From the NCBI RefSeq assembly GCF_020880695.1, contig NZ_JAJIWO010000006.1, positions 1-64,000 of the forward strand: 64,000 nt of DNA, written 5' to 3'. Of the stretch, positions 1 through 64,000 are shown in pieces. Under the pieces are notes generated by a model, which saw nothing but the letters and a program-made list of their open reading frames with translations, was not told the origin of the DNA and did no database searches. Position numbers and translations under genes: made by a program. This DNA comes from Mucilaginibacter sp. UR6-11 (GTDB taxonomy: Bacteria > Bacteroidota > Bacteroidia > Sphingobacteriales > Sphingobacteriaceae). How positions within the stretch are numbered: position 1 is the first letter of the stretch; the number at the start of each line of letters is the position of its first letter.

Positions 1-479
1 ATACCGGCATTCTGGAACGGCCCGTAGCTAAACAAATAGGAAGTTGTATAGTTAAAGTTTCCTGTCGGGGCTATAACCTCATAGCCAACAAACGTAGCCA
101 TATAGCCACCCGTTAAATTGAAGTTATCCGTTACGTCATAGGATACGTATAAGTTCTCGATATGATTAGAAGGAACCGGTAACGAAGCATCACTGCGCGG
201 GCCAAAAGATAATTCACCTACAAAAGCAGCTTTGCCTACTTTCTTCTTAAAACCAAAATCGATCATACCTATTGAAAATGAATTCTGGTCATTGCCATAA
301 TAGGTACCTCCCGCCGGAAGCGCAATGTTGTTATGACCTGAAAAATCATATTTATAATAAGCATCCGCCGAACCGAAAATAACTAACGGAGCATCACTGG
401 TCGTTTTAACAGTATCCTGGGCTTGCGACGCCAGGCTAAATGCTGATACAGTAAGTAATAAAAGTAATAATTTTTTCAT
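1..479 (-). CDS. Outer-membrane beta-barrel porin, N-terminal part (BBP2/OmpL-like), cut by window edge
   Basis: Reverse reading from ATG at 479 gives an open frame of 159 codons running off the window. It begins with a signal peptide (MKK, then a leucine-rich core, then a cleavage-like SQAQ around residue 21). The mature part shows alternating hydrophobic/polar strands rich in Tyr, Phe and Gly (for example FGSADAYYKYDF and GFKKKVGKAAFVGEL), typical of the putative beta-barrel porin-2 family of Bacteroidota. It probably sits in the outer membrane and passes small solutes. It lies downstream of amt on the same strand, separated by a strong hairpin, so a role in ammonium or small nitrogen compound entry is an inference from context. 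Family assignment is by composition and layout only. Confidence 0.7.
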   Translation of the reverse strand, partial: MKKLLLLLLTVSAFSLASQAQDTVKTTSDAPLVIFGSADAYYKYDFSGHNNIALPAGGTYYGNDQNSFSIGMIDFGFKKKVGKAAFVGELSFGPRSDASLPVPSNHIENLYVSYDVTDNFNLTGGYMATFVGYEVIAPTGNFNYTTSYLFSYGPFQNAG

Positions 480-610
480 GATAATTTGATAAGTGATTGA
501 TTAATAATAGATTGTTGTGTTTTATTGCTGTTGTAATAGTTTATTTTATAAATTGTATGTCAGGACCTTATTAATATTTTTTTCGTTAGTTGCTTGCAGT
601 CAGATATAGC

Positions 611-662
611 TAACCCTTGTACGATTGATAATAGCGTGGCATTATCAGCCGCACAAGGGTTA
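611..662 (-). terminator. Strong two-part hairpin after amt
   Basis: Outer arms TAACCCTTGT and ACAAGGGTTA pair perfectly (10 bp) and inner arms TGATAAT/ATTATCA (626-632 and 641-647) pair perfectly. It starts 16 nt after the amt stop codon. There is no U-run after the stem on the minus strand, so it may be a 3' end stabiliser or processing site between amt and the porin gene rather than a classical terminator. Confidence 0.5.
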
Positions 663-678
663 AATATGTATTTATACC

Positions 679-2289
679 TTAAGCTGTTACTTTAGTGCCT
701 TTATCAAAAAGGCCGCTTAAGCTAATATCATCGTCAGTTACCGGATATACTTCTATACCGTGATCAAACATATCAATACCGCCTACACCAAGTTCGCCAT
801 GTTCTTCAATACGCAGTCTCCATGGATTTGGTAATTTATTGATGATGTACATCATGGTTATTGACACCACAAACACTGCTATCGCGATAGTAAATGTACC
901 GATGGCCTGGGCCTCCAACACACTTGCGTTACCACCATAAAATAAACCGGTTACCGGTGCACTGTTATCCGGGCCGCTAACGCCTGTTACGCCGTATTGA
1001 CCAGAAGCGAATAAACCTAAAGACAGAGTTCCCCAGATACCGCAAAAACCGTGTACAGATACTGCACCAACCGGATCGTCGATACGTAACCACTCAATAA
1101 AGTTCATTGCCGCATATACCAGGAACCCGGCAACAGCACCTAAAGCAAGCGCGCCAAGCGGGCTAACCCAGTAGCAAGGGCAGGTAATGGCAACCAGGCC
1201 ACCTAATAAACCATTTAATGTATAACCCAGGTCAAATTTACCTTTAGTGGGGCCCCACCATAAACCGGCTAACATAGCCATCATACCACCAGAGCAGGCA
1301 GCAAGTGTAGTGTTGGCAGCAACGCGGCCGATACCCTGTACATCCATACCAGATAAGGTACTTCCAGGGTTAAATCCGTACCATCCAAACCAAAGGATAA
1401 AGGTACCTACTGCGGCAAGAGCCATGTTGTGTCCCGGTGGCATTCCTCCTTTTTCTTTATCATCCCGGGCAAATATTCTGCCCAAACGCGGGCCTAATAC
1501 AATAGCACCGGCTAATGACGCCACACCGCCAATGGTGTGTACAACTGTTGAACCGGCAAAATCACGGAAACCCTGGCCAATACCCGGTAAGAAACCGGTT
1601 GGTGTACCCATAGTAACTAAGAAACCGTCAGGTCCCCAGGCCCAGTGGCCTATTATCGGGTAGATAAAACCAGTAATACCTATACTATAAAGGATATCTC
1701 CGCGGAAACTTGTACGGCCGATCATTGCACCCGATACGATAGTTGAGCAGGTATCAGCAAAAGCATATTGGAAAATCCAGTGTGCCAAAATAGGTACGCC
1801 GTAAGCCTCATAAGTTGCAGGCGTATTTTGCAGGAAGAACCAGTTTTTACCGTCAGCGCCACCCCATCCTATAAAACCGTTTCCATGTCCAAACATAAAT
1901 GCGTAACCAACGGCATAAAATAAGATCCCGCAAAGGCAGGTATCATATATACACTCCATTAATACGTTAACTGTTTCTCTTTTACGAGCAAAACCAGCCT
2001 CAAGCATTACAAACCCTGCCTGCATCCCAAATACCAAAAACGCAGCTACCAATGTCCAAACTGTATTGATTGAATTCATGATTGAAGTTTCAATATCAGT
2101 TGGTTTTGCCGGAGCAGCGGCAGCGTGAGCTGCAGTAGGCAATAACCCCGGAATAGTGAACATTGCTGCCACCACCAAGCCTAAGCCAATCATTTTTCCA
2201 GTTAAAATGGTCGCACCCAGCGCCCATTTCTCCCGCGTCAATCCGCGAAACGCGCTTAGCAGGGTGAATTTTGGTTGTTTTACTTTCAT
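679..2289 (-). CDS. amt: Ammonium transporter (Amt/MEP/Rh family)
   Basis: 536 residues, an inner-membrane ammonium channel. The family signature DFAGSTVVHTIGG (about 243-255) supplies the first pore histidine, His251, and SVHGFCGIWG supplies the second, His413, matching the twin-histidine pore pair known from E. coli AmtB. About 11 membrane helices follow an unusually long N-terminus (about 70 residues) containing a hydrophobic stretch at 33-60 ending AAHAAAA, which looks like a cleaved signal peptide, as known in some Amt proteins. The gene is divergent from glutamine synthetase glnN, so imported ammonium has its assimilating enzyme next door. No glnK/PII gene is adjacent, which is unlike the usual amtB-glnK arrangement. 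The C-terminal tail (about 490-536) ends with a polar acidic segment. Confidence 0.96.
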   Translation of the reverse strand: MKVKQPKFTLLSAFRGLTREKWALGATILTGKMIGLGLVVAAMFTIPGLLPTAAHAAAAPAKPTDIETSIMNSINTVWTLVAAFLVFGMQAGFVMLEAGFARKRETVNVLMECIYDTCLCGILFYAVGYAFMFGHGNGFIGWGGADGKNWFFLQNTPATYEAYGVPILAHWIFQYAFADTCSTIVSGAMIGRTSFRGDILYSIGITGFIYPIIGHWAWGPDGFLVTMGTPTGFLPGIGQGFRDFAGSTVVHTIGGVASLAGAIVLGPRLGRIFARDDKEKGGMPPGHNMALAAVGTFILWFGWYGFNPGSTLSGMDVQGIGRVAANTTLAACSGGMMAMLAGLWWGPTKGKFDLGYTLNGLLGGLVAITCPCYWVSPLGALALGAVAGFLVYAAMNFIEWLRIDDPVGAVSVHGFCGIWGTLSLGLFASGQYGVTGVSGPDNSAPVTGLFYGGNASVLEAQAIGTFTIAIAVFVVSITMMYIINKLPNPWRLRIEEHGELGVGGIDMFDHGIEVYPVTDDDISLSGLFDKGTKVTA

Positions 2290-2412
2290 TTTGTTTGTTG
2301 ATTTAGTGAATTAGTTAAATGTGATTTTGTTTCTTGTATAATTAATAAGCGTTGTTGCAATTTTTCATTTAAATATTAACAATATCGTTGTTGAAATATC
2401 AGTTTGTTAATA

Positions 2413-2445
2413 TTTTCATAAAATTATGGATGAATTTTATGAAAA
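2413..2445. repeat. Perfect 13-bp inverted repeat upstream of amt
   Basis: Arms TTTTCATAAAATT and AATTTTATGAAAA are exact reverse complements around a 7-nt loop (ATGGATG). It lies about 125 bp upstream of the amt start codon and 400 bp from glnN. It could be an operator or a leader hairpin of amt; the sequence alone does not decide. No U-run follows on the amt strand. Confidence 0.6.
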
Positions 2446-2809
2446 ACAAGAGTTTGATTAAAAAAATTGCATTAAATCGTAAATTATTACGATAAATATA
2501 AAATTTAACAATTATTTAATAGACTTTTTGAATAATTTTTAATTGAAAAACTATACAAGGTATAATTTATACAATTATTTATCCCAACTTTATTTGATTT
2601 TCTCCAAAAAAAGATGATTTATCTTTACGATTTCCAATAAATAAATAGATATTTTTCAAAAAAGGCTCTTTTTAATTCTAAAAAACAGAAAATACACCAA
2701 ATAAAGTGCGGCAACCCTATTTATATTACCATCGTATAAAAAAATAGAAAAAAGCGCGGAACTTTTATAAATTCCTATAATAATTACCGTTTATTTTAAA
2801 GTATAATTC

Positions 2810-2817
2810 TATTTTTG
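2810..2817 (+). promoter_or_regulatory. Candidate -7 box of glnN
   Basis: TATTTTTG fits the Bacteroidota sigma-70 -7 consensus TAnnTTTG. It ends 30 nt before the glnN start codon. No TTG at the -33 spacing is visible, so the call rests on the -7 box and position. Confidence 0.4.
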
Positions 2818-2847
2818 AGCTAAACCATCAAAATAAAAACGCAAACC

Positions 2848-5022
2848 ATGCCTAATATTCGTTTTCAAGCCTTACAGGCTGTATTAACAAGGACAATTCC
2901 TGAAACAAAGGCGCCTTCTTCAAAAATTTCTGATTTTTTTGGCGCCAATGTATTCGATATAAAAAAAATGAAGGAGCTTCTTTCAAAAGAAGCTTATAAT
3001 AGTATAGTAAACTCTATTGAAAAAGGCGAGCCTATCCCCCGGGACATGGCAGAACAGGTTGCAACCGCTATGAAATCATGGGCTTTGGGTAAGGGCGCTA
3101 CCCATTATACCCACTGGTTTCAGCCCCTTACCGGCACCACAGCCGAAAAACATGACGCTTTTTTTGAACCCACAGCCGATGGCGGTGCTATAGAAGTTTT
3201 CTCGGGGGATGCCCTGGCGCAACAGGAGCCTGATGCTTCAAGTTTCCCAAGCGGCGGTATCCGTAATACATTTGAAGCCAGGGGCTATACCGCGTGGGAC
3301 CCATCTTCTCCGGCATTTTTAATGGCGCGCACCTTATGTATACCAACTGTATTTGTATCGTACACCGGTGAGGCATTAGATTATAAGGTACCTTTATTAA
3401 AGGCCGTTAGTGCTTTGGATAAAGCTGCGGTTGATGTTTGCCATTATTTTGACAAAGGCATCGAAAAAGTAAATGCATCATTAGGTATTGAGCAGGAATA
3501 TTTTTTGGTTGATATTGCCTTATTTAATGCACGCCCTGATCTTTACTTAACCGGACGTACTTTATTCGGCCATATGTCTGCCAAAAATCAGCAGCTAGAA
3601 GATCATTACTTTGGTTCAATACCTGAACGTGTATATGCGTTTATGCAGGATATGGAAACCGAGTCGTTATTACTGGGCATACCATTAAAGACACGTCATA
3701 ATGAGGTTGCACCATCGCAATTTGAATGTGCCCCTATTTATGAAGAGATCAACCTGGCTATAGATCATAATCAGCTATTAATGGACCTGATGGATCGCGT
3801 AGCCAAGCGCCATAACTTTAAAGTTTTGCTGCACGAAAAACCTTATGCCGGTATAAACGGATCAGGCAAACACAATAACTGGTCGATGATTACCAATACG
3901 GGTAAAAACTTATTGTCGCCGGGCAAAACGCCCAAGAACAACCTGATGTTCCTGACGTTTTTTGTTAACACCATTAAAGCGGTGTATGAACATGCCGATT
4001 TATTGCGCGCATCCATTGCCTCTGTAAATAACGATCACCGCCTGGGCGCAAATGAGGCCCCTCCCGCTATTATATCTATATTCCTGGGCAGCCAGTTAAG
4101 CGAGCTTTTGGACGAGATAGAAACCTCACGGATCAGCAAAAAAGTTAAAGATGAGGCATTGCTATGGCAGGGCATCCCTAAAATACCGCAAATATTAAAA
4201 GATAATACAGACCGTAACCGTACTTCGCCGTTTGCATTTACCGGTAATAAGTTTGAGTTGCGCGCGGTTGGCTCATCAGCAAACTCGGCCAGCCCGATGA
4301 CGATCTTAAATCTGATCGTGGCCGATCAGCTTAAAAAATTCAAGTATGATGTAGATAAACTGTTGAAAAAAGGCGAGAAAAAAGACGTTGCCTTATTAAT
4401 AGTGATCAAAAAATATATTAAAGAATCAAAAAATATCCGCTTCGAGGGTAATGGCTACAGTGAAGAATGGGAAAAAGAAGCCGAACAAAGGGGCCTGTCC
4501 AACTTTAAAACCACGCCCAAAGCGCTTGATGCATTCGTCTCAGAGAAATCCGAGATCCTGTATGCAGAAAGCTCTGTATTTACTAAACGCGAAGCGCAGG
4601 CGCGCCATGAGATATTATTAGACGCTTTTTATAAAAAACTACAGATCGAGGCCCGCGTTATCGGCGAACTGGTAATGAACGTCATTATTCCGTCGGCAAT
4701 TGATTACCAAAGCAAACTGGTTGAAAATGCAACCGGGCTAAAAGGTTTGGGACTGGACAGTTCTGTTTACCAGGTACAGCTGGACATTATTAATAAAATT
4801 GCCGAGCACATTAATTTCATCAAATTAAACGTAGACCAGATGGTTGCCGAGCGCAAGAAGGCAAATGATATTGAGGACCTGCGGGAAAAAGCTATTACTT
4901 ATGATGAGAAAGTTAAATCATACTTCCAGCCTATCCGGTACCATGTTGATAAACTGGAGCAATTGGTAGATGATTCATTATGGCCACTACCTAAGTTCAG
5001 GGAACTGCTGTTTATTAAATAA
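2848..5022 (+). CDS. glnN: Glutamine synthetase type III
   Basis: 724 residues, the length of GSIII enzymes (about 1.5 times GSI/GSII). It makes glutamine from glutamate, ammonium and ATP in the cytoplasm. The N-terminal GSIII-specific domain carries WALGKGATHYTHWFQP near residue 75; the catalytic domain shows IEQEYFLVD, NGSGKHNNWS (about 336) and NDHRLGANEAPP, the glutamate, ATP and phosphate loops of the family; a helical C-terminal tail follows AVGSSANSASPM. It is divergent from amt, giving one uptake-and-assimilation locus. A wordy palindrome starts 5 nt after the stop. The start ATG fits the conserved N-terminus. Confidence 0.96.
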   Translation: MPNIRFQALQAVLTRTIPETKAPSSKISDFFGANVFDIKKMKELLSKEAYNSIVNSIEKGEPIPRDMAEQVATAMKSWALGKGATHYTHWFQPLTGTTAEKHDAFFEPTADGGAIEVFSGDALAQQEPDASSFPSGGIRNTFEARGYTAWDPSSPAFLMARTLCIPTVFVSYTGEALDYKVPLLKAVSALDKAAVDVCHYFDKGIEKVNASLGIEQEYFLVDIALFNARPDLYLTGRTLFGHMSAKNQQLEDHYFGSIPERVYAFMQDMETESLLLGIPLKTRHNEVAPSQFECAPIYEEINLAIDHNQLLMDLMDRVAKRHNFKVLLHEKPYAGINGSGKHNNWSMITNTGKNLLSPGKTPKNNLMFLTFFVNTIKAVYEHADLLRASIASVNNDHRLGANEAPPAIISIFLGSQLSELLDEIETSRISKKVKDEALLWQGIPKIPQILKDNTDRNRTSPFAFTGNKFELRAVGSSANSASPMTILNLIVADQLKKFKYDVDKLLKKGEKKDVALLIVIKKYIKESKNIRFEGNGYSEEWEKEAEQRGLSNFKTTPKALDAFVSEKSEILYAESSVFTKREAQARHEILLDAFYKKLQIEARVIGELVMNVIIPSAIDYQSKLVENATGLKGLGLDSSVYQVQLDIINKIAEHINFIKLNVDQMVAERKKANDIEDLREKAITYDEKVKSYFQPIRYHVDKLEQLVDDSLWPLPKFRELLFIK

Positions 5023-5027
5023 TTTTT

Positions 5028-5102
5028 CACGAAATGCACGAAATACAGGACGAATTTCACGAATTACCTTTGTGAAATTCGAATAAATTCGTGCATTTCG
5101 TG
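5028..5102. repeat. 75-bp palindrome built from CACGAA words, directly after glnN
   Basis: Outer arms CACGAAATGCACGAA (5028-5042) and TTCGTGCATTTCGTG (5088-5102) pair over 15 bp; inner arms CGAATTTCAC (5051-5060) and GTGAAATTCG (5072-5081) pair over 10 bp. The word CACGAA occurs three times on the left arm. It begins 5 nt after the glnN stop and ends 22 nt before purM. No U-run follows, so it is not a classical terminator; a 3' end element or dispersed intergenic repeat is likely. Confidence 0.75.
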
Positions 5103-5112
5103 TTTATGACGG

Positions 5113-5120
5113 TATATTTG
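5113..5120 (+). promoter_or_regulatory. Candidate -7 box of purM, possibly leaderless
   Basis: TATATTTG matches TAnnTTTG exactly and ends only 4 nt before the purM ATG. With the usual box-to-start distance, transcription would begin at or next to the A of the ATG. Confidence 0.45.
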
Positions 5121-5124
5121 GCCC

Positions 5125-6306
5125 ATGATTTCTTCGCAAAGATATGATCAAAGAGGCGTTTCTGCCTCTAAGGACGATGTACACAACGCTATAAAAAACA
5201 TTGACAAGGGCATTTTTCCGCAGGCATTCTGCAAAATAGTGCCGGATATTTTAACCAATGATCCGCTGTATTGCAATATTATGCATGCCGACGGCGCCGG
5301 TACAAAATCTTCGCTTGCTTATACCTATTGGAAGGAAACCGGCGATATCTCTGTTTGGCGCGGGATTGCACAGGATGCCATCATAATGAACCTGGACGAC
5401 CTGCTGTGTGTAGGCGCGACGGACAATATCCTCTTATCATCTACCATCGGCAGAAATAAAACCCTGATACCCGGCGAAGTTATCGCAGCCATTATTAATG
5501 GTACCGAAGAAATACTGGCAGAGTTGAGGGAGGCCGGCATAGGCATTTACTCGACGGGTGGCGAAACAGCGGATGTTGGCGATCTTGTTCGTACTATTAT
5601 TGTTGACTCGACGGTAACCTGCCGGATGAAACGTGAGGACGTAATATCAAACGACCGTATTAAACCGGGGGATGTTATTGTCGGATTGGCCTCTTACGGG
5701 CAAGCAACGTATGAAAAAGAATATAACGGCGGTATGGGGTCGAACGGATTAACATCTGCCCGTCATGATGTGTTTAATAAAAGCATAGCCGATAAATATC
5801 CAGAAAGCCATGACGCTGCTATCCCGCAAGAGTTAATATTTTCTGGTACCAAATCGCTAACAGATCCAATCAGTATAGGCGGTGGAAAATCTGTTACCGC
5901 AGGCAAACTGGTTTTGTCGGCCACCCGTACTTATGCGCCCGTTATTAAGCAGATACTAGATAACTACAGAAGCCAGGTGCACGGTATGGTGCATTGCAGC
6001 GGCGGTGCGCAAACTAAAGTATTGCATTTTGTTGATCGGTTACATATTGTTAAAGACAACCTCTTCCCTATTCCGCCTTTATTTAAACTTATACAGGAAG
6101 AATCAAAAACCAGCTGGCAGGAAATGTATAAGGTATTTAATATGGGTCACCGTATGGAACTTTATGTACCCGGGGATATTGCTGACGATCTGATTAAAAT
6201 TTCTCAAAGTTTTGGTGTTGAGGCACAGGTAATAGGCTACGTTGAAGCGGCCGAAACGAAACAGGTAACGATCCGCTCAGAATTTGGCGAATTTATTTAC
6301 CAATAG
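5125..6306 (+). CDS. purM: Phosphoribosylformylglycinamidine cyclo-ligase (AIR synthase)
   Basis: 393 residues, the longer Bacteroidota form of PurM. It closes the imidazole ring of formylglycinamidine ribonucleotide with ATP to give AIR in purine synthesis. The N-terminus SSQRYDQRGVSASKDDVHNA, the substrate loop HADGAGTKSSLA (about 54) and GIYSTGGETADVGD (about 140) are the AIR synthase nucleotide-binding and dimer motifs; the C-terminal PurM-like domain includes HCSGGAQTKVLHF. It stands alone between glnN and a convergent ompA, closed by a strong bidirectional terminator. purB lies 14 kb away, so purine genes are scattered. Confidence 0.94.
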   Translation: MISSQRYDQRGVSASKDDVHNAIKNIDKGIFPQAFCKIVPDILTNDPLYCNIMHADGAGTKSSLAYTYWKETGDISVWRGIAQDAIIMNLDDLLCVGATDNILLSSTIGRNKTLIPGEVIAAIINGTEEILAELREAGIGIYSTGGETADVGDLVRTIIVDSTVTCRMKREDVISNDRIKPGDVIVGLASYGQATYEKEYNGGMGSNGLTSARHDVFNKSIADKYPESHDAAIPQELIFSGTKSLTDPISIGGGKSVTAGKLVLSATRTYAPVIKQILDNYRSQVHGMVHCSGGAQTKVLHFVDRLHIVKDNLFPIPPLFKLIQEESKTSWQEMYKVFNMGHRMELYVPGDIADDLIKISQSFGVEAQVIGYVEAAETKQVTIRSEFGEFIYQ

Positions 6307-6323
6307 GTAAAATTATCAATAAC

Positions 6324-6357
6324 AAAAAAGTCCGGCCAAAATTGGCCGGACTTTTTT
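6324..6357. terminator. Bidirectional intrinsic terminator purM/ompA
   Basis: A 16-bp perfect stem with a GTCCGGCCAA core, a 2-nt loop, six A before and seven T after. It serves both purM (plus) and the OmpA gene (minus), which end on either side of it. Confidence 0.92.
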
Positions 6358-6376
6358 TGCTTAATTATTATAGAGA

Positions 6377-7759
6377 TTAAAACAACGTGAATTCAACACG
6401 ACGGTTCATCTGACGGCCTTTTGCAGTTTTATTAGTTGCAATTGGCTGTGATTCGCCGTAACCGGTAGCTTCAATACGAGATGGGTTAGCACCTTTGCTT
6501 ACCAGGTATGATTTGATAGATTCTGCACGATCTTTAGATAATCTTAAGTTTGCTTCATTTGATCCGACAGCATCAGTATGACCTGCTAATTTCAGGCTAA
6601 AGTTTTTGTCGATCAGCAATTGAGCAACTCTGTCTAAACTTGGGTATGAATGCGCACGGATAGTCGCTTTTCCAAAGTCAAATTCAAGATTTCTGATAGC
6701 TTCTTTTACAATTTTTCTATCTTCTTCAGTTACGTATACTTTAACGTCAGGTCTCGGTGCTGCTGCAACAGGTAACGGACAACCTGAACCATCAACTTTA
6801 ACGCCAGATGGTGTACCCGGGCATTTATCATAAAAATCAGCAACACCGTCACCATCACTATCAGTGGTAAATTTAGCAAGGTTAGCATTAGTTGCATTGA
6901 TATCATTTCTAAGTTGATCATTGATTGCTTTTTGGGCGTCAATCTGACTTTGCAATCTTTGTTCTTCAGTTAAGTATTCATGCTGAATAGAAGTGATCGG
7001 GTTAGCCCATTGTAAATGAGGTTTTGATTTTGAACCCAAAAAGAACTCTATACCACCATAACCATATGAGTAATGACTGGTTTTAGGATATTGATTAACA
7101 CCGTTAAAGCTATTTGCATCAATAAAGTTCTCGTTATAACCTAAGTTAATAGCAACGGCATCACTTACTCTAAATTTGACACCTCCGCCAATTGGCATAA
7201 CCAGGGCTGATGATTTAAAAGAAGAAGTTGCCGTGGTAGGGAAATCGGTGCCATTATAACCGGTAACAGTTGGTGTATAATAAACAACACCCAATCCTGC
7301 GTTTAAGAAAAATTGTACTGCATTTTTACGACGCAGATAATCAACTGTAGCGAAGTTAAATACGCCGCTTAAACTAACCTGATTAAATTTGGTGCTAAAG
7401 TCTGTATAACGCTCGCCGGCATTGTTGGTAATATAAGGAACATTTGAAGGAACTCCGCCTTTTACTGTACCACCATTATAATCTAATTGCAAACCAAACG
7501 AATGAACAAGCTGATCTCTGATAGACAGGCCATAACCAGCAGCTGGCTTCCAATGGTCAAAACCATTATGGCCGCCGGTTGCTAACATTAATGATGGCAA
7601 GCCCCCGTTAATACCAATTGACCAGGTATTGTAAGCTGAAGCACCTGAAAATGGTTTCACATACTCAGTATTGCTTACATCAGTTGTTTGGGCAAATACA
7701 CCGCCGCCTAACAGAACCCCTGTCATCATAAGGGCAGCTTTTTTTAAATTTGTTTTCAT
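6377..7759 (-). CDS. OmpA family outer-membrane protein with TSP3 linker
   Basis: 460 residues from the ATG at 7759, which starts a good signal peptide (MKTNLKK, hydrophobic core, FAQ); an upstream in-frame start would add 21 residues that do not look like part of it. An N-terminal eight-strand-type beta barrel (about 30-260) is followed by a coiled segment (EEQRLQSQIDAQ), a calcium-binding thrombospondin type 3 motif (DSDGDGVADFYDKCPGTP), and a C-terminal OmpA peptidoglycan-binding domain (LAGHTDAVGS... NRRVEF). It probably links outer membrane and cell wall and is abundant in relatives. Single gene with terminators on both sides. Confidence 0.93.
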   Translation of the reverse strand: MKTNLKKAALMMTGVLLGGGVFAQTTDVSNTEYVKPFSGASAYNTWSIGINGGLPSLMLATGGHNGFDHWKPAAGYGLSIRDQLVHSFGLQLDYNGGTVKGGVPSNVPYITNNAGERYTDFSTKFNQVSLSGVFNFATVDYLRRKNAVQFFLNAGLGVVYYTPTVTGYNGTDFPTTATSSFKSSALVMPIGGGVKFRVSDAVAINLGYNENFIDANSFNGVNQYPKTSHYSYGYGGIEFFLGSKSKPHLQWANPITSIQHEYLTEEQRLQSQIDAQKAINDQLRNDINATNANLAKFTTDSDGDGVADFYDKCPGTPSGVKVDGSGCPLPVAAAPRPDVKVYVTEEDRKIVKEAIRNLEFDFGKATIRAHSYPSLDRVAQLLIDKNFSLKLAGHTDAVGSNEANLRLSKDRAESIKSYLVSKGANPSRIEATGYGESQPIATNKTAKGRQMNRRVEFTLF

Positions 7760-7866
7760 AATTGTTGTTTTAGTTGAACGCCTAAAAAAGGCATATACGT
7801 GTAAAGGCAATTGTAATGCCATATCGGTAAAACAACTTAATCGCTGCGAGGCTGTGTCCCATAAAA

Positions 7867-7894
7867 AAAGTGCAATAATTAATTATTGCACTTT
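7867..7894 (-). terminator. Intrinsic terminator after metZ
   Basis: A perfect 28-nt palindrome, arms AAAGTGCAATAATT and its complement, followed on the minus strand by seven T. It lies 47 nt after the metZ stop and ends the osmC-metZ transcript. Confidence 0.85.
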
Positions 7895-7940
7895 AAAGTA
7901 TACAGTTTTGTATAATATGTGTCAGATTTGAAGCGGCTAA

Positions 7941-9122
7941 TTAGCCTGCACTTTTCTCTAAAGCCTGAGTAATATCAGCTATTATATCTTCGGCTTTTTC
8001 CAAACCTGTTGATATGCGAATCAGGCCCGGGGTAATACCCACGCTTAAACGCTCGGCGTCCGTTAAACGCGAATGTGTGGTACTTGCCGGATGTGAGGCG
8101 ATGCTGCGTGTGTCACCCAAATTGGCGGTAACAGAAAGCATCTGCAAGGCATCTAAAAACTTGCGGCCGGCTTCTAACCCGCCTTTTATCTCCATACAAA
8201 AAACACCACCACCCATTTTCATCTGTTTTTTGGCGATGGCATATTGTGGGTGCCCCACTAAAAAGGGATATTTTACCGATGAAACACGCGGGTTATTTTG
8301 TAAAGTTTCAGCAACCTTAAGCGCATTTTCGCAATGGCGGGTCATGCGTACATCAAGCGTTTCTAAACTCTTGCTTAATACCCAGGCATTAAACGGCGCT
8401 AAAGCCGGGCCCGTATTACGGCAAAACAGGTAGATCTCTTTTATCAGGTCGGCACGGCCAACTACAATACCGCCAAGCACCCTGCCCTGCCCGTCTATCC
8501 ATTTGGTAGCCGAGTGTACAACAAGGTCGGCACCATATTCAATAGGTTTTTGCAATAAAGGGGTTGCAAAGCAATTATCTACATTTAAAATAAGGTTATG
8601 CTTTTTAGAGAATTTACCCGCCCACTCCAGATCCAGTATCTCCAACTGCGGATTGGTAGGGGTTTCCAGGTAAACCATCTTTGTGTTTGGCTGTACAGCA
8701 GCTTCCCAGGCAGCCTCATCCCCTGCAGGAACTAAAGTGCAGGTAATGCCATAGCGTGGCAAATATTTGGTTACCAGCGTAAATGTACTGCCAAAAACCG
8801 AACTGCAACTTATCATGTGGTCGCCCTGCTTCAGCAATGCAAAAAAGGACCCAAATATGGCGCTCATGCCGGTGGAGGTTGCAAAACCATCCTCGGCACC
8901 TTCCAGGGCGCACATTTTAGCGATAAACTCATCAACGTTAGGATTGCTGAAACGGCTATAGATATTATCGTCTGTTTCATCAGCGAAAGCAGCGCGCATG
9001 GCTTCAGCTTCATCAAAAATAAAGCTACTGGTTAAGTATAAAGGTGTGGAGTGTTCCTGCTGTTGCGTTCGTTCGGTTTGAATGCGTATAGCCTGGGTTA
9101 TCGGGTCTGTTTTAGCTGACAT
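7941..9122 (-). CDS. metZ: O-succinylhomoserine sulfhydrylase-like PLP enzyme
   Basis: 393 residues, Cys/Met metabolism PLP-dependent family. The PLP lysine is Lys207 in SATKWIDGQGR, the GQGR following it being typical of MetZ rather than of cystathionine synthases (GGHSD). Other family motifs are YSRFSNPN (about 55), YLETPTNP (about 151) and NVDNCFATP (about 180). It probably makes homocysteine directly from activated homoserine and sulfide. It follows an OsmC gene by 15 nt, suggesting one transcript. A second family member with cystathionine-synthase features lies at 57.7 kb. Exact substrate (O-succinyl or O-acetyl homoserine) cannot be fixed by reading. Confidence 0.85.
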   Translation of the reverse strand: MSAKTDPITQAIRIQTERTQQQEHSTPLYLTSSFIFDEAEAMRAAFADETDDNIYSRFSNPNVDEFIAKMCALEGAEDGFATSTGMSAIFGSFFALLKQGDHMISCSSVFGSTFTLVTKYLPRYGITCTLVPAGDEAAWEAAVQPNTKMVYLETPTNPQLEILDLEWAGKFSKKHNLILNVDNCFATPLLQKPIEYGADLVVHSATKWIDGQGRVLGGIVVGRADLIKEIYLFCRNTGPALAPFNAWVLSKSLETLDVRMTRHCENALKVAETLQNNPRVSSVKYPFLVGHPQYAIAKKQMKMGGGVFCMEIKGGLEAGRKFLDALQMLSVTANLGDTRSIASHPASTTHSRLTDAERLSVGITPGLIRISTGLEKAEDIIADITQALEKSAG

Positions 9123-9137
9123 TTATATATATGCTTT

Positions 9138-9572
9138 TTATTTAGTAACAGCAGGATGTACAAATACCTGCGTTTTAATCTCGGCGCCGCCTTTTTCTAA
9201 AGTAGCAGCAACCGAACAATATTTATTTACAGAAAGATCCACGGCGCGGTTGGCTTTGTCAGGATCTATGTCGCCGTACAGGTGAAACTCAATGGTAACA
9301 TCTTTCCATAGGGACGGTTCTTTGCCTGCTTCGCGGCCGCCATTGATCACCATTTTATAATCCTTCACGTCCTGCCGCTGTTTCTTTAAAATAGTAATCA
9401 CGTCAATTGCCGAGCATCCGCCCAACCCCATTAGCAGCATTTGCATAGGGCGCACCCCAAAGTTTTCGCCGCCGCTTTCCGGGCTGCTGTCCATATTAAC
9501 CGTATGTCCGTTTTCATCACTTGCAGCAAAGCCGAAGTCGCCGTGCACGCGTTCTAAATTTATAGTAGGCAT
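9138..9572 (-). CDS. OsmC family peroxide-detoxifying protein
   Basis: 144 residues. The two redox cysteines of the OsmC/Ohr fold are present: Cys53 in LMGLGGCSAID and Cys119 in KYCSVAATL. The family reduces organic hydroperoxides with these cysteines in the cytoplasm. The sequence resembles the YhfA-type branch more than classical Ohr. It is 15 nt upstream of metZ on the same strand; thiol chemistry connects the two loosely. Confidence 0.88.
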   Translation of the reverse strand: MPTINLERVHGDFGFAASDENGHTVNMDSSPESGGENFGVRPMQMLLMGLGGCSAIDVITILKKQRQDVKDYKMVINGGREAGKEPSLWKDVTIEFHLYGDIDPDKANRAVDLSVNKYCSVAATLEKGGAEIKTQVFVHPAVTK

Positions 9573-9686
9573 AATCTATGTAACAAGTGTGCTAAGTTAT
9601 AACTTTTGCAGGAGTAAACTTTGGGCTAAATCAACATTTTTGTAATTTTAGCAACATGCTATTGTAAAATAGAGCGATCAAAAAAC

Positions 9687-10112
9687 TCACTCTGCGGGTC
9701 TGTCCTTTACCGGGATAACCAATTTTAGCCCCGACCAAACCTCATTAACTGCGCAAACTTTTATGTCAACCAAACCTATGCTTATCGCGTAATTTCTGAT
9801 GATATCTTCGGTAATATCAGCACTCACTTTTGATGCCTTTTTGGGCCATGATACCCATATTATTCCCGCAGGTTTCAGCTGAGCTTTTAATCGCGGAAGC
9901 AGGTCAATAAATTCAGATTTGTGTTTGGTGAAGAGATGGATAAAATCCTTTTTAACGCCGTCATCACTAACCAACCTGCAGTCATTCGGAAAGTCAGTAA
10001 ACAGATCGAAGTAATTTGACGGCTCATTAATCAGGCATAGGGTAAACCCTGATTTTACACCCAGTTTCTTAGCCAGCGGCGTTCCCGAATATCCTGAAGT
10101 TTGGTTTGTCAT
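9687..10112 (-). CDS. DUF3052 family protein
   Basis: 141 residues, cytoplasmic, no signal peptide. The start YSGTPLAKKLGVKSG and the central LKPAGIIWVSWPKKASKV are the recognised DUF3052 motifs; the fold looks like a degenerate methyltransferase-type alpha/beta domain ending in a conserved VNEVWSGLKLV. Function unknown. Separate from the OsmC gene by 114 bp, and divergent from the next gene. Confidence 0.8.
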   Translation of the reverse strand: MTNQTSGYSGTPLAKKLGVKSGFTLCLINEPSNYFDLFTDFPNDCRLVSDDGVKKDFIHLFTKHKSEFIDLLPRLKAQLKPAGIIWVSWPKKASKVSADITEDIIRNYAISIGLVDIKVCAVNEVWSGLKLVIPVKDRPAE

Positions 10113-10210
10113 CCTTACAGATGTTTATATTTAATTAAAATTGCGTAAAACAACAGTGCTTATCAAATCAAAATTGCATATTTTCACACCGCTATAAATA
10201 CGCTCAACAC

Positions 10211-11452
10211 ATGGCTTTAAATTATATCTGGGTTGCCTTTTTCTTAATTGCGTTTGTTATCGGCCTGATTAAGCTGATATTTTTTGGCGATACAGAAATA
10301 TTTAAACTCATGGCCGAGGGAACTTTTGACACGTCAAAAGCAGCTGTTATGGATATTGCGTTGCCATTGGTGGGGATAATGTCCTTATGGTTGGGGATTA
10401 TGAAAATTGGCGAAAAAGCCGGCGCTATTAATTTCCTGTCGCGCATAGTGGGCCCGTTTTTTAACCGCCTTTTCCCGGAAGTACCTAAAGATCATCCTGC
10501 TGTCGGGCAGATGATGATGAACTTTTCGGCTAACTTATTGGGATTGGATAACGCAGCGACGCCATTTGGCTTAAAAGCGATGAACGGTTTACAGGGGCTT
10601 AATAAGGATAGCGATACGGCGTCAAATGCACAAATCATGTTTTTAACGCTGCACGCTTCCGGCCTGACAATTTTGCCAATTGCCATAATTGCGCAGCGGG
10701 CCATATACCATTCTGCCGACCCTACTGATGTGTTTATCCCCTGTATAATAGCTACCTATGTTGCAACGCTGGCAGGATTAATTGTTGTTAGCATTAGGCA
10801 AAAAATAAACCTGTTTGACCGGGTGGTTGTATCCTGGCTGGGCGGAATAACGGCCGCCATTGGTTTAATGATATGGTATTTTGTGGCTTTTTTAAACAAA
10901 CAGCAGATAGGCGAATTTTCGAAAGTATTTAGCAACATTGTTTACCTGACCATCCCTACGTTATTTATACTGGGCGGATTACGAAAAAAGATAAACATAT
11001 TTGAAGCATTTATTGACGGCGCAAAAGAAGGGTTTGAAGTATCTGTTAAAATTATCCCCTACCTGGTTGGTTTACTGGTTGCTGTGAGCCTTTTCAGGAC
11101 CTGCGGTGCATTAACCTATATTGGCGATGGTTTTAAATGGATATTCGGACATTTCCATAATATAGACACGCGGTTTACCGATGTTATTCCTATTGCTTTT
11201 ATACGCCCGCTAAGCGGCTCGGGTGCCCGGGCAATGATGCTGGATAACCTGAAAACCTTTGGAGTAGACAGCTTTACCGGCCATTTATCGAGCGTGTTAT
11301 ATGGCACGGCCGACACAACTTTTTATATTGTGGCGCTTTATTTCGGCGCGGTAGGCATCAAGAAAACACGCTATGCCATCCCCGCGATGCTTATAGCTGA
11401 TTTTTTCGGGATAATGACAGCTATTTTAATTTCTTACCTATTCTTCGGTTAG
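10211..11452 (+). CDS. Nucleoside recognition (Gate) domain membrane protein, SpmA-SpmB fusion type
   Basis: 413 residues with about ten membrane helices. Two halves each hold a Gate-like domain: NLLGLDNAATPFGLKAM (about 110) in the first half is the SpmA motif, and RPLSGSGARAMMLD (about 334) in the second is the SpmB motif. Bacillus has these as separate spore maturation proteins; Bacteroidota carry the fusion without sporulating, so the role is probably transport of an unknown solute in the inner membrane. It precedes a small membrane-anchored protein on the same strand. Confidence 0.88.
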   Translation: MALNYIWVAFFLIAFVIGLIKLIFFGDTEIFKLMAEGTFDTSKAAVMDIALPLVGIMSLWLGIMKIGEKAGAINFLSRIVGPFFNRLFPEVPKDHPAVGQMMMNFSANLLGLDNAATPFGLKAMNGLQGLNKDSDTASNAQIMFLTLHASGLTILPIAIIAQRAIYHSADPTDVFIPCIIATYVATLAGLIVVSIRQKINLFDRVVVSWLGGITAAIGLMIWYFVAFLNKQQIGEFSKVFSNIVYLTIPTLFILGGLRKKINIFEAFIDGAKEGFEVSVKIIPYLVGLLVAVSLFRTCGALTYIGDGFKWIFGHFHNIDTRFTDVIPIAFIRPLSGSGARAMMLDNLKTFGVDSFTGHLSSVLYGTADTTFYIVALYFGAVGIKKTRYAIPAMLIADFFGIMTAILISYLFFG

Positions 11453-11531
11453 TCTAACCAGTTATATGCTCAACACTGCAAACAGCACCGGAACTATTTT
11501 AAACATTAAAATCTAATACCTTTTTTATAGC

Positions 11532-11966
11532 ATGCCTAACAATTTATCTGAAAACAAAACCCAAGATTATTTAAACCAAAAAGCCAATAAGAAAAAAACC
11601 GGCAACCGGGCGTTGTGGGTGTTCCTGGTATTTATTTTTATCGCGATAACTGTCGTAGTAAAAATAACCCTTACTGGCTCATTAAAACCGGAATTTTTTA
11701 AAGGGATGCCCGGCAGCGATGATGTTTATGCTGTAGCTAAAGAATTTATCCGCCCAACCCTCCGGTCATCAGGCGTCACATTTGCTGACAGTAAATACAA
11801 GTTTGGCAAACAGGCCGATTCTGTTTATGTAATCCAATCATCAGTTGAATCAACAAATGATAACGGCGAAAAGATCAATACTGAATTTAAGATAATTTTA
11901 AAATATAACGGCGGCCAGGTTGACAAGCAAAAGAACTGGACACTGATAGACCTGAGTGAACATTAA
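11532..11966 (+). CDS. Hypothetical single-pass membrane protein
   Basis: 144 residues. A polar, lysine-rich N-terminus (1-27) precedes one membrane helix (about 29-48, WVFLVFIFIAITVVVKI) and an extracytoplasmic domain of about 95 residues ending in KNWTLIDLSEH. I do not recognise the family with certainty. It is 79 bp after the Gate-domain protein and may share its transcript. No cysteine or catalytic pattern stands out. Confidence 0.75.
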   Translation: MPNNLSENKTQDYLNQKANKKKTGNRALWVFLVFIFIAITVVVKITLTGSLKPEFFKGMPGSDDVYAVAKEFIRPTLRSSGVTFADSKYKFGKQADSVYVIQSSVESTNDNGEKINTEFKIILKYNGGQVDKQKNWTLIDLSEH

Positions 11967-11981
11967 GCCGTTAAACCAAAT

Positions 11982-12018
11982 AAAAAAGCAGGCTGAAATT
12001 TTACTTTCGGGCCTGCTT
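11982..12018 (-). terminator. Intrinsic terminator downstream of tetR
   Basis: Arms AAGCAGGC and GCCTGCTT (11986-11993 and 12011-12018) with additional inner pairing GAAA/TTTC. The T-run is on the minus strand, so it ends the TetR gene transcript; it has no T-run on the plus strand. Confidence 0.7.
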
Positions 12019-12185
12019 AATCACTCTAAAACAATCACCTCTTAACTTTAGAAGTATCTTTTATAACTAATATATTGTGTATCGATTATTTACTAAACTA
12101 AAAACTTTAGTCAAAGGTATTAATAAGTTAGCTGTTTAAACTCATAATAAATATTTTTTACGACGAGGTGACAGTGGCCTGTTAG

Positions 12186-12803
12186 TTAATACATTAACCC
12201 TTTAACAAAAATATCAAGCAACATTAATCTTTTGCTATGTATCTCATCAAGATGCTCTTTTTTAGGGAACATAACTTTTTTATGCGACACTGCGCTAACC
12301 CTTACCCCATGCAGGGCATCCAACAGTAAGTCGACAACTTCAATGGGATTAGCAACCGGCTTTATATTTCCTTTATCAGCTTCAATCTTTATGGCCGCGC
12401 TTAACAGCGTCAACTCGGTTTGATGGATCTCTGTTATAATTTCCCAAATGGTATCGGGCAGGTTCTGCTCATTTACCCTGAAAAAATCAAAGAAGTTATA
12501 ATTCTTAACGATAAAATCATGCTGCGCATCTATCTGCGAAATAAAAGCCTCTTTAAGATTATCAAACTGGTTAAGCTTACTTTCAAGCGTTTCAATATAC
12601 TCACCGGCCAGCTTGCGCATAACATCAATATATAACTGGCTTTTATCCGGAAAATAATAATACAATAACGCTTTGGACAAAGACAGATCACCGGCAATTT
12701 CGTTCATCGTGGTTTTTGAATAACCATAATGCAAAAACCTTTGATAAGCCGCATCTAAAATTTTATCTCGCTTGATATCCTGCTGGTCGCTTCCTGAGCT
12801 CAT
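12186..12803 (-). CDS. TetR/AcrR family transcriptional regulator
   Basis: 205 residues. The N-terminal helix-turn-helix (about 13-60: KILDAAYQRFLHYGYSKTTMNEIA ... LLYYYFPDKSQLY when read in parts) is canonical for TetR. The C-terminal ligand domain ends in a long helix. The next gene upstream on the same strand is DUF4126, 156 bp away, and the RND operon lies beyond; the target is not evident. An imperfect dyad directly upstream may be its own operator. Confidence 0.9.
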   Translation of the reverse strand: MSSGSDQQDIKRDKILDAAYQRFLHYGYSKTTMNEIAGDLSLSKALLYYYFPDKSQLYIDVMRKLAGEYIETLESKLNQFDNLKEAFISQIDAQHDFIVKNYNFFDFFRVNEQNLPDTIWEIITEIHQTELTLLSAAIKIEADKGNIKPVANPIEVVDLLLDALHGVRVSAVSHKKVMFPKKEHLDEIHSKRLMLLDIFVKGLMY

Positions 12804-12860
12804 TGTAGATTAATTATTCCAAAAACTGACTATTTAAACAAAATTATCAATAATTCTACA
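12804..12860. repeat. Imperfect dyad upstream of tetR
   Basis: TGTAGA plus AATTATT (12804-12818) is mirrored by AATAATTCTACA (12849-12860), with a 2-nt bulge. It directly abuts the tetR start codon and could be an autoregulatory site or a leader hairpin. AT-rich, so chance is possible. Confidence 0.3.
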
Positions 12861-12959
12861 TTATTAACCTATTATCCCGCCTTTAAGTGTTTAAACTCTC
12901 AAAATTGATACACAAATTACATTGAGATTAAATTCAGATTAGATTCAAATGTACTTTGC

Positions 12960-13445
12960 TCAAGCCAGTCTGGCCAGCTCAATTCCGGCCCCGACCACCA
13001 ATGCGTCCTCTATTGCGCCAATAACCGGATCGATGATCCCGGTGGCTTTAACAGTCGCTTTACGTAAAAAGAAACTGCCAAATGTTGAAGCGACAGCTGC
13101 CGTTCCGCCTAATAAAGCACCGGTAAATGCGTTGCCGCCACTTGCTTTTAATATCCCCGCGCCTGCCAGCGCGCCTGATAGGCACCGGGCAACCAGTACA
13201 ACAGGTTTTATCCGGTTAGGTGTAAAAGGTAATTTATCGCCAACAAACTCTGCCAGCGCCATATATTTTAAACCACTGGCAACAACGTTCGACTGCAAAA
13301 AGCTCAACTTGGATTTTGTCAGGGTTTTAGATTTGTGGTGACTCAATAGATAACTGGTGATTGCAGGAGCAGATGCTGACCGCATCCCCGCCAATGCACC
13401 AACACTTAATACCTGCCAAAATGGTTTCTCTATCTTCAGTTTCAT
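12960..13445 (-). CDS. DUF4126 family membrane protein
   Basis: 161 residues from ATG at 13445 (MKLKIEKPFWQV); a longer in-frame reading adds 39 residues of unlikely composition. Glycine/alanine-rich helices (GALAGMRSASAPA, LSGALAGAGILKASGG, GALLGGTAAVAS) are typical of DUF4126, a small inner-membrane family of unknown function. It ends next to the Gly/Ala-rich C-terminus VVGAGIELARLA. It sits between the RND terminator and a TetR gene; no functional link visible. Confidence 0.75.
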   Translation of the reverse strand: MKLKIEKPFWQVLSVGALAGMRSASAPAITSYLLSHHKSKTLTKSKLSFLQSNVVASGLKYMALAEFVGDKLPFTPNRIKPVVLVARCLSGALAGAGILKASGGNAFTGALLGGTAAVASTFGSFFLRKATVKATGIIDPVIGAIEDALVVGAGIELARLA

Positions 13446-13568
13446 AATTACAAGTTTTTCCACTTCATTCGTCGCAATAACCGTTCCTGAAAAAAAGCAG
13501 AGTTTTAAACAAAATCCATTGGGGCTATAACGGGATGGGCATAGCCGGTTATGGAAGACCATTCAACA

Positions 13569-13602
13569 AAAAAAGACCGGACATTTGTGCCCGGTCTTTT
13601 TT
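13569..13602. terminator. Terminator of the RND efflux operon
   Basis: 12-bp perfect stem AAAAAAGACCGG/CCGGTCTTTTTT around a 10-nt loop, with T-runs on both strands. It lies 24 nt after the RND pump stop codon (minus strand). Confidence 0.9.
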
Positions 13603-13626
13603 ACGATGTGATCTTTGATCCGACAA

Positions 13627-16600
13627 TTATACTTCTGCCAGCTCGGGTTGTGTTTTATGCGGCTGGCTGTTTTTACTAAACCTTGCCTTGATCCGGTAAC
13701 GAATCAGGTACATACATGGAACGAGGATCAGGGTGATAATGGTTGCGAAACCTAACCCAAATATCATTGTCCATGCTAATGGCCCCCAGAATGCAACGTT
13801 ATCGCCACCAAAGTGGATATGCGGCTGGAAATGGGTAAATAATCCAACAAAATCAATATTGAAGCCTACTGCCAACGGTATTAAACCCAATATGGCTGAA
13901 GTAGCTGTTAACAACACCGGGGTCATCCGGGTATGGCCGGCTTCAACAACCGCGTCATGTATGTTTGAGCCACTTTCCATTAACATGTCGGTAAACTCAA
14001 CCAGTAATATCCCGTTACGTACCACAACACCCGCAAGGGCAATGATACCTACACCGGTCATTACAATAGATATGGTCATCTTAAAGATACTCACACCCAG
14101 CAATACACCAATGATACTAAACAATATTTCGCTGAGTATGATCAGCGTTTTACCGGTCGAGTTAAACTGGATCATCAGGATGATCAGGATCAAACCAAAT
14201 GAGGTAGCCAGGGCACCCAGCAGGAAGTTCATAGCTTCTGCCTGGTCTTCCTGGCCGCCGCCCATTTTAATGGTAACGTTAGCCGGTTTTTTAAAGTTGT
14301 TTATCGCCCTTAAAATATTGGCGTTAACTTCATTGATATTATTGGGCTTAATAACATTTGATCCCAGTGTTAACACCCGCCTTTGTTGTTTGTGCTTAAT
14401 GTTACTATAGGTTGTAGTATACCTAACATCTGTAAAAGCAGATATCGGCACCTGGCGTATAGCACCACCTGTGGCTAAGTCGCGGTAAGTGATCTTTAAG
14501 TTCTTTAAAGCGTCCAGATTACCGCGCTGGCTTTCAAGTGCCCGCACTTTTATCTGGTAATCATCTTCCCGCGTATTCCTGAAATCGCCGGCTTTACCGC
14601 CAAATACCGCGGTAGCTAATGTTTGCGTTATCTGGCCGGTGCTTATACCTTCACGGTTGGCACGTTCACGGTCAACGTCAAATACAATTTCGGGTTTATC
14701 AGTTTGCACGTCGGCAATCAGTCCTTCAATACCGGCTATATTTTGTTTAGCCAGGTAGCTTTTCAGGTGATTGGCTGTTTTAACCAGCGTATCTATATTA
14801 TCACCCGCAATTTCAATACTGATATCTTTTTGCACCGGCGGGCCACCGTTTTCCTGGGCCACCGCTATTTTAGCGCCCGGGATTATACCGTCAACAGCCT
14901 TACGTACTTTTGCAAGAACTGCTTTGGTGTCCTTACCATTACGTTTACCAAATTCAACAAACGCAACGGTTATCTTACTCTTGTTCTCGTAATCGCCCTG
15001 ATCTTCATCAGACGGGTCGGCAACGCTGGCCGTAACGTTTGATATGATTGACGATACAATATCCTTATCCGGTTCAACGGCTTCTGCAACACGTTTCTCT
15101 AACTTTTTGGTTACCTCATTGGTGTAAGCCTGGTCGGTACCGATGGGCATGGTTACATACACAAAGGCAAAGTTAGGATCACCCGCCGGGAAAAACTCCA
15201 CTTTTGGCGACCGGGCAACCAGGAAGAATATGGTGAAAATAAATAAGACTACCGTTCCGCCTAATACCACCCACGGGCTTTTAACGGCACGTTCCAGCCA
15301 TCTGGCATACCAATCTTTAAAGCGGGGCCAAAAATTATTTTGGAAACCGTCTATCGCTCTTAATAAAACAAAGTGGTTTAGCAGGTATAACGCTATGATC
15401 AGCACCATAAAGTTACCAAAGCCAAAATTTATCAGATAGCCAACTACGGTGGCTATTACCAGGTACAATAATGAACGCTGTACTTTTTTATCAAATTTTG
15501 GATGATCATGTTCGCCTTCAACATGCGGTTTCATAAAATCAACCGCGAATACCGGGTTAAATAAATACGCTACAACTAATGACGCCAATAACGTTATGAT
15601 TAATGTGATAGGCAGGAAGAACATAAAGTGACCGATCAGGCTATTCCAGAAAGCCAGCGGGATAAACGGAGCAAGTGTGGTCATGGTACCAGAAAACACC
15701 GGTAAGAATACCTCGCCTGCCGCCATCTTGGCAGCCTGCTTAATTGGGATTGCTCCGTTGTTAAAGATCCGGTGCGTGTTTTCAATTACCACAATGGCAT
15801 CATCCACCACAATACCCAAAGCAAGCAAGAAGGAGAACAGCACGATCATGTTTAACGTAAAGCCTATAGCCGGCATCACCAGGAAGGCAATAAAACACGA
15901 CAACGGTACAGACAGCGCCACAAATATGGCGTTGGTGCTACCCATAAAGAACATCAGGATAATGGTAACCAATATAAACCCAATAACAATGGTGTTTATA
16001 AGGTCATTTAAGGTGGTACGTGTTTTGTCTGACTGATCGCCGGTTACGGTAATCTTAAGCCCCTTGGGGAACGTAGTTTTTAATTTTTGCGCAATCAGGC
16101 TATTGATCTTGTCAGAAGCTTCGATCAGGTTCTCGCCGGTACGTTTACTTACGTTAAGGGTGATAACGTTTTTGAAATCCTTACTGTCATTCGTTTTTAA
16201 ACGGGCATAACTCTCCTGCTCTAAAAACGAATCTTTGATCTCCGCTATATCACGCAGGTATATCGGTTGCCCTTTGGGGTTTCTGACTACCATTTCGGCC
16301 ACTTCAGCAGCGCTTTTGTAATCTTTTTTAATGTCGATACTGCGGCGGATACCATCAGTAGTTACGTTACCTGCTGAGGCAATGATATTTTCATTACCAA
16401 TTGCCTGCATAATATCATTAAAAGTTAATTGTACTGCCGCCATTTTATTCATGTCGACATTGACCTGGATCTCGGGCGTTAACGCTCCTACTTCCTCAAC
16501 CCTTGATATTTCTTTATAGCTTTCAATTTCGTCTTTTAAGTTATCCGCATATTCTTTTAACTTTTTCAAGTCGTAATCGCCTGAAATATTTACGTAAAGA

Positions 16601-17043
16601 ATAGGGATATCGGCAACGTTAATATCAGATATAATAGATTCTTTCAGGTTGGCATCATTTTGCGGCAGATCCTGTTTCGCTTTGTCAACGGCTTCCTTAA
16701 CATCAATCTTTGCGTCCCTGATCTTAACATCCGCATTAAATTCGGCTGTTATAACAGAGATGTTTTGTTTTGAGTTTGAGGTTACCTTTTTTAACCCTTT
16801 AAGTGATTTTAATTGCTTCTCTAACTGCCTGGTTACCAGCAACTCAATATTTTGCGGCGATTGGCCGATATAAGGCGTGCTCACAAAAACCTTTGATTGC
16901 GCTATATCCGGGAAATTCTCCTTAGGCAAATTATTGTAGCTGATAAGACCGAGTACCGTTATTAAAAATATCAATACGTATATGGCAGTCTTATTATCAA
17001 TGGCCCAGCTTGATGGCCCAAATTCTTTGTTAAGATCTTTCAT
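13627..17043 (-). CDS. RND efflux pump inner-membrane subunit (AcrB-type)
   Basis: 1138 residues, against about 1040 in AcrB. The proton relay aspartates are present as Asp414 and Asp415 in GIVVDDAIVVIEN of TM4. Two large periplasmic loops (about 45-340 and 620-900) form the porter domain. Between TM6 and TM7 there is an insertion of about 60 residues with two extra hydrophobic segments (LLYLVIATVVGYLI and FMVLIIALYLLNHFVLL), explaining the length. It follows its adaptor by 25 bp. Proton-driven export of drugs, lipids or other hydrophobic compounds through a TolC-type channel is the family role; it lacks the metal-site methionine pattern I would look for in CusA, but substrate is not deduced. 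Confidence 0.93.
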   Translation of the reverse strand: MKDLNKEFGPSSWAIDNKTAIYVLIFLITVLGLISYNNLPKENFPDIAQSKVFVSTPYIGQSPQNIELLVTRQLEKQLKSLKGLKKVTSNSKQNISVITAEFNADVKIRDAKIDVKEAVDKAKQDLPQNDANLKESIISDINVADIPILYVNISGDYDLKKLKEYADNLKDEIESYKEISRVEEVGALTPEIQVNVDMNKMAAVQLTFNDIMQAIGNENIIASAGNVTTDGIRRSIDIKKDYKSAAEVAEMVVRNPKGQPIYLRDIAEIKDSFLEQESYARLKTNDSKDFKNVITLNVSKRTGENLIEASDKINSLIAQKLKTTFPKGLKITVTGDQSDKTRTTLNDLINTIVIGFILVTIILMFFMGSTNAIFVALSVPLSCFIAFLVMPAIGFTLNMIVLFSFLLALGIVVDDAIVVIENTHRIFNNGAIPIKQAAKMAAGEVFLPVFSGTMTTLAPFIPLAFWNSLIGHFMFFLPITLIITLLASLVVAYLFNPVFAVDFMKPHVEGEHDHPKFDKKVQRSLLYLVIATVVGYLINFGFGNFMVLIIALYLLNHFVLLRAIDGFQNNFWPRFKDWYARWLERAVKSPWVVLGGTVVLFIFTIFFLVARSPKVEFFPAGDPNFAFVYVTMPIGTDQAYTNEVTKKLEKRVAEAVEPDKDIVSSIISNVTASVADPSDEDQGDYENKSKITVAFVEFGKRNGKDTKAVLAKVRKAVDGIIPGAKIAVAQENGGPPVQKDISIEIAGDNIDTLVKTANHLKSYLAKQNIAGIEGLIADVQTDKPEIVFDVDRERANREGISTGQITQTLATAVFGGKAGDFRNTREDDYQIKVRALESQRGNLDALKNLKITYRDLATGGAIRQVPISAFTDVRYTTTYSNIKHKQQRRVLTLGSNVIKPNNINEVNANILRAINNFKKPANVTIKMGGGQEDQAEAMNFLLGALATSFGLILIILMIQFNSTGKTLIILSEILFSIIGVLLGVSIFKMTISIVMTGVGIIALAGVVVRNGILLVEFTDMLMESGSNIHDAVVEAGHTRMTPVLLTATSAILGLIPLAVGFNIDFVGLFTHFQPHIHFGGDNVAFWGPLAWTMIFGLGFATIITLILVPCMYLIRYRIKARFSKNSQPHKTQPELAEV

Positions 17044-17068
17044 TATAGATCAAATTAGTTAAGTGTGA

Positions 17069-18172
17069 TTAATTAACAGACTGTAGCACATTTACCTTGT
17101 CGCCGTCATTCAAATCAGATGCGCCGGCAGTTATTAACTGATCGCCGATAGCTAAACCTGATGTAATTTCGGCCTGGCTGCCATAGCTTGCGCCAACTTT
17201 AATGTTTTTGCGTGTGGCTATGCCGTTATTATTAACATAAACGTAATCGCCCTGCTCTGATTTTTGAATAGCGTTTAACGGAATAACAATTGCCTTGCTA
17301 TGGTTATAGTCAGCTATCTTAATAATTGCTGTCATATTTGGGCGCAATGTTTTGCGTGCCGGCAGGGCTATCTCAATAGCAAAACTACGTGATGTCGGGT
17401 CGATTGCTTTAGCGGCAAAAGTTAACCTTGCACTTAAAGAATCGTTACCATCAGGGATAACAATTTTAACATTATCGCCCTGGTTCACCCGGCCCGCATA
17501 TGATTCAGGCACATCAGCCTTTACTTTCAAAACATCGGCATTTACAATACGTATACCTGTGGTACCCGGCTGTGCAACCTGGCCCAGTTTCAGATCCATT
17601 TGGTCAATGCTGCCGCTAATTGGCGATATGATGCGGTACAAATCGGCTTGTTGACGCAATCCGTCCACCTGCTTTTGTGCGCTTTGCATTTGGGTTTGTG
17701 CCTGTAAAAACTGCACTTCGGTACCAATCTTCTGATCCCACAGATTCTTTTGACGCTGGAACAAAGTTTTAGCTAAAGCCGCCTGCGACTCGGCCTGTGC
17801 GATGTTTTCTTTTAACACGCTGTTATCCAGTTGTACCAATAGCTGGCCTTTGTTAACGTGCTGACCCGGCGCTACATATATTTTGGTAATAACACCCGGT
17901 GATTGCGGGTAAGCCGTAACATTATCTTTAGCGTCAATTTTACCTTGTATATCAACATAATGGGTAAAATTGGTTGCTGCAATTTTTAACACGCTTATAT
18001 CAGTGCTTTTTGAAGAATCCTGACCTGCATCAGCTAGCTGTAACGCTGCAATTTTTGAATTGATATCTGCCTGTTGTTTTTTAAGATCGGCTAATTCGGC
18101 CGCTTTATCTTTTGGCTTGTGCGAGCAGGCCGCTAACAACAATAAAGCCGGTATGTATATTAATTTTTTCAT
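17069..18172 (-). CDS. RND periplasmic adaptor (membrane fusion protein), lipoprotein
   Basis: 367 residues from ATG at 18172, chosen because it opens a lipoprotein signal peptide (KKLIYIPALLLLAACS, lipid-anchored Cys at about 16). A coiled-coil hairpin segment (about 95-165), a lipoyl/barrel-sandwich domain (VAPGQHVNKGQLLVQLD), a beta barrel and a membrane-proximal domain follow in the usual AcrA order. It bridges the RND pump and TolC channel. Gene order tolC-adaptor-pump is typical of Bacteroidota RND operons; spacing to tolC is 19 bp. Confidence 0.92.
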   Translation of the reverse strand: MKKLIYIPALLLLAACSHKPKDKAAELADLKKQQADINSKIAALQLADAGQDSSKSTDISVLKIAATNFTHYVDIQGKIDAKDNVTAYPQSPGVITKIYVAPGQHVNKGQLLVQLDNSVLKENIAQAESQAALAKTLFQRQKNLWDQKIGTEVQFLQAQTQMQSAQKQVDGLRQQADLYRIISPISGSIDQMDLKLGQVAQPGTTGIRIVNADVLKVKADVPESYAGRVNQGDNVKIVIPDGNDSLSARLTFAAKAIDPTSRSFAIEIALPARKTLRPNMTAIIKIADYNHSKAIVIPLNAIQKSEQGDYVYVNNNGIATRKNIKVGASYGSQAEITSGLAIGDQLITAGASDLNDGDKVNVLQSVN

Positions 18173-18191
18173 TTTTATGGTGATTTTAGTT

Positions 18192-19553
18192 TTAGTTAAT
18201 GCGTGCATATGCTTTATCAAGATCTACCTTGCTTATTAAAGCATTGTAAAGCGCCTGTATATATTGGTTATCTGCGTTCTCAAGTTCGGTTTGTGCCTGT
18301 GTAACTTCAATACTTGAACCTACCCCCTGCTGATACTTGATTTTTGATACCCGTAAAACCTCCTGCGCCAGCTCGCGGCTGCGTTTTTGGTTGTTAAGCG
18401 ATTGCAGGCTGTTGGTAAATGTAATTTGTGCTGCGTTGGCTTGTAGTTTGAACCCGTTAGTTGCGTTATGCAAATCGTTTTGTGCCTTATAAACGCTGAT
18501 CTGTGATTGCTTTAACTGATTAATTTTTTGGCCACCACTAAATATGGGTATGTTAATATTTAAACCTATGAAGCTGGTTGGATAAGCGTGGTTGTATAAA
18601 AACTTAGCGTGATTTTCTTGAAACACTTCAGAAAAACCGCCATTTAAACTAACAGATGGCAAAAATTCAGCCTTTTTGCTTTGAACGTCCAGCTGGTTTA
18701 AAATAACATTAGTTTCTAAAAGCTTGTATTCTATCCTGTTATGATAAAAACTCGTATCCACTGCATTTTGCAATGTTTGGTCAATGTTGACATCAGCCAG
18801 TTTATCTGTTAAGGTCAGGTCCTGCTCAATCGGCATACCCATCTGGAACTTTAGCATCTGGTAGTTTAAGGTCAACGCACGTTGTACATTATCGCGGTTA
18901 GTTACCAGGTTGTTATATTGAACCGATAAACGGTCAACGTCAATCTTCTCGACAAAGCCTTGCTTATTTTGTTGTGTAGTTTGGTCAAGCGTTTGTTTTA
19001 GCTGCGCGATGTTGGCATCCAACAACGTAATTTGCTCGTTGCTTACCAGGGCCTGGTAGTAAGCTTTGGTTACGTTAACATTAGTTTCAATTTTTGAGCG
19101 TACCAGGCTGCGTTGCGACAATTCTCTGAAAGTTTTTACTGCTTTCAATCCGACAAGAAATGTTCCGCTAAACAAAAGCTGGCTGGCATTAAGCGCATAA
19201 GTATTATTATACTTTAAAGCACCAAACGGAAGCGCAACCAATGGCGCATTGAAGTCAGGAGTACCTGCAAAGATACCTGCCGGAGCTAACGAGGTTGGCG
19301 TTTTCAAAAAATCCTGAAAGGTAATTGAGCCGTTAACCTGCGGTAACCCGGTAGCAATAGTTTCTTTTACCTTATAATCAGCACTTCTAACATCCAGATC
19401 GGCATTTTTTACCGAGTCCTGATGTTCATATGCATATTTTATACAATCGGCCAGGCTAAAGCTTACCGGCGTATTGGGTGGCGGTGCCTGTTGCGCATAG
19501 CTGCTTAATGCTATGGTGCAAATTAAGGACGCTGTTAAAAAAATATATTTCAT
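18192..19553 (-). CDS. TolC family outer-membrane efflux channel
   Basis: 453 residues with a signal peptide ending SSYAQQ near residue 21. Two outer-membrane efflux protein repeats are visible, each with long helices (for example NVTKAYYQALVSNEQITLLD and KYQQGVGSSIEVTQAQTE) and strands between. It is the exit duct of the tripartite pump encoded next to it. First gene after the TetR gene, 88 bp downstream of it, with a TTGAC-N15-GTCAA dyad in that gap. Confidence 0.93.
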   Translation of the reverse strand: MKYIFLTASLICTIALSSYAQQAPPPNTPVSFSLADCIKYAYEHQDSVKNADLDVRSADYKVKETIATGLPQVNGSITFQDFLKTPTSLAPAGIFAGTPDFNAPLVALPFGALKYNNTYALNASQLLFSGTFLVGLKAVKTFRELSQRSLVRSKIETNVNVTKAYYQALVSNEQITLLDANIAQLKQTLDQTTQQNKQGFVEKIDVDRLSVQYNNLVTNRDNVQRALTLNYQMLKFQMGMPIEQDLTLTDKLADVNIDQTLQNAVDTSFYHNRIEYKLLETNVILNQLDVQSKKAEFLPSVSLNGGFSEVFQENHAKFLYNHAYPTSFIGLNINIPIFSGGQKINQLKQSQISVYKAQNDLHNATNGFKLQANAAQITFTNSLQSLNNQKRSRELAQEVLRVSKIKYQQGVGSSIEVTQAQTELENADNQYIQALYNALISKVDLDKAYARIN

Positions 19554-19614
19554 TGTATTGTTGTGTTGTTTAGTTGTATTATTTATTAATTATCTTCAAA
19601 ATAACATCGCCCGG

Positions 19615-19639
19615 TTGACAACCCTATGTCAGCAGTCAA
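19615..19639. promoter_or_regulatory. Candidate TetR operator before tolC
   Basis: TTGAC and GTCAA half-sites separated by 15 nt, with an extra TGTCA inside. The half-sites and spacing are identical to the dyad over the tetR start (20245-20269). It lies directly after the tetR stop and upstream of tolC, where a repressor would control the pump genes. Confidence 0.45.
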
Positions 19640-19641
19640 TT

Positions 19642-20253
19642 TTATTCGTTAGCTATATTTTTATATTCATTTAATAGTTTATATCCTTTAAGCGTACAAA
19701 TACCAAAGTTAAAATGCTCTAAAAGCTGGTACTGTACTTTCCAGGTGCTAAACTCGGCTATCGGGAAGATGTTGGGATTAAACCCCATCTCTACCTGGTT
19801 TACCCGCATCCGCGCCATAATTTTTACATCAATATCCGGACGTATATAGCCCTGTTTAATCCCTTTGGTTAATAATTCTTCTAAAGTGCGTACAATAACA
19901 TCGGCCTTAAAGCTTTGAAACTGCTGCCAGGCATCCGGATGATACTTTTGCAGATCGTGAATTACTATCGGGTTGATGCGTGAAAAAATATCCTCAGAAC
20001 ATTTCATCATATTGATCATCTCTTCGATCACATTGCCCGACTGGTTGATGATGGCGCACATCTGATCTTCGTCCTGCTGCAGCTTTTTCTTTACCAAAGC
20101 TATCACCAACTCGTTTTTATCTTTAAAGAACTGGTAGATGGTTTTTTTTGACATGCCTAAGTGTTTGGCTATATCATCCATCGTTACGCTTTTGATGCCT
20201 GCTGTTAAAAACAGGTCCTCGCCGCCTTGTATTATTCTATCTATTTGACCCAT
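19642..20253 (-). CDS. TetR/AcrR family regulator of the RND operon
   Basis: 203 residues. HTH at about 20-50 (VTMDDIAKHLGMSKKTIYQFF) is canonical TetR; the rest is an all-helical ligand-binding domain. It is the first gene of the minus-strand group tetR-tolC-adaptor-pump, the standard place for a local repressor that lifts when the pump substrate binds. Two matching dyads flank it, one over its own start codon, consistent with autoregulation. Control of this operon is inferred from position and dyads. Confidence 0.92.
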   Translation of the reverse strand: MGQIDRIIQGGEDLFLTAGIKSVTMDDIAKHLGMSKKTIYQFFKDKNELVIALVKKKLQQDEDQMCAIINQSGNVIEEMINMMKCSEDIFSRINPIVIHDLQKYHPDAWQQFQSFKADVIVRTLEELLTKGIKQGYIRPDIDVKIMARMRVNQVEMGFNPNIFPIAEFSTWKVQYQLLEHFNFGICTLKGYKLLNEYKNIANE

Positions 20254-20269
20254 TGACTTGATTGGTCAA
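20245..20269. promoter_or_regulatory. Candidate TetR operator over the tetR start codon
   Basis: Arms TTGACC (20245-20250) and GGTCAA (20264-20269), with an additional TTGAC at 20253-20257 giving a nested TTGAC-N7-GTCAA. It covers the tetR start codon at 20253. Same half-sites and 15-nt spacing as the dyad before tolC. Confidence 0.5.
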
Positions 20270-20377
20270 AACTAAGGAAACATTTTTAGATTTCAAAGTT
20301 TCCATTAAAAAATGTTTTCCACATCTGTTTAGCCAACAGGCCAATTCCCCACTACATCTTAATAATGCCGAATTTGT

Positions 20378-20385
20378 TACCTTTG
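20378..20385 (+). promoter_or_regulatory. Candidate -7 box of purB
   Basis: TACCTTTG matches TAnnTTTG and ends 16 nt before the purB ATG, giving a leader of about 10 nt. No TTG at the -33 spacing. Confidence 0.45.
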
Positions 20386-20401
20386 CACAAAATCAAAAAA
20401 A

Positions 20402-21745
20402 ATGACACTTACACCTCTATCTGCAATATCACCCATTGATGGCCGTTACCGAAAAACTACTGCCGGGCTTGGCGCTTATTTTTCTGAATATGCCCTGATC
20501 AAATACCGGGTGTTTGTTGAGATCGAATACTTTATAGCTTTATACCAGCATCCGTTGCCACAATTACAGGATTTTGATGAAAATCTGGTAGAAAAGTTAC
20601 GGAATATTTATAAAAATTTCAATGAAGCTGATGCGCAAAGCATCAAAGACATTGAAAAAATAACCAATCACGATGTTAAAGCGGTTGAGTATTTTATTAA
20701 ACAGAAGTTTGACGGGTTAAACCTGCATGATTTTAAAGAATTTATCCACTTTGGCTTAACCTCGCAGGACATTAATAATACTGCCATACCTTATACTTTT
20801 AAATTAGCCTTAGATGAGGTTTATTATCCGGTCATTGATGAGCTGATTAGCTTATTAAAAAAATATGCCGGCGACTGGGATAAAGTACCCATGCTGGCGC
20901 ATACACACGGACAAGCGGCGTCTCCTACCCGCCTGGGTAAAGAAATACAGGTTTTTGTTGAACGCCTTGAAAATCAGCTTGTATTATTGAAGCAGGTGCC
21001 AACCTCGGCTAAATTTGGCGGCGCTACAGGTAACTTTAATGCACATAAGGTAGCTTATGGCAACATTGACTGGAAAGCGTTCGGCAATAATTTTGTAAAC
21101 AATATTTTAGGACTCAGCCGCTCGCAATACACCACGCAAATTGAACATTATGACAATTTTGCCGCCCAATGCGATGCGTTAAAACGGATCAACAATATCC
21201 TGATAGATCTGGACCGCGATATGTGGGCCTACATCTCAATGAATTATTTTAAACAGCAAATTAAAGCCGGCGAAGTTGGTTCGTCAGCCATGCCGCATAA
21301 AGTTAACCCGATAGATTTTGAGAACTCTGAAGGTAACCTGGGTATTGCAAATGCTTTATTTGAGCACCTTGCTGCTAAATTGCCAATATCAAGACTGCAA
21401 CGTGACCTAACCGACTCGACCGTTTTACGTAATATCGGCGTGCCGGTGGCGCATACGTTAATCGCGCTTAAATCAACCGTAAAAGGTTTGGGTAAATTAT
21501 TATTAAACGAGCCAGCCATCAATGCGCACCTGGAAGCTAACTGGGCGGTTGTAGCGGAAGCCATCCAAACTATTTTAAGGCGCGAAGGCTATCCTAACCC
21601 GTATGAAGCGCTAAAAGAGCTTACCCGCACCAATACACAGGTTAACGCACAAACTATTTCCGAGTTTGTAGATACGTTACAGGTTGATGACAGCGTAAAA
21701 GAAGAAATTAAAAAGATAACACCTGGCAATTATACAGGGATTTGA
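20402..21745 (+). CDS. purB: Adenylosuccinate lyase
   Basis: 447 residues. Fumarase/aspartase superfamily enzyme acting twice in purine synthesis (SAICAR to AICAR, adenylosuccinate to AMP). The signature GSSAMPHKVNP (about 295-305) holds the mobile catalytic loop; THGQAASPTRLG (about 168) gives the catalytic histidine; GLTSQDINNTA is the first conserved region. Single gene, divergent from tetR; a wordy palindrome begins 3 nt after its stop. Confidence 0.96.
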   Translation: MTLTPLSAISPIDGRYRKTTAGLGAYFSEYALIKYRVFVEIEYFIALYQHPLPQLQDFDENLVEKLRNIYKNFNEADAQSIKDIEKITNHDVKAVEYFIKQKFDGLNLHDFKEFIHFGLTSQDINNTAIPYTFKLALDEVYYPVIDELISLLKKYAGDWDKVPMLAHTHGQAASPTRLGKEIQVFVERLENQLVLLKQVPTSAKFGGATGNFNAHKVAYGNIDWKAFGNNFVNNILGLSRSQYTTQIEHYDNFAAQCDALKRINNILIDLDRDMWAYISMNYFKQQIKAGEVGSSAMPHKVNPIDFENSEGNLGIANALFEHLAAKLPISRLQRDLTDSTVLRNIGVPVAHTLIALKSTVKGLGKLLLNEPAINAHLEANWAVVAEAIQTILRREGYPNPYEALKELTRTNTQVNAQTISEFVDTLQVDDSVKEEIKKITPGNYTGI

Positions 21746-21748
21746 TGT

Positions 21749-21819
21749 GCAGATATGCAAATGTGTGTATGTGCAATGATTAGTTAGTTAATTTTTCATC
21801 AGCACATTTACATATCTGC
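21749..21819. repeat. 71-bp palindrome of TGTGCA/ATATGCA words, directly after purB
   Basis: Arms GCAGATATGCAAATGTG (21749-21765) and CACATTTACATATCTGC (21803-21819) pair over 17 positions with one mismatch. The words TGCA, ATATG and TGTG recur within and just beyond the arms. Starts 3 nt after the purB stop. No U-run follows. Confidence 0.7.
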
Positions 21820-21917
21820 TTATTTGCACAACGTCACCAACAGGTCATAACTATTTTAGTATGATACATTAATCAAAAAGCTATTTAACTTTGTTAAGTA
21901 AATAAAAGAAGATCAAG

Positions 21918-22469
21918 ATGAATATCAACGTATATACCGAATCAACGCCTAACCCGGCCACAATGAAGTTCATTGTGAACAAGTTGCTGATTAATGGCAG
22001 TGCCGATTTTGCCACTAAAGAAAGCGCAGAGAAATCACCCTTTGCTAAAGAGTTATATAAATTTTCGTTTGTAAACGGCGTTTTCTTTGCCAGTAATTTT
22101 GTTACGGTTACCAAAACCGAAGGCACAGACTGGGAAGATATTGAGGCAATACTGAAAGAGTTTGTAAAAGGAGCGGTTGAATCTGAATTGAAAGTTCAAC
22201 TGGAAGAACAAGCCGAGACCGTTGACTTTGAAGGTACAGATACCGAAATCAAAATTCAGCAGATCTTAAATGATTATGTACGCCCGGCTGTTGAGCAGGA
22301 TGGCGGCGCTATATCTTACCGTTCGTTTGAAGAAGGCGTGGTAACCGTTGAGTTGCGGGGCTCATGCAGTGGCTGCCCGTCATCAACTATCACCTTAAAA
22401 GCAGGTATCGAGAATTTGCTTAAACGTATGGTGCCCGAGGTTACTGAAGTAGTATCGGAAGCTTTGTAA
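21918..22469 (+). CDS. nfu: NifU family Fe-S cluster carrier (Nfu type)
   Basis: 183 residues. N-terminal Nfu-N domain (MNINVYTESTPNPATMKFI, the TPNP motif is diagnostic) and C-terminal NifU-like domain with the cluster-binding pair Cys150-x-x-Cys153 in LRGSCSGCPSST. It carries iron-sulfur clusters to target proteins in the cytoplasm. MtaB, 3 kb away, is a Fe-S enzyme. Single gene closed by a terminator. Confidence 0.93.
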   Translation: MNINVYTESTPNPATMKFIVNKLLINGSADFATKESAEKSPFAKELYKFSFVNGVFFASNFVTVTKTEGTDWEDIEAILKEFVKGAVESELKVQLEEQAETVDFEGTDTEIKIQQILNDYVRPAVEQDGGAISYRSFEEGVVTVELRGSCSGCPSSTITLKAGIENLLKRMVPEVTEVVSEAL

Positions 22470-22504
22470 AAAATTTAAAGATCAAAGCTTAGCAGCTTTA
22501 TCAG

Positions 22505-22537
22505 AAAAGGATTATACAGCTAATGTATGATCCTTTT
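22505..22537. terminator. Terminator between nfu and suhB
   Basis: Arms AAAAGGATTATACA and TGTATGATCCTTTT pair over 14 positions with one G-U type mismatch, T-run on the plus strand and an A-run giving T on the minus strand. The genes on either side converge here. Confidence 0.8.
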
Positions 22538-22558
22538 TTATGTTTATGCGCAGGACGG

Positions 22559-23350
22559 TCAGGCAAAATATCGTTGAACTACTGCCAGCATTTCCTCAGT
22601 TATTTTACCGTTGGTGGCCAATACCTCGCGGGTATTTAAAACTTCGTCGCCACCATTAAAATTAACTACCTGCCCTCCTGCCTGTTTTAATATTACTATC
22701 CCGGCAGCTACGTCCCAGGCGTTCAGGTTATATTCGTAAAACGCATCAAAACGTCCGGCGGCGGTGTAAACCAGGTCTACCGCTGCTGATCCCAACCTGC
22801 GCAAACCATGGCAGCTTTGCATCAGGTGCGTAAACAACTCAATATATTGAGCCTGTTTGGTAAAATCATAGTAAGGGAAACCGGTTGCAATTAAGCTATC
22901 GGCAATTGTCGGGGCGTTGCTCACCTTTATTATCGTACCGTTTAAATAAGCCGGCGAGCCTTTCCAGGCGTAAAAACACTCGTCCAGGTTAATTTCATAA
23001 ACCACGCCTAGTATCAGCTCATTATATTCTTTTAAGGCGATACTAACCGAGTATGAAGGTACGCCATGTATAAAGTTGGTAGTGCCATCCAGCGGATCAA
23101 TGATCCAGTTATATTGGTCGGCAATATTGTTTTTTGTTTTTTCTTCGGTTATGAAACCGGCTTCAGGCAGGATCTTTTCAAGCCCGGCTACAATAATGCC
23201 TTCGGCAGTTTTATCAACGTACGATACCAGGTCGTTTAAACCTTTGTATTCTATTTTATCAGCATTAAAGGTTTTTCTTTCCTGGCGAATAAAATCGCCT
23301 GCTTGTTTTGAAAGCTCAATTACCTGTTTTGCTATCTGGTCTGGCTGCAT
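22559..23350 (-). CDS. suhB: Inositol monophosphatase family protein
   Basis: 263 residues. Metal-binding motifs IDPLDGTTNFIHGVP (about 87-101, with EE of ITEEKT upstream) and WDVAAGIVILKQAGG (about 213) define the Mg-dependent phosphatase fold. The gene symbol is by family; substrate may be inositol phosphate or another sugar phosphate. Its start overlaps the end of gtrA by 35 bp, so it belongs to the minus-strand group lgt-gtrA-suhB. Confidence 0.88.
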   Translation of the reverse strand: MQPDQIAKQVIELSKQAGDFIRQERKTFNADKIEYKGLNDLVSYVDKTAEGIIVAGLEKILPEAGFITEEKTKNNIADQYNWIIDPLDGTTNFIHGVPSYSVSIALKEYNELILGVVYEINLDECFYAWKGSPAYLNGTIIKVSNAPTIADSLIATGFPYYDFTKQAQYIELFTHLMQSCHGLRRLGSAAVDLVYTAAGRFDAFYEYNLNAWDVAAGIVILKQAGGQVVNFNGGDEVLNTREVLATNGKITEEMLAVVQRYFA

Positions 23351-23801
23351 GATGTCTTAATGATAAACTAAATGAGAAAAATTTATGTACAAAAAAACTG
23401 GCGAAGAACAAGCTCAAAGCTGCCGCAACACGTGCGACAGGCGCATAAAGGTGTAATGACCGGATAAAGATATCCAGTAAAGTGAGGTTTGCAAAAAAAC
23501 CAATTATGGCCACCGTTACAAAACGAAAGAACTGTTTTGCCGGTGAGGACACTGACTCGTTAAACACCAGGTACCGTGTAATTAAAAAATTAACCATCAC
23601 CCCTAAAAAGAAAGAAATAGCCAGCGAAAGCGTATAATTATCAAACGTGAAAGAAAACACGCGATAAGTTGGCTGCTCCAGAAAATTATGATCTAAAAGA
23701 TAAAAAACAAAAATATCAACCAGAAAACCTACACCCGCAGAAAATATAAACCTGGCTACCTGGTTTTTAAAAAGCTTTTGACCAAAGGTTGCGCTAGCCA
23801 C
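23316..23801 (-). CDS. GtrA family membrane protein
   Basis: 161 residues with four membrane helices (about 16-34, 53-72, 86-108, 120-142). The GtrA-like pattern is [19 protein letters not shown] at the first helix. The family is linked to flipping of lipid-linked sugars or cell-surface polysaccharide synthesis. It overlaps lgt by 8 bp and suhB by 35 bp, so the three are translationally coupled. Confidence 0.85.
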
Positions 23802-24966
23802 GTTTAACCGTTGTTTTTTTCTGCCGGTTTAACCCGGTAACAATTAAAGCCAACCCGCCTATAACCAGCAATAAGGAAATCATTTCGGCCTGCGTAAACG
23901 ATATCCCGCCTACATGGTAGCGAGTATTTACGCGTATCAGTTCTATTAAAAAACGCTCTATCCCATTTAATATCAGGTATACGCCGAACATAATACCCGG
24001 TATTTTAATACGGTCACGTATGGCCCATAAAAGCAGGAATAATAAAATGCAAACTACCGACTCATAAAACGAGGTAGGATATACTGGTAATTTTAATTCA
24101 TTACAATATTTGCCTACGCAGTTGGGTATAATGTTTCCGGCATCTTCCATACCCACATTATGCGGAAATTTAAACGACCACATCCAATCAGGTGCCCAGC
24201 TTAAAAAGCCGGGTTTGGGTTTAAGATTAGGGATGCCCCAATCTCCATCGCCAGACATTTGGCAGCCTATGCGGCCAACGGCATAAGCCAGCATCATACC
24301 CGGCCCGCCTATATCCAACATATTTAAAGGCTTAATGCCATGTTTATTGGCAATATAAAGAACCGCCGCGCCACCGCAAATCAGTCCGCCATAAAATGTC
24401 AGCCCGCTAAAACCAATCAGCATCCCTACAGGGTCAGCCATAAACTCGTTCCAGTTTTCAAGCGCGTTAAATAACTTGGCACCAGCAAACCCGCAAATGG
24501 CGGCCCATAACAACAGGTTCCCCATCAATTCATACGGATGGACCTTTATAGTTTTAGTCTCTGGTTTGGGCAGGCGTTGCTTTTTATTTTCGGCATAGGC
24601 CCAGTAGCCAAACAGGGCTGCAAACACAATCCCTCCGGGGATATTACCGCTGGCAGATAAAAGAAATGCCTGCGGATCGTCGATCATGGCATGGTAGTTA
24701 AATACCATCGCTACCAATTTAAGCCCTAATACAAAACCAAAAAAGCAGTTAGCCAATAATTCAACCGGGGTGATAGCTTTACCTATTGTTATTGTTTTTT
24801 CGAACGTGCGGATATAGCCGAGTTTTTCTTTCCGTTTAAATTCCTGCACAAACGCCCAGTAAGCGGCCATAAAAGCCAATGCTACAAAAAAGCCAAAGGT
24901 TTGAATTGGTAACAGGATATCCCAACCGGTGAGATATTTTATAAGCGAACTAATGCTTGGAAACAT
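23794..24966 (-). CDS. lgt: Prolipoprotein diacylglyceryl transferase
   Basis: 390 residues, longer than E. coli Lgt (291). Moves diacylglycerol to the lipobox cysteine of prolipoproteins in the inner membrane. The signature [14 protein letters not shown] holds the essential arginine; YPTSFYE and [11 protein letters not shown] are the downstream catalytic motifs. The extra length lies in the N-terminal half, a Bacteroidota feature. This window encodes many lipoproteins that need this enzyme. Confidence 0.92.
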
Positions 24967-24993
24967 AGGTAATAATTTGCTGCGAATATAGAG

Positions 24994-26313
24994 TTAATGT
25001 ACTAATATTTCTTCGCTTTCGGTTATTTCAACATCACCATCAGTTGAAATTTTTGTTAAGCCTACTTTTTTTAACTCATTTACCAGCACCGGGTCAAATT
25101 TAGTTTTAACCTTAACATAGTTACGGGTAAAACCGTGCATATAGCCTTCTTTGATATCGCCTTCAAACAAAACCTCGCCGGTGCGGCCTAACTGGGTTTC
25201 GTAAAAAGCACGGCGTTTTTTGTCTGATAAGATATGCAGCATCTTGCTCCTGTCGGCGCGGGTTGAGCCGGGCACTGTCCCGTTCATTTCGGCAGCAAGG
25301 GTATTTTCACGTTCAGAATAGGTAAATACGTGCAGATATGATATATCGAGATCGTTTAAAAAGTTGTAGGTGTCTACAAAATCTTCACGTGTCTCGCCCG
25401 GGAAACCGACAATCACGTCGACCCCTATACAGCAATCGGGCATTAGCTGTTTAATGTTAGCTACTCTGTCAACATAAAGTTCGCGCTTATAACGACGGCG
25501 CATTAAACTTAAAATTTTATTGGAACCTGATTGCAGCGGAATATGAAAATGCGGCACAAAACGTTTTGAACCGGCCACAAATTCTATGATCTCATCAGTC
25601 AGTAAATTGGGCTCGATAGATGAGATCCGGATCCGGTCTATACCTTCCACTTCGTCCAGCGCCTTAACCAAATCAAAGAATTTAAACTCGCGTTTCCCGT
25701 CAATTATTCCAAAATCGCCCAGGTTAACGCCAGTTAACACAATCTCTTTAACGCCTGATGCCGCTATCTGTCTGGCCTGCTCAATTACACTGGCAATAGT
25801 ATCGCTTCGGCTTGCACCGCGCGCCAGCGGTATAGTACAAAATGAGCAGGAGTAATCACAGCCGTCCTGCACCTTTAAAAACGTGCGGGTACGATCGCCG
25901 AAAGAATAAGCAGGCACAAACTCATTGGCCTGGGAAACCGGCTGATTATAAATCTGCGCTTTTGGCTTTTTGGTAAGATCTGTAATGTAATCAATGATCT
26001 GAAATTTCTCGGCAGCGCCCAAAACCATGTCCACGCCCTCAATTTCGGCTATCTCGATCGGTTTTAATTGCGCATAGCAACCTACAATGGTTACATAAGC
26101 GTTAGGCGATACCTTTAATGCTTCTTTTACAACCTTTTTGCATTTTTTATCTGCATTTTCAGTTACCGAGCAGGTATTAATAACGTAAACGTCGGGCGTA
26201 TCCGTAAAATCAACCGTATCAAAACCGGCATTGCTAAAAAGGCGGCCCAGCGTTGATGTCTCTGAGTAGTTGAGTTTGCAACCCAGCGTATAAAAAGCAA
26301 CTTTCTTGTTCAT
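24994..26313 (-). CDS. mtaB: tRNA t6A37 methylthiotransferase
   Basis: 439 residues from ATG at 26313; an in-frame TTG two codons upstream is less likely. N-terminal MTTase domain with cysteines in TLGCKLNYSE, NTCSVTENAD and VGCYAQLKP binding one 4Fe-4S cluster; radical SAM motif CDYSCSFC (about 150) binding the other; C-terminal TRAM domain. It converts t6A to ms2t6A at position 37 of tRNAs. NTCSVT rather than the NTC.FI pattern points to MtaB rather than MiaB or RimO. Confidence 0.9.
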   Translation of the reverse strand: MNKKVAFYTLGCKLNYSETSTLGRLFSNAGFDTVDFTDTPDVYVINTCSVTENADKKCKKVVKEALKVSPNAYVTIVGCYAQLKPIEIAEIEGVDMVLGAAEKFQIIDYITDLTKKPKAQIYNQPVSQANEFVPAYSFGDRTRTFLKVQDGCDYSCSFCTIPLARGASRSDTIASVIEQARQIAASGVKEIVLTGVNLGDFGIIDGKREFKFFDLVKALDEVEGIDRIRISSIEPNLLTDEIIEFVAGSKRFVPHFHIPLQSGSNKILSLMRRRYKRELYVDRVANIKQLMPDCCIGVDVIVGFPGETREDFVDTYNFLNDLDISYLHVFTYSERENTLAAEMNGTVPGSTRADRSKMLHILSDKKRRAFYETQLGRTGEVLFEGDIKEGYMHGFTRNYVKVKTKFDPVLVNELKKVGLTKISTDGDVEITESEEILVH

Positions 26314-26399
26314 TATCAAGCCGCAAAGATAAGATTTTTAAAGATTAGTTAAATACCTGCTGAATATTAGTACCAGTTGCCACTATGTTAACTTAATTA

Positions 26400-26960
26400 C
26401 TATTCAGACCAGCGGTAGCTGTCGTTCTCTAATCCTATTAAATCGACAACCCGGTTTACTACGGTCATTGCCACTTCTTCTACTGTTTGGGGCTTACTGT
26501 AATATGACGGTACTGCCGGGCAGATGATCCCGCCTGCCTCTGTAACGGCTGCCATATTGCGGATATGGATCAAATTTAAAGGCATATCACGGGCAACCAA
26601 TATTAGTTTTCGGCGCTCTTTCAATATCACATCGGCGGCGCGGGTAATTAAATCGTCAGATATGCCACCCGCTATGCGGCCCAGGGCACCCATGGAGCAC
26701 GGCACAATCACCATGGTATCAAACTTCGCCGAGCCGGAGGCAAACGGTGCCATAAAATCTGTTTTAGCATAAAATTTATAGGGCAGGTTATTATAGTCTT
26801 CGTTATCCAGTTCAAATTGCCATACCTGTTTTGCATTGTCAGACATCACAATTGCAATTTCCTGAACTTGACTATCTAAGTGCTGTAAACGATCCAGCAA
26901 TAATTTAGCATATATGGAGCCGCTGGCGCCGGTAACAGCAATTACAATTTTTTTCTTCAT
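26400..26960 (-). CDS. ubiX: UbiX family flavin prenyltransferase
   Basis: 186 residues. Starts VIAVTGASGSIYAKLLLDRL, the flavin/phosphate loop of the HFCD family; ILVARDMPLNLIH, the conserved P-loop-like helix (about 119), and PAVPSYYSKPQT close to the C-terminus are UbiX hallmarks. It makes prenylated FMN for UbiD-type decarboxylases. No ubiD gene is adjacent in this window, so the partner lies elsewhere. Confidence 0.9.
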   Translation of the reverse strand: MKKKIVIAVTGASGSIYAKLLLDRLQHLDSQVQEIAIVMSDNAKQVWQFELDNEDYNNLPYKFYAKTDFMAPFASGSAKFDTMVIVPCSMGALGRIAGGISDDLITRAADVILKERRKLILVARDMPLNLIHIRNMAAVTEAGGIICPAVPSYYSKPQTVEEVAMTVVNRVVDLIGLENDSYRWSE

Positions 26961-27002
26961 GATTATTGGTTAACAAACCAAAGGGATTAAAGTTGCGGGT
27001 AC

Positions 27003-27033
27003 AAAAAAGGGTCGAATAACAAGTACCCGACCC
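27003..27033 (-). terminator. Intrinsic terminator of ppk1-ppx
   Basis: Arms GGGTCG (27009-27014) and CGACCC (27028-27033) with six T after the stem on the minus strand. It lies about 85 nt after the ppx stop. Confidence 0.75.
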
Positions 27034-27054
27034 TACATCTACCTATGAAAAACA
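27032..27054. repeat. Terminator-flanking element, copy A
   Basis: The plus-strand reading contains ACATCTACCTATGAAAAACA. It matches the element at 31647-31667 at 19 of 23 aligned positions. Both copies lie between a minus-strand stop codon and its terminator hairpin. A second small hairpin TGCCCT/AGGGCA follows at 27055-27071. Confidence 0.4.
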
Positions 27055-27117
27055 TGCCCTTTGAGAGGGCAATACAAATATAATAACACTTTTTAAATTA
27101 TTAAACAATTATTGAAA

Positions 27118-28011
27118 TTATTTTAATGCACTTTTCACATAATTTTCATCTATCAGGGTTTGTATAATACCGTCAACCATGCCCACACTTGGTACATAGA
27201 TATTTTTTATACCTGCCCACTTCATTACAGACAGGTAAATTTCGCAGGCGGGTATGATAACGTCTGCCCTGTCCTGGTTTAAACCCAGCACATTAATACG
27301 ATCTTTTAACGAAAACGAATCCAAATAATCATAGAGCGATTTTAGTTTGGAAAAGCTCATCGGTGCGTTGTTTTTCTCTTCGGATAACTTATACAACTTG
27401 TTAATATTACCGCCGGTGCCAATGCCTAGTACCCCTTTAAAATGGCGGGTATGTTCGCGGATAAAGTCGCGCATGGCGTTCCAGGTCTCTTCGGTGTCCT
27501 GGTTATCCAGGATCCTGATCGTTCCGATATTAAATGATTTTGACGCAATCAGCTCTCCGGATGAAAATAATGAAAGCTCTGTACTGCCGCCCCCCACATC
27601 AATATACAGGTAGGTTTTATTTTTATCGATGTTTTGCTCGGCATGGCTGGCATAAATGATCTTAGCTTCAACCTGGCCATGTACAATTTCCAGCTTGATA
27701 TCCGCTTCTTCTTTTATCTGTTTTACCACCTCTGCCCCATTTTTGGCTTCGCGCATGGCGGAGGTAGCGCAGGCCATATACTCGCCGACTTTATATACAT
27801 CCATCAGGTTACGGAAAGCCTGCATGGTTTTAACCAGGTCGGCAGCTTTTTTATCCGAAATATGCTGATTTAAAAACGCGTCGTCGCCTAAGCGCAGCGG
27901 CACGCGGATAAGTGTGTTTTTTTTGAACGATACTGTCCCGTCGTTCTCTTTAATATCCGCAATAAGTAGCCTTACCGCGTTTGATCCTATATCTATAGCT
28001 GCGTATCTCAA
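27118..28011 (-). CDS. ppx: Exopolyphosphatase, Ppx/GppA family
   Basis: 297 residues, only the N-terminal actin-like ATPase fold (about 500 in E. coli Ppx). Phosphate loops AIDIGSNAVRLLIADI (start) and YIDVGGGSTELSLF (about 137) are diagnostic. It removes terminal phosphate from polyphosphate, and some members hydrolyse pppGpp. The start lies 1 nt after the ppk1 stop, so synthesis and breakdown of polyphosphate are on one transcript. Confidence 0.92.
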   Translation of the reverse strand: MRYAAIDIGSNAVRLLIADIKENDGTVSFKKNTLIRVPLRLGDDAFLNQHISDKKAADLVKTMQAFRNLMDVYKVGEYMACATSAMREAKNGAEVVKQIKEEADIKLEIVHGQVEAKIIYASHAEQNIDKNKTYLYIDVGGGSTELSLFSSGELIASKSFNIGTIRILDNQDTEETWNAMRDFIREHTRHFKGVLGIGTGGNINKLYKLSEEKNNAPMSFSKLKSLYDYLDSFSLKDRINVLGLNQDRADVIIPACEIYLSVMKWAGIKNIYVPSVGMVDGIIQTLIDENYVKSALK

Positions 28012-28012
28012 T

Positions 28013-30082
28013 TTATTGTATGTTGCTCTTTAAATAATTATATATATCTATCTGCGCGCGCACCGGCAGGTCTGATTTTGTTTTGTGGTATTTATTGGAG
28101 TTTTGGCTATTGATCTCGCGCGATTTGGTATTATCGCTTAACTGGATATTAATGATATCCCGCACCTCCTTTTTTATCCGTTTATCATATATCGGGAAAC
28201 CAACCTCAACCCGGCTGTCAATATTACGCGACATAAAATCAGCAGATGTTAAATAGATCAGCTCATCGCCGCCATTACAATAGATATGTACCCGCGCATG
28301 TTCCAGGTATTTATCAATGATGCTTATAACTTCAATATTTTCACTGTAACCCTTTACGCCCGGCACCAGGCAGCACATGCCCCGTACAATTAACTGTATT
28401 TTAACACCTGCATTACTGGCCTGGTATAATTTGATGATCAGCTGCTCATCAGCCAGGCTGTTCATTTTCAATATCATGTAAGCCGGCTTTTTGGCTTTAA
28501 CATTCCTGATTTCTGTATCAATCAGCTTATAAATTGCCGGCCTTGAATCAATAGGTGATACAATGAGGTGTTTTAAATCTTTAGGTAATGCCCCTTTGTT
28601 AATGGCTTTAAATACGTTTACCAGATCGGCGGTGATTTTCTTATTGGCGGTAAGCAAAGTATGGTCTGCATATATACGGGCCGTTTTTTCGTTATAGTTG
28701 CCGGTAGACAGGCAGGCATAATAGGCTAACTTATCTTTTTCGGTGCGGCTAACCAGGCATATCTTTGAGTGTACTTTATACCCATCAATGCCGTATATTA
28801 CGTTAACCCCCTCCTCCTCTAAACGGCGGCTCCAGGTTATGTTATTCTGCTCATCAAAACGGGCCCTGAGCTCAACCAGGCAATTAACCTTTTTGCCATT
28901 TTTAGCCGCGTTAATCAACGCGTGCATAATGCGCGAGTTTTCTGCCAGGCGATATACCGCTATGCTGATCTCTTTTACCTTTGGGTCAATAGCTGCTTCC
29001 CGTAAAAAGTGAATCACATAGTCGTAAGTTTGGTATGGAGTGCTTATCAGGTGGTCTTCTTTGGCTATAATAGCCATTAAGCTTTTATCAAAACCAAGCT
29101 CATCAACGGGTAATGCAGGGTACTTTACATACTCAAGCTCAGGCCTGCCCACGTTTGGAAACGATATAAAGTTTTTAAAGTTATGATAGCGGTTGCCCGG
29201 TATCAGGCTCTCGCCGTGTAGCCCCATCCTGCTTACCACGTATTTTAACATATCCATCGGCATTTCAGAATCATAAAGTAAACGCATCGGCTTACCCTTT
29301 TTTCGTTTCTGTAAACTTTTTGATAAGGAATCAATGAACTTTCCGCTAACTTCTTTATCTAAATCAAGCTCGGCATCACGGGTGAGCTGGATAGAATAGG
29401 CTTCGATGCTGTCGTGCTCAAAAATGAAAAATATGTCTTCCAGGCAATACCTTATAATGTCATCCAGCAGGATAATAAATTTAAGATTATTGGTCTCGGG
29501 CAGTACGATAAACCGCGAAAGGTTATCGGGGATCTCAATTAAGGCGTAAGTAACCTTTTTCTCATGGCTCAGCTTTACAAAGAAGTAAATGGCACGGTCG
29601 CGCAGCTCCGGTAATACGGTAGTGTTATCCAGCATAATGGGCACCAGCGTAGCCAGCAGCTTTTCGCGGAAGTGATTTTTAACAAAGGTACCGCGGGCAA
29701 CGTTTAACTGCTTGTCGTTTAGCAGGAAGATCTTCTCTTCGGCAAGCTGTTTGACGATAATATTTTCATAAAGATCATTAAACTTACGCTCTTGCTTTAC
29801 CACCAGGTTTTTGATCTGGTTAAGTATCTTTTTGGGATTGTAGCCTAAGATCTCCTTTGCCTTATCATTCAGGTTAGATAAACGGCTTAGGGTGGCTACC
29901 CTCACCCGGTAAAACTCATCAAGATTTGAAGAAAATATGGCTAAAAACTTAATCCTCTCAATTAATGGCACTGTGGGGTCGGCAGCTTCCTGCAAAACGC
30001 GCTCGTTAAAGTATAGCCAGCTTATTTCTCTGTTAATTAATGGTACCCGTTTAATATCCATATTCTGAACGCCTTGCAGCAT
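28013..30082 (-). CDS. ppk1: Polyphosphate kinase 1
   Basis: 689 residues, the usual PPK1 length. Polymerises ATP gamma-phosphate into polyphosphate. The first HKD motif with His438 (YKVHSKICLVSR) is the autophosphorylated histidine; the second HKD-type motif EHARVHIYCNGGDE has His595. The N-terminus NREISWLYFNERVL and SSNLDEFYRVRV are family motifs. A second ATG 7 codons in (30061) is an alternative start. Upstream of ppx with no gap. Confidence 0.95.
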   Translation of the reverse strand: MLQGVQNMDIKRVPLINREISWLYFNERVLQEAADPTVPLIERIKFLAIFSSNLDEFYRVRVATLSRLSNLNDKAKEILGYNPKKILNQIKNLVVKQERKFNDLYENIIVKQLAEEKIFLLNDKQLNVARGTFVKNHFREKLLATLVPIMLDNTTVLPELRDRAIYFFVKLSHEKKVTYALIEIPDNLSRFIVLPETNNLKFIILLDDIIRYCLEDIFFIFEHDSIEAYSIQLTRDAELDLDKEVSGKFIDSLSKSLQKRKKGKPMRLLYDSEMPMDMLKYVVSRMGLHGESLIPGNRYHNFKNFISFPNVGRPELEYVKYPALPVDELGFDKSLMAIIAKEDHLISTPYQTYDYVIHFLREAAIDPKVKEISIAVYRLAENSRIMHALINAAKNGKKVNCLVELRARFDEQNNITWSRRLEEEGVNVIYGIDGYKVHSKICLVSRTEKDKLAYYACLSTGNYNEKTARIYADHTLLTANKKITADLVNVFKAINKGALPKDLKHLIVSPIDSRPAIYKLIDTEIRNVKAKKPAYMILKMNSLADEQLIIKLYQASNAGVKIQLIVRGMCCLVPGVKGYSENIEVISIIDKYLEHARVHIYCNGGDELIYLTSADFMSRNIDSRVEVGFPIYDKRIKKEVRDIINIQLSDNTKSREINSQNSNKYHKTKSDLPVRAQIDIYNYLKSNIQ

Positions 30083-30188
30083 TATTGCAAAGCTGCTTAT
30101 TTATTTGTTAAGTTAATATTAATAGATTACTAATATCTCCCCGTTTAACATAAAAGTTAACTATTTGATTTTATAACCTTATAAATAC

Positions 30189-30196
30189 TAATTTTG
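30189..30196 (+). promoter_or_regulatory. Candidate -7 box of yajQ
   Basis: TAATTTTG matches TAnnTTTG and ends 24 nt before the yajQ ATG. Confidence 0.4.
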
Positions 30197-30220
30197 TAAG
30201 AAATTATAAACACTTTACCT

Positions 30221-30712
30221 ATGCCAACATTTGATATAGTAAGCAAGATAGACGGCCAGACCCTGGATAACGTTATCAATATCGCGAAAAAAGAGATTTT
30301 GAACCGTTATGATTTTAACGACTCAAAAAGCACCATAGAACTTGAGAAGAAAACCAACGTGGTAACCATAGTTACCGAGAATGACATGCGCGTTAAAGCC
30401 ATACAGGATGCCATTATCAGCCGGATGGTGAAGCAGGGGCTTGACCCCAAAGCAATGGATTTTGGTAAGGAGATAGCCGCATCAGGCAACATGATCCGCA
30501 AGGAGATCAAGATCAAGCAGGGGCTTGACCAGGACGCTGCTAAAAAGATCGTCAAGAAAATTAAGGATAGCGGACTAAAGGTACAGGCCAGCATTATGGA
30601 CGACCAGGTGCGGGTGCAGGCCAAGAAGATAGACGACCTGCAGGCCGTGATAGCCCTATGCCGTAAAGAGGATTTTGATCAGCCGTTGCAGTACATCAAC
30701 ATGCGCGACTAA
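30221..30712 (+). CDS. yajQ: YajQ family cyclic-di-GMP-binding protein
   Basis: 163 residues, exactly family length. MPTFDIVSKID is the diagnostic start; GQTLDNVINIAKKEI, DFGKEIAASGNMIRKEIKIKQGL in parts and AQKIDDLQ-type C-terminus follow in order. Two RNP-like domains; members bind c-di-GMP or nucleic acids. Single gene in an isolated position. Confidence 0.94.
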   Translation: MPTFDIVSKIDGQTLDNVINIAKKEILNRYDFNDSKSTIELEKKTNVVTIVTENDMRVKAIQDAIISRMVKQGLDPKAMDFGKEIAASGNMIRKEIKIKQGLDQDAAKKIVKKIKDSGLKVQASIMDDQVRVQAKKIDDLQAVIALCRKEDFDQPLQYINMRD

Positions 30713-30727
30713 CCGCTGTTAAGCGAG

Positions 30728-30940
30728 GTGATCCACATTAAAATATGGATCACCCGGATCACCGTTCTGGGTTAACTCGTTGTAAACAAATGGATTAACT
30801 TTTTGAGCGGATCACTTTGGATCAGTCTTATTCGTCAGGATCATTAAACTCAATATTTAGTTAAATAACTGATAATCAAATAATTGCAAAATAGCCGTTT
30901 TGGGCCATTTTTTGATGGATGGATCAGTAGATATGGATCA
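30728..30940. repeat. Cluster of seven GGATCA words
   Basis: GGATCA occurs at 30747, 30756, 30809, 30819, 30838, 30921 and 30935, and TGATCC once at 30729, within 213 bp between yajQ and a convergent gene. The first pair forms a hairpin (GTGATCCA/TGGATCAC). A short dyad TACCTAAG/CTTAGGTA (30941-30948, 30952-30959) follows. No gene is seen in the 262-bp gap. Confidence 0.6.
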
Positions 30941-30974
30941 TACCTAAGATTCTTAGGTATAGTGAACTGCCAAC

Positions 30975-31502
30975 TTATCTACCTTTATAAGTTTCAGGAT
31001 CAATTGCTGCAGGCGACCAATTATGAAAAAACTCCATCACCTTAGCTTTGCTATGTCCCCGGCCCTCTTCCAGGTAAGCCGAATTTTGGGTATGTAACCT
31101 TTTACCCTTATCGTCAAGCACCACAAATACCGGGAAACCGAAACGCTGCGGGTAACCCAGATCAGCCAGCACCTGCTCATTTTTATTTTCGGGACTGTAA
31201 TTTACATGCACCACAACGTAATTTTCGCGCAGGTATTTATCAAGTTCGGCGTCTTTTTTTACCAGGTCATTAAAATATAAACACCATATGCACCAGTTGC
31301 CGCCAATTTGCAGGAATACATTTTTATGGCTCGCGGCTGCCTGTTTTACCGCCGCTGCAATCTCTGCCTTTGCATCAGCAGCGGGATTGTACACCCTGGA
31401 GGTATCTGTAGGGTTAACAGCTTTAGCCGGTACCGCCGTGGTTTGCGCCTTTGCCCCAAGGCCTAAAATAATAAGGGATATAATGAGCAGTAATTTTTTC
31501 AT
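30975..31502 (-). CDS. Periplasmic thioredoxin-fold protein
   Basis: 175 residues with a signal peptide (MKKLLLIISLIILGLGAKAQ). The thioredoxin-like domain carries Cys71-x-x-Cys74 in NWCIWCLYFND, followed by YPQRFGFPVFVVLDDKGK with the cis-proline. Similar to the thioredoxin_7/DUF255-type disulfide proteins of the periplasm. Likely a thiol-disulfide reductase; partner not evident. Confidence 0.85.
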   Translation of the reverse strand: MKKLLLIISLIILGLGAKAQTTAVPAKAVNPTDTSRVYNPAADAKAEIAAAVKQAAASHKNVFLQIGGNWCIWCLYFNDLVKKDAELDKYLRENYVVVHVNYSPENKNEQVLADLGYPQRFGFPVFVVLDDKGKRLHTQNSAYLEEGRGHSKAKVMEFFHNWSPAAIDPETYKGR

Positions 31503-31600
31503 AGCCGGGATGTTTAAAATTTAAAGGTAGTAATTGCCGCGATTATTCGGAAAGAGCCGGACCCATGATGGAAAATATTGACAATTAACACACATTACTA

Positions 31601-31637
31601 AAAAGAAAAGGACCGCCCCTTACGGAACGGCCCTCTT
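31601..31637 (-). terminator. Intrinsic terminator of hsp20
   Basis: A GGACCG / CGGCCC stem (31610-31615 with 31627-31632), forming better on the minus strand (G-U pair), followed by a T-rich tail TTTTCTTTTT. About 115 nt downstream of the hsp20 stop. Confidence 0.65.
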
Positions 31638-31646
31638 CAAACTAAA

Positions 31647-31667
31647 CCAACATTACTTATGAAAACA
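31647..31667. repeat. Terminator-flanking element, copy B
   Basis: Contains ACATTACTTATGAAAACA, matching copy A at 27032-27054. It lies between the hsp20 stop codon and the terminator on the minus strand. Confidence 0.4.
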
Positions 31668-31751
31668 CTCTTTTTTCGGTATTTCCCGGGTCCGGGCCTG
31701 TCATTCACAAACCTCACTCACTGCCACGGACCTTCGGAACGTCCCGATATA

Positions 31752-32189
31752 TTATTTTACAGCTATTTCTCTTGATTGAAATTTAGCTTCTTCTTTTTTA
31801 GCGATGGTCAGTTTCAAAATCCCGGCTGTGTAATCAGCTTCGATTTTTGAATGATCTGCGCTTTCAGGTAAGGTAAATGACCTTGAAAATGAATTAAAAC
31901 TGTATTCGCGTTTGGTAAATTTCTTATTGTCATCAGTGGTTTCAGTTTTTTTATCAGCCGAAACGCTTAATACATTTTTGTCTAAATTGATTTTGATATC
32001 TTCTTTGCTTAAGCCGGGTACCGCAACTTCAATCTCAAACTGGTTATCGTTTTCTGAGATGTTTACAGCGGGTATACGGGTAGCTAATTTTTCGTTTAAA
32101 AACGAATCATTTAACAGTGAATACACATCATTAAAAAATGGATTCACGATGTTGTTCTTTTGTTCCTTGCCAAATTTTACTAAAGTCAT
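31752..32189 (-). CDS. Small heat shock protein, Hsp20/alpha-crystallin
   Basis: 145 residues. The alpha-crystallin domain spans about 45-135, with VPGLSKEDIKINLDKNVL and the closing ADYTAGILKLTI (family A-x-x-x-G-I-L pattern). It forms oligomers and holds unfolded proteins in the cytoplasm under heat stress. The start is preceded by a full AGGAGG Shine-Dalgarno sequence, unusual for this phylum. Has a leader of about 120 bp between the next gene and the start. Confidence 0.94.
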   Translation of the reverse strand: MTLVKFGKEQKNNIVNPFFNDVYSLLNDSFLNEKLATRIPAVNISENDNQFEIEVAVPGLSKEDIKINLDKNVLSVSADKKTETTDDNKKFTKREYSFNSFSRSFTLPESADHSKIEADYTAGILKLTIAKKEEAKFQSREIAVK

Positions 32190-32197
32190 TTTTATAT

Positions 32198-32203
32198 CCT
32201 CCT
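32198..32203 (-). promoter_or_regulatory. Strong Shine-Dalgarno site of hsp20
   Basis: AGGAGG on the minus strand ending 8 nt before the ATG, the ideal E. coli-like spacing. Other starts inspected here lack such a site, apart from a weaker GGGAGG before the broken lipoprotein gene. Confidence 0.75.
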
Positions 32204-32323
32204 AAGTTTTTCTTTTATTAACTTCGCAGAGACTTAATCAAGAGCTGTACCAATGGCTTTTTGAGTTGTTTTGTATGGCAATTTGTCGCTTAACCTTTTT
32301 TTAACCAGACATAATGACACTTA

Positions 32324-32770
32324 ATGGCTGAAAAACTCTCAGATTATAAATTCCGTACGGCTATACCTATCCGGTTTTCAGATATAGATGCAGTAGGGCA
32401 TGTTAACAACGCTATTTATTTAACCTATTTTGAAATAGCCCGTTTTAATTATTGGAAAGAAGCCATCAACTGGAACTTTAGCGAGCATGGCGTAATTGTG
32501 GGCCGGAGCGAAATAAATTATTTAAAACCCGTAAACCTGCACGACCAAATTGCCTGCTATGTGCGGGTGGTGCGCATAGGCAACAGCAGTTTTGACGTAA
32601 TGCATGTTTTGGTGAGGGTAACCCCCAATGGCGAAGAAATTTGCACCACCGGTAAAACCGTATGTATTAGTTATGACTATAAGGCCAATAAATCCATACA
32701 GATACCGGCAACAGAACGCGACCAGATGATCGCCTTTGATGAACCAAGACTGATATTAAATACTAATTAA
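32324..32770 (+). CDS. Acyl-CoA thioesterase, hotdog fold (4HBT)
   Basis: 148 residues. RFSDIDAVGHVNNAIYLTYFE has (in parts) the catalytic Asp and the GHVNN pattern of the YbgC/FadM hotdog family. It cleaves acyl-CoA thioesters in the cytoplasm; chain specificity is unknown. Single gene, divergent from hsp20. Confidence 0.9.
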   Translation: MAEKLSDYKFRTAIPIRFSDIDAVGHVNNAIYLTYFEIARFNYWKEAINWNFSEHGVIVGRSEINYLKPVNLHDQIACYVRVVRIGNSSFDVMHVLVRVTPNGEEICTTGKTVCISYDYKANKSIQIPATERDQMIAFDEPRLILNTN

Positions 32771-32809
32771 CTGTCTGGCAGCGTTATATCGGGAGGAAAC
32801 CGACTATAA

Positions 32810-33191
32810 ATGAAAAAAGTCTATCTGTGCCTTTTACTGTTGAGTTGCTTTGGTTGCAAAAAAAGCGAGACGGTATCACCAGCTACCAACCCTGCGGCAA
32901 CACCGGCGGTTATGAATGTTAATAACCAGCAGCCAGCTTTTCTCGTACAACATCACAGAGGTTGATACGGTAACGAATGATTTTTATGTTAAAGACGATT
33001 ATGATGTTGCCAGCCTTAATTATACGTTTACACCACAGGTTGGCCATAAAATCATCCTTGAGGCTACCACCAGGCCCAATGCAGATATAACGGCCGCCGT
33101 TACTTATAAAGACAAAATACCGGGCCCGGTGAATATCGCCAAATACACAGACCGGATAGACGTTTCTTTTACCTATGTAGTGCCTAAATAG
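32810..33191 (+). pseudogene. Lipoprotein gene with an apparent +1 frameshift
   Basis: ATG at 32810 opens a lipoprotein signal (MKKVYLCLLLLSCFGC) but this frame stops at 32965 after 51 codons. A second frame from about 32943 reads SYNITEVDTVTNDFYVKDD and continues to a stop at 33191. Removing one T from TTTT at 32938-32941 joins both into one 126-residue protein reading NNQQPAFSYNITEV. The signal peptide in one frame and a folded domain in the other make a real break or sequencing error far more likely than two genes. A GGGAGGAA sits 10 nt before the ATG. Function unknown. Confidence 0.7.
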
Positions 33192-33221
33192 CGGTATGGC
33201 CCGCTGCGGACAGGATTAAAT

Positions 33222-33812
33222 CTATTTACTGCAAAGTGTATTCAATTCGGCCTTACTTTCTGCCTTGGTTAAGGTGGCTATTACCCCCAATAAAAATCCA
33301 CCTATATTTTTCAACTCCTGGTTATTAAACTGTGTTCCTGAAAGGCCGAATATTTTATCACCGGCCACCATGTTGACAAACACCTGCGCTTTTACATTTT
33401 GGGTTACAGACTGTGGCATATCAAAATACCATATCACCACCTTTTTGTCGCCGGGCAGCGTTAAGGTATTCATCCTTGAATTTAATTGAGTTTTAAAACT
33501 ATTGGCAAAATAATCGCTTTCGCTTTTAGCATACCGCGTTAGTACAGCAAAATCGGTATTGTCGCCACCTTCTTTTAAATAATTTGCTTTATTTACTATT
33601 ACCACCTGCAATGGCATTGCATTAACCGATATAAGGGTTGGCCTGGTGGTTGTTACAGCCTTCCCCATAAGTTTAACATACAGGAAGCTGCTGTCTTTTT
33701 CAAATGTCCAGTAAGCTTTGGTGGTATCGCATTGATAAAGTTGCTGCGCTGCAGATTTCTGGATACCCATTACAAAAAATACAGCGGTAAATAACAGTAA
33801 AATTTTTCTCAT
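33222..33812 (-). CDS. Secreted hypothetical protein
   Basis: 196 residues from ATG at 33812, which opens a signal peptide (RKILLLFTAVFFVMGIQKSAAQ); a longer reading adds ten residues before it. Mature part is mostly beta strands with two cysteines, Cys near the start (QLYQCDTT) and near the end (LNTLCSK), possibly a disulfide. I do not recognise the family. Transcribed toward the broken lipoprotein gene, 30 bp from its stop. Confidence 0.75.
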   Translation of the reverse strand: MRKILLLFTAVFFVMGIQKSAAQQLYQCDTTKAYWTFEKDSSFLYVKLMGKAVTTTRPTLISVNAMPLQVVIVNKANYLKEGGDNTDFAVLTRYAKSESDYFANSFKTQLNSRMNTLTLPGDKKVVIWYFDMPQSVTQNVKAQVFVNMVAGDKIFGLSGTQFNNQELKNIGGFLLGVIATLTKAESKAELNTLCSK

Positions 33813-33916
33813 CGCTTTACTTGTAGAGATAAGGTGAAACAATAATCGGTTATGCGGCCGGCGACGGTCAGTACCGGGCTAAAAGCTATTCCTTAACGGC
33901 TGGATAGCTAATAACC

Positions 33917-34096
33917 TTAGGATTTGATTCTATCAAATAACCGTAACACGGCATAGGCAAGTGGCACAATCAAAGTAAACATGATCTCGCGTGGCCCGAA
34001 GTTAAGGTTTAAAATCAGAATGGCCAACGCGCTGAAAAACCAGATAGCACCGGTTGCCAGGAATAGATTTTTGAGGAAAGTAAGGGTTGTGTTCAT
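33917..34096 (-). CDS. Small two-helix membrane protein, 59 residues
   Basis: ATG at 34096, stop TAA at 33917. Reads MNTTLTFLKNLFLATGAIWF, then a second hydrophobic run FTLIVPLAYAVLRLF, separated by a GPRE turn, ending DRIKS. The codon use and the clear two-helix design in an otherwise gene-free 430-bp gap support a real gene. Function unknown. Confidence 0.55.
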   Translation of the reverse strand: MNTTLTFLKNLFLATGAIWFFSALAILILNLNFGPREIMFTLIVPLAYAVLRLFDRIKS

Positions 34097-34215
34097 AAAA
34101 GAATTGTAAGGTTAGCAGGTTTAACGGTAATAAAGATAATGATAATCAAATATAAAATTTAATTATTAATAAGACGTACCGTTCTTAAGACCAATTCCTA
34201 TTGGTCAGAATGATC

Positions 34216-34251
34216 AAAAAAAACCTCTGCCGAAATCATCAGCAAAGGTTT
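34216..34251 (-). terminator. Intrinsic terminator after the SIMPL gene
   Basis: Arms AAACCTCTGC (34221-34230) and GCAAAGGTTT (34242-34251) pair with one mismatch; eight T follow on the minus strand. It lies 22 nt after the SIMPL stop. Confidence 0.75.
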
Positions 34252-34272
34252 AATTTTTAATAACACTATAAC

Positions 34273-34965
34273 TTACTTCCCTATTTGAAACACTGCATTG
34301 ATCTGGAAGCTTAATTTAATTTTTCGTACATCGATATCCGACTCCGGTACCGATCTGACATCACTTGCAGCCATAGTTTTAAACATCATCTGCCTTGGTT
34401 GCGGATAGTTGCTATTGTCTGTTTCTGTAATATTAAGCACCTGGCCCAGGTTTTCACCCAAACCATTTACCAGGTATGCTGCTTTGGCTTTTGCTGTTAA
34501 CAGCGCTTTTAATTTTAATTCGTTTTTCAGCTCGTCAATTTTTGAATAATCATAGCTATCAATATTGGTGCTTTGGATGCCTTTAGGGTCAACCTTGCTT
34601 ATTATCTGGTTAAATTTATTCAGATCATGAAACCGGATACCATATTGTTTCGAAGCCAGAAAATCAGGGTTCTTTTTTTTCTGATAAGTATTATTGTAGG
34701 CCGACAGGTTATTGATCGTGAAATCCTCTTTCGGGATACCGGCATCACGTACGGCCGCCTCTAACTGACTTTCCAGCTGATCTATGGTAATCTTTTTCTT
34801 ACCGTCCAGGTATTCTTGCAGAGATATGGTAACATTGATAATATCAGGTGTCACCTCCTGGTCGGCAATGCCGGTAACTTCAATTTTACGGCGCAGGTCT
34901 ACCCCCTGGGCAAAGGTTGTATAGGTAGCAATAGTTAGTGCGGTTAGGATTAGTAGCTTTTTCAT
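34273..34965 (-). CDS. SIMPL domain (DUF541) periplasmic protein
   Basis: 230 residues from ATG at 34965, the start of a signal peptide (KKLLILTALTIATYTTFAQ). The SIMPL pattern is RKIEVTGIADQEVTPD near the N-terminus and a C-terminal VRKIKLSFQINAVFQIG. E. coli YggE and Brucella BP26 are members; some protect against oxidative stress and form ring oligomers. Alone with its own terminator. Confidence 0.87.
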   Translation of the reverse strand: MKKLLILTALTIATYTTFAQGVDLRRKIEVTGIADQEVTPDIINVTISLQEYLDGKKKITIDQLESQLEAAVRDAGIPKEDFTINNLSAYNNTYQKKKNPDFLASKQYGIRFHDLNKFNQIISKVDPKGIQSTNIDSYDYSKIDELKNELKLKALLTAKAKAAYLVNGLGENLGQVLNITETDNSNYPQPRQMMFKTMAASDVRSVPESDIDVRKIKLSFQINAVFQIGK

Positions 34966-35043
34966 GTATTTATTTTTTGTGATGATTTTGTTGATATAGA
35001 ACAAATAATCCGGTTAAAGTTTAACGGATTTTATAATAATAAG

Positions 35044-35733
35044 CTAAACAGCTTTTGTTAAACGGGTTAAATATTGGCCATGCTCGTCTTCAATTAACAC
35101 TTCCAGGTTAAAACCTGTTTCCAACGCAACCTGTTTTAAGGTTTGCTCGTCAACATAGAGCCAGTTAAACCATTCCGTTTTATTTTTTTTATAACTGTAC
35201 TGATATTGTATTTCGCCATAATAACCCGCTGCGGGCAATTTACCTTCGTACAGGTAAGCGATATCCGACGAGTCGAACAGGATCTGCCCGTCGTCATTTA
35301 ACAATGTTTTAAGATGCAGCAGCAGTTTTTTTAAGCCCGCTATGGTGCCCGCCAAACCAATACCATTCATCAACAACAGCAGGGTATCATATCCCGGCTG
35401 GTTATAAGTAAAGATATCAGCCTCCAGTGTTTTTTTTACGCCGCGCGCTGCCATTACCGCTGCCCCCAGGGGCGAGATATCCATGGCCGTGATATCAAGC
35501 CCCTGCTCCTGTAAGTATAAAGCATGGCTGCCCGCCCCTGCACCGATGTCCAGCACCTTGCCGCGGCATTGCTCCAGGGCCATCCATTCTATATCCGGCA
35601 TATCGTCCTCGCCTCTGAAATAGGTAGCTACCGGCATCTCTTCTTTGGGGCCGTATTTGTTATTTATCCAGAGTTTACTGCCGCGCTGGTTGTGAAAATA
35701 ATCATTTAGCGCCTGGCCCAAAACATCATTCAT
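35044..35733 (-). CDS. Class I SAM-dependent methyltransferase
   Basis: 229 residues. SAM-binding motif I is VLDIGAGAGSHALYLQ (about 56-71), then motif II DITAMDISPLG (about 77-87). No signal peptide. Substrate unknown. Divergent from a lipoprotein gene 163 bp away. Confidence 0.88.
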   Translation of the reverse strand: MNDVLGQALNDYFHNQRGSKLWINNKYGPKEEMPVATYFRGEDDMPDIEWMALEQCRGKVLDIGAGAGSHALYLQEQGLDITAMDISPLGAAVMAARGVKKTLEADIFTYNQPGYDTLLLLMNGIGLAGTIAGLKKLLLHLKTLLNDDGQILFDSSDIAYLYEGKLPAAGYYGEIQYQYSYKKNKTEWFNWLYVDEQTLKQVALETGFNLEVLIEDEHGQYLTRLTKAV

Positions 35734-35895
35734 CTTAAAAACGGTATTTTTTAATTCGCGGCAATTTACTTAAAACATTAGGATGGTATATTACGTTAAA
35801 ATCACAATAACACTCCCCTGTTATATAAGCTTAATTTCAGTTACAAGCTCATTACTATCAATTGTTTAGATGGTTTTGACTAAACCTGATGACCT

Positions 35896-36405
35896 ATGAA
35901 AAAGTCACATTTGTTAATCGCATTTTTGCTGCTGGCTATTTATTCCTGTAAAAAGGATGACACGTCCGGCACAAAATCACAATATGCCAAACTGATAGTT
36001 GGCACCTGGAAATCCTATCAGCAAAATATCCGGGTTTATGATCTTATCACCGACGTCCTTTTAAAAGATTCGACTATTAATTTTACCGGCAGCAATGCGG
36101 ATAAAGCCTCATTTGAAATTTATAATGCCGATGGAAGCGCTTACGTAACCACCCCACCGGCAAAAAAACCGGGCGAAATGATGGCCACTATAGACACTAC
36201 CGGTTATTTAAATTACTCCATTCTGGGCTCAACTTTGTTCTTAAAACAGACGATAGGCGGCACCACAACCAAACCTATTTTAACTTTAACTTCAACAGAA
36301 CTGGAGCTTGAAAATACGTTTACCGGCACGTTAACCGCGAATTGGGGATTAGCCGTAAATACCACTTATAAAATAATACAGGCCACGTATTACCTGAAGC
36401 AATAA
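35896..36405 (+). CDS. Lipoprotein, lipocalin-like
   Basis: 169 residues with a lipobox signal (LLLAIYSCKKDD, Cys at about 18). The YAKLIVGTWKSY motif resembles the lipocalin-like G-x-W strand of Bacteroidota lipoproteins, followed by beta strands. It is probably anchored in the outer membrane facing the periplasm or the outside. Function unknown. Converges on a YqaE-type gene with 1 bp between stops. Confidence 0.8.
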   Translation: MKKSHLLIAFLLLAIYSCKKDDTSGTKSQYAKLIVGTWKSYQQNIRVYDLITDVLLKDSTINFTGSNADKASFEIYNADGSAYVTTPPAKKPGEMMATIDTTGYLNYSILGSTLFLKQTIGGTTTKPILTLTSTELELENTFTGTLTANWGLAVNTTYKIIQATYYLKQ

Positions 36406-36406
36406 A

Positions 36407-36604
36407 TTACCGGCCGCGCTTCATTGCGCGCACCAGCTGCCTGTGTCTTTTTTCAGCATAATAATCATTGGTAACCAATATGGCGTGGATTACGCCGGGG
36501 ATCCAGAAAAACAGGGTCAAAAAGATACTCAATATAAAGGCACCCACCCTGCCGGTGCTGAATACAGCCAGCGGAGGCAACAGCAAACAAAGAAAATAGC
36601 GCAT
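36407..36604 (-). CDS. YqaE/Pmp3 family small membrane protein
   Basis: 65 residues from ATG at 36604. Two membrane helices around PLAVFSTGRVGAFILSIF and the Pmp3 pattern LFFWIPGVIHAILV, then a basic tail KRHRQLVRAMKRGR. The family is linked to membrane potential and salt stress in yeast and bacteria. Confidence 0.87.
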   Translation of the reverse strand: MRYFLCLLLPPLAVFSTGRVGAFILSIFLTLFFWIPGVIHAILVTNDYYAEKRHRQLVRAMKRGR

Positions 36605-36705
36605 AATCACAACATACCTGGTTTAACCTAAATTAGACGCGGCGCGGAGAATATCGTTACAACGAAAGTTGCATTTATCCGGGCAGGCGCCGTCAATAAC
36701 GTTTA

Positions 36706-36936
36706 TCAGGTATTGATTACTTTGCTTTTCCGGCCTATAAACAGGTAGAGCACCGACCCGATAAACGGGGCAAACAATACCACCAGCACCCATATTAACT
36801 TAGCGGTTGAGTCTTTAAAATCAGACCTGATAATATCTATCAGGCAAAACAAACATAATAAAGGGAACGCCAGTATTAAAATAACGACAAGCATTATCTC
36901 TGATGTCGTAAATTCAAAAAATGCTACAATGTTCAT
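36706..36936 (-). CDS. PLDc_N domain small membrane protein
   Basis: 76 residues with two helices: LVVILILAFPLLCLFCLIDI and LIWVLVVLFAPFIGSVLYLF, the phospholipase D-nuclease N-terminal (PLDc_N) pattern ending in a basic GRKSKV. No nuclease domain follows. 102 bp upstream of the Pmp3-like gene on the same strand. Confidence 0.82.
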   Translation of the reverse strand: MNIVAFFEFTTSEIMLVVILILAFPLLCLFCLIDIIRSDFKDSTAKLIWVLVVLFAPFIGSVLYLFIGRKSKVINT

Positions 36937-37013
36937 GGTTTAAGGTTTTGGCTAAATTAATATTTTATCTAAATTTTATCATAAACTTTTATCATTTACT
37001 TGGTAATTACAGA

Positions 37014-37021
37014 TATTTTTG
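37014..37021 (+). promoter_or_regulatory. Candidate -7 box of yjbQ
   Basis: TATTTTTG matches TAnnTTTG and ends 9 nt before the ATG, which gives a very short leader. Confidence 0.4.
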
Positions 37022-37030
37022 TAGGGCACT

Positions 37031-37453
37031 ATGAAAATATATCAACAGCAAATACAGCTTAGCCAACGGCGCAGGGGCTTCCATTTAATAACGGCCGAAG
37101 TTTTACAGGCGCTCCCACAGATCAGGGAAATTAAGGTGGGGATTTGCCAGGTATTTATTCAGCATACATCGGCCTCATTAACGATTAATGAAAATGCCGA
37201 CCCTACCGTCAGAAAAGATTTTGAAATGTATTTCAGTAAAACCGTGCCCGAGAACGACCCCGGTTACCTGCACGATGATGAGGGCCCGGATGATATGCCG
37301 GCGCACCTGAAAGCGGCCTTGCTGGGCAGTTCGGTAACCATACCCATCCGCGACGGCAGGTTTGCGCTGGGGATATGGCAGGGGATTTATTTATGCGAGC
37401 ACCGTAACTATGGCGGCCAGCGCAATTTAATGATTACGGCCTGGGGCGAGTGA
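37031..37453 (+). CDS. yjbQ: YjbQ/UPF0047 family protein
   Basis: 140 residues. HTSASLTINENADP (about 50) and HYDDEG-like HDDEGPDDMPAHLK (about 81) and the final GIWQGIYLCEHR are the family motifs, with conserved His and Glu likely at a metal or phosphate site. Members have been described as secondary thiamine-phosphate synthases in vitro; true role is unsettled. Converges on the GlxA-type gene with 4 bp between. Confidence 0.9.
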   Translation: MKIYQQQIQLSQRRRGFHLITAEVLQALPQIREIKVGICQVFIQHTSASLTINENADPTVRKDFEMYFSKTVPENDPGYLHDDEGPDDMPAHLKAALLGSSVTIPIRDGRFALGIWQGIYLCEHRNYGGQRNLMITAWGE

Positions 37454-37457
37454 GCCG

Positions 37458-38429
37458 CTAACCCATATAAAATTTCTCCCTGTACCCGGTTGGCGTCATG
37501 CCTACCGTTTTCCTGAAGATCTTACGGAAGGCCTTGGGATCGCTGTACCCGGAGTTGATCATGACCTCCGTCATTTGCTGATTGGTTTCTACCAGCAATT
37601 TTTTAGCGGCTTCTATCCTTGTTTTCTGCAAATATTCTATCGGTGTAATACCGGTTACCTGTTTAAAACGCCTGGCTATGTTTCTGCGGCTTCCGGGGAT
37701 CTCTTTTATCAGTTCTTCAATGGTGCCGGTTTTTTGATATGATGTTTCAATGCTTTGCTGCGCCATGCTAACCAGCTCGTCATTATGCGATTGCAGGGGC
37801 GAAAACGTACTGAAATAAGCCTGATGTTCCCTATCCATATCAATCGAGAAAAGTTTAGCTGTACGCACGGCAATATCTTTACCGCAATATTTTTGTAACA
37901 GGTGCAGCATTAAATGAAAGCTTGAGGTTGAGCCGCCGCTGGTATACAATCCTCCGTCGCCGGTAACCACTTTATCGGCCTGCAGCTTTACCGTCGGGAA
38001 AGCGTTGGCAAACTCTTTACACGCATCAACGTGCGTGGTAGCGGTCCGGCCATTTAACAACCCGGTAGCGCCCAGCAAAAATGCGCCGGTACACACGCAG
38101 GCCAGCTCCGCTCCTGCCTGGTACTGCTGTTGTAACCAGGGTATATATTTATGATTTTCACGAATGGCCTGCGCAATATCTGCAGCCCCAAATGCCGGTA
38201 TAAAAACCAGGTTTTGCTTTGGAGCCGGGTAAATAGATTTAACGGGATAGCCATTAAACTCGACACCCTTTTCTTTAGGTAATTCGTCGGCGTTAAACAA
38301 CGAAATATTAAATGCAGGTTCTTTTTTATCATTAATATAAAACCGGTTAACGCTTTCAAAAACGTCTAATATGGCTGCTACACTTAATAGCCTGTACCGA
38401 TCAGTAAGTAATATACCCAGTTGTATCAT
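37458..38429 (-). CDS. GlxA-type AraC family regulator (DJ-1/PfpI plus HTH)
   Basis: 323 residues from ATG at 38429. N-terminal DJ-1/PfpI amidase-like domain (about 1-195) has the nucleophile elbow CVCTGAFLLGATGLL; the C-terminal AraC domain (about 230-323) has IARRFKQVTGITPIEYLQ and YSDPKAFRKIFRKTVGMTP. Regulators of this type usually activate a catabolic operon, which is not evident here. The in-frame TTG 6 codons upstream is a weaker start. Confidence 0.9.
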   Translation of the reverse strand: MIQLGILLTDRYRLLSVAAILDVFESVNRFYINDKKEPAFNISLFNADELPKEKGVEFNGYPVKSIYPAPKQNLVFIPAFGAADIAQAIRENHKYIPWLQQQYQAGAELACVCTGAFLLGATGLLNGRTATTHVDACKEFANAFPTVKLQADKVVTGDGGLYTSGGSTSSFHLMLHLLQKYCGKDIAVRTAKLFSIDMDREHQAYFSTFSPLQSHNDELVSMAQQSIETSYQKTGTIEELIKEIPGSRRNIARRFKQVTGITPIEYLQKTRIEAAKKLLVETNQQMTEVMINSGYSDPKAFRKIFRKTVGMTPTGYREKFYMG

Positions 38430-38557
38430 CTGTTTATTATTTAACAATGGATAAATATAAAAAAATGTCCCGAATACCCCCTAAGGTTGACATTAATACA
38501 CACCATCGCTATTGCAAATAGCATTTATCTTAGCATCACAATAAAACAACAAACACC

Positions 38558-38983
38558 ATGGCAAAGATCAATCCGTATTTAAACTTTTTGGGTAAGACCG
38601 AAGAAGCTTTTAATTTTTACAAATCAGTGTTTGGCGGCGAGTTTTTAACGCTGCAACGCTTTAAAGACACACCGCATGGCGACAAGATGTCGGCAGAAGA
38701 CAAAGAAAAAATAATGCACGTGGCGTTGCCCATCGGCGGAAATATTTTAATGGGCACCGATGCACTGGAAACAATGGGCCAGAGTTTAAAGTTTGGCGAT
38801 AATATCTCTATAGCAATTGATCCGGAAAGTATAGACGAAGCTAACAAGCTGTTTAACGCCCTTGCGGCTGGTGGTAAAGTTATAATGCCCATGGAAAAAA
38901 TGTTTTGGGGCGCATGGTTTGGTATGCTGGTTGATGCATTCGGTGTACAGTGGATGGTAAACTATAACGATAGCCAGCAATAA
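38558..38983 (+). CDS. VOC family protein, PhnB-like
   Basis: 141 residues. MAKINPYLNFLGKTEEAFNFYKSVFGGEF is (in part) the PhnB/3-demethylubiquinone-type start; two beta-alpha-beta-beta-beta repeats follow to WGAWFGMLVDAFGVQWMVNY. A dimeric enzyme or binding protein of unknown substrate. Divergent from the GlxA-type regulator by 128 bp, so it is a possible target of that regulator. Confidence 0.88.
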   Translation: MAKINPYLNFLGKTEEAFNFYKSVFGGEFLTLQRFKDTPHGDKMSAEDKEKIMHVALPIGGNILMGTDALETMGQSLKFGDNISIAIDPESIDEANKLFNALAAGGKVIMPMEKMFWGAWFGMLVDAFGVQWMVNYNDSQQ

Positions 38984-39095
38984 ACCAGCAACGCCTTGCC
39001 ATGGCAAGGCGTCTTAACTAATTTATATGATAATGAATGATTTATTGGCGGCGCGCCCAAATACAGGCGGGCACGGCTTTAGCCGGTTAAAAGTT

Positions 39096-39308
39096 ATGAT
39101 AGTTGAAGTATTTAAAACCAATGTTGATGAAATTAAAATAGCCGAAAAATTAGTTAAACAATTACTTGGCTATTTTCCGGATAGCCTGATTAACTTTGAT
39201 TTGGAGGACTGCGACAAAATTTTAAGAGTTGAGGCGGCGACTATTGTCCCCGAACAAATAATAGCCATATTAAAGTCAAATGGTTATAGCTGTAAGGTGT
39301 TGATATAA
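39096..39308 (+). CDS. Small cytoplasmic protein, HMA-like fold
   Basis: 70 residues from ATG at 39096 (IVEVFKTNVDEIKIAEKLV); an earlier ATG (39027) adds 23 residues of doubtful value. The pattern FKTNV ... LLGYFPDSLINFDLEDCDKILRVEA ... GYSCKVL, read in parts, resembles a metal-chaperone-type beta-alpha-beta fold without CxxC. Function unknown. 34 bp upstream of the MATE gene and probably cotranscribed. Confidence 0.65.
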   Translation: MIVEVFKTNVDEIKIAEKLVKQLLGYFPDSLINFDLEDCDKILRVEAATIVPEQIIAILKSNGYSCKVLI

Positions 39309-39342
39309 CCCCCGGCCCATAGCCATCTTTATAAACCTTATC

Positions 39343-40719
39343 ATGACAATTAAAAGTATCATTTCAGTAGTACGCCAGTCGTTAAACGGCGAAAATCAGG
39401 ATTACACGCAGGGCAGCATACGCAAAGCAGTATTGCTATTAGCTGTACCTATGATATTAGAGTTAAGCCTGGAAAGTGTGTTTGCCCTGGTCGACATGTT
39501 TTTTGTAGGCAAGCTGGGGGAGAATGCTATTGCAAGCGTGGGTTTAACAGAATCTGTAATTACCATAGTTTACTCTATTGCCATTGGGCTAAGCACTGCG
39601 GCCGGTGCAGTGGTGGCACGCCGCATAGGCGAGAAAAATATTGACGGGGCAGCGCATGCCGGGGCGCAGTCGTTAATAATTGCTTTTGTGATCTCGGCTA
39701 TCCTTACCGTTACCGGAATGATATATGCGGGCGATATCCTGGCGTTGATGGGTGCCAGTAAGGACGTAATTGCCAACGGCGCCATTTTTACCCGCATTAT
39801 GTTTGGCGGCAGTTTGGTTATTATACTGATATTTTTGATCAACGGTATTTTTCGTGGCGCCGGCAATGCCGCTATGGCCATGAAGAGCCTGTGGATAGCC
39901 AGTTTTACCAACATCATTCTATGCCCGGTTTTAATTCATTTCTTTGGCTTAAAAGGCGCCGCTATGGCCACGGTAACCGGCCGTACATCGGGTGTGCTTT
40001 ATCAGTGTTATCATTTAATAAAAGGGAACGGCCTGGTGAAGTTTACCGCACTGCATTTTAATTTTGAAGCGCAAGTAATTAAAACTATTATCAACATTGC
40101 CTGGCCCGCCACCTTGCAGTTTATTATTGCCAGCGGCAGCTGGATAGTGGTGGCACGTTTGGTGGCCGAAACCGGCGGTACGGCAGCATCAGCAGGTTAT
40201 CAGGTTGCTATACGTAATGTGGTGTTCTTTATTTTGCCGGCCTGGGGGCTAAGCAATGCGGCGGCTACGCTGGTTGGTCAAAACCTGGGGGCCAAAGAAT
40301 TTGACCGCGCCGAGAAAAGCGTAATGATAACCGCCAGGTACAACGCTATTTTTATGGGCATCGTAATGATTATATTTTTATGTTTTTCTAATCCTATTAT
40401 TCGTGTTTTCACGTCGGACGAAGCAGTTATAAAATTTGGCGTACAGGCTTTGCAAATTTTTGGCTCGGCATATATTTTTTATGGGATAGGAATGGTAATG
40501 ACCCAGGCACTTAACGGAGCGGGCGATACCAAAACACCAACCTGGATAAATTTCATCTGCTTTTGGGTCATTCAAATACCTTTTGCGTGGTATTTATCCA
40601 AACACCTGGACATGAAAGCCACCGGGGCATTTATTTCAATCCCCATTGCAGAAACAATGCTGGCCCTGGCAGCCTGGTATTATTTCAAAAAAGGTAAATG
40701 GAAAGCGGTTAAAGTTTAA
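39343..40719 (+). CDS. MATE family multidrug exporter
   Basis: 458 residues, 12 helices. Two MatE repeats: ILELSLESVFALVDMFFVGKLG begins the first, and LQFIIASGSWIVVARLVAETGG begins the second in an inverted copy; AMAMKSLWIA and GAGDTKTPTWINF are the loop motifs. Sodium- or proton-driven export of cationic drugs. Follows a small HMA-like protein by 34 bp. Confidence 0.93.
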   Translation: MTIKSIISVVRQSLNGENQDYTQGSIRKAVLLLAVPMILELSLESVFALVDMFFVGKLGENAIASVGLTESVITIVYSIAIGLSTAAGAVVARRIGEKNIDGAAHAGAQSLIIAFVISAILTVTGMIYAGDILALMGASKDVIANGAIFTRIMFGGSLVIILIFLINGIFRGAGNAAMAMKSLWIASFTNIILCPVLIHFFGLKGAAMATVTGRTSGVLYQCYHLIKGNGLVKFTALHFNFEAQVIKTIINIAWPATLQFIIASGSWIVVARLVAETGGTAASAGYQVAIRNVVFFILPAWGLSNAAATLVGQNLGAKEFDRAEKSVMITARYNAIFMGIVMIIFLCFSNPIIRVFTSDEAVIKFGVQALQIFGSAYIFYGIGMVMTQALNGAGDTKTPTWINFICFWVIQIPFAWYLSKHLDMKATGAFISIPIAETMLALAAWYYFKKGKWKAVKV

Positions 40720-40745
40720 ATTTAATCTTTGATAAGTGCGATTAT

Positions 40746-40856
40746 TTAACAAATGCACCAAAGCAGGTCAATCGTCAATAAAATCACAACTACCCAATTT
40801 AAAATCACCAGGCCCGCTGGTTTTTCTGGGTAAGGGTCTTTGTCTAAAAATTCCAT
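40746..40856 (-). CDS. Putative 36-residue single-helix protein
   Basis: ATG at 40856, stop TAA at 40746. A polar start (MEFLDKDPYPEKPAG) is followed by one hydrophobic helix (LVILNWVVVILLTIDLLWC). The Pro-x-Pro-like polar head and well-formed helix argue for a gene, but the length alone is weak evidence. It lies antisense to nothing, in the gap between the MATE and DUF1080 genes. Confidence 0.4.
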   Translation of the reverse strand: MEFLDKDPYPEKPAGLVILNWVVVILLTIDLLWCIC

Positions 40857-40867
40857 ATCAGGTTAGT

Positions 40868-40942
40868 TAATCAATAGTGTTACCGGGTTATACGGAAACA
40901 ATTGTTGCCCGGTTATATAATTATTGATTATTTTTTGTTTTT
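40868..40942 (+). terminator. Possible terminator after the MATE gene
   Basis: Outer arms TAATCAATA (40868-40876) and TATTGATTA (40922-40930) enclose a 45-nt loop with direct repeats (CCGGGTTATA, CCCGGTTATA), followed by TTTTTTGTTTTT. About 150 nt after the MATE stop. The long loop makes it uncertain. Otherwise this 336-bp gap holds the 36-residue ORF and the -7 box at 41010. Confidence 0.35.
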
Positions 40943-41009
40943 ATACGGACAGCTGTCAAAATCAACAAATAAGTTACACAAAAAGGGGCTTTGATGACTG
41001 AAAATCTTA

Positions 41010-41017
41010 TAGATTTG
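41010..41017 (+). promoter_or_regulatory. Candidate -7 box of the DUF1080 gene
   Basis: TAGATTTG matches TAnnTTTG, with a TTG at 40991-40993 (spacer 16 nt, shorter than the usual 19-21). It ends 38 nt before the ATG. Confidence 0.35.
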
Positions 41018-41055
41018 ACCTGATCAATTATAAAACAATCACCAAATTAACCAGT

Positions 41056-41838
41056 ATGAAACGTAATCTTATAGTAGCAGCGCTGTTATTCCTGTCGCCG
41101 GTTGTATACGGGCAAACAACATCGGCAACTATTAAACAGGCTAATCTTAGTACGTCAAACCCAACTAACGCCGAGGTTTTTACACCGGTACCTAATGTCG
41201 TTGTTCCGGCAAAAACACCGGGCAACCCACCGTCAGACGCTATTATATTATTTGATGGCAAAAACCTGGACGAATGGGTAAACGCCAGCGATAAATCACC
41301 GGCAAAATGGACGGTTGCTAAAGACGTATTAACTGTAAACAAAGCAACCGGCGACATCGAAACCAAAAGAAAGTTTGGCAGCTACCAGCTACACATCGAA
41401 TGGAAAATCCCTGCCGACATTACCGGTACCGGGCAGGCAAGAGGCAATAGCGGTATATTTCTTTCCGGCAAATATGAGATACAGGTGTTAGACACTTATA
41501 ACAACGATAACAAAACCTACACAAACGGCATGGCCGGCAGCGTATACAGGGAAGCGATACCATTGGCAAACCCTGCAAAAAAAGCGGGGGAATGGAACGT
41601 ATATGATATTGCCTATACCGATCCCGAATTTAATGAAGACGGAACAGTGAAAAATCCGGCCCGGGTTACTATTTTCTTTAACGGTGTCCTGATTCAAAAT
41701 AACGTGGCTATACAAGGCGGTACATCTACAGGCACCAAGCATGTTTATACACCGCATGGCCCTGCACCACTGAGATTACAGGCGCATGGTGATAAAAGCG
41801 CGCCAATCAGCTACAGAAATATCTGGATAAGGGAATAA
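41056..41838 (+). CDS. DUF1080 (3-keto-disaccharide hydrolase-like) secreted protein
   Basis: 260 residues with a signal peptide (RNLIVAALLFLSPVVYGQ). DUF1080 pattern: AIILFDGKNLDEWV (about 75), FGSYQLHIEWKIP (about 112), GNSGIFLSGKYEIQVLDTY (about 137), and YRNIWIRE at the end. The fold is a concanavalin-like beta sandwich; members include 3-keto-glycoside hydrolases and carbohydrate binders. Probably periplasmic. Confidence 0.9.
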   Translation: MKRNLIVAALLFLSPVVYGQTTSATIKQANLSTSNPTNAEVFTPVPNVVVPAKTPGNPPSDAIILFDGKNLDEWVNASDKSPAKWTVAKDVLTVNKATGDIETKRKFGSYQLHIEWKIPADITGTGQARGNSGIFLSGKYEIQVLDTYNNDNKTYTNGMAGSVYREAIPLANPAKKAGEWNVYDIAYTDPEFNEDGTVKNPARVTIFFNGVLIQNNVAIQGGTSTGTKHVYTPHGPAPLRLQAHGDKSAPISYRNIWIRE

Positions 41839-42049
41839 TTCCCGCTAAATAATTACCCCGGTAACCGGATATTTTTTTTGTAACTTATTCAGTTACTGGG
41901 GTATAATTTTTCTTTGTTTTAATTCGCATTTTTTAACATTTTTACGTACAATATTTGCCAGTATACTACGTATTAGATCAAAGTTAAACCACTACTTAAA
42001 CGCTGCTATTTGAAGGAAAACGTACTATTCAACAATTAATCATCACAAC

Positions 42050-42289
42050 ATGAATTATAGAGTTAAGTTAGCCGACGGTACTACGCAGTTAATAGAGATC
42101 ACTACCGGTCATTTTAAAAACTGGCGCGTGTGGAAAGTTAAAATAAACGGAAAAGCAGCCATGCTTTACAAGTTAGGGACCGAGTGGATGCAGCGCAATG
42201 AAGACTATCTCGATATTTATACTTTAAAAGCTATCGGCGAATTTATTGACACCATGCTCTCGCCGCCCGGGCAACCGTCGGTTGCCTGA
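42050..42289 (+). CDS. Small hypothetical protein, 79 residues
   Basis: Cytoplasmic, with two conserved-looking basic/aromatic segments (GHFKNWRVWKVKINGKAAML and YKLGTEWMQRNEDYLDIYTL). No family recognised. Precedes the large T9SS protein, which runs convergently to it. AT-poor codon use like its neighbours suggests a real gene. Confidence 0.6.
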   Translation: MNYRVKLADGTTQLIEITTGHFKNWRVWKVKINGKAAMLYKLGTEWMQRNEDYLDIYTLKAIGEFIDTMLSPPGQPSVA

Positions 42290-42366
42290 CATAAATATCA
42301 AACACGGGTTCCGTATCGCTTTAACATTTGGTACACAAGTGAAGCCTGCTGACGGATTGAGCTTCT

Positions 42367-45159
42367 TTACCTGATTATCGTAACATAACCCGTCAATGGC
42401 AGGCGGCCGTGTTTTGGGTCGATAATATAATAATAAACCCCTACAGGCAGGTTCGCGTTGTTGAACCGGCCGTCCCAGGCGATTGTATACCCAACCGACC
42501 GATATACTTTTTGCCCGTTTCTGTTAAAAATATCAACAGTACAATCTAAATAGTCGTCTAAATATTTAATATTCCAGGTATCATTGATCCCGTCTCCGTT
42601 TGGTGTAAAGGTATTAGGGATGACAGGAGGCCGCAATGGGGTTATTTTAACATTATCTGTAACAGAACAGCCTTCGCCATTAGTTACGGTTAAGATGTAG
42701 GTTACGTTCTGGTCTACCGTAACAACCGGGTTGGGGATGGTACTGTCGCTTAAACCCGCAACCGGTGCCCATGAGTATTTAAGGCTATCACCGGTTGCTG
42801 TCGTCTGTATCGTTATTTTATTTCCGGCTAATATGGCAATATCGGGGCCGGCGTTAACTGTGGGTATCGGTTTTACAGTAATACTCCTGGCAATCGTATC
42901 CGCACAAGCTGTCGCGCCGGTTGTAGTGTAAACACATTTTATTACAAAGATGCCCACACCGGCAACAACAGGGTCAAATACGGCACCGCTAACCCCAGGT
43001 CCCGAAAACACCGGCGCGCCGGGAATACCTGTAGCTTCGCTTATAAAAGCATCAAGACGAAGGGGACCGTTATTTAAGCAAACAGCGTCGGGCGGATTAA
43101 AGGAAAGAACCGGGGCTATCACGACGGTTACCTGCATTAACTTTTCTTCCCGGCAAACATTGGCATCGCCGGTGAATGCCACCATACGCACATTGTAGGT
43201 TTTTGTCGTTTGCGGATAATGCAGCGCCGGATACAGATGCCGGTATAATTTACCCGGGTAAGGATTATCATCAACTTCGGGTGCAGACGGATCATCAGCA
43301 TCAAAATACCATATTATTTTAGTGATCACCCCTACGGTAGCGCTTGATTTGTTTTTAAAAAAAACCTCGCGGTTAGCGCAAAACGGGCCGCCGTTAAGCA
43401 CTTCAAAGTCGGGAACAGGCGAACCGTTTACCTGGAGCGTTTTAGTAACAGTGGCAGCTGTACAGCCATTTGCTGAGGTTACGGTAAGACTAACCTGGTA
43501 TTTCCTGGTTTTACCGTAATAGTGGGTTGGATTTTGTAAGGCTGAGGTATTGGGGTTGGCGGCATTTGCGTCGTCATCACCAAAATTCCACAAATAGGTT
43601 AAACCGGTATTGCTGTCAGCTGTAATAGTTTTATTTATAAACCTGGCAGACAGGTCTGCATAACAAATTTCGGGTAAATCAAAATCAACTACCGGCAACG
43701 GGTTTACCACAATGGTCCTGGCCAAAGTTGTTGTACACCCTATATCGGTTGTTATGATCCGTTTTACGGTATAATCGCCCGCAACAGTATAGGTATGCGT
43801 CGCAGGCGGGCCGGCAGTTGTGGTATCTTTAGTACCGTCGCCGTAATCCCATATCCGGCTGGTAATACTTCCTTCTGTACTGGTCGCTACATCGGTAAAA
43901 GTAACCGGCTGGGTAACACAAACAGGGGTTGAAGTACTGAATGAAATATCAACTTGCGGAATGATATGTATTTTTTTACTGCTAACCTGTGAAGTGCATC
44001 CCGCTTGATTGGTCACTGTTAATTTTACCGTAAAATCGCCTGCGTTGGCGTAAACATGCGATGGATTTTGTTTTGTGGACGTCTGCCCGTCGCCGAAATC
44101 CCACAACCATGAAGTTACGGTTGAACCGACTGCAACAGAAAGATCGCTGAAAACCGTCGTATCACCCTGGCAGGTGGAGTATGGTGCCTGAATTAAAGCA
44201 TCAGGTAATGGCAGCACGGTTATATTTATAAAGTTTGAGGCCACTACACACCTGGAGGTGCTTATGTTACCTGCATCCCCTTTTACTATGCGATAAGAGT
44301 AATGGCCGGCAGTGTCCGGCGATAAAAAACTAAAAGTTGACGCCGTATCCGCCGGGCCCTGGTCTACCCAGGCACCGTTAACATAAGCCTGAAGCTTTTG
44401 AGCAAAATTAGGATCAAGTGTGGTGATGGTTTTTATTGACATGGTATGCGGCAAACCGGCACAAAAAATAGCATTATCCTGGTCAGAGTGCGCAAAAAAT
44501 TGCGTCCCATAGGGCCTGAATATAATATCGTCAATAGCAATATCATTGCCGGTTCCGCCGGGAGCGTTGTTGATCATTTTTAAAACGACGGATTGCGCAC
44601 CTGCCGGGGTTGAAAAGGTAAAAGGGTATTCGTGCCAGGTGCTATCTGCAATCATATTACCTGTATTATATTCACCCAAAGAGGCGCCGTCAATGCTTTC
44701 AAGTTTAAAGGTTACATTGGGCAAAATGCCATTTCCCTTTAAAATATTTTTTATAAAAGCCGAAAACAGATAGGTTGTACTGCCACAGAGCCCATCAACT
44801 TTCCGGGTATAAAACAGCCCCGGGGTAAAGCCGGCATTCACTATCATCATATAACCATTAAAGTCGCCGGTATGGTCGGTTGTAAAAACCCAACCCTTAT
44901 TTAATCCCAATGTGCTGTTAGCTATTGTGTAATAGTTGTCGTCAGGCGAGTGGGCAACATAGCCATAGGTAGTTGAACCGGAATCTGGTTTTAACGCCCC
45001 CCCAAACTGAAAAACCCCCGAACCAAAAGTAATATGAACGATAGGGTCGCCTAAACTTTGGGCCTGACATTTATAGCCGGAAACAAAAACTGCCAGAAAC
45101 AGAAAAAAAATTCTGTAAATACTCCTGTTAAAAAATCTTACAATAAAATCTGGTAGCAT
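42367..45159 (-). CDS. Large secreted PKD-repeat protein with T9SS type B sorting domain
   Basis: 930 residues. A signal peptide (FFLFLAVFVSGYKCQAQ) leads into an N-terminal carbohydrate-binding-like domain (about 40-215). Several PKD domains follow, each with the WDFGDG-type motif: WLWDFGDGQTS, IWDYGDGTKD, YLWNFGDDD, then further Ig-like repeats. The C-terminus (about 845-930) is the gliding-motility CHU_C/T9SS type B domain: PNTFTPNGDGINDTW ... YDFNRNGQ-like VDIFNRNGQKVY ... PVGVYYYII. It is exported by the type IX secretion system and kept on or released from the surface. Likely an adhesin or polysaccharide-binding protein. Confidence 0.9.
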   Translation of the reverse strand: MLPDFIVRFFNRSIYRIFFLFLAVFVSGYKCQAQSLGDPIVHITFGSGVFQFGGALKPDSGSTTYGYVAHSPDDNYYTIANSTLGLNKGWVFTTDHTGDFNGYMMIVNAGFTPGLFYTRKVDGLCGSTTYLFSAFIKNILKGNGILPNVTFKLESIDGASLGEYNTGNMIADSTWHEYPFTFSTPAGAQSVVLKMINNAPGGTGNDIAIDDIIFRPYGTQFFAHSDQDNAIFCAGLPHTMSIKTITTLDPNFAQKLQAYVNGAWVDQGPADTASTFSFLSPDTAGHYSYRIVKGDAGNISTSRCVVASNFINITVLPLPDALIQAPYSTCQGDTTVFSDLSVAVGSTVTSWLWDFGDGQTSTKQNPSHVYANAGDFTVKLTVTNQAGCTSQVSSKKIHIIPQVDISFSTSTPVCVTQPVTFTDVATSTEGSITSRIWDYGDGTKDTTTAGPPATHTYTVAGDYTVKRIITTDIGCTTTLARTIVVNPLPVVDFDLPEICYADLSARFINKTITADSNTGLTYLWNFGDDDANAANPNTSALQNPTHYYGKTRKYQVSLTVTSANGCTAATVTKTLQVNGSPVPDFEVLNGGPFCANREVFFKNKSSATVGVITKIIWYFDADDPSAPEVDDNPYPGKLYRHLYPALHYPQTTKTYNVRMVAFTGDANVCREEKLMQVTVVIAPVLSFNPPDAVCLNNGPLRLDAFISEATGIPGAPVFSGPGVSGAVFDPVVAGVGIFVIKCVYTTTGATACADTIARSITVKPIPTVNAGPDIAILAGNKITIQTTATGDSLKYSWAPVAGLSDSTIPNPVVTVDQNVTYILTVTNGEGCSVTDNVKITPLRPPVIPNTFTPNGDGINDTWNIKYLDDYLDCTVDIFNRNGQKVYRSVGYTIAWDGRFNNANLPVGVYYYIIDPKHGRLPLTGYVTIIR

Positions 45160-45305
45160 TGCTCTTCCCGCACATTATTAATTATTGGCAAAGTAAATAT
45201 ATTATAAATTAATCACCTGTTAAATACCAACCCAACAACTGTGAAATATAGGCCTTTAAGCACAATAAATTGCACTTTATACATTTAATAAATTGTTTTA
45301 TTTTT

Positions 45306-45313
45306 TATATTTG
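45306..45313 (+). promoter_or_regulatory. Candidate -7 box of the zinc-ribbon gene
   Basis: TATATTTG matches TAnnTTTG and ends 39 nt before the ATG at 45353. Confidence 0.35.
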
Positions 45314-45352
45314 TTACGAAATATAAAATACAACACCCCCTTAATTTGTATT

Positions 45353-45547
45353 ATGGTTTTAGCTTTACAAAATCAACAGGACAATAGAATACCTGCAAAA
45401 AATCAATCTGTGTGTCCCAAGTGCAAAAAACGCACGGAAGACCGGATACAGCGCAGCGCCTTTGTAAAAACATTTTTATTTTGGCTACCGTTACAAAGGT
45501 ACATCTGTTACAGCTGCAAACGCAAATACTACGTATTATCCAGCTAA
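45353..45547 (+). CDS. Small zinc-ribbon protein, 64 residues
   Basis: From ATG at 45353 (MVLALQNQQDN); an upstream start would add a hydrophobic 20-residue lead. Two zinc-binding pairs, CPKC (near residue 23) and CYSC (near 53), sandwich an aromatic helix FVKTFLFWLPLQRY. Possibly a nucleic-acid or protein-binding zinc finger. No family recognised. Its frame ends 20 bp before the convergent GlcD gene. Confidence 0.6.
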   Translation: MVLALQNQQDNRIPAKNQSVCPKCKKRTEDRIQRSAFVKTFLFWLPLQRYICYSCKRKYYVLSS

Positions 45548-45567
45548 AATTTCAGCTACAGATATTA

Positions 45568-46986
45568 TTATTGGGCTGTCTGATTATTATCGAATATTTT
45601 TCCAGGATTTAATATATAAAAAGGATCAAAAACACCTTTAATGCCACGCCATAGTTGAAAGTGGACGGGTGAATATTTGATAGACATAAATTCCTTTTGC
45701 ACCAGGCCGATACCATGCTCGCCGGATAGCGTGCCACCTAAGGCAACCGTTAGCTCAAATAGCTCGCGGATGCCGTCTTTTAGTTTATGGTTCCAATCGT
45801 CATCGCTCATGGTGGCTTTAATGATGTTTACGTGCAGGTTGCCATCGCCGGCATGGCCATAGCAAACCGATTCAAATCCATATTTGGCGCCGATGCTTTT
45901 AACCCCTTTTATTAATTGCGGCAACGCCGCGCGGGGCACCACGGTGTCTTCCTCCTTATAAACAGAGTTTGATTTTACCGACACGCCCATCGTACGTCTT
46001 ATCCGCCATAGTTCCTCCTTTTGCGCCGCCGATTCGGCAAATAGCACGTTGGTACAGCCAAACTCTTCTAAAACCTGGTTTATCCTTTCGCAATCGGCAA
46101 ATATTACTTCCTGATTATTTCCGTCAACCTCAATTAACAGGAAGGCCGCGTCATTATCTTTCAGGTCGAAAACAATCGCATCTTTTTCCATCACCCACTC
46201 CACCCCTTTACGTTCCATAAATTCAAGCGCGGAAGGGACTATCCCCGCTCTGAAAATAGCTGAAACGGCGGCGCAGGCTTCGTCATTCGAGCTAAAAGAA
46301 GCCATCATCAATGCATCGGCGGTCGGCGCAGGTATAAGCTTGACGACAATTTTGGTAACGATGCCCAAGGTCCCTTCAGACCCGATGATCAACTGGGTTA
46401 AATTATACCCTGATGCATATTTTAAAGTATTGGCGCCGGTCCATATAACCTCGCCTGATGGCAAAACCAGTTCAAGGTTTAATATGTACTCGCGTATGGT
46501 GCCATATTTCACTACCCTGGGCCCGCCCGAACCATGAGCCACATTACCGCCGATAAAACAGCTTCCTTTACTGGCCGGATCTATCGGATATAACAACCCT
46601 TTTGCCGCTACCTGGTTCATAAACTCTTCGGTAATTACACCCGGCTCAACAATTGCCTGTAAATTTTGCTCATCAATGGCAAGTATTTTATTGAGACGCT
46701 CCAGGGCTATTACTAAGCCGCCCATTACCGGTAACGCGCCGCCGCTCAGGCCGGTGCCCGCCCCCCTGGGTGTTACCGGTATTAGCTGTTCATTACAAAG
46801 TTTCAGCAGCGCAGATACCTCGCCGGCAGATTTAGGTTTAACAACAACTTCAGGGTAATATCGCAGGTCTTCGGTTTCGTCATGGCTGTATTTTTCCATC
46901 CCGTTTTTACCGGTTACAACTGCTTCATCCCCAACAATTTGCTTTATGACAGCTAATATCTCGTGCGTTATTTTATTGTAAACCAT
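45568..46986 (-). CDS. glcD: FAD-binding oxidase, GlcD family
   Basis: 472 residues. FAD domain with VTPRGAGTGLSGGALP (about 76) and IDPASKGSCFIGGNVAHGSGG (in parts, about 140); GSEGTLGIVTKIV (about 207); C-terminal CYGHAGDGNLHVNII (about 380) and SGEHGIGLVQKEFM (about 432) form the substrate/flavin site. Oxidises glycolate, D-lactate or another 2-hydroxyacid. No glcE/glcF neighbours, so a single-chain D-lactate dehydrogenase-type enzyme is also possible. Confidence 0.9.
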   Translation of the reverse strand: MVYNKITHEILAVIKQIVGDEAVVTGKNGMEKYSHDETEDLRYYPEVVVKPKSAGEVSALLKLCNEQLIPVTPRGAGTGLSGGALPVMGGLVIALERLNKILAIDEQNLQAIVEPGVITEEFMNQVAAKGLLYPIDPASKGSCFIGGNVAHGSGGPRVVKYGTIREYILNLELVLPSGEVIWTGANTLKYASGYNLTQLIIGSEGTLGIVTKIVVKLIPAPTADALMMASFSSNDEACAAVSAIFRAGIVPSALEFMERKGVEWVMEKDAIVFDLKDNDAAFLLIEVDGNNQEVIFADCERINQVLEEFGCTNVLFAESAAQKEELWRIRRTMGVSVKSNSVYKEEDTVVPRAALPQLIKGVKSIGAKYGFESVCYGHAGDGNLHVNIIKATMSDDDWNHKLKDGIRELFELTVALGGTLSGEHGIGLVQKEFMSIKYSPVHFQLWRGIKGVFDPFYILNPGKIFDNNQTAQ

Positions 46987-47090
46987 AAACTTTTAAAAAT
47001 CAAAACTAGGCATTATGCGCTGTAAATTAATTTTTATACGTATAATTAGCCTATAAATTCATCGTAAAAATGCCCGGGCACCAAGACTAA

Positions 47091-48299
47091 ATGCAGAAGA
47101 TCATATTATCGGCTTTTGCCTGCGAACCTGGAAAAGGATCAGAAGAAGGGAATGGCTGGCACTGGGCATCAGGATTGGCGGGGTTGGGCTATGAAGTTCA
47201 TTGCTTAACCCGCAGTGTTAACCGCACCGGCATTGAATCTTATCCGGCACCGGCAAATCTTCATTTCCATTACGTAGCCATGCCGGCCGGCAGTGAAAGG
47301 CTGTTTCATATGGGGCCGTTTATTTATGTACATTATATGGCCTGGCAATACCTGGCTTATCAAAAGGCCAAAAAGCTTCATAAAGATTTAGGTTTTGATA
47401 TTGCGCATCATGTTAGCTGGGGCAGCCTTCAAATGGGTTCGCATCTGTATAAGTTAAAAATTCCGTTTATTTTTGGCCCGGCCGGCGGCGGGCAACATGC
47501 ACCCAAAGCATTTAAAAAATACTTTGGCCACCACTGGGTAGCTGAAATAAAACGCGAAAAAATCAGTAATTTATTGGTTAAGTATAACCCGGCTTGCAAA
47601 AACATGCTGCAAAAGGCCCATGCGGTCTTGGTATCAAATAGTGACACGCTTGAACTGGTAAAATCGCTTGGGGCAAAAAACTATTACTTCTCGCTGGACA
47701 CCGCTCTTCCGGAGAGCTTCTTCCCTGCTGTATTTAAACCAAAAGTACCGCAACCGGGCAAACTTAAACTGCTATGGGTGGGCCGCTTTATGCCTCGTAA
47801 GGGCGTGTTGTTAACGCTTGAAGTAATGCGTGCTTTAAAGGCGTATCCGCAGATCAGCTTAACGATTGTTGGTTATGGCGAAACGGAAGAAGAAATTGCC
47901 GCCTGTATCCGGGAATATGGATTGCAAGACACCGTTACCCTAACCGGTAAAGTACCTTATGACGAGGTGCGCGGGTATTATGACAGCCATGATGTTTTCT
48001 TTTTTACTTCGCTTCGCGACTCCTGCCCGGCACAGCTGTTGGAGGCCGCTGCGTTTGGGACGCCGGTTGTTACCCTGAACCTGCATGGGCAGGCTTTATT
48101 AGTTAATGATGATACCGGTATACGCTGCAATGTTACCACACCAGACGCTACCGTTTTAGCGTTAAAAGACGCCCTGCTTGATCTTTACAATAACCCGGAT
48201 AAAATTACCAAAATGAGCCATGAGGCCGTGAAGTTTGCAAAAAAACAAACCTGGCCCGCTAAAATCGCCGCTATCACTAAAGATCATTACCCGGTATAA
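47091..48299 (+). CDS. Family 4 glycosyltransferase
   Basis: 402 residues, GT-B fold. N-terminal acceptor domain ILSAFACEPGKGSEEGNGWHW; C-terminal donor domain with LLWVGRFMPRKGVLLTLEVM (about 230) and EAAAFGTPVVTLNLHG, which carries the E-x7-E-like sugar-nucleotide site. Probably makes a surface glycan. Its stop is immediately followed by the folB stop on the other strand. Confidence 0.9.
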   Translation: MQKIILSAFACEPGKGSEEGNGWHWASGLAGLGYEVHCLTRSVNRTGIESYPAPANLHFHYVAMPAGSERLFHMGPFIYVHYMAWQYLAYQKAKKLHKDLGFDIAHHVSWGSLQMGSHLYKLKIPFIFGPAGGGQHAPKAFKKYFGHHWVAEIKREKISNLLVKYNPACKNMLQKAHAVLVSNSDTLELVKSLGAKNYYFSLDTALPESFFPAVFKPKVPQPGKLKLLWVGRFMPRKGVLLTLEVMRALKAYPQISLTIVGYGETEEEIAACIREYGLQDTVTLTGKVPYDEVRGYYDSHDVFFFTSLRDSCPAQLLEAAAFGTPVVTLNLHGQALLVNDDTGIRCNVTTPDATVLALKDALLDLYNNPDKITKMSHEAVKFAKKQTWPAKIAAITKDHYPV

Positions 48300-48659
48300 T
48301 CAGCCTTGTTTATGATAGCTGAGCGTAACGCTTGCATACTTCGTTTTGGCGCCGGTTAACGGGGTTAATTTTTTGATAGATAGCTGTATCCTGTCAACAA
48401 AAGCATACTGCCGTTTTATCTCGTCAATAATAGCTTCGGCCACAGTTTCAATCAGCTTCCTGGGGATTTTCATTTCTTCGCAGGCGATATCATAAAGTTG
48501 CTCATAGTTAACGGTGTTAGCCAGTTCATCTTCACTAACCTTACCCAATGGTGTAAATTCGACGTCGATATCGACGATAAAGCTATTTCCTAATTTTTGT
48601 TCTTCGGGGTAAAAGCCGTGATAGGCAAAAAACTCCGCACCGTGCAGGGCTATAATCAT
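48300..48659 (-). CDS. folB: Dihydroneopterin aldolase
   Basis: 119 residues from ATG at 48659. FolB motifs: LHGAEFFAYHGFYPEEQKLG (about 5-24, HG of the active site), TVNYEQLYDIACEEM and LIETVAEAIIDEI. Cleaves dihydroneopterin to hydroxymethyldihydropterin and glycolaldehyde in folate synthesis. Abuts the convergent glycosyltransferase with no gap. Confidence 0.93.
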   Translation of the reverse strand: MIIALHGAEFFAYHGFYPEEQKLGNSFIVDIDVEFTPLGKVSEDELANTVNYEQLYDIACEEMKIPRKLIETVAEAIIDEIKRQYAFVDRIQLSIKKLTPLTGAKTKYASVTLSYHKQG

Positions 48660-48734
48660 TTTCAAAAGTACTGTTTTAGTTAATTAGTGAGCGGGTGTTT
48701 ATTAATATGTTTAGCCGGCAATACTGCAATCAGT

Positions 48735-48742
48735 TATATTTG
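48735..48742 (+). promoter_or_regulatory. Candidate -7 box of the acyl-CoA dehydrogenase gene
   Basis: TATATTTG matches TAnnTTTG and ends 20 nt before the ATG. Confidence 0.45.
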
Positions 48743-48762
48743 TTAAACTAACAAACCATTTC

Positions 48763-49944
48763 ATGGCAAAGACCGATCTTTTTGAATCGCCGGACTATTA
48801 TTTATTGGATGAACTGCTTACCGATGAACATAAACTGATCCGTAAAAGCGTACGCGATTGGGTAAAAAAAGAAATAAGCCCTGTTATCGAAGATTATGCC
48901 CAACGTGCCGAGTTTCCTAAACAACTTTTAAAGGGGCTGGCCGGGATAGGGGCCTTTGGCCCTACTATACCGGTGCAGTATGGCGGCCTGGGGCTGGATT
49001 ACCTGGCTTACGGTATTATTATGCAGGAAATTGAGCGGGGTGATTCAGGGATCAGGTCTACCGCATCGGTGCAGGGTTCATTGGTAATGTATCCTATCTA
49101 CGCTTACGGATCTGAAGAACAGAAAATGAAGTATCTGCCTAAACTGGCCAGCGGCGAGCTGATGGGATGTTTTGGATTGACAGAACCCGACCACGGTTCT
49201 GACCCGGGCGGGATGACCACCAATTTTAAAGATGCAGGTGATCATTACATTTTAAATGGTGCAAAGATGTGGATCTCGAATGCGCCATTTGCGGATATCG
49301 CTATTGTCTGGGCAAAAAACCAGGAAGGAAAAATTCAGGGGTTGATCGTTGAACGCGGTATGGATGGCTTTACAACGCCCGAAACACATAACAAATGGTC
49401 GTTACGGGCGTCGGCTACCGGCGAGCTGGTATTTGACAATGTTAAAGTACCGAAAGAAAACCGGTTACCCCATGTAACCGGATTAAAGGGGCCGCTTGGC
49501 TGCCTTAATCAGGCCCGCTACGGGATTGCCTGGGGCGCCATTGGGGCCGCTATGGATTGTTATGATACCGCGCTGCGGTATGCCAAAGAACGTAAGCAGT
49601 TTAATAAGCCAATAGCCGCTTTCCAGCTACAGCAGAAAAAGCTGGCCGAAATGATCACCGAGATCACAAAGGCACAGCTATTGACCTGGCGCCTGGCTAT
49701 TTTAAAAAATGACAACAGGGCCACGCCCGCCCAAATTTCAATGGCAAAACGCAATAGCGTAGAAATTGCTATAAACATAGCCCGCGAAGCCCGGCAAATA
49801 CTTGGCGGCATGGGTATTACAGGAGAATATCCAATAATGAGACATATGATGAACCTTGAATCGGTAATTACCTATGAGGGAACACATGATATTCATCTGC
49901 TGATAACTGGCATGGATATTACGGGTGAAGAGGCTTTTAAATAA
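48763..49944 (+). CDS. Acyl-CoA dehydrogenase, glutaryl-CoA dehydrogenase-like
   Basis: 393 residues. FAD and substrate motifs LTEPDHGSDPGGM (about 139), WISNAPFADIAIVW, RASATGELVFDNVKVP; the catalytic base is Glu372 in VITYEGTHDIHLL. The pair E-R-G-D-S-G-I-R near residue 92 fits glutaryl-CoA dehydrogenase rather than short-chain enzymes. It would decarboxylate glutaryl-CoA to crotonyl-CoA in lysine breakdown. Stands alone, so the pathway genes are elsewhere. Confidence 0.87.
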   Translation: MAKTDLFESPDYYLLDELLTDEHKLIRKSVRDWVKKEISPVIEDYAQRAEFPKQLLKGLAGIGAFGPTIPVQYGGLGLDYLAYGIIMQEIERGDSGIRSTASVQGSLVMYPIYAYGSEEQKMKYLPKLASGELMGCFGLTEPDHGSDPGGMTTNFKDAGDHYILNGAKMWISNAPFADIAIVWAKNQEGKIQGLIVERGMDGFTTPETHNKWSLRASATGELVFDNVKVPKENRLPHVTGLKGPLGCLNQARYGIAWGAIGAAMDCYDTALRYAKERKQFNKPIAAFQLQQKKLAEMITEITKAQLLTWRLAILKNDNRATPAQISMAKRNSVEIAINIAREARQILGGMGITGEYPIMRHMMNLESVITYEGTHDIHLLITGMDITGEEAFK

Positions 49945-50021
49945 AAGGTGATAAAATATTTGCATGATAGCGGTAATCACCGCGCGAATATTATATTTGC
50001 TGCGGACCCTAATAGTAGAAA

Positions 50022-52151
50022 TTGATCTCCCCTATATCCCGTTCAGCCGTTAAATCCATTCTCCGCAATTGCCGATTGGGGCTGCTGTTGCTGTTGATTT
50101 CAGGTTGCAGGCAGGTAACCACGGAACGCCAGGGAAACTCGGCTGAATTTAAACGGATAACAAAACGGCTGGATACTTTTTTTGGTAACAACCGTGTTGA
50201 GCAGGGAATGCGCCTGCTGGATTCGACTAAGAAATATTCAAATAACCTTACGCTTTTAGACAGATATCAAATCTATGGGTTTCGTTATTTTTATTATCAA
50301 CGAACAGCGGGCGGTAATAAAAAAGCATTGCTATATGCAGATACCATGCTTGCCATTGCCGGGCAAAGTACTGATGCCAGGCAACGCACAGCATTATATG
50401 TAGATGCCAATTTCGCCCTTGGCGACGCTTATTTTGCCTTACAGCAATATGATGAAGCCTATCAGCATTTATTTAAGGGTTACCAGGTCGGAAGGAACAC
50501 CTTAAATAAGGTTGTCCTCTCGTTTTATATGTACCGGATGGGTATGATAACCTATAAGATGGGCAACTATAACCTGGCCAATAGTTATTTTAAAAAAAGC
50601 TATAACTATTATACCGTTATACCCGGCGATTTTGTAAATTTTTACCATGCACAGGAATTGCTTGATAATATTGCGCTGAGCTATAAACACAATAACCAGC
50701 CGGATAGCGCGATCCTGTATTTTGACCGGTCTTTACAATTCATCAATAAATACGGGCCAAATTTTAAAGACAGACTTAAAATGATTGATATTGCCCGGGG
50801 CGTTGTTTATGGCAACAAGGCCGAGGTGCTGGTTCAGCAAGGTAATTATCAGCAGGCTATTGAATTGCTCAAAAAAAGCATACTGATAAACCTGCAAAAA
50901 AACTACGATAATAATGACGCCGAACTAAGCGAAATAAAACTCGCCAGGCTTTATTATGACCACCACCAGGATAATAATTTATTTTCGCTGTTAACCACTA
51001 TTGGCCGCCAGTTAGACAGTGTAAAGAACCCGGAAGTTGAAGCCAGCTGGAACCAGTTAATGAGCCAGTATTATCTCCGTCAAAACAAACTACCCGAAGC
51101 TTTACGTTATTTGCAGGCATATAATACCATTAAAGATTCGAACATTAAAAAGCTGAACCTGTTAAAAGCAAGCGACATTAATAAACAGCTGGAAAACTTT
51201 GAAAATCAGCAGCAAATAGAACGCTTGAGCAGCAACAATAAAACACAGCGGGTACTGCTTTACGTAATAATTATTGTTGCTTTAATGGCACTCATCATTG
51301 TATTTTTGGTTTACAGAAACTGGAAAAGATCAAAAAAAGATGTACTGACCGTTAAATTGCTTAACCGCCAGATTAATGAACAAAACGGCGAGTTAGAAAA
51401 CGCCCTGAATGAGCTTAAGTTAAGCAGCCAGGAAAAAGACCGCATTTTACGCACCGTAGCGCACGATCTGCGCAACCCTATTGGTGGTATAGCCTCATTA
51501 ACCTCAATACTGGCCAATGATGATTGTACAGAAGAACAAATAGAATTAATAAATCTGGTTAAAGAGACTTCCTACAATTCGCTGGAGCTCATCAACGAGA
51601 TCCTGGAGGCGACAAATGCAACGTCCATGGAGCTGAAAGTTGAACTGACAGAGATCAATTCACTGGTTAACAACAGTGTAGAATTGCTGCGCTTTAAAGC
51701 TTCAGAGAAAGGACAGAAAATATTTTATGAACCCTTACACGGCCCGTTACAATTATTGATAAGCCGTGAAAAAATCTGGAGGGTGATTAGTAACTTAATC
51801 AGCAACGCTATAAAATTCAGTCCGCCCGACGCACCCATTTTTGTTAAGGTGGCGCGCGAAGCCGGCCAGGTGGTTATATCTGTTTTAGACAACGGCATTG
51901 GCATCCCTGATGACCTGAAAGACCAGGTTTTTAATATGTTTACCGTTGCGCAACGGCCGGGCACATCGGGCGAAAAATCTTTTGGATTGGGTTTGTCAAT
52001 CTGTAAACAGATCATGGAGAAATCACATGGTAAAATTTGGTTTGACAGCGGTAAACATGGCACCATCTTTTTTATAAGCCTGCCAATACCGGCCGAAGAC
52101 AGTGCACTTAAAGAATCATCAGCGCAGCAAACCGGCATACCACAGTCCTGA
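50022..52151 (+). CDS. Lipid-anchored TPR sensor histidine kinase
   Basis: 709 residues, starting with TTG: an in-frame stop (TAG) lies two codons upstream of it and no ATG occurs until EQGM at residue 63, so TTG is the best start. A signal peptide ends in a lipobox (LLLLLISGC, Cys29). TPR-like helical repeats (about 55-385) precede one membrane helix (411-431), a coiled linker, a HisKA domain with phospho-acceptor His481 in VAHDLRNP, and a HATPase_c domain (N box NLISNAIKFS, G1 DNGIGIP, G2 FGLGLSICK). The TPR part would be periplasmic. No response regulator is adjacent. Confidence 0.88.
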   Translation: MISPISRSAVKSILRNCRLGLLLLLISGCRQVTTERQGNSAEFKRITKRLDTFFGNNRVEQGMRLLDSTKKYSNNLTLLDRYQIYGFRYFYYQRTAGGNKKALLYADTMLAIAGQSTDARQRTALYVDANFALGDAYFALQQYDEAYQHLFKGYQVGRNTLNKVVLSFYMYRMGMITYKMGNYNLANSYFKKSYNYYTVIPGDFVNFYHAQELLDNIALSYKHNNQPDSAILYFDRSLQFINKYGPNFKDRLKMIDIARGVVYGNKAEVLVQQGNYQQAIELLKKSILINLQKNYDNNDAELSEIKLARLYYDHHQDNNLFSLLTTIGRQLDSVKNPEVEASWNQLMSQYYLRQNKLPEALRYLQAYNTIKDSNIKKLNLLKASDINKQLENFENQQQIERLSSNNKTQRVLLYVIIIVALMALIIVFLVYRNWKRSKKDVLTVKLLNRQINEQNGELENALNELKLSSQEKDRILRTVAHDLRNPIGGIASLTSILANDDCTEEQIELINLVKETSYNSLELINEILEATNATSMELKVELTEINSLVNNSVELLRFKASEKGQKIFYEPLHGPLQLLISREKIWRVISNLISNAIKFSPPDAPIFVKVAREAGQVVISVLDNGIGIPDDLKDQVFNMFTVAQRPGTSGEKSFGLGLSICKQIMEKSHGKIWFDSGKHGTIFFISLPIPAEDSALKESSAQQTGIPQS

Positions 52152-53471
52152 CGACTTAATTATACGTTGCTGTGTCTCAAAATCAACGTATATAATACCA
52201 AAACGGGGATGATATCCCTCTGCCCATTCAAAATTATCCGTAAGGGTCCATATAAAATAGCCCTCAACCTTACAACCTTCATTTTTGGCTTTTAATACCT
52301 GTTGCAGGTATTGTTGCAGGTATTCAACCCGTTTAGGATCGTCAACCAAATCATCAACAACCTCGTCTTTAAAAGCAGCGCCACTTTCCGTAAGGTAAAC
52401 TTTCCTGATCTGCGGGTACAGGTCGTATTTTTTTAAGATATGATAAATAGATGCCGGGTACACCTCCCATCCCATTGCAGTTATCGGCACCTTCCTTTTT
52501 TCGGCTTTTACCAGGCTGGCGTGGATGTAAGGCGTAAAAAAAGAATGCTCTACAATTTCACGGGTATAGTTTTGTAATCCGATAAAATCAAAATCAAACT
52601 TCACGCTATCCATATCGCCCGGCAAAATGTACTTATCCATTCCGGCTAATACAGTAAGCTCGGCCGGGTAGCCCAGTCCCAGTATGGGTTCAATAAACAA
52701 GCGATTAAGCAAAGCATCAACGCGTATTGCTGCGGCTACATCCCTGGGTTTGGCCGAATAAGGTTCGATATATGAACACGAAAACGTGGTCCCTATCTCT
52801 GAATCCGGTAAGATCCCGCGCAATGTCCTGGCCCCCGCAGCTATACACAAAACCGCATGGTGGATCGCCGGTAAAAAATTCTTTATTCCTTTTCTTCCCG
52901 GTGCATGTATGCCCAAAAAATAACCGGCTCCGGTAAATACCGAAGGTTCGTTCATCACCATCCAGTGCTTTACGCGATCGCCAAACGCGTTGGCGCAAAC
53001 AGCCACGTATTCGGTAAACCAATCTACAATGGCCCTGTTTGTCCAGCCACCCTGCTGCTCAAGTGCATGCGGCAAATCCCAGTGATACAAAGTTAACCAG
53101 GGCTCGATACCCAGTTCAATACAATAGTTTATAACACGGTTATAATAGTCAATGCCAGCCTGGTTAACCTCGCCGGTACCGTCAGGTAAAATGCGAGACC
53201 AGGAGATAGAAAACCTGAAGTTTGGAATGTTAAGCTGCTTGATCAGATCAATATCGCTTTGGTAACGATTATAAAAATCTGTAGCTATATGATGATGGTG
53301 GCCGTTTAATATTTTACCTTTTTTTTGAGTAAAAACGTCCCAGATAGACTCTCCTTTTCCGTCAGCATCATGCGCGCCCTCAATTTGAACGGCGGCAGTT
53401 GATATTCCCCAGATAAAGTCTTCGCCGAAAAGTTGCTTGTTGAGCGGTGTATCCTGAATGTTAGATTTCAT
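52119..53471 (-). CDS. GH1 family beta-glucosidase
   Basis: 450 residues with no signal peptide, so cytoplasmic. Acid/base Glu175 in WMVMNEPSVFTG and nucleophile Glu362 in YLTESGAAF (the more common form is TENG). The N-terminus FIWGISTAAVQIEGAH is the GH1 opening. Splits beta-glucosides or galactosides taken up or released elsewhere. Its 3' end overlaps the histidine kinase 3' end by 33 bp. Confidence 0.93.
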   Translation of the reverse strand: MKSNIQDTPLNKQLFGEDFIWGISTAAVQIEGAHDADGKGESIWDVFTQKKGKILNGHHHHIATDFYNRYQSDIDLIKQLNIPNFRFSISWSRILPDGTGEVNQAGIDYYNRVINYCIELGIEPWLTLYHWDLPHALEQQGGWTNRAIVDWFTEYVAVCANAFGDRVKHWMVMNEPSVFTGAGYFLGIHAPGRKGIKNFLPAIHHAVLCIAAGARTLRGILPDSEIGTTFSCSYIEPYSAKPRDVAAAIRVDALLNRLFIEPILGLGYPAELTVLAGMDKYILPGDMDSVKFDFDFIGLQNYTREIVEHSFFTPYIHASLVKAEKRKVPITAMGWEVYPASIYHILKKYDLYPQIRKVYLTESGAAFKDEVVDDLVDDPKRVEYLQQYLQQVLKAKNEGCKVEGYFIWTLTDNFEWAEGYHPRFGIIYVDFETQQRIIKSSGLWYAGLLR

Positions 53472-53791
53472 TAAATTGAGCTACGCAACGCCCAAATTGT
53501 ATATTATAATTGTATAAAAAAAATGTTAACACGAATAAATTAGTGAATAAAAGATGATCTTATGCTTTTTAAAATGATCCACTCACGTAAGCTGTCGAAT
53601 AAATTGCTGATGAATTTCATAACAGTTAGTTTTAATGTTCAGTACTAAGGTACAGTGTCAATATATGTTTATGATGATGTTAACATTATGTTATTGTTAA
53701 CCGTTGCTTAACATCCAGAAAGTAAATAATGTTTAATTTAGAAGCAGCTTAAGTTAAATATTTATTATTGCCTGCTGTTATTGATAACCTT
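53472..53791. other. Intergenic region between GH1 and dinB genes
   Basis: About 320 bp, AT-rich, with no strong gene. A 26-codon minus-strand ORF (ATG at 53620, stop at 53540, MKFISNLFDSLREWII) is seen but is too short to call. GTTAAC words occur at the 53680s, with no certain role. Promoter of GH1 or dinB should lie here, but no TAnnTTTG box stands out. Confidence 0.35.
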
Positions 53792-54247
53792 ATGAAAGAT
53801 CATTTTATCCGCCTGTTTAAGTATGACAGGTATGCTACCGAAAAGCTGCTGACCGTGATCAGAGCGATGAACAACCCCGACAAACCGGTACAATTGACAG
53901 GGCATTTATTAGCGGCGCAACAGCGTTGGCTAAGCCGTTGTTTAAAAGAATCTGTCGCAGAAAATGAGCTGTTTCCGCAACAGGAGACAACACCGTTTGA
54001 GGAACTGATAGCCCATAATCACGATAAATGGATCGACTTTTTAGGCGGCCTTGATCCCTCGGATCTGGATCAGATCATTACCTACAAAAATACTGCAGGC
54101 GCAGTCTTCTCCAATACGCTTATTGATATTTTAACCCAGGTAATTAATCATGGCACCCATCACCGGGCCCAAATCGGGCAGCAGCTAAAGCTTGCCGGGG
54201 CCGAAAGCCTGCCTCCTACTGATTACATATTCTTCATCCGCAATTAA
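53792..54247 (+). CDS. DinB family protein
   Basis: 151 residues from ATG at 53792; a TTG 8 codons upstream is a weaker start. Four-helix bundle with the metal triad pattern: His/Asp region at TGHLLAAQQRWLSRCL (about 33), and HGTHHRAQIGQQL (about 121-133) at the C-terminus. Members are nickel/zinc-binding thiol-transfer or uncharacterised enzymes. Single gene. Confidence 0.85.
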   Translation: MKDHFIRLFKYDRYATEKLLTVIRAMNNPDKPVQLTGHLLAAQQRWLSRCLKESVAENELFPQQETTPFEELIAHNHDKWIDFLGGLDPSDLDQIITYKNTAGAVFSNTLIDILTQVINHGTHHRAQIGQQLKLAGAESLPPTDYIFFIRN

Positions 54248-54318
54248 ATTATATTCAAATTATGCAATACGGCCTGCATTAATGTAATTTTAGGGCCGTC
54301 AAATACCGTAAATAAAAT

Positions 54319-54726
54319 ATGAAAAAGATATCCTTATTGGCAATTGCCGCCCTGGCCCTTGGCGCCTGCAAAGATCCTAAAAGTGAAGAAAAAGCTGTTT
54401 TAAACGACGTTATTAAAATACATGATACTGTAATGGGTTATGACGAACAATTGATGCATAATAAAATGAAGCTGGATACTTTGCTTACCGAGGCGAAAAA
54501 CCAGGAGGCTAAAGACAAGATCAACTGGTTAAGGAGCCAGTTAAATAAAGCAGACAGTAATATGAGCAACTGGATGCAAAAATTTGACCCGCTGCAAAAA
54601 GGCAAGACCCACCAGGAAATAATGAATTACTTGTCGGCACAAAAAAAAGAAGTGCATGTTGTTGACTCATTAGTTAAAAAAGCGGTCAAAGAATCAGGCG
54701 AGTATTTAAAACCATTTTCAAAATAA
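54319..54726 (+). CDS. Small lipoprotein, first gene of the SCO-cytochrome operon
   Basis: 135 residues. Signal peptide KKISLLAIAALALGACKD (lipid Cys at about 17). The rest is mostly helical and charged (KDKINWLRSQLNKADSNMSNWMQKF) with no cysteine, ending SGEYLKPFSK. I do not recognise the family. 2 bp before the SCO gene, so cotranscribed. Confidence 0.75.
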   Translation: MKKISLLAIAALALGACKDPKSEEKAVLNDVIKIHDTVMGYDEQLMHNKMKLDTLLTEAKNQEAKDKINWLRSQLNKADSNMSNWMQKFDPLQKGKTHQEIMNYLSAQKKEVHVVDSLVKKAVKESGEYLKPFSK

Positions 54727-54728
54727 TA

Positions 54729-55382
54729 ATGAAGAAACTAATTGGCGGCATGGTAGCTTTACTGGCCCTGGGCGCGTGTAAATTTAATACGGGGCCAACG
54801 GCCACCCTGCCTGTTTACGGCAACCGTACCCCCGTAACAAAAACAGTGGGCGGTAAAACCGTAACCGATACTATTTATCAAACCATACCGGCCTTTAAAA
54901 CCGTTAATCAGTATGGCGACAGTATTACCAGTAAAAATCTGGCCGGCAATATTTATGTGGCCGATTTTTTCTTTACCACCTGCCCGTCCATTTGCCCGGT
55001 AATGCACCGTAATATGCTGAATGTTTACAATGCTTTTAAAGCCGACAAGGAGGTAAAGATCATCTCCTACTCCATCGACCCTAAGCACGACAGTGTTAAC
55101 GTATTAAAAAAATATGCTGATAACCTGGGCATTGCCGGTAATACCTGGTGGCTGTTGCAGGGAAAAAAAGAAGAGATTTACAAACTATCAGAAAGTTACC
55201 TGGTGCGTAAACCCGAGGAAGATGCCAGGCAATTATTTATACATGACGGTTATTTTATTTTGGTTGATAAGCAAAAACGTATCCGGGGCACTTATGATGG
55301 CACCCTGCCTGAGCAGGTAACCAAACTGATTGCCGATATCAAAACCCTTAAAACCGAACCCGACCAAATCACCGGCAAATGA
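54729..55382 (+). CDS. SCO1/SenC family copper chaperone, lipoprotein
   Basis: 217 residues with a lipoprotein signal (KKLIGGMVALLALGACKF). Thioredoxin fold with copper ligands Cys85 and Cys89 in TTCPSICPVMH and His172 in LFIHDGYFIL. SCO proteins load copper into the CuA site of cytochrome c oxidase. The stop overlaps the ATG of the following cytochrome c gene by 4 bp (ATGA), a classic coupling. Confidence 0.92.
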   Translation: MKKLIGGMVALLALGACKFNTGPTATLPVYGNRTPVTKTVGGKTVTDTIYQTIPAFKTVNQYGDSITSKNLAGNIYVADFFFTTCPSICPVMHRNMLNVYNAFKADKEVKIISYSIDPKHDSVNVLKKYADNLGIAGNTWWLLQGKKEEIYKLSESYLVRKPEEDARQLFIHDGYFILVDKQKRIRGTYDGTLPEQVTKLIADIKTLKTEPDQITGK

Positions 55383-55798
55383 AATTAAAGATAATAAGCG
55401 CTATTGGTTTACTAATAGCGGTGCTGTTTTTTTCCTGCCAAACCGAGGATGAGATAACCTTCGCCCGTTACTATTCTACCGGAAGCGTTGTCTATCAAAA
55501 CAAATGTCAAAACTGCCACGGCAAAGACGGGCAGGGCCTGTCGGCATTGATGCCGCCGCTTACCGATTCTGTATTTCTTAAAGCCAATAAAGCGTTGTTG
55601 CCCTGCATTGTTAAATATGGCGCTAAAGGTAAACTGATGATCATCAACCAACACCCGTTTGAGGGCAATATGCCGCCTGTTGATCTTGCCCCTATTGAAA
55701 TTGCCGAGGTGCTTACTTATGTAACCAACTCTTTCGGCAACAAAGCGGGTGTTGTTACCGCGCAGCAGGTTGAAGCTGATTTAAGTAAGTGTAATTAA
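55379..55798 (+). CDS. Lipid-anchored c-type cytochrome
   Basis: 139 residues with a lipobox signal (LLIAVLFFSC, Cys20). One heme c motif, Cys43-x-x-Cys46-His47 (KCQNCHGKDGQG), with a likely axial Met98 in EGNMPPVD. Mono-heme class I cytochrome, anchored to a membrane facing the periplasm, probably an electron carrier to an oxidase. Overlaps the SCO gene. Confidence 0.92.
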   Translation: MKLKIISAIGLLIAVLFFSCQTEDEITFARYYSTGSVVYQNKCQNCHGKDGQGLSALMPPLTDSVFLKANKALLPCIVKYGAKGKLMIINQHPFEGNMPPVDLAPIEIAEVLTYVTNSFGNKAGVVTAQQVEADLSKCN

Positions 55799-55813
55799 GG
55801 CTGCTACCGGTAG

Positions 55814-56173
55814 CTATAATTCGTACGCCAACCGCATAAACCCCAATACTTCATCGTTAATATCATCCACATTTAAAATTCTCAAATGGTGGTTAAACTG
55901 ATTTTGCCCCGGCACCTGCCCTACTTTTTGAAAGCATAAATTATCCGGGTAAGGTTGCTTAAACGGAAATACCACATGAATGAAATTTTTGCCCAATTGG
56001 GTAACCCAGGCAATGCGTTTATGCGAATTGGAGATACCGATCATGGTTTTGGTGGGTTCGACGGTGATATTGCCGATTTTTTCAAATTCATTAATAAAAT
56101 GATGGAACAGCAGGAGTGTATACGATGATTTACCTGTCAGGAATTTTACAAGCGCTGGATTTTTGTCGGCCAT
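55814..56173 (-). CDS. DUF5655-like hypothetical protein
   Basis: 119 residues from ATG at 56173; a TTG 2 codons upstream is possible. Pattern SYTLLLFHHFINEFEKIGNITVEPTKTMIGI (read in parts) and LGKNFIHVVFPFKQPYPDN fits the DUF5655 type, with a conserved His-Phe core. No signal, no catalytic motif. Divergent from a TTG-started gene. Confidence 0.7.
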   Translation of the reverse strand: MADKNPALVKFLTGKSSYTLLLFHHFINEFEKIGNITVEPTKTMIGISNSHKRIAWVTQLGKNFIHVVFPFKQPYPDNLCFQKVGQVPGQNQFNHHLRILNVDDINDEVLGFMRLAYEL

Positions 56174-56237
56174 AAACAAAATTAATCAGTTTTAGACTAC
56201 TTTTGAGCAGAAAAGATACCAAACAAAAATTATAAAA

Positions 56238-56798
56238 TTGAATACAGAACAAAAACTTAATATTCTTTACGATTTGTTAGTTGATAACTACGATATACTA
56301 GCTACTGAATTAACTGATCTTATCAAACAACCATTAAAAATCACTGATACCAATAAGTTTGCTTCTTTATTGGAAATGACCAAAGATTCAAACTTCATTG
56401 ATCCGCTTCTTTTTCAAATCAGTTTAGGTAATAAAGGCGATGCCTGGTTAACAGATTTTTTATATGCCGCAATATCTTTATTAGAAGATGACTCATGGAA
56501 TGAATTTAATACTCCAACAAATCTCATTGATAAATTAGAAGATTGGATTCTTAATAATAAAGGTGAGATAGCCTGGAAAGCCGCCAACCTACTAAAGTTT
56601 TACGAATCAGAATCAGCTGAAAAAATTCAGTTAAAAAAATTAGAGGAGCGCGGGGATTTTTTCCTGACCTATGTGGAATGTATCTTAGGACTTTTACGCT
56701 ATAATAGGGATAAACATATTGGATTAGTTGCACAAATTGCGGATGATGAAACCAGGGATGAAAAGCTAAGAGAGTTTTGTGCTGACATCGAGCCATAA
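56238..56798 (+). CDS. Hypothetical protein, AT-rich, TTG start
   Basis: 186 residues. The first codon is TTG at 56238; the next ATG would drop about 50 residues. Helical repeat-like pattern with many Leu, Asp, Glu, Lys and Asn (LYDLLVDNYDILATELTDL), like HEAT-type immunity or helical scaffold proteins, but no family recognised. Composition is visibly AT-richer than its neighbours (16 G/C in 56281-56340). Its stop lies 2 bp from a convergent gene. It may have been acquired by transfer. Confidence 0.7.
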   Translation: MNTEQKLNILYDLLVDNYDILATELTDLIKQPLKITDTNKFASLLEMTKDSNFIDPLLFQISLGNKGDAWLTDFLYAAISLLEDDSWNEFNTPTNLIDKLEDWILNNKGEIAWKAANLLKFYESESAEKIQLKKLEERGDFFLTYVECILGLLRYNRDKHIGLVAQIADDETRDEKLREFCADIEP

Positions 56799-56800
56799 CA

Positions 56801-57613
56801 TTACACCGAAATTATTTCATTAGCTCCCCAACGTTCGTCTATCCCCAGGCCAAATAAAGCAAAATCATATTTAACCGGGTCATTAGGGTCAAACTCGCGG
56901 AGGCGCCGGGTGAGCTCGATGGCGGTTTGCCAGTCGGTTTGTTTACGTTGGATAAGATTGAGTTGGCGCGCCACACGGTCAACGTGCAGATCGCAGGGCA
57001 TGATCAGTTCAGATGGTTTAATATCGTTCCAGATCCCGAAGTCGACACCGCAGTTATCCTTGCGCACCATCCAGCGTAAAAACATATTTAACCGTTTACA
57101 GGTAGATTTTTGTGACGGTGATGACACATGTTTTTTAGTACGGTGCGGGAAATCGGGCAGTGAAAAGAAATATTGGCGGAAATGGTTCAGGTATTTTTCA
57201 ATGGGTTCTTCGCCGGATGATGGTTTCTCCTTTAACGGGTTGGCGGGCGCAAACGCCGACTCCAGCGATTCATGATTTTCATAGTGCCATCTAAAGAAAG
57301 CAATAAAATACAGCGTGTCTGTATCATTAAAAGTACGGTGCTTAAAGTGCAGTAACTTCTTTAGGTCGACCTCCTCGTGATTGACGATAAAATCATAAGG
57401 CGCCCCATCCATCAGCGCTATCAGCTCTTTGCATTTATTGATAATGGTAACCCGCTGCCCCCAGGCCAGTGTCGCTGCCCAAAAGCCCGTGATCTCGATA
57501 TCCTGCTTTTTGGTAAACAGGTGCGGAATGCTGACCGGATCGTTAGCAATAAAGCCGGGGCGGTTGTATTGAGCGACTTTAGCATCGAGAAAAGCTTTTA
57601 GATTTTCTATCAT
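56801..57613 (-). CDS. TIGR02757 family protein (DUF2400)
   Basis: 270 residues. The long N-terminal helical region starts LKAFLDAKVAQYNRPGF and has KKQDIEITGFWAATLAWGQR (about 36), with MPCDLHVDRVARQLN (about 207) toward the end. The family is widespread in Bacteroidota and of unknown function; the helical shape resembles HhH-GPD DNA glycosylases, which suggests DNA contact. No partner gene nearby. Confidence 0.85.
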   Translation of the reverse strand: MIENLKAFLDAKVAQYNRPGFIANDPVSIPHLFTKKQDIEITGFWAATLAWGQRVTIINKCKELIALMDGAPYDFIVNHEEVDLKKLLHFKHRTFNDTDTLYFIAFFRWHYENHESLESAFAPANPLKEKPSSGEEPIEKYLNHFRQYFFSLPDFPHRTKKHVSSPSQKSTCKRLNMFLRWMVRKDNCGVDFGIWNDIKPSELIMPCDLHVDRVARQLNLIQRKQTDWQTAIELTRRLREFDPNDPVKYDFALFGLGIDERWGANEIISV

Positions 57614-57691
57614 TTTATTGTTATCAAATAGCAGGCCTCACGTATGGATACAAATTTTAAGATCTTGCTACCTGATACTAACTACTTACTA

Positions 57692-58831
57692 CTAAGAAAG
57701 TGCCTGCTTCAAATCATCCAACAAATCCTCTACGTCCTCCACCCCTACGCTTAAGCGCAGCAGGTTGTCAACCACGCCAACCTTCTCCCTTGCCTCTTTC
57801 GGTATGGAAGCATGCGTCATGGTAACCGGATGATTGATCAGCGACTCTACTCCGCCTAACGACTCAGCCAATGCAAACACTTTAAAAGACGAAGCCACCC
57901 TAAAGGTTTCTTCCAGGTCAGCATCTTTTAAGGTGATGGAAATCATCCCTCCAAAATCACGCATCTGCTTTTTAGCGACCTCGTGGTTGGGATGATCGGC
58001 AAAACCCGGCCAGTAGATCTTATCCACTTTAGGATGCGTTTTCAGGAACCCGGCTATGATGCGGCCGTTTTCGCAATGTGCTTTCATGCGCAGATGCAGC
58101 GTTTTAATGCCGCGTAACACCAAAAAGCTATCCATCGGTCCCGGTGTTGCGCCGCAGGCATTGTAGATAAAGAAAAGGCGTTTATACAGGTCCTCGTCGT
58201 TCATCATCAGGGCGCCCATCACTACATCCGAGTGACCGCCGATGTATTTAGTTACCGAGTGCATCACGATATCAGCACCCAGATCTATCGGGTTTTGCAG
58301 ATAGGGAGAAGCAAAGGTGTTATCAACCACTGTCAATAAACCTTTTTCCTTTCCGATTTTGGTTACCGCCGCAATATCAACGATCTGCATGGTGGGGTTG
58401 GTTGGTGTTTCCAGCCAGATCAGTTTGGTATTGGCGTTAATATACTCACGGATGTTCTCCGGGTTTGATAAATCAATAAAATGAAACCAGATCCCGTAAT
58501 TGGCAAAGATCTTAGTAAACATACGATACGAGCCACCGTACAGATCATCACCGGTGATTACCTCGTCGCCCGGCGATAACAACTTCATCACCGCGTCGGT
58601 AGCACCCATTCCGCTTGAAAAGGCCAGTCCAAACTGCGCGTTCTCCAAAGCTGCCAGGCAGTTCTCCAAAGCCTTGCGGGTTGGGTTGGTACCACGCGAA
58701 TACTCATATCCCTGGTGGTTTCCCGGCGATTTCTGCCAGTAGGTTGATGTTTGGTATATCGGCGTCATAACCGCGCCGGTTGTCGGGTCGGGCTCCTGCC
58801 CTGCATGAATGGCTTTTGTCGCGAATTTCAT
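57692..58831 (-). CDS. metB: Cystathionine gamma-synthase-type PLP enzyme
   Basis: 379 residues. PLP lysine in HSVTKYIGGHSDVVMG (about 197), with the GGHSD that marks cystathionine gamma-synthase/lyase; YEYSRGTNPTRKALE near residue 45; VDNTFASPYLQNP near 171; SVGVEDVEDLLDDL at the end. It would join homoserine derivatives and cysteine to make cystathionine, or act as a lyase. A distinct paralogue, metZ-like, lies at 7.9 kb. 77 bp downstream of proS, separated by a palindrome. Confidence 0.85.
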   Translation of the reverse strand: MKFATKAIHAGQEPDPTTGAVMTPIYQTSTYWQKSPGNHQGYEYSRGTNPTRKALENCLAALENAQFGLAFSSGMGATDAVMKLLSPGDEVITGDDLYGGSYRMFTKIFANYGIWFHFIDLSNPENIREYINANTKLIWLETPTNPTMQIVDIAAVTKIGKEKGLLTVVDNTFASPYLQNPIDLGADIVMHSVTKYIGGHSDVVMGALMMNDEDLYKRLFFIYNACGATPGPMDSFLVLRGIKTLHLRMKAHCENGRIIAGFLKTHPKVDKIYWPGFADHPNHEVAKKQMRDFGGMISITLKDADLEETFRVASSFKVFALAESLGGVESLINHPVTMTHASIPKEAREKVGVVDNLLRLSVGVEDVEDLLDDLKQALS

Positions 58832-58837
58832 TTTTCT

Positions 58838-58900
58838 GGTTGTATGTTATGAGTTGCAGGTTGTATGCAAATTGTAACTTACAACTTATAACATACAACC
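58838..58900. repeat. 63-bp palindrome of GTTGTATG/GTTAT words between proS and metB
   Basis: Arms GGTTGTATGTTATGAGTTG (58838-58856) and CAACTTATAACATACAACC (58882-58900) pair over 19 positions with one mismatch. GTTGTATG recurs within the left side. It begins 8 nt after the proS stop and ends 6 nt before the metB start, so it is in the proS-metB leader. No U-run. Confidence 0.75.
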
Positions 58901-58908
58901 CGCAACAA

Positions 58909-60381
58909 TTAGTAGGCTCTTGCAAACAATACTCTCTGGCTACTTGGTTTACCTGTCAAAATACATTTGCCTTCTTCCAGTTTATTATCCAAAGGGATAC
59001 AACGGATGGTAGCTTTGGTTTCGTCTTTTATCTTCTGTTCGGTTTCTGCGGTACCGTCCCAGTGTGCAGAAAGGAAACCCGGTTTTTCGTCCAGCAGGCG
59101 TTTAAACTCTTCGTAGGTATCAACCTCGGTGGTGTTCTCCGTTCTGAAATTGGCAGCCTTCCGGTAGATGTTGTTTTGAATTTCTTCCAATAACACTTCT
59201 ATATGCTCAGCCAAACCAGCCTGGTTAACCGTTTCCTTGGTTTTGGTATCCCTGCGTGCCAGTTCAACAGTCCCGTTTTGCATATCGCGGCTGCCGATGG
59301 CAACGCGCAATGGTACACCCTTCAGCTCGTACTCGGCAAACTTAGCACCCGGGCGATGGGTATCGCGCTTATCAAACTTAACCGATATATCTTTGGCCTT
59401 CAATGCTTTACTAAGTTCATTTACATAAGCACTTATGTTCTCCAGTTCTTCGTCATGCTTATAGATCGGTACGATAACCACTTGGATAGGCGCCAGTTTT
59501 GGCGGCAATACCAGGCCCGCATCGTCAGAGTGCGCCATGATCAGCGCACCTATCAAACGGGTTGATACTCCCCATGAGGTTGCCCAAACGTAGTCCAGTT
59601 TATTTTCTTTATTGGTGAACTTTACATCAAATGCTTTGGCGAAGTTTTGACCCAGGAAATGCGAGGTTCCTGCCTGCAGCGCTTTACCGTCCTGCATTAA
59701 GGCTTCAATACAATAAGTATCCAACGCGCCTGCAAAACGTTCGTTCGGAGTCTTACGGCCCTTTACTACCGGTAAGGCTAAAAAGTTCTCCACAAAATCA
59801 GCATAGACCTCCAGCATTTGCTCGGTTTCAGCAACGGCTTCTTCGGATGTCGCATGGGCAGTATGCCCCTCCTGCCATAAAAATTCGCTGGTGCGTAAAA
59901 ACAAACGGGTACGCATCTCCCAACGCATAACGTTGGCCCATTGGTTAACCAAAATCGGCAAATCGCGGTAGGATTGGATCCAGCCTCGGTAGGTGTTCCA
60001 GATAATCGTTTCAGACGTTGGACGGATAATCAATTCCTCTTCCAACTTGGCATCTTCATCAACAATGATATTGCCATTACCGTCGTTTTTTAAGCGATAA
60101 TGAGTAACCACGGCGCATTCTTTTGCAAAGCCCTCAACATGACTGGCTTCTTTTGAAAAAAAAGATTTGGGGATCAGTAACGGGAAGTAAGCATTGCTGT
60201 GACCGGTTTCTTTAAACATTTTATCTAACACTGCCTGCATTTTCTCCCAAATTGAATATCCATACGGTTTAATGATCATACAACCTCTAACCGGCGAATA
60301 CTCAGCCATATCGGCTTTTATAACCAGATCGTTATACCATTGCGAATAATCTTCATCTTTACTAATAACGCCTTTACTCAT
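58909..60381 (-). CDS. proS: Prolyl-tRNA synthetase, eukaryote/archaeal-type
   Basis: 490 residues. Class II synthetase with motif 2 region [24 protein letters not shown] in parts and a motif 3 [26 protein letters not shown] (in parts). It lacks the 180-residue YbaK insertion of the E. coli type and has a C-terminal zinc-like extension ([23 protein letters not shown]), marking the ProS type found in Bacteroidota and archaea. Charges tRNA-Pro. Confidence 0.95.
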
Positions 60382-60428
60382 TTGTTTGTGGAATAGATTT
60401 TGACTGTTTAATTACTTATTATTGTGGT

Positions 60429-60436
60429 CAAATTTA
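60429..60436 (-). promoter_or_regulatory. Candidate -7 box of proS
   Basis: On the minus strand TAAATTTG matches TAnnTTTG, 47 nt upstream of the proS start codon. Confidence 0.35.
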
Positions 60437-60512
60437 TAAATTTATACGTTATTAGAACGTCAAATTAAACTATCGGTGTAATAATAGTCTAATTTGCATA
60501 ACCAAGCCTAAT

Positions 60513-61457
60513 ATGAAACGGAACCTGCTTAAAGGAATTATTTTGATCAGCGCGATAGCACTGAGTTCCTGCTCTACCATGAACAGCCTGTCAAAAACCG
60601 GGGACGCAGGCGACGACGTGTATTATACCAAAGCAAAAGCAGGTGATTCATTTGATTTTAATCAACAATATATTCAGCCGCAGAATGATTATGTAAGAAA
60701 CGACGATTACTATTATTATGGCGATTATGAATCGCGCATAAACCGTTTCAGCTATTTTACACCGTTTGACTATGATGACGATTTTTATTATAGTTACGTG
60801 CCTTATAATACTTATCCAAATATGGCCTACCAAACAAACAACCAGGTTATAAATCAACCCGCTGAGTATTATTACGAACCGGTGTACGGAGATCTGGGTG
60901 TATACTCTGCCTATGATTTTGGTTATGGTGATTTTGGCGGATATGACAATTATGGTTATGGAGTAGCCTATTCAACGTTTATTTATGGCGGTGGCAGCAG
61001 GGCCACTCATAAAAGATCATACACTTATTCAAATAAAGCCAATGCAGGTAATGGCCCCGGTGCTTTTGTACGGACAAACAGTTCAAACCGCAATGGTTTT
61101 GGCGGTGTTTCAATCAATAACGACGGTACGGTAAGACATGCCGCACCCGGATTAATCTTTACCCGGGCTAATACCGGACGTGGAAACAGCTCCACTCCCG
61201 GATTTTCAGGCTCCCGCCCCGGCGGTTATAACGCAGTTTATCCGGGGCGCCCGGGCACCAATGCGGTTACCCAGGTTTCTACCAATAATGGTAATACACC
61301 CGTTATCCGTCCTCAAAGCCAAAATCCAAGGCCGGTAATTCAGCAGCCTGCTATCGAACGGGTATCTGCACCGAGCCAAAGCAGCTCATCAGGCAGCTCC
61401 GGCAGTTCGGGCAGCAGTAACAGCAGCGGCGGTGGCGGCAGACCGGTTAGGCCATAA
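60513..61457 (+). CDS. Tyr/Asp-rich lipoprotein with low-complexity Ser/Gly tail
   Basis: 314 residues. Lipobox signal ISAIALSSCSTMN (Cys at about 20). Residues about 60-160 are rich in Tyr, Asp and Asn (for example DDYYYYGDYESRIN, YDDDFYYSYVPYN), the C-terminal 35 in Ser and Gly (SSSSGSSGSSGSSN). Two segments have repeating Gly-Tyr pairs (FGYGDFGGYDNYGYGVAY). Probably outer-membrane attached. Followed 10 bp later by a FadL-like outer-membrane gene, so they are likely in one envelope operon. Family not recognised. Confidence 0.75.
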   Translation: MKRNLLKGIILISAIALSSCSTMNSLSKTGDAGDDVYYTKAKAGDSFDFNQQYIQPQNDYVRNDDYYYYGDYESRINRFSYFTPFDYDDDFYYSYVPYNTYPNMAYQTNNQVINQPAEYYYEPVYGDLGVYSAYDFGYGDFGGYDNYGYGVAYSTFIYGGGSRATHKRSYTYSNKANAGNGPGAFVRTNSSNRNGFGGVSINNDGTVRHAAPGLIFTRANTGRGNSSTPGFSGSRPGGYNAVYPGRPGTNAVTQVSTNNGNTPVIRPQSQNPRPVIQQPAIERVSAPSQSSSSGSSGSSGSSNSSGGGGRPVRP

Positions 61458-61467
61458 TCAATTAAAT

Positions 61468-62940
61468 ATGAGATTTAAATATTTACTTTACGTAATTGCA
61501 TTATTGGCAATTAGCAACAGCAGTTTTGCCCAATATGCAAAGGATGCTATCCGTTTTTCAACTTTTCAACCCGGCTCTACCTCACGGATAAAAGCTATCG
61601 GCAATGCGGGCACCGCAATTGGCGGAGATCTGAGTTCAATAAGCGGCAACCCGGCAGGACTGGGCTATTTCACACACTCAGAGCTCAGCCTGACACCGGA
61701 GTTTGATGGTTACAGCAACAACGCCGCTTATTTAGGTCAAACCAGCCAGGCCACAAAAAACAATATTAATTTCAGTAATGCTTCAGTGGTTTTTTACTCG
61801 AGGTTAAATACCCCTCCCGGGCAAGACAAAACCAGGGGATGGTTAAGCTTGAACTTTGGCATGGGCTATAGCCGTACAAACAATTTTGACGAGCGGGTTC
61901 AATATGGCGGTAAAAACAGCGCTAACTCTATAAATGATTATTATGCCAGCCTGGCAAATTCACAGGGTGTTGCTGATGATAACCTGCAGGCCTGGGCCCT
62001 ATCCGAAAAGCTAATTGACGCATTTGGGACACCTGCCAGTTACAGTTACGCCAGCAATTCTTTTCCGGGTGTGCAGCAAACCGGCAACATTACCCGCACC
62101 GGCGGGCAAACTGCCTATGATTTTTCATTAGGGGCAAACTACAGCAATAAATTATACCTTGGTTTTGGTATCGGGCTTACAGATATGCGTTATAAATCAA
62201 CCAGCAGCTTTAATGAAACCGGCTCTGCTACCATTAATGAAAACGGTACTGCTGTCACCCGAAATTTCAATTCAACTTATTCGCAATACCAAACCACCAA
62301 GGGGAGCGGCTTTAACGCCCGGCTGGGTGTAATATATAAAGTTATAGAAAGCATCAGACTGGGGGCTGCTATCACCACTCCAACTTTTATCAGCATTGAC
62401 GATTCTTTTAGCGAAGGTTTAGAAAACAGCCTCAGCAGCGGCAAAAACTACTCAAACGGCCCGGTTGAATATCCGTTAAGCTATTCTATGCGTACGCCGT
62501 TTAAAGCGGCAGGCGGCGTGTCTGTATTTCTGGGTCAATATGGCTTTATTACGGGTGATGTTGAATATATCGATTACAGTTCAACGCATATCAACAGCAA
62601 TGACAACTATACGAACACCTATGATAATGGCCTTATCAAAGCCAATTACAGATCGGCCATTAACGCCCATGCGGGTGCAGAGCTTAAGTTAGGTTCGGCC
62701 CTGGCTTTACGCGGAGGTTATGGCATACAGGGTAGCCCGCTAAAAACAAACGGTACTACTACCAAAATGGTTACCGGTGGCCTGGGCTACCGCGTTGGTA
62801 ATTACTATGCAGATGCTGCTTATGTGCACCTGCAGGGGTCGCAAAATATCATGCAGTATGATATAGGCCCAACCACACCGGTTGCCGGTATTAATGCAAC
62901 TAATAACAACTTCTTTTTAACTATTGGCTTACGGTATTAA
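61468..62940 (+). CDS. FadL/OmpP1-like outer-membrane protein
   Basis: 490 residues from ATG at 61468, the start of a signal peptide (RFKYLLYVIALLAISNSSFAQ). N-terminal hatch-like pattern KAIGNAGTAIGGDLSSISGNPAGLGYFTHSELSLTPEF (in parts) matches the OmpP1/FadL family; then about fourteen strands, many with aromatic ends, to TIGLRY. Aromatic and Gly-rich, no catalytic motif. May take up hydrophobic compounds. Cotranscribed with the Tyr-rich lipoprotein. Confidence 0.88.
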   Translation: MRFKYLLYVIALLAISNSSFAQYAKDAIRFSTFQPGSTSRIKAIGNAGTAIGGDLSSISGNPAGLGYFTHSELSLTPEFDGYSNNAAYLGQTSQATKNNINFSNASVVFYSRLNTPPGQDKTRGWLSLNFGMGYSRTNNFDERVQYGGKNSANSINDYYASLANSQGVADDNLQAWALSEKLIDAFGTPASYSYASNSFPGVQQTGNITRTGGQTAYDFSLGANYSNKLYLGFGIGLTDMRYKSTSSFNETGSATINENGTAVTRNFNSTYSQYQTTKGSGFNARLGVIYKVIESIRLGAAITTPTFISIDDSFSEGLENSLSSGKNYSNGPVEYPLSYSMRTPFKAAGGVSVFLGQYGFITGDVEYIDYSSTHINSNDNYTNTYDNGLIKANYRSAINAHAGAELKLGSALALRGGYGIQGSPLKTNGTTTKMVTGGLGYRVGNYYADAAYVHLQGSQNIMQYDIGPTTPVAGINATNNNFFLTIGLRY

Positions 62941-62986
62941 TAATCTGCTCCGCCCGTTTTAATTTTATAGACATATTTGTGGCCTT

Positions 62987-63739
62987 ATGACTATGCTATT
63001 ACCTTTCATTAATGAGCAGTTAAGCGGTGTGATCTGGCGGGTGGAAATTGACGGTTTAACCGACACTGTTTTCCTTGAAATAAGGACAACCGAGAGGCAG
63101 GTTTCATTTAATTCCATAAACCTGGTAAATGGCAAAACCTACCTGAAAGATTATACTAGCCCTGAAAGATGGTTAACAGGGATTGAAGCGGCATATGACG
63201 GTATACTGTTAGTACATAATTATCAATCAGAAAACACACCGGTACACAAAGGGGTAACTGCAATTAACAGTAAAGGCGAGGTATTATGGAGTAATTACAC
63301 CTACGCATTTGATCATCTTTCAATAAATGGCCCCATATTATTTAATATCCAGCTGCAACCTAAAAAATTATTTTTAACGGATATTAAAACCGGGGTACAG
63401 TTAAGAGCTTTTGAGCAAACGATTGATGTTGAGGCACCTGCTTATGTCGTGATACCTAAAATTTCGGCTCCTGAGGATTTGAATATTTCGTTACCGGTTG
63501 AAGTCTATGGAAACATCGTACATTACCTTGATTACAATAATTTCAGAATTGTATCTTTGCACTCTTTAGAAGCGGGACAGTTAAAACAACATCTGTATAT
63601 CACAGATGGCAACGGCCTTGTATATGAAGATTTATTAAATGCAGATATACAAAAAATGCAGCCTGAGTCGTTTATCCTGTATAAAAACTCGCTCATTTAT
63701 ATCAAAAACAAATCAGAGTTGAAGGTTTTAAACCTATAA
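62987..63739 (+). CDS. DUF4905 family protein
   Basis: 250 residues. Start MTMLLPFINEQLSGVIWRVEID and the repeated beta-strand pattern to YKNSLIYIKNKSELKVLNL match the DUF4905 type found in Sphingobacteriaceae. No signal peptide, so cytoplasmic or membrane-associated; a beta-propeller-like fold is possible. 46 bp after the FadL-like gene, 21 bp before the LysM gene. Confidence 0.82.
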   Translation: MTMLLPFINEQLSGVIWRVEIDGLTDTVFLEIRTTERQVSFNSINLVNGKTYLKDYTSPERWLTGIEAAYDGILLVHNYQSENTPVHKGVTAINSKGEVLWSNYTYAFDHLSINGPILFNIQLQPKKLFLTDIKTGVQLRAFEQTIDVEAPAYVVIPKISAPEDLNISLPVEVYGNIVHYLDYNNFRIVSLHSLEAGQLKQHLYITDGNGLVYEDLLNADIQKMQPESFILYKNSLIYIKNKSELKVLNL

Positions 63740-63760
63740 ATTACTGACTAAGAATTTATT

Positions 63761-64000
63761 ATGAAATTAAAAACTTTATTATTACTAACCTCTCTGTTAA
63801 CCACAACCACTTCTCTTTTCGCTAAATCTACCCTGATTGATTCAGTTGGTATTGAAAACCTGGACGGAAAAAAAGTAATATTACATAAATTAGATCCCAA
63901 GGATAATTATTATTCAATAGGCCGGCGTTACAATGTTAAGCCGGGCGACATCATAAAATTCAACAATAATGCGCCGTTAAAAATCGGCAATATTATAAAA
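63761..64000 (+). CDS. LysM-domain secreted protein, N-terminal part, cut by window edge
   Basis: ATG at 63761; 80 codons then window end. Signal peptide KLKTLLLLTSLLTTTTSLFAK, then a LysM-like start (YYSIGRRYNVKPGDIIKFNNNA), a peptidoglycan-binding fold. Probably binds the cell wall. The rest of the gene is not visible. Follows DUF4905 by 21 bp. Confidence 0.75.
   Translation, partial: MKLKTLLLLTSLLTTTTSLFAKSTLIDSVGIENLDGKKVILHKLDPKDNYYSIGRRYNVKPGDIIKFNNNAPLKIGNIIK

Follow-up and report, generated by a model that had tools for sequence, protein, structure and literature searches.

In this study, we found that the repeated words making up palindromes such as that behind glnN are common to many loci and genomes, where they form the arms on either side of genes for certain clades of GxxExxY proteins (PF13366) or 23S-rRNA intervening-sequence proteins (IVPs, PF05635). 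What is new is what the words belong to, namely these clade-specific flanking arms of GxxExxY and IVP genes. Because of this identity, the palindrome at 5028-5102 and its counterparts in the window (the whole 64-kb stretch of DNA analysed here) look like members of an element family that have no ORF of their own. The glnN palindrome probably belongs, as a non-autonomous or decayed copy without an ORF, to a family of small, selfish-looking and transposase-free hairpin elements resembling rRNA intervening sequences (IVSs). The tie between word arms and proteins explains a set of odd intergenic palindromes and links them to rRNA IVSs. It also gives a setting to GxxExxY and IVP, two common and unexplained families of small proteins, and opens a direct question: is the protein's own arm bound or cut by it? 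No paper tying GxxExxY or IVP genes to word palindromes was recognised in searches of the open-licence PMC literature.

The palindrome behind glnN and similar hairpins in the genome

The features discussed are collected in Table 1. As the initial annotation had stated, the palindrome is 75 bp long, starts 5 nt past the glnN stop codon (TAA, 5020-5022) and has perfect arms of 15 and 10 bp; the 10-bp core (5051-5060/5072-5081) proved to be part of a longer inner stem. Folded as RNA, 5023-5106 gave -36.9 kcal/mol; its shuffles averaged -13.2 (z -8.1) and none of 200 did as well. The complementary ends thus form one long stem-loop. The motif TATATTTG, which lies ahead of the downstream gene, resembles the Bacteroidetes -7 element TAnnTTTG. 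In G016, G094 and G111, CACGAATT words stand 5′ of the same downstream gene, and the upstream neighbour there is another gene.

Table 1. Positions of the palindromes, their arms and the adjoining features in the window
Feature	Position	Strand	Basis
CACGAA-word palindrome, probable ORF-less hairpin element	5028..5102	.	Arms and fold; sequence match to flanks of GHGF-clade GxxExxY genes
Outer 5′ arm, 15 nt	5028..5042	+	
Outer 3′ arm, 100% complementary to 5028-5042	5088..5102	+	
Inner 5′ arm, 13 nt, 92% complementary to 5069-5081	5051..5063	+	
Inner 3′ arm	5069..5081	+	
glnN, type III glutamine synthetase	2848..5022	+	PF12437, PF18318, PF00120
AIR-synthase-related gene, 3′ of the palindrome	5125..6306	+	PF00586, PF02769
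TATATTTG, directly 5′ of the ATG of the AIR-synthase-related gene, kept in many relatives	5113..5120	+	Sequence comparison
Second palindrome, word TGTGCAGATATGCA	21746..21830	+	5′ arm alignment to own-genome IVP element L153
Third palindrome, word GTTGTATG	58838..58900	-	Stop 58909-58911 on one side, ATG 58831 on the other

A strong hairpin directly past a stop codon is what an ordinary intrinsic terminator of glnN would look like, and in two near relatives, G109 and G080, the glnN spacer does hold a terminator-like hairpin instead of the palindrome. Against this stands the lack of any terminator-like site, with a G+C-rich stem and a U-run, in 4800-5300; no U-run follows the palindrome, as had been noted before, and a terminator is an extremely improbable explanation for it. 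An Rfam scan of the window was empty, which rules out a known RNA family. Simple low complexity as the cause of the palindromes is ruled out by shuffling, both of the RNA fold and of the gaps described below.

The initial annotation had proposed a class of post-stop hairpins that share one design with different words. We sampled 40 stretches of 20 kb together with the window, amounting to 864 kb of the 4.62-Mb genome (20 contigs), and scored 480 gaps of 25-600 nt between genes called by an ORF-length rule, with dinucleotide shuffles as the control. In this sample, hairpins scoring at least 14 occupied 32 of the 280 co-directional gaps, 20 of the 85 convergent gaps, where many of the hairpins are terminator-like, and 6 of the 115 divergent gaps; the shuffles predicted 0.0, 0.0 and 0.1, respectively. 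Nineteen hairpins, one of them a RAYT repeat (L277), were long and non-terminator (co-directional gap, score of at least 13, span of at least 45, no T-run); 11 of these start within 10 nt of a stop codon, against 5.6 expected if their position in the gap were free (p = 0.001). When the three palindromes of the window are left out, the figures are 8 of 16 against 4.4 (p = 0.014). This excess at stop codons bears out the proposed class. The arms of several sampled hairpins are again word repeats (GGTTAAAGG, AGTATCAAG, GTTGTAAG, TACGTTGTACG and AGTCTGAAGTCTTTAG). At L262 (12865-13777), GAGACGCAATATTTTGCGTCTC palindromes adjoin a 210-aa ORF without a Pfam match, with a flank inverted-repeat score of 32.5.

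Two further palindromes of the same architecture had been reported in the window, and both are present, the first being slightly longer (21746-21830) than the 21749-21819 given for it. It begins 0 nt past the stop of the gene at 20402-21745 and folds with z -5.4. A 35-nt alignment joins its 5′ arm to that of L153, an IVP locus of the own genome, and contains a single mismatch and a single gap; the region 21746-21832 scores 29.5 against L153, the next locus of any family scoring 13.5; with this one locus as the basis, it looks like an ORF-less relative of the L153 element. The third palindrome lies 8 nt past one stop and 6 nt ahead of the next ATG and folds with z -6.4. Judged by one locus again, it resembles the flanks of the IVP locus L122, against which 58832-58908 scores 18.0 (next 12.5).

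Words of the arms and the genes they flank

The 17-mer CACGAATTNCACGAATT has exact matches, arranged as facing pairs or tandem arrays, in 57 of the 149 genus genomes, and a reversed control pattern gave a single row with a match. Similar low-complexity palindromes, which the initial annotation had suggested for other Sphingobacteriaceae, are found across the genus. The own genome contains one full copy of the CACGAA-word palindrome, and a word search allowing two mismatches was uninformative there, with 5 matches versus 16 for the control.

In L014, L044 and L047, the ORFs that adjoin CACGAATT arms or are enclosed by them encode GxxExxY proteins (TIGR04256, PF13366; in L044 with E-values of 1.5e-37 and 7e-33, respectively). 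CACGAATT lies within 300 nt of 29 of 30 GxxExxY genes of the GHGF clade, on both sides in 19, versus none of 30 other GxxExxY loci and one of 35 IVP loci; nearly all GHGF loci belong to a single context cluster, which takes in 31 of the 60 GxxExxY loci and where the upstream gene is one we take to be dtd, so that the 29 of 30 do not stand for 30 separate events. The words face each other across the GHGF genes, with 48 forward and 7 reverse upstream and 4 forward and 52 reverse downstream. Other GxxExxY clades and the IVP clades have distinct words of their own. When 5023-5106 was compared with gene flanks, the median score was 18.5 for GHGF loci, 9.0 for other GxxExxY loci and 8.5 for IVP loci. 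The GHGF loci, which carry the same words as the glnN palindrome, are its candidate autonomous relatives. PF05635 is present in 146 and PF13366 in 116 of the 149 genomes; no PF13366 gene was found in the own genome, and nothing there would thus be able to move the CACGAA copy now.

Inverted arms were then sought at these genes more generally. When the 5′ flank of a gene was compared with its 3′ flank, the top inverted repeat had a median score of 20.75 for 30 other GxxExxY loci of the genus and 21.0 for 30 IVP loci, against 10.0 for mismatched loci in both cases; the loci, many of them orthologous, had been chosen for their best E-values. Ordinary genes sampled from the own genome (314 genes, 300-900 nt long) had a median of 9. 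Scores of at least 18 were reached by 23 of 30 GHGF loci, 17 of 30 other GxxExxY loci, 19 of 30 IVP loci and three of the five IVP loci of the own genome, compared with 1.3% of the ordinary genes, whose top outlier (L277:7189) is the own-genome RAYT described below.

Single-linkage blastn clustering, in which neighbouring places may be merged, placed the 35 IVP loci in 11 genomic contexts and the 60 GxxExxY loci in 15. Between different contexts, 9 of 11 IVP pairs shared their arms when the proteins were 60-80% identical, 1 of 43 did at 50-60% and none of 264 below; for GxxExxY the counts were 13 of 16 pairs at 80% identity or more, 26 of 116 at 60-80% and 1 of 916 at 30-40%. Arms and protein clade are thus linked also across unrelated genomic contexts. 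Over all pairs, protein identity and flank similarity showed no rank correlation for IVP (Spearman -0.03) and a coefficient of 0.29 for GxxExxY. The link is visible among close proteins only, as would be expected if the words change fast. The arms of the named Mucilaginibacter loci L361 and L383 are those of the same-genus loci L095 and L092.

Some single loci are of note in this connection. In L165 and L175, the 3′ end of the gene upstream of the GxxExxY gene reads GACACGAAAATTCGCGAATGA, similar to the CACGAATT word, perhaps by coincidence, by likeness to a target or by capture. An IVP copy of the own genome (L151, G000:C12:693215-693490) has kept its AGTATCAAG-type arms and has an in-frame TAA; palindromes of this word also occur in L261 and L259, where no IVP gene was found.

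Placement, turnover and covariation of the hairpins

All 35 IVP loci are co-directional with both of their neighbouring genes. In 34 of them the 5′ arm begins between -9 and +23 nt relative to the stop upstream, the exception (L152, arm score 8) being an alignment failure in which the word visibly begins directly past the stop; on the 3′ side, the arm mostly ends 2-15 nt 5′ of the next start. GxxExxY elements are placed more loosely. Phylum-wide, both neighbours are co-directional at 22 of 30 IVP and 22 of 29 GxxExxY loci and an arm lies near the stop at 19 of 30 and 12 of 29, respectively; the IVP flanks are weaker at this range, with 16 of 30 above the control's 95% point. Most elements thus lie right behind stop codons, and those with IVP genes occupy stop-start gaps and point the same way as both neighbours. 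Such strict co-direction of the IVP elements with their operons would fit either an RNA-borne spread, by reverse transcription, or selection for co-transcription.

The contents of a gap can change between species. Behind the gene at 58909-60381, presumably proS from its C-terminus, 30 genomes have hairpins of GTTGTATG, CCCCCTGAAGGGGG, GTCCATAG, GTTGTAAAGTTG, CATTGCGAGG or GAGTGCGAGG, or else GTGAGTGG words accompanied by an IVP ORF, which Pfam confirmed in L192 and L194 and visual inspection in L195, L196 and L200. One stop-start gap therefore holds different word hairpins or an IVP gene in sister species. In G147, the same gap is filled by a 164-aa ORF without a Pfam match (L197, 2986-3480). 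At the site behind 20402-21745, roughly twelve species have the TGTGC word; in G011, which is among the nearest relatives, a short spacer lacking it precedes the same ACGTCACC flank. Filled and empty sites compared by eye revealed no clear target-site duplication.

Such turnover at a fixed place is also what would be seen if the hairpins were devices of the host, that is, 3′-end or intercistronic RNA structures selected at fixed sites for mRNA stabilisation, attenuation or processing, with the word irrelevant and replaced over time. Their location directly behind stops agrees with this proposal, as do the covariation of the arms described below and the 58838 site, where the words are not the same and yet folds with z < -3 are seen in 22 of 30 species. 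At the 21746 site, however, only 8 of 30 do so and several relatives have a short spacer without a hairpin, and at glnN the nearest relatives carry the different, terminator-like hairpin mentioned above. The tie between word and protein clade and the presence of IVP and GxxExxY genes inside the arms would be left unexplained. We regard host devices as an unlikely explanation.

Between species, the arms stay complementary while their sequences diverge. In three sets, arm complementarity was higher within a locus than between different loci of the site: 21.1 versus 17.4 (n = 24) and 23.8 versus 16.3 (n = 31), both sets being context clusters that may hold more than one site and neither value being reached in 5000 permutations, and 16.6 versus 13.0 (n = 11, L237 left out), reached in 2 of 5000. 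The outcomes named beforehand as speaking against a class of post-stop hairpins did not occur, since there is an excess at stop codons and the arms covary.

A better match between arms of one locus than between loci would also be produced by template-switch repair of quasi-palindromes, and the palindromes might have arisen locally by word duplication and template switching, with neither shared descent nor movement. Tandem word arrays exist, with 12 CACGAATT matches at 59-bp spacing in L045 (1368-2017) and 12 matches in L046 (1115-1371), in agreement with the initial annotation's view that the hairpins evolve by word duplication; that view leaves the shared words unexplained. One 17-mer in over a third of the genus genomes, with its nearly matchless reversed control, and the recurrence of words with the same protein clade in unrelated contexts make local origin very unlikely as the sole cause, although such processes may act on the arms in addition.

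Partner proteins and relation to known systems

The 124-aa GHGF protein has a predicted structure with a pLDDT of 93.9. Its best match among solved structures is SSO0001 (4ic1; Foldseek E-value 4e-4, Z 9.9, rmsd 3.2 Å over 98 aligned residues), which we take to be a Cas4; this match alone was used, and rows with Z below 8 were left out. The residues D, E-x-K and Y do not vary in sets of 13 and 23 aligned members, and Q occurs in every one of the 13 and in 90% or more of the 23. From the model, the protein is a putative nuclease-like member of the Cas4-like PD-(D/E)XK fold, and the GxxExxY partner, whose gene lies outside the window, belongs to PDDEXK_3 by family score and PD-(D/E)XK active-site residues. 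It resembles Cas4/RecB-type nucleases in fold and in the D, E-x-K, Q and Y residues; in contrast to them, it is smaller and is set in a word-repeat hairpin rather than CRISPR. PADLOC gave weak Cas4 matches only for one GxxExxY protein (E-value 7e-5) and no match for the GHGF protein and IVP. With phmmer against the PDB, one GxxExxY protein had no match and one IVP matched XCC0516 (2gsc, E-value 2e-19).

Similarities to several known systems are evident. Like the bacterial MITEs described in the cited parts of PMC2229807 (NEMIS/Correia, ERIC, YPAL, RUP), the elements are shorter than 200 bp, intergenic and bounded by inverted repeats, form a stable RNA hairpin and include protein-less short copies; unlike them, as far as that source is drawn on, their arms repeat one word, no target-site duplication or TA end was seen and the candidate partner is not a transposase. 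The glnN palindrome itself is short, has inverted ends and is gene-less; the own genome has one full copy, and its word recurs across the genus.

REP-like elements moved by RAYT (Y1) tyrosine transposases also combine intergenic palindromes with a gene flanked by such repeats, and pairs of RAYT and terminal inverted repeats are known, in the portions of PMC3733652 concerned with GTAG/CGTC REPs, RAYTs and TIRtrons. A RAYT-like gene does lie between CACGAATT arms in L060 (9212-10027, G070:C38), but it is adjoined there by different palindromes of its own, all within the arm pair, as if the palindrome loop had been an insertion site. The RAYT-like Y1 transposase gene of the own genome (L036, G000:C17:105753-108971, ORF 1438-1959) is flanked by other REP-like pairs, GTAAGCGTGGACGCTTAC and CAAGTGTGGACACTTG. 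The region 5023-5106 has neither a GTAG nor a CGTC tag, and the word elements have GxxExxY or IVP in place of a Y1 transposase; movement by RAYTs is highly improbable for them. The CGTCATTGCGAGG hairpins at the 58838 site of G110 and G044 look like CGTC repeats, an attribution of our own.

The closest parallel is with rRNA IVSs, which replace small rRNA loops and are cut by RNase III; those with an S23p/IVP ORF are known in Coxiella, Leptospira and Salmonella, and their biological role is called little known (PMC4990558, in the passages used here). According to the same passages, they share with our elements complementary ends forming a long stem-loop, a sporadic distribution and sites where RNA tolerates an insert, and the ORF-bearing sister elements here carry PF05635 (S23p-family) ORFs. 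The differences are that our elements lie between protein genes, behind stop codons, and that their arms are word repeats. The glnN palindrome is not itself an IVS, because it is situated between two protein genes rather than inside an rRNA gene and because the ORF that goes with CACGAATT is GxxExxY; sister words do go with an S23p/IVP ORF. By analogy, the way of working may be similar.

We propose that complete elements would consist of two inverted arms of clade-specific word repeats enclosing one small gene, for a GxxExxY PD-(D/E)XK nuclease-like protein (of the GHGF clade for CACGAATT) or, with other words, for a four-helix IVP/S23 protein. Such an element would be co-transcribed with the host operon and tolerated by the host through folding into one long hairpin outside coding sequence, possibly to be cut by RNase III as rRNA IVSs are. 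It might spread by a mechanism involving the encoded protein, with GxxExxY perhaps recognising or nicking the hairpin arms, and ORF-less copies would have been moved in trans or be remnants. We infer both the movement and the protein roles.

Paired arms are also present beyond the phylum. Among 80 named GxxExxY loci, 78 could be scored (two had short flanks), with a median of 17 versus 9.5 for mismatched loci and 45 of 78 above the mismatched 95% point. This point was also exceeded by 21 of 37 GxxExxY loci labelled non-Bacteroidetes, some of them Ignavibacteria and Chlorobi, and word arms at GxxExxY genes were found again in Proteobacteria, Planctomycetota and Chloroflexota. A wider reading, which we offer tentatively as a possibility somewhat short of even, is that transposase-free mobile hairpins exist throughout bacteria, each pairing a lineage-specific word palindrome with a dedicated GxxExxY or IVP protein, inserting co-directionally behind stop codons and shedding gene-less palindromes, and that rRNA IVSs are the members that landed in rRNA. 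At one alphaproteobacterial locus, L419, 27 identical bases of the ACCACAGAGACACAGAG type stand in both arms.
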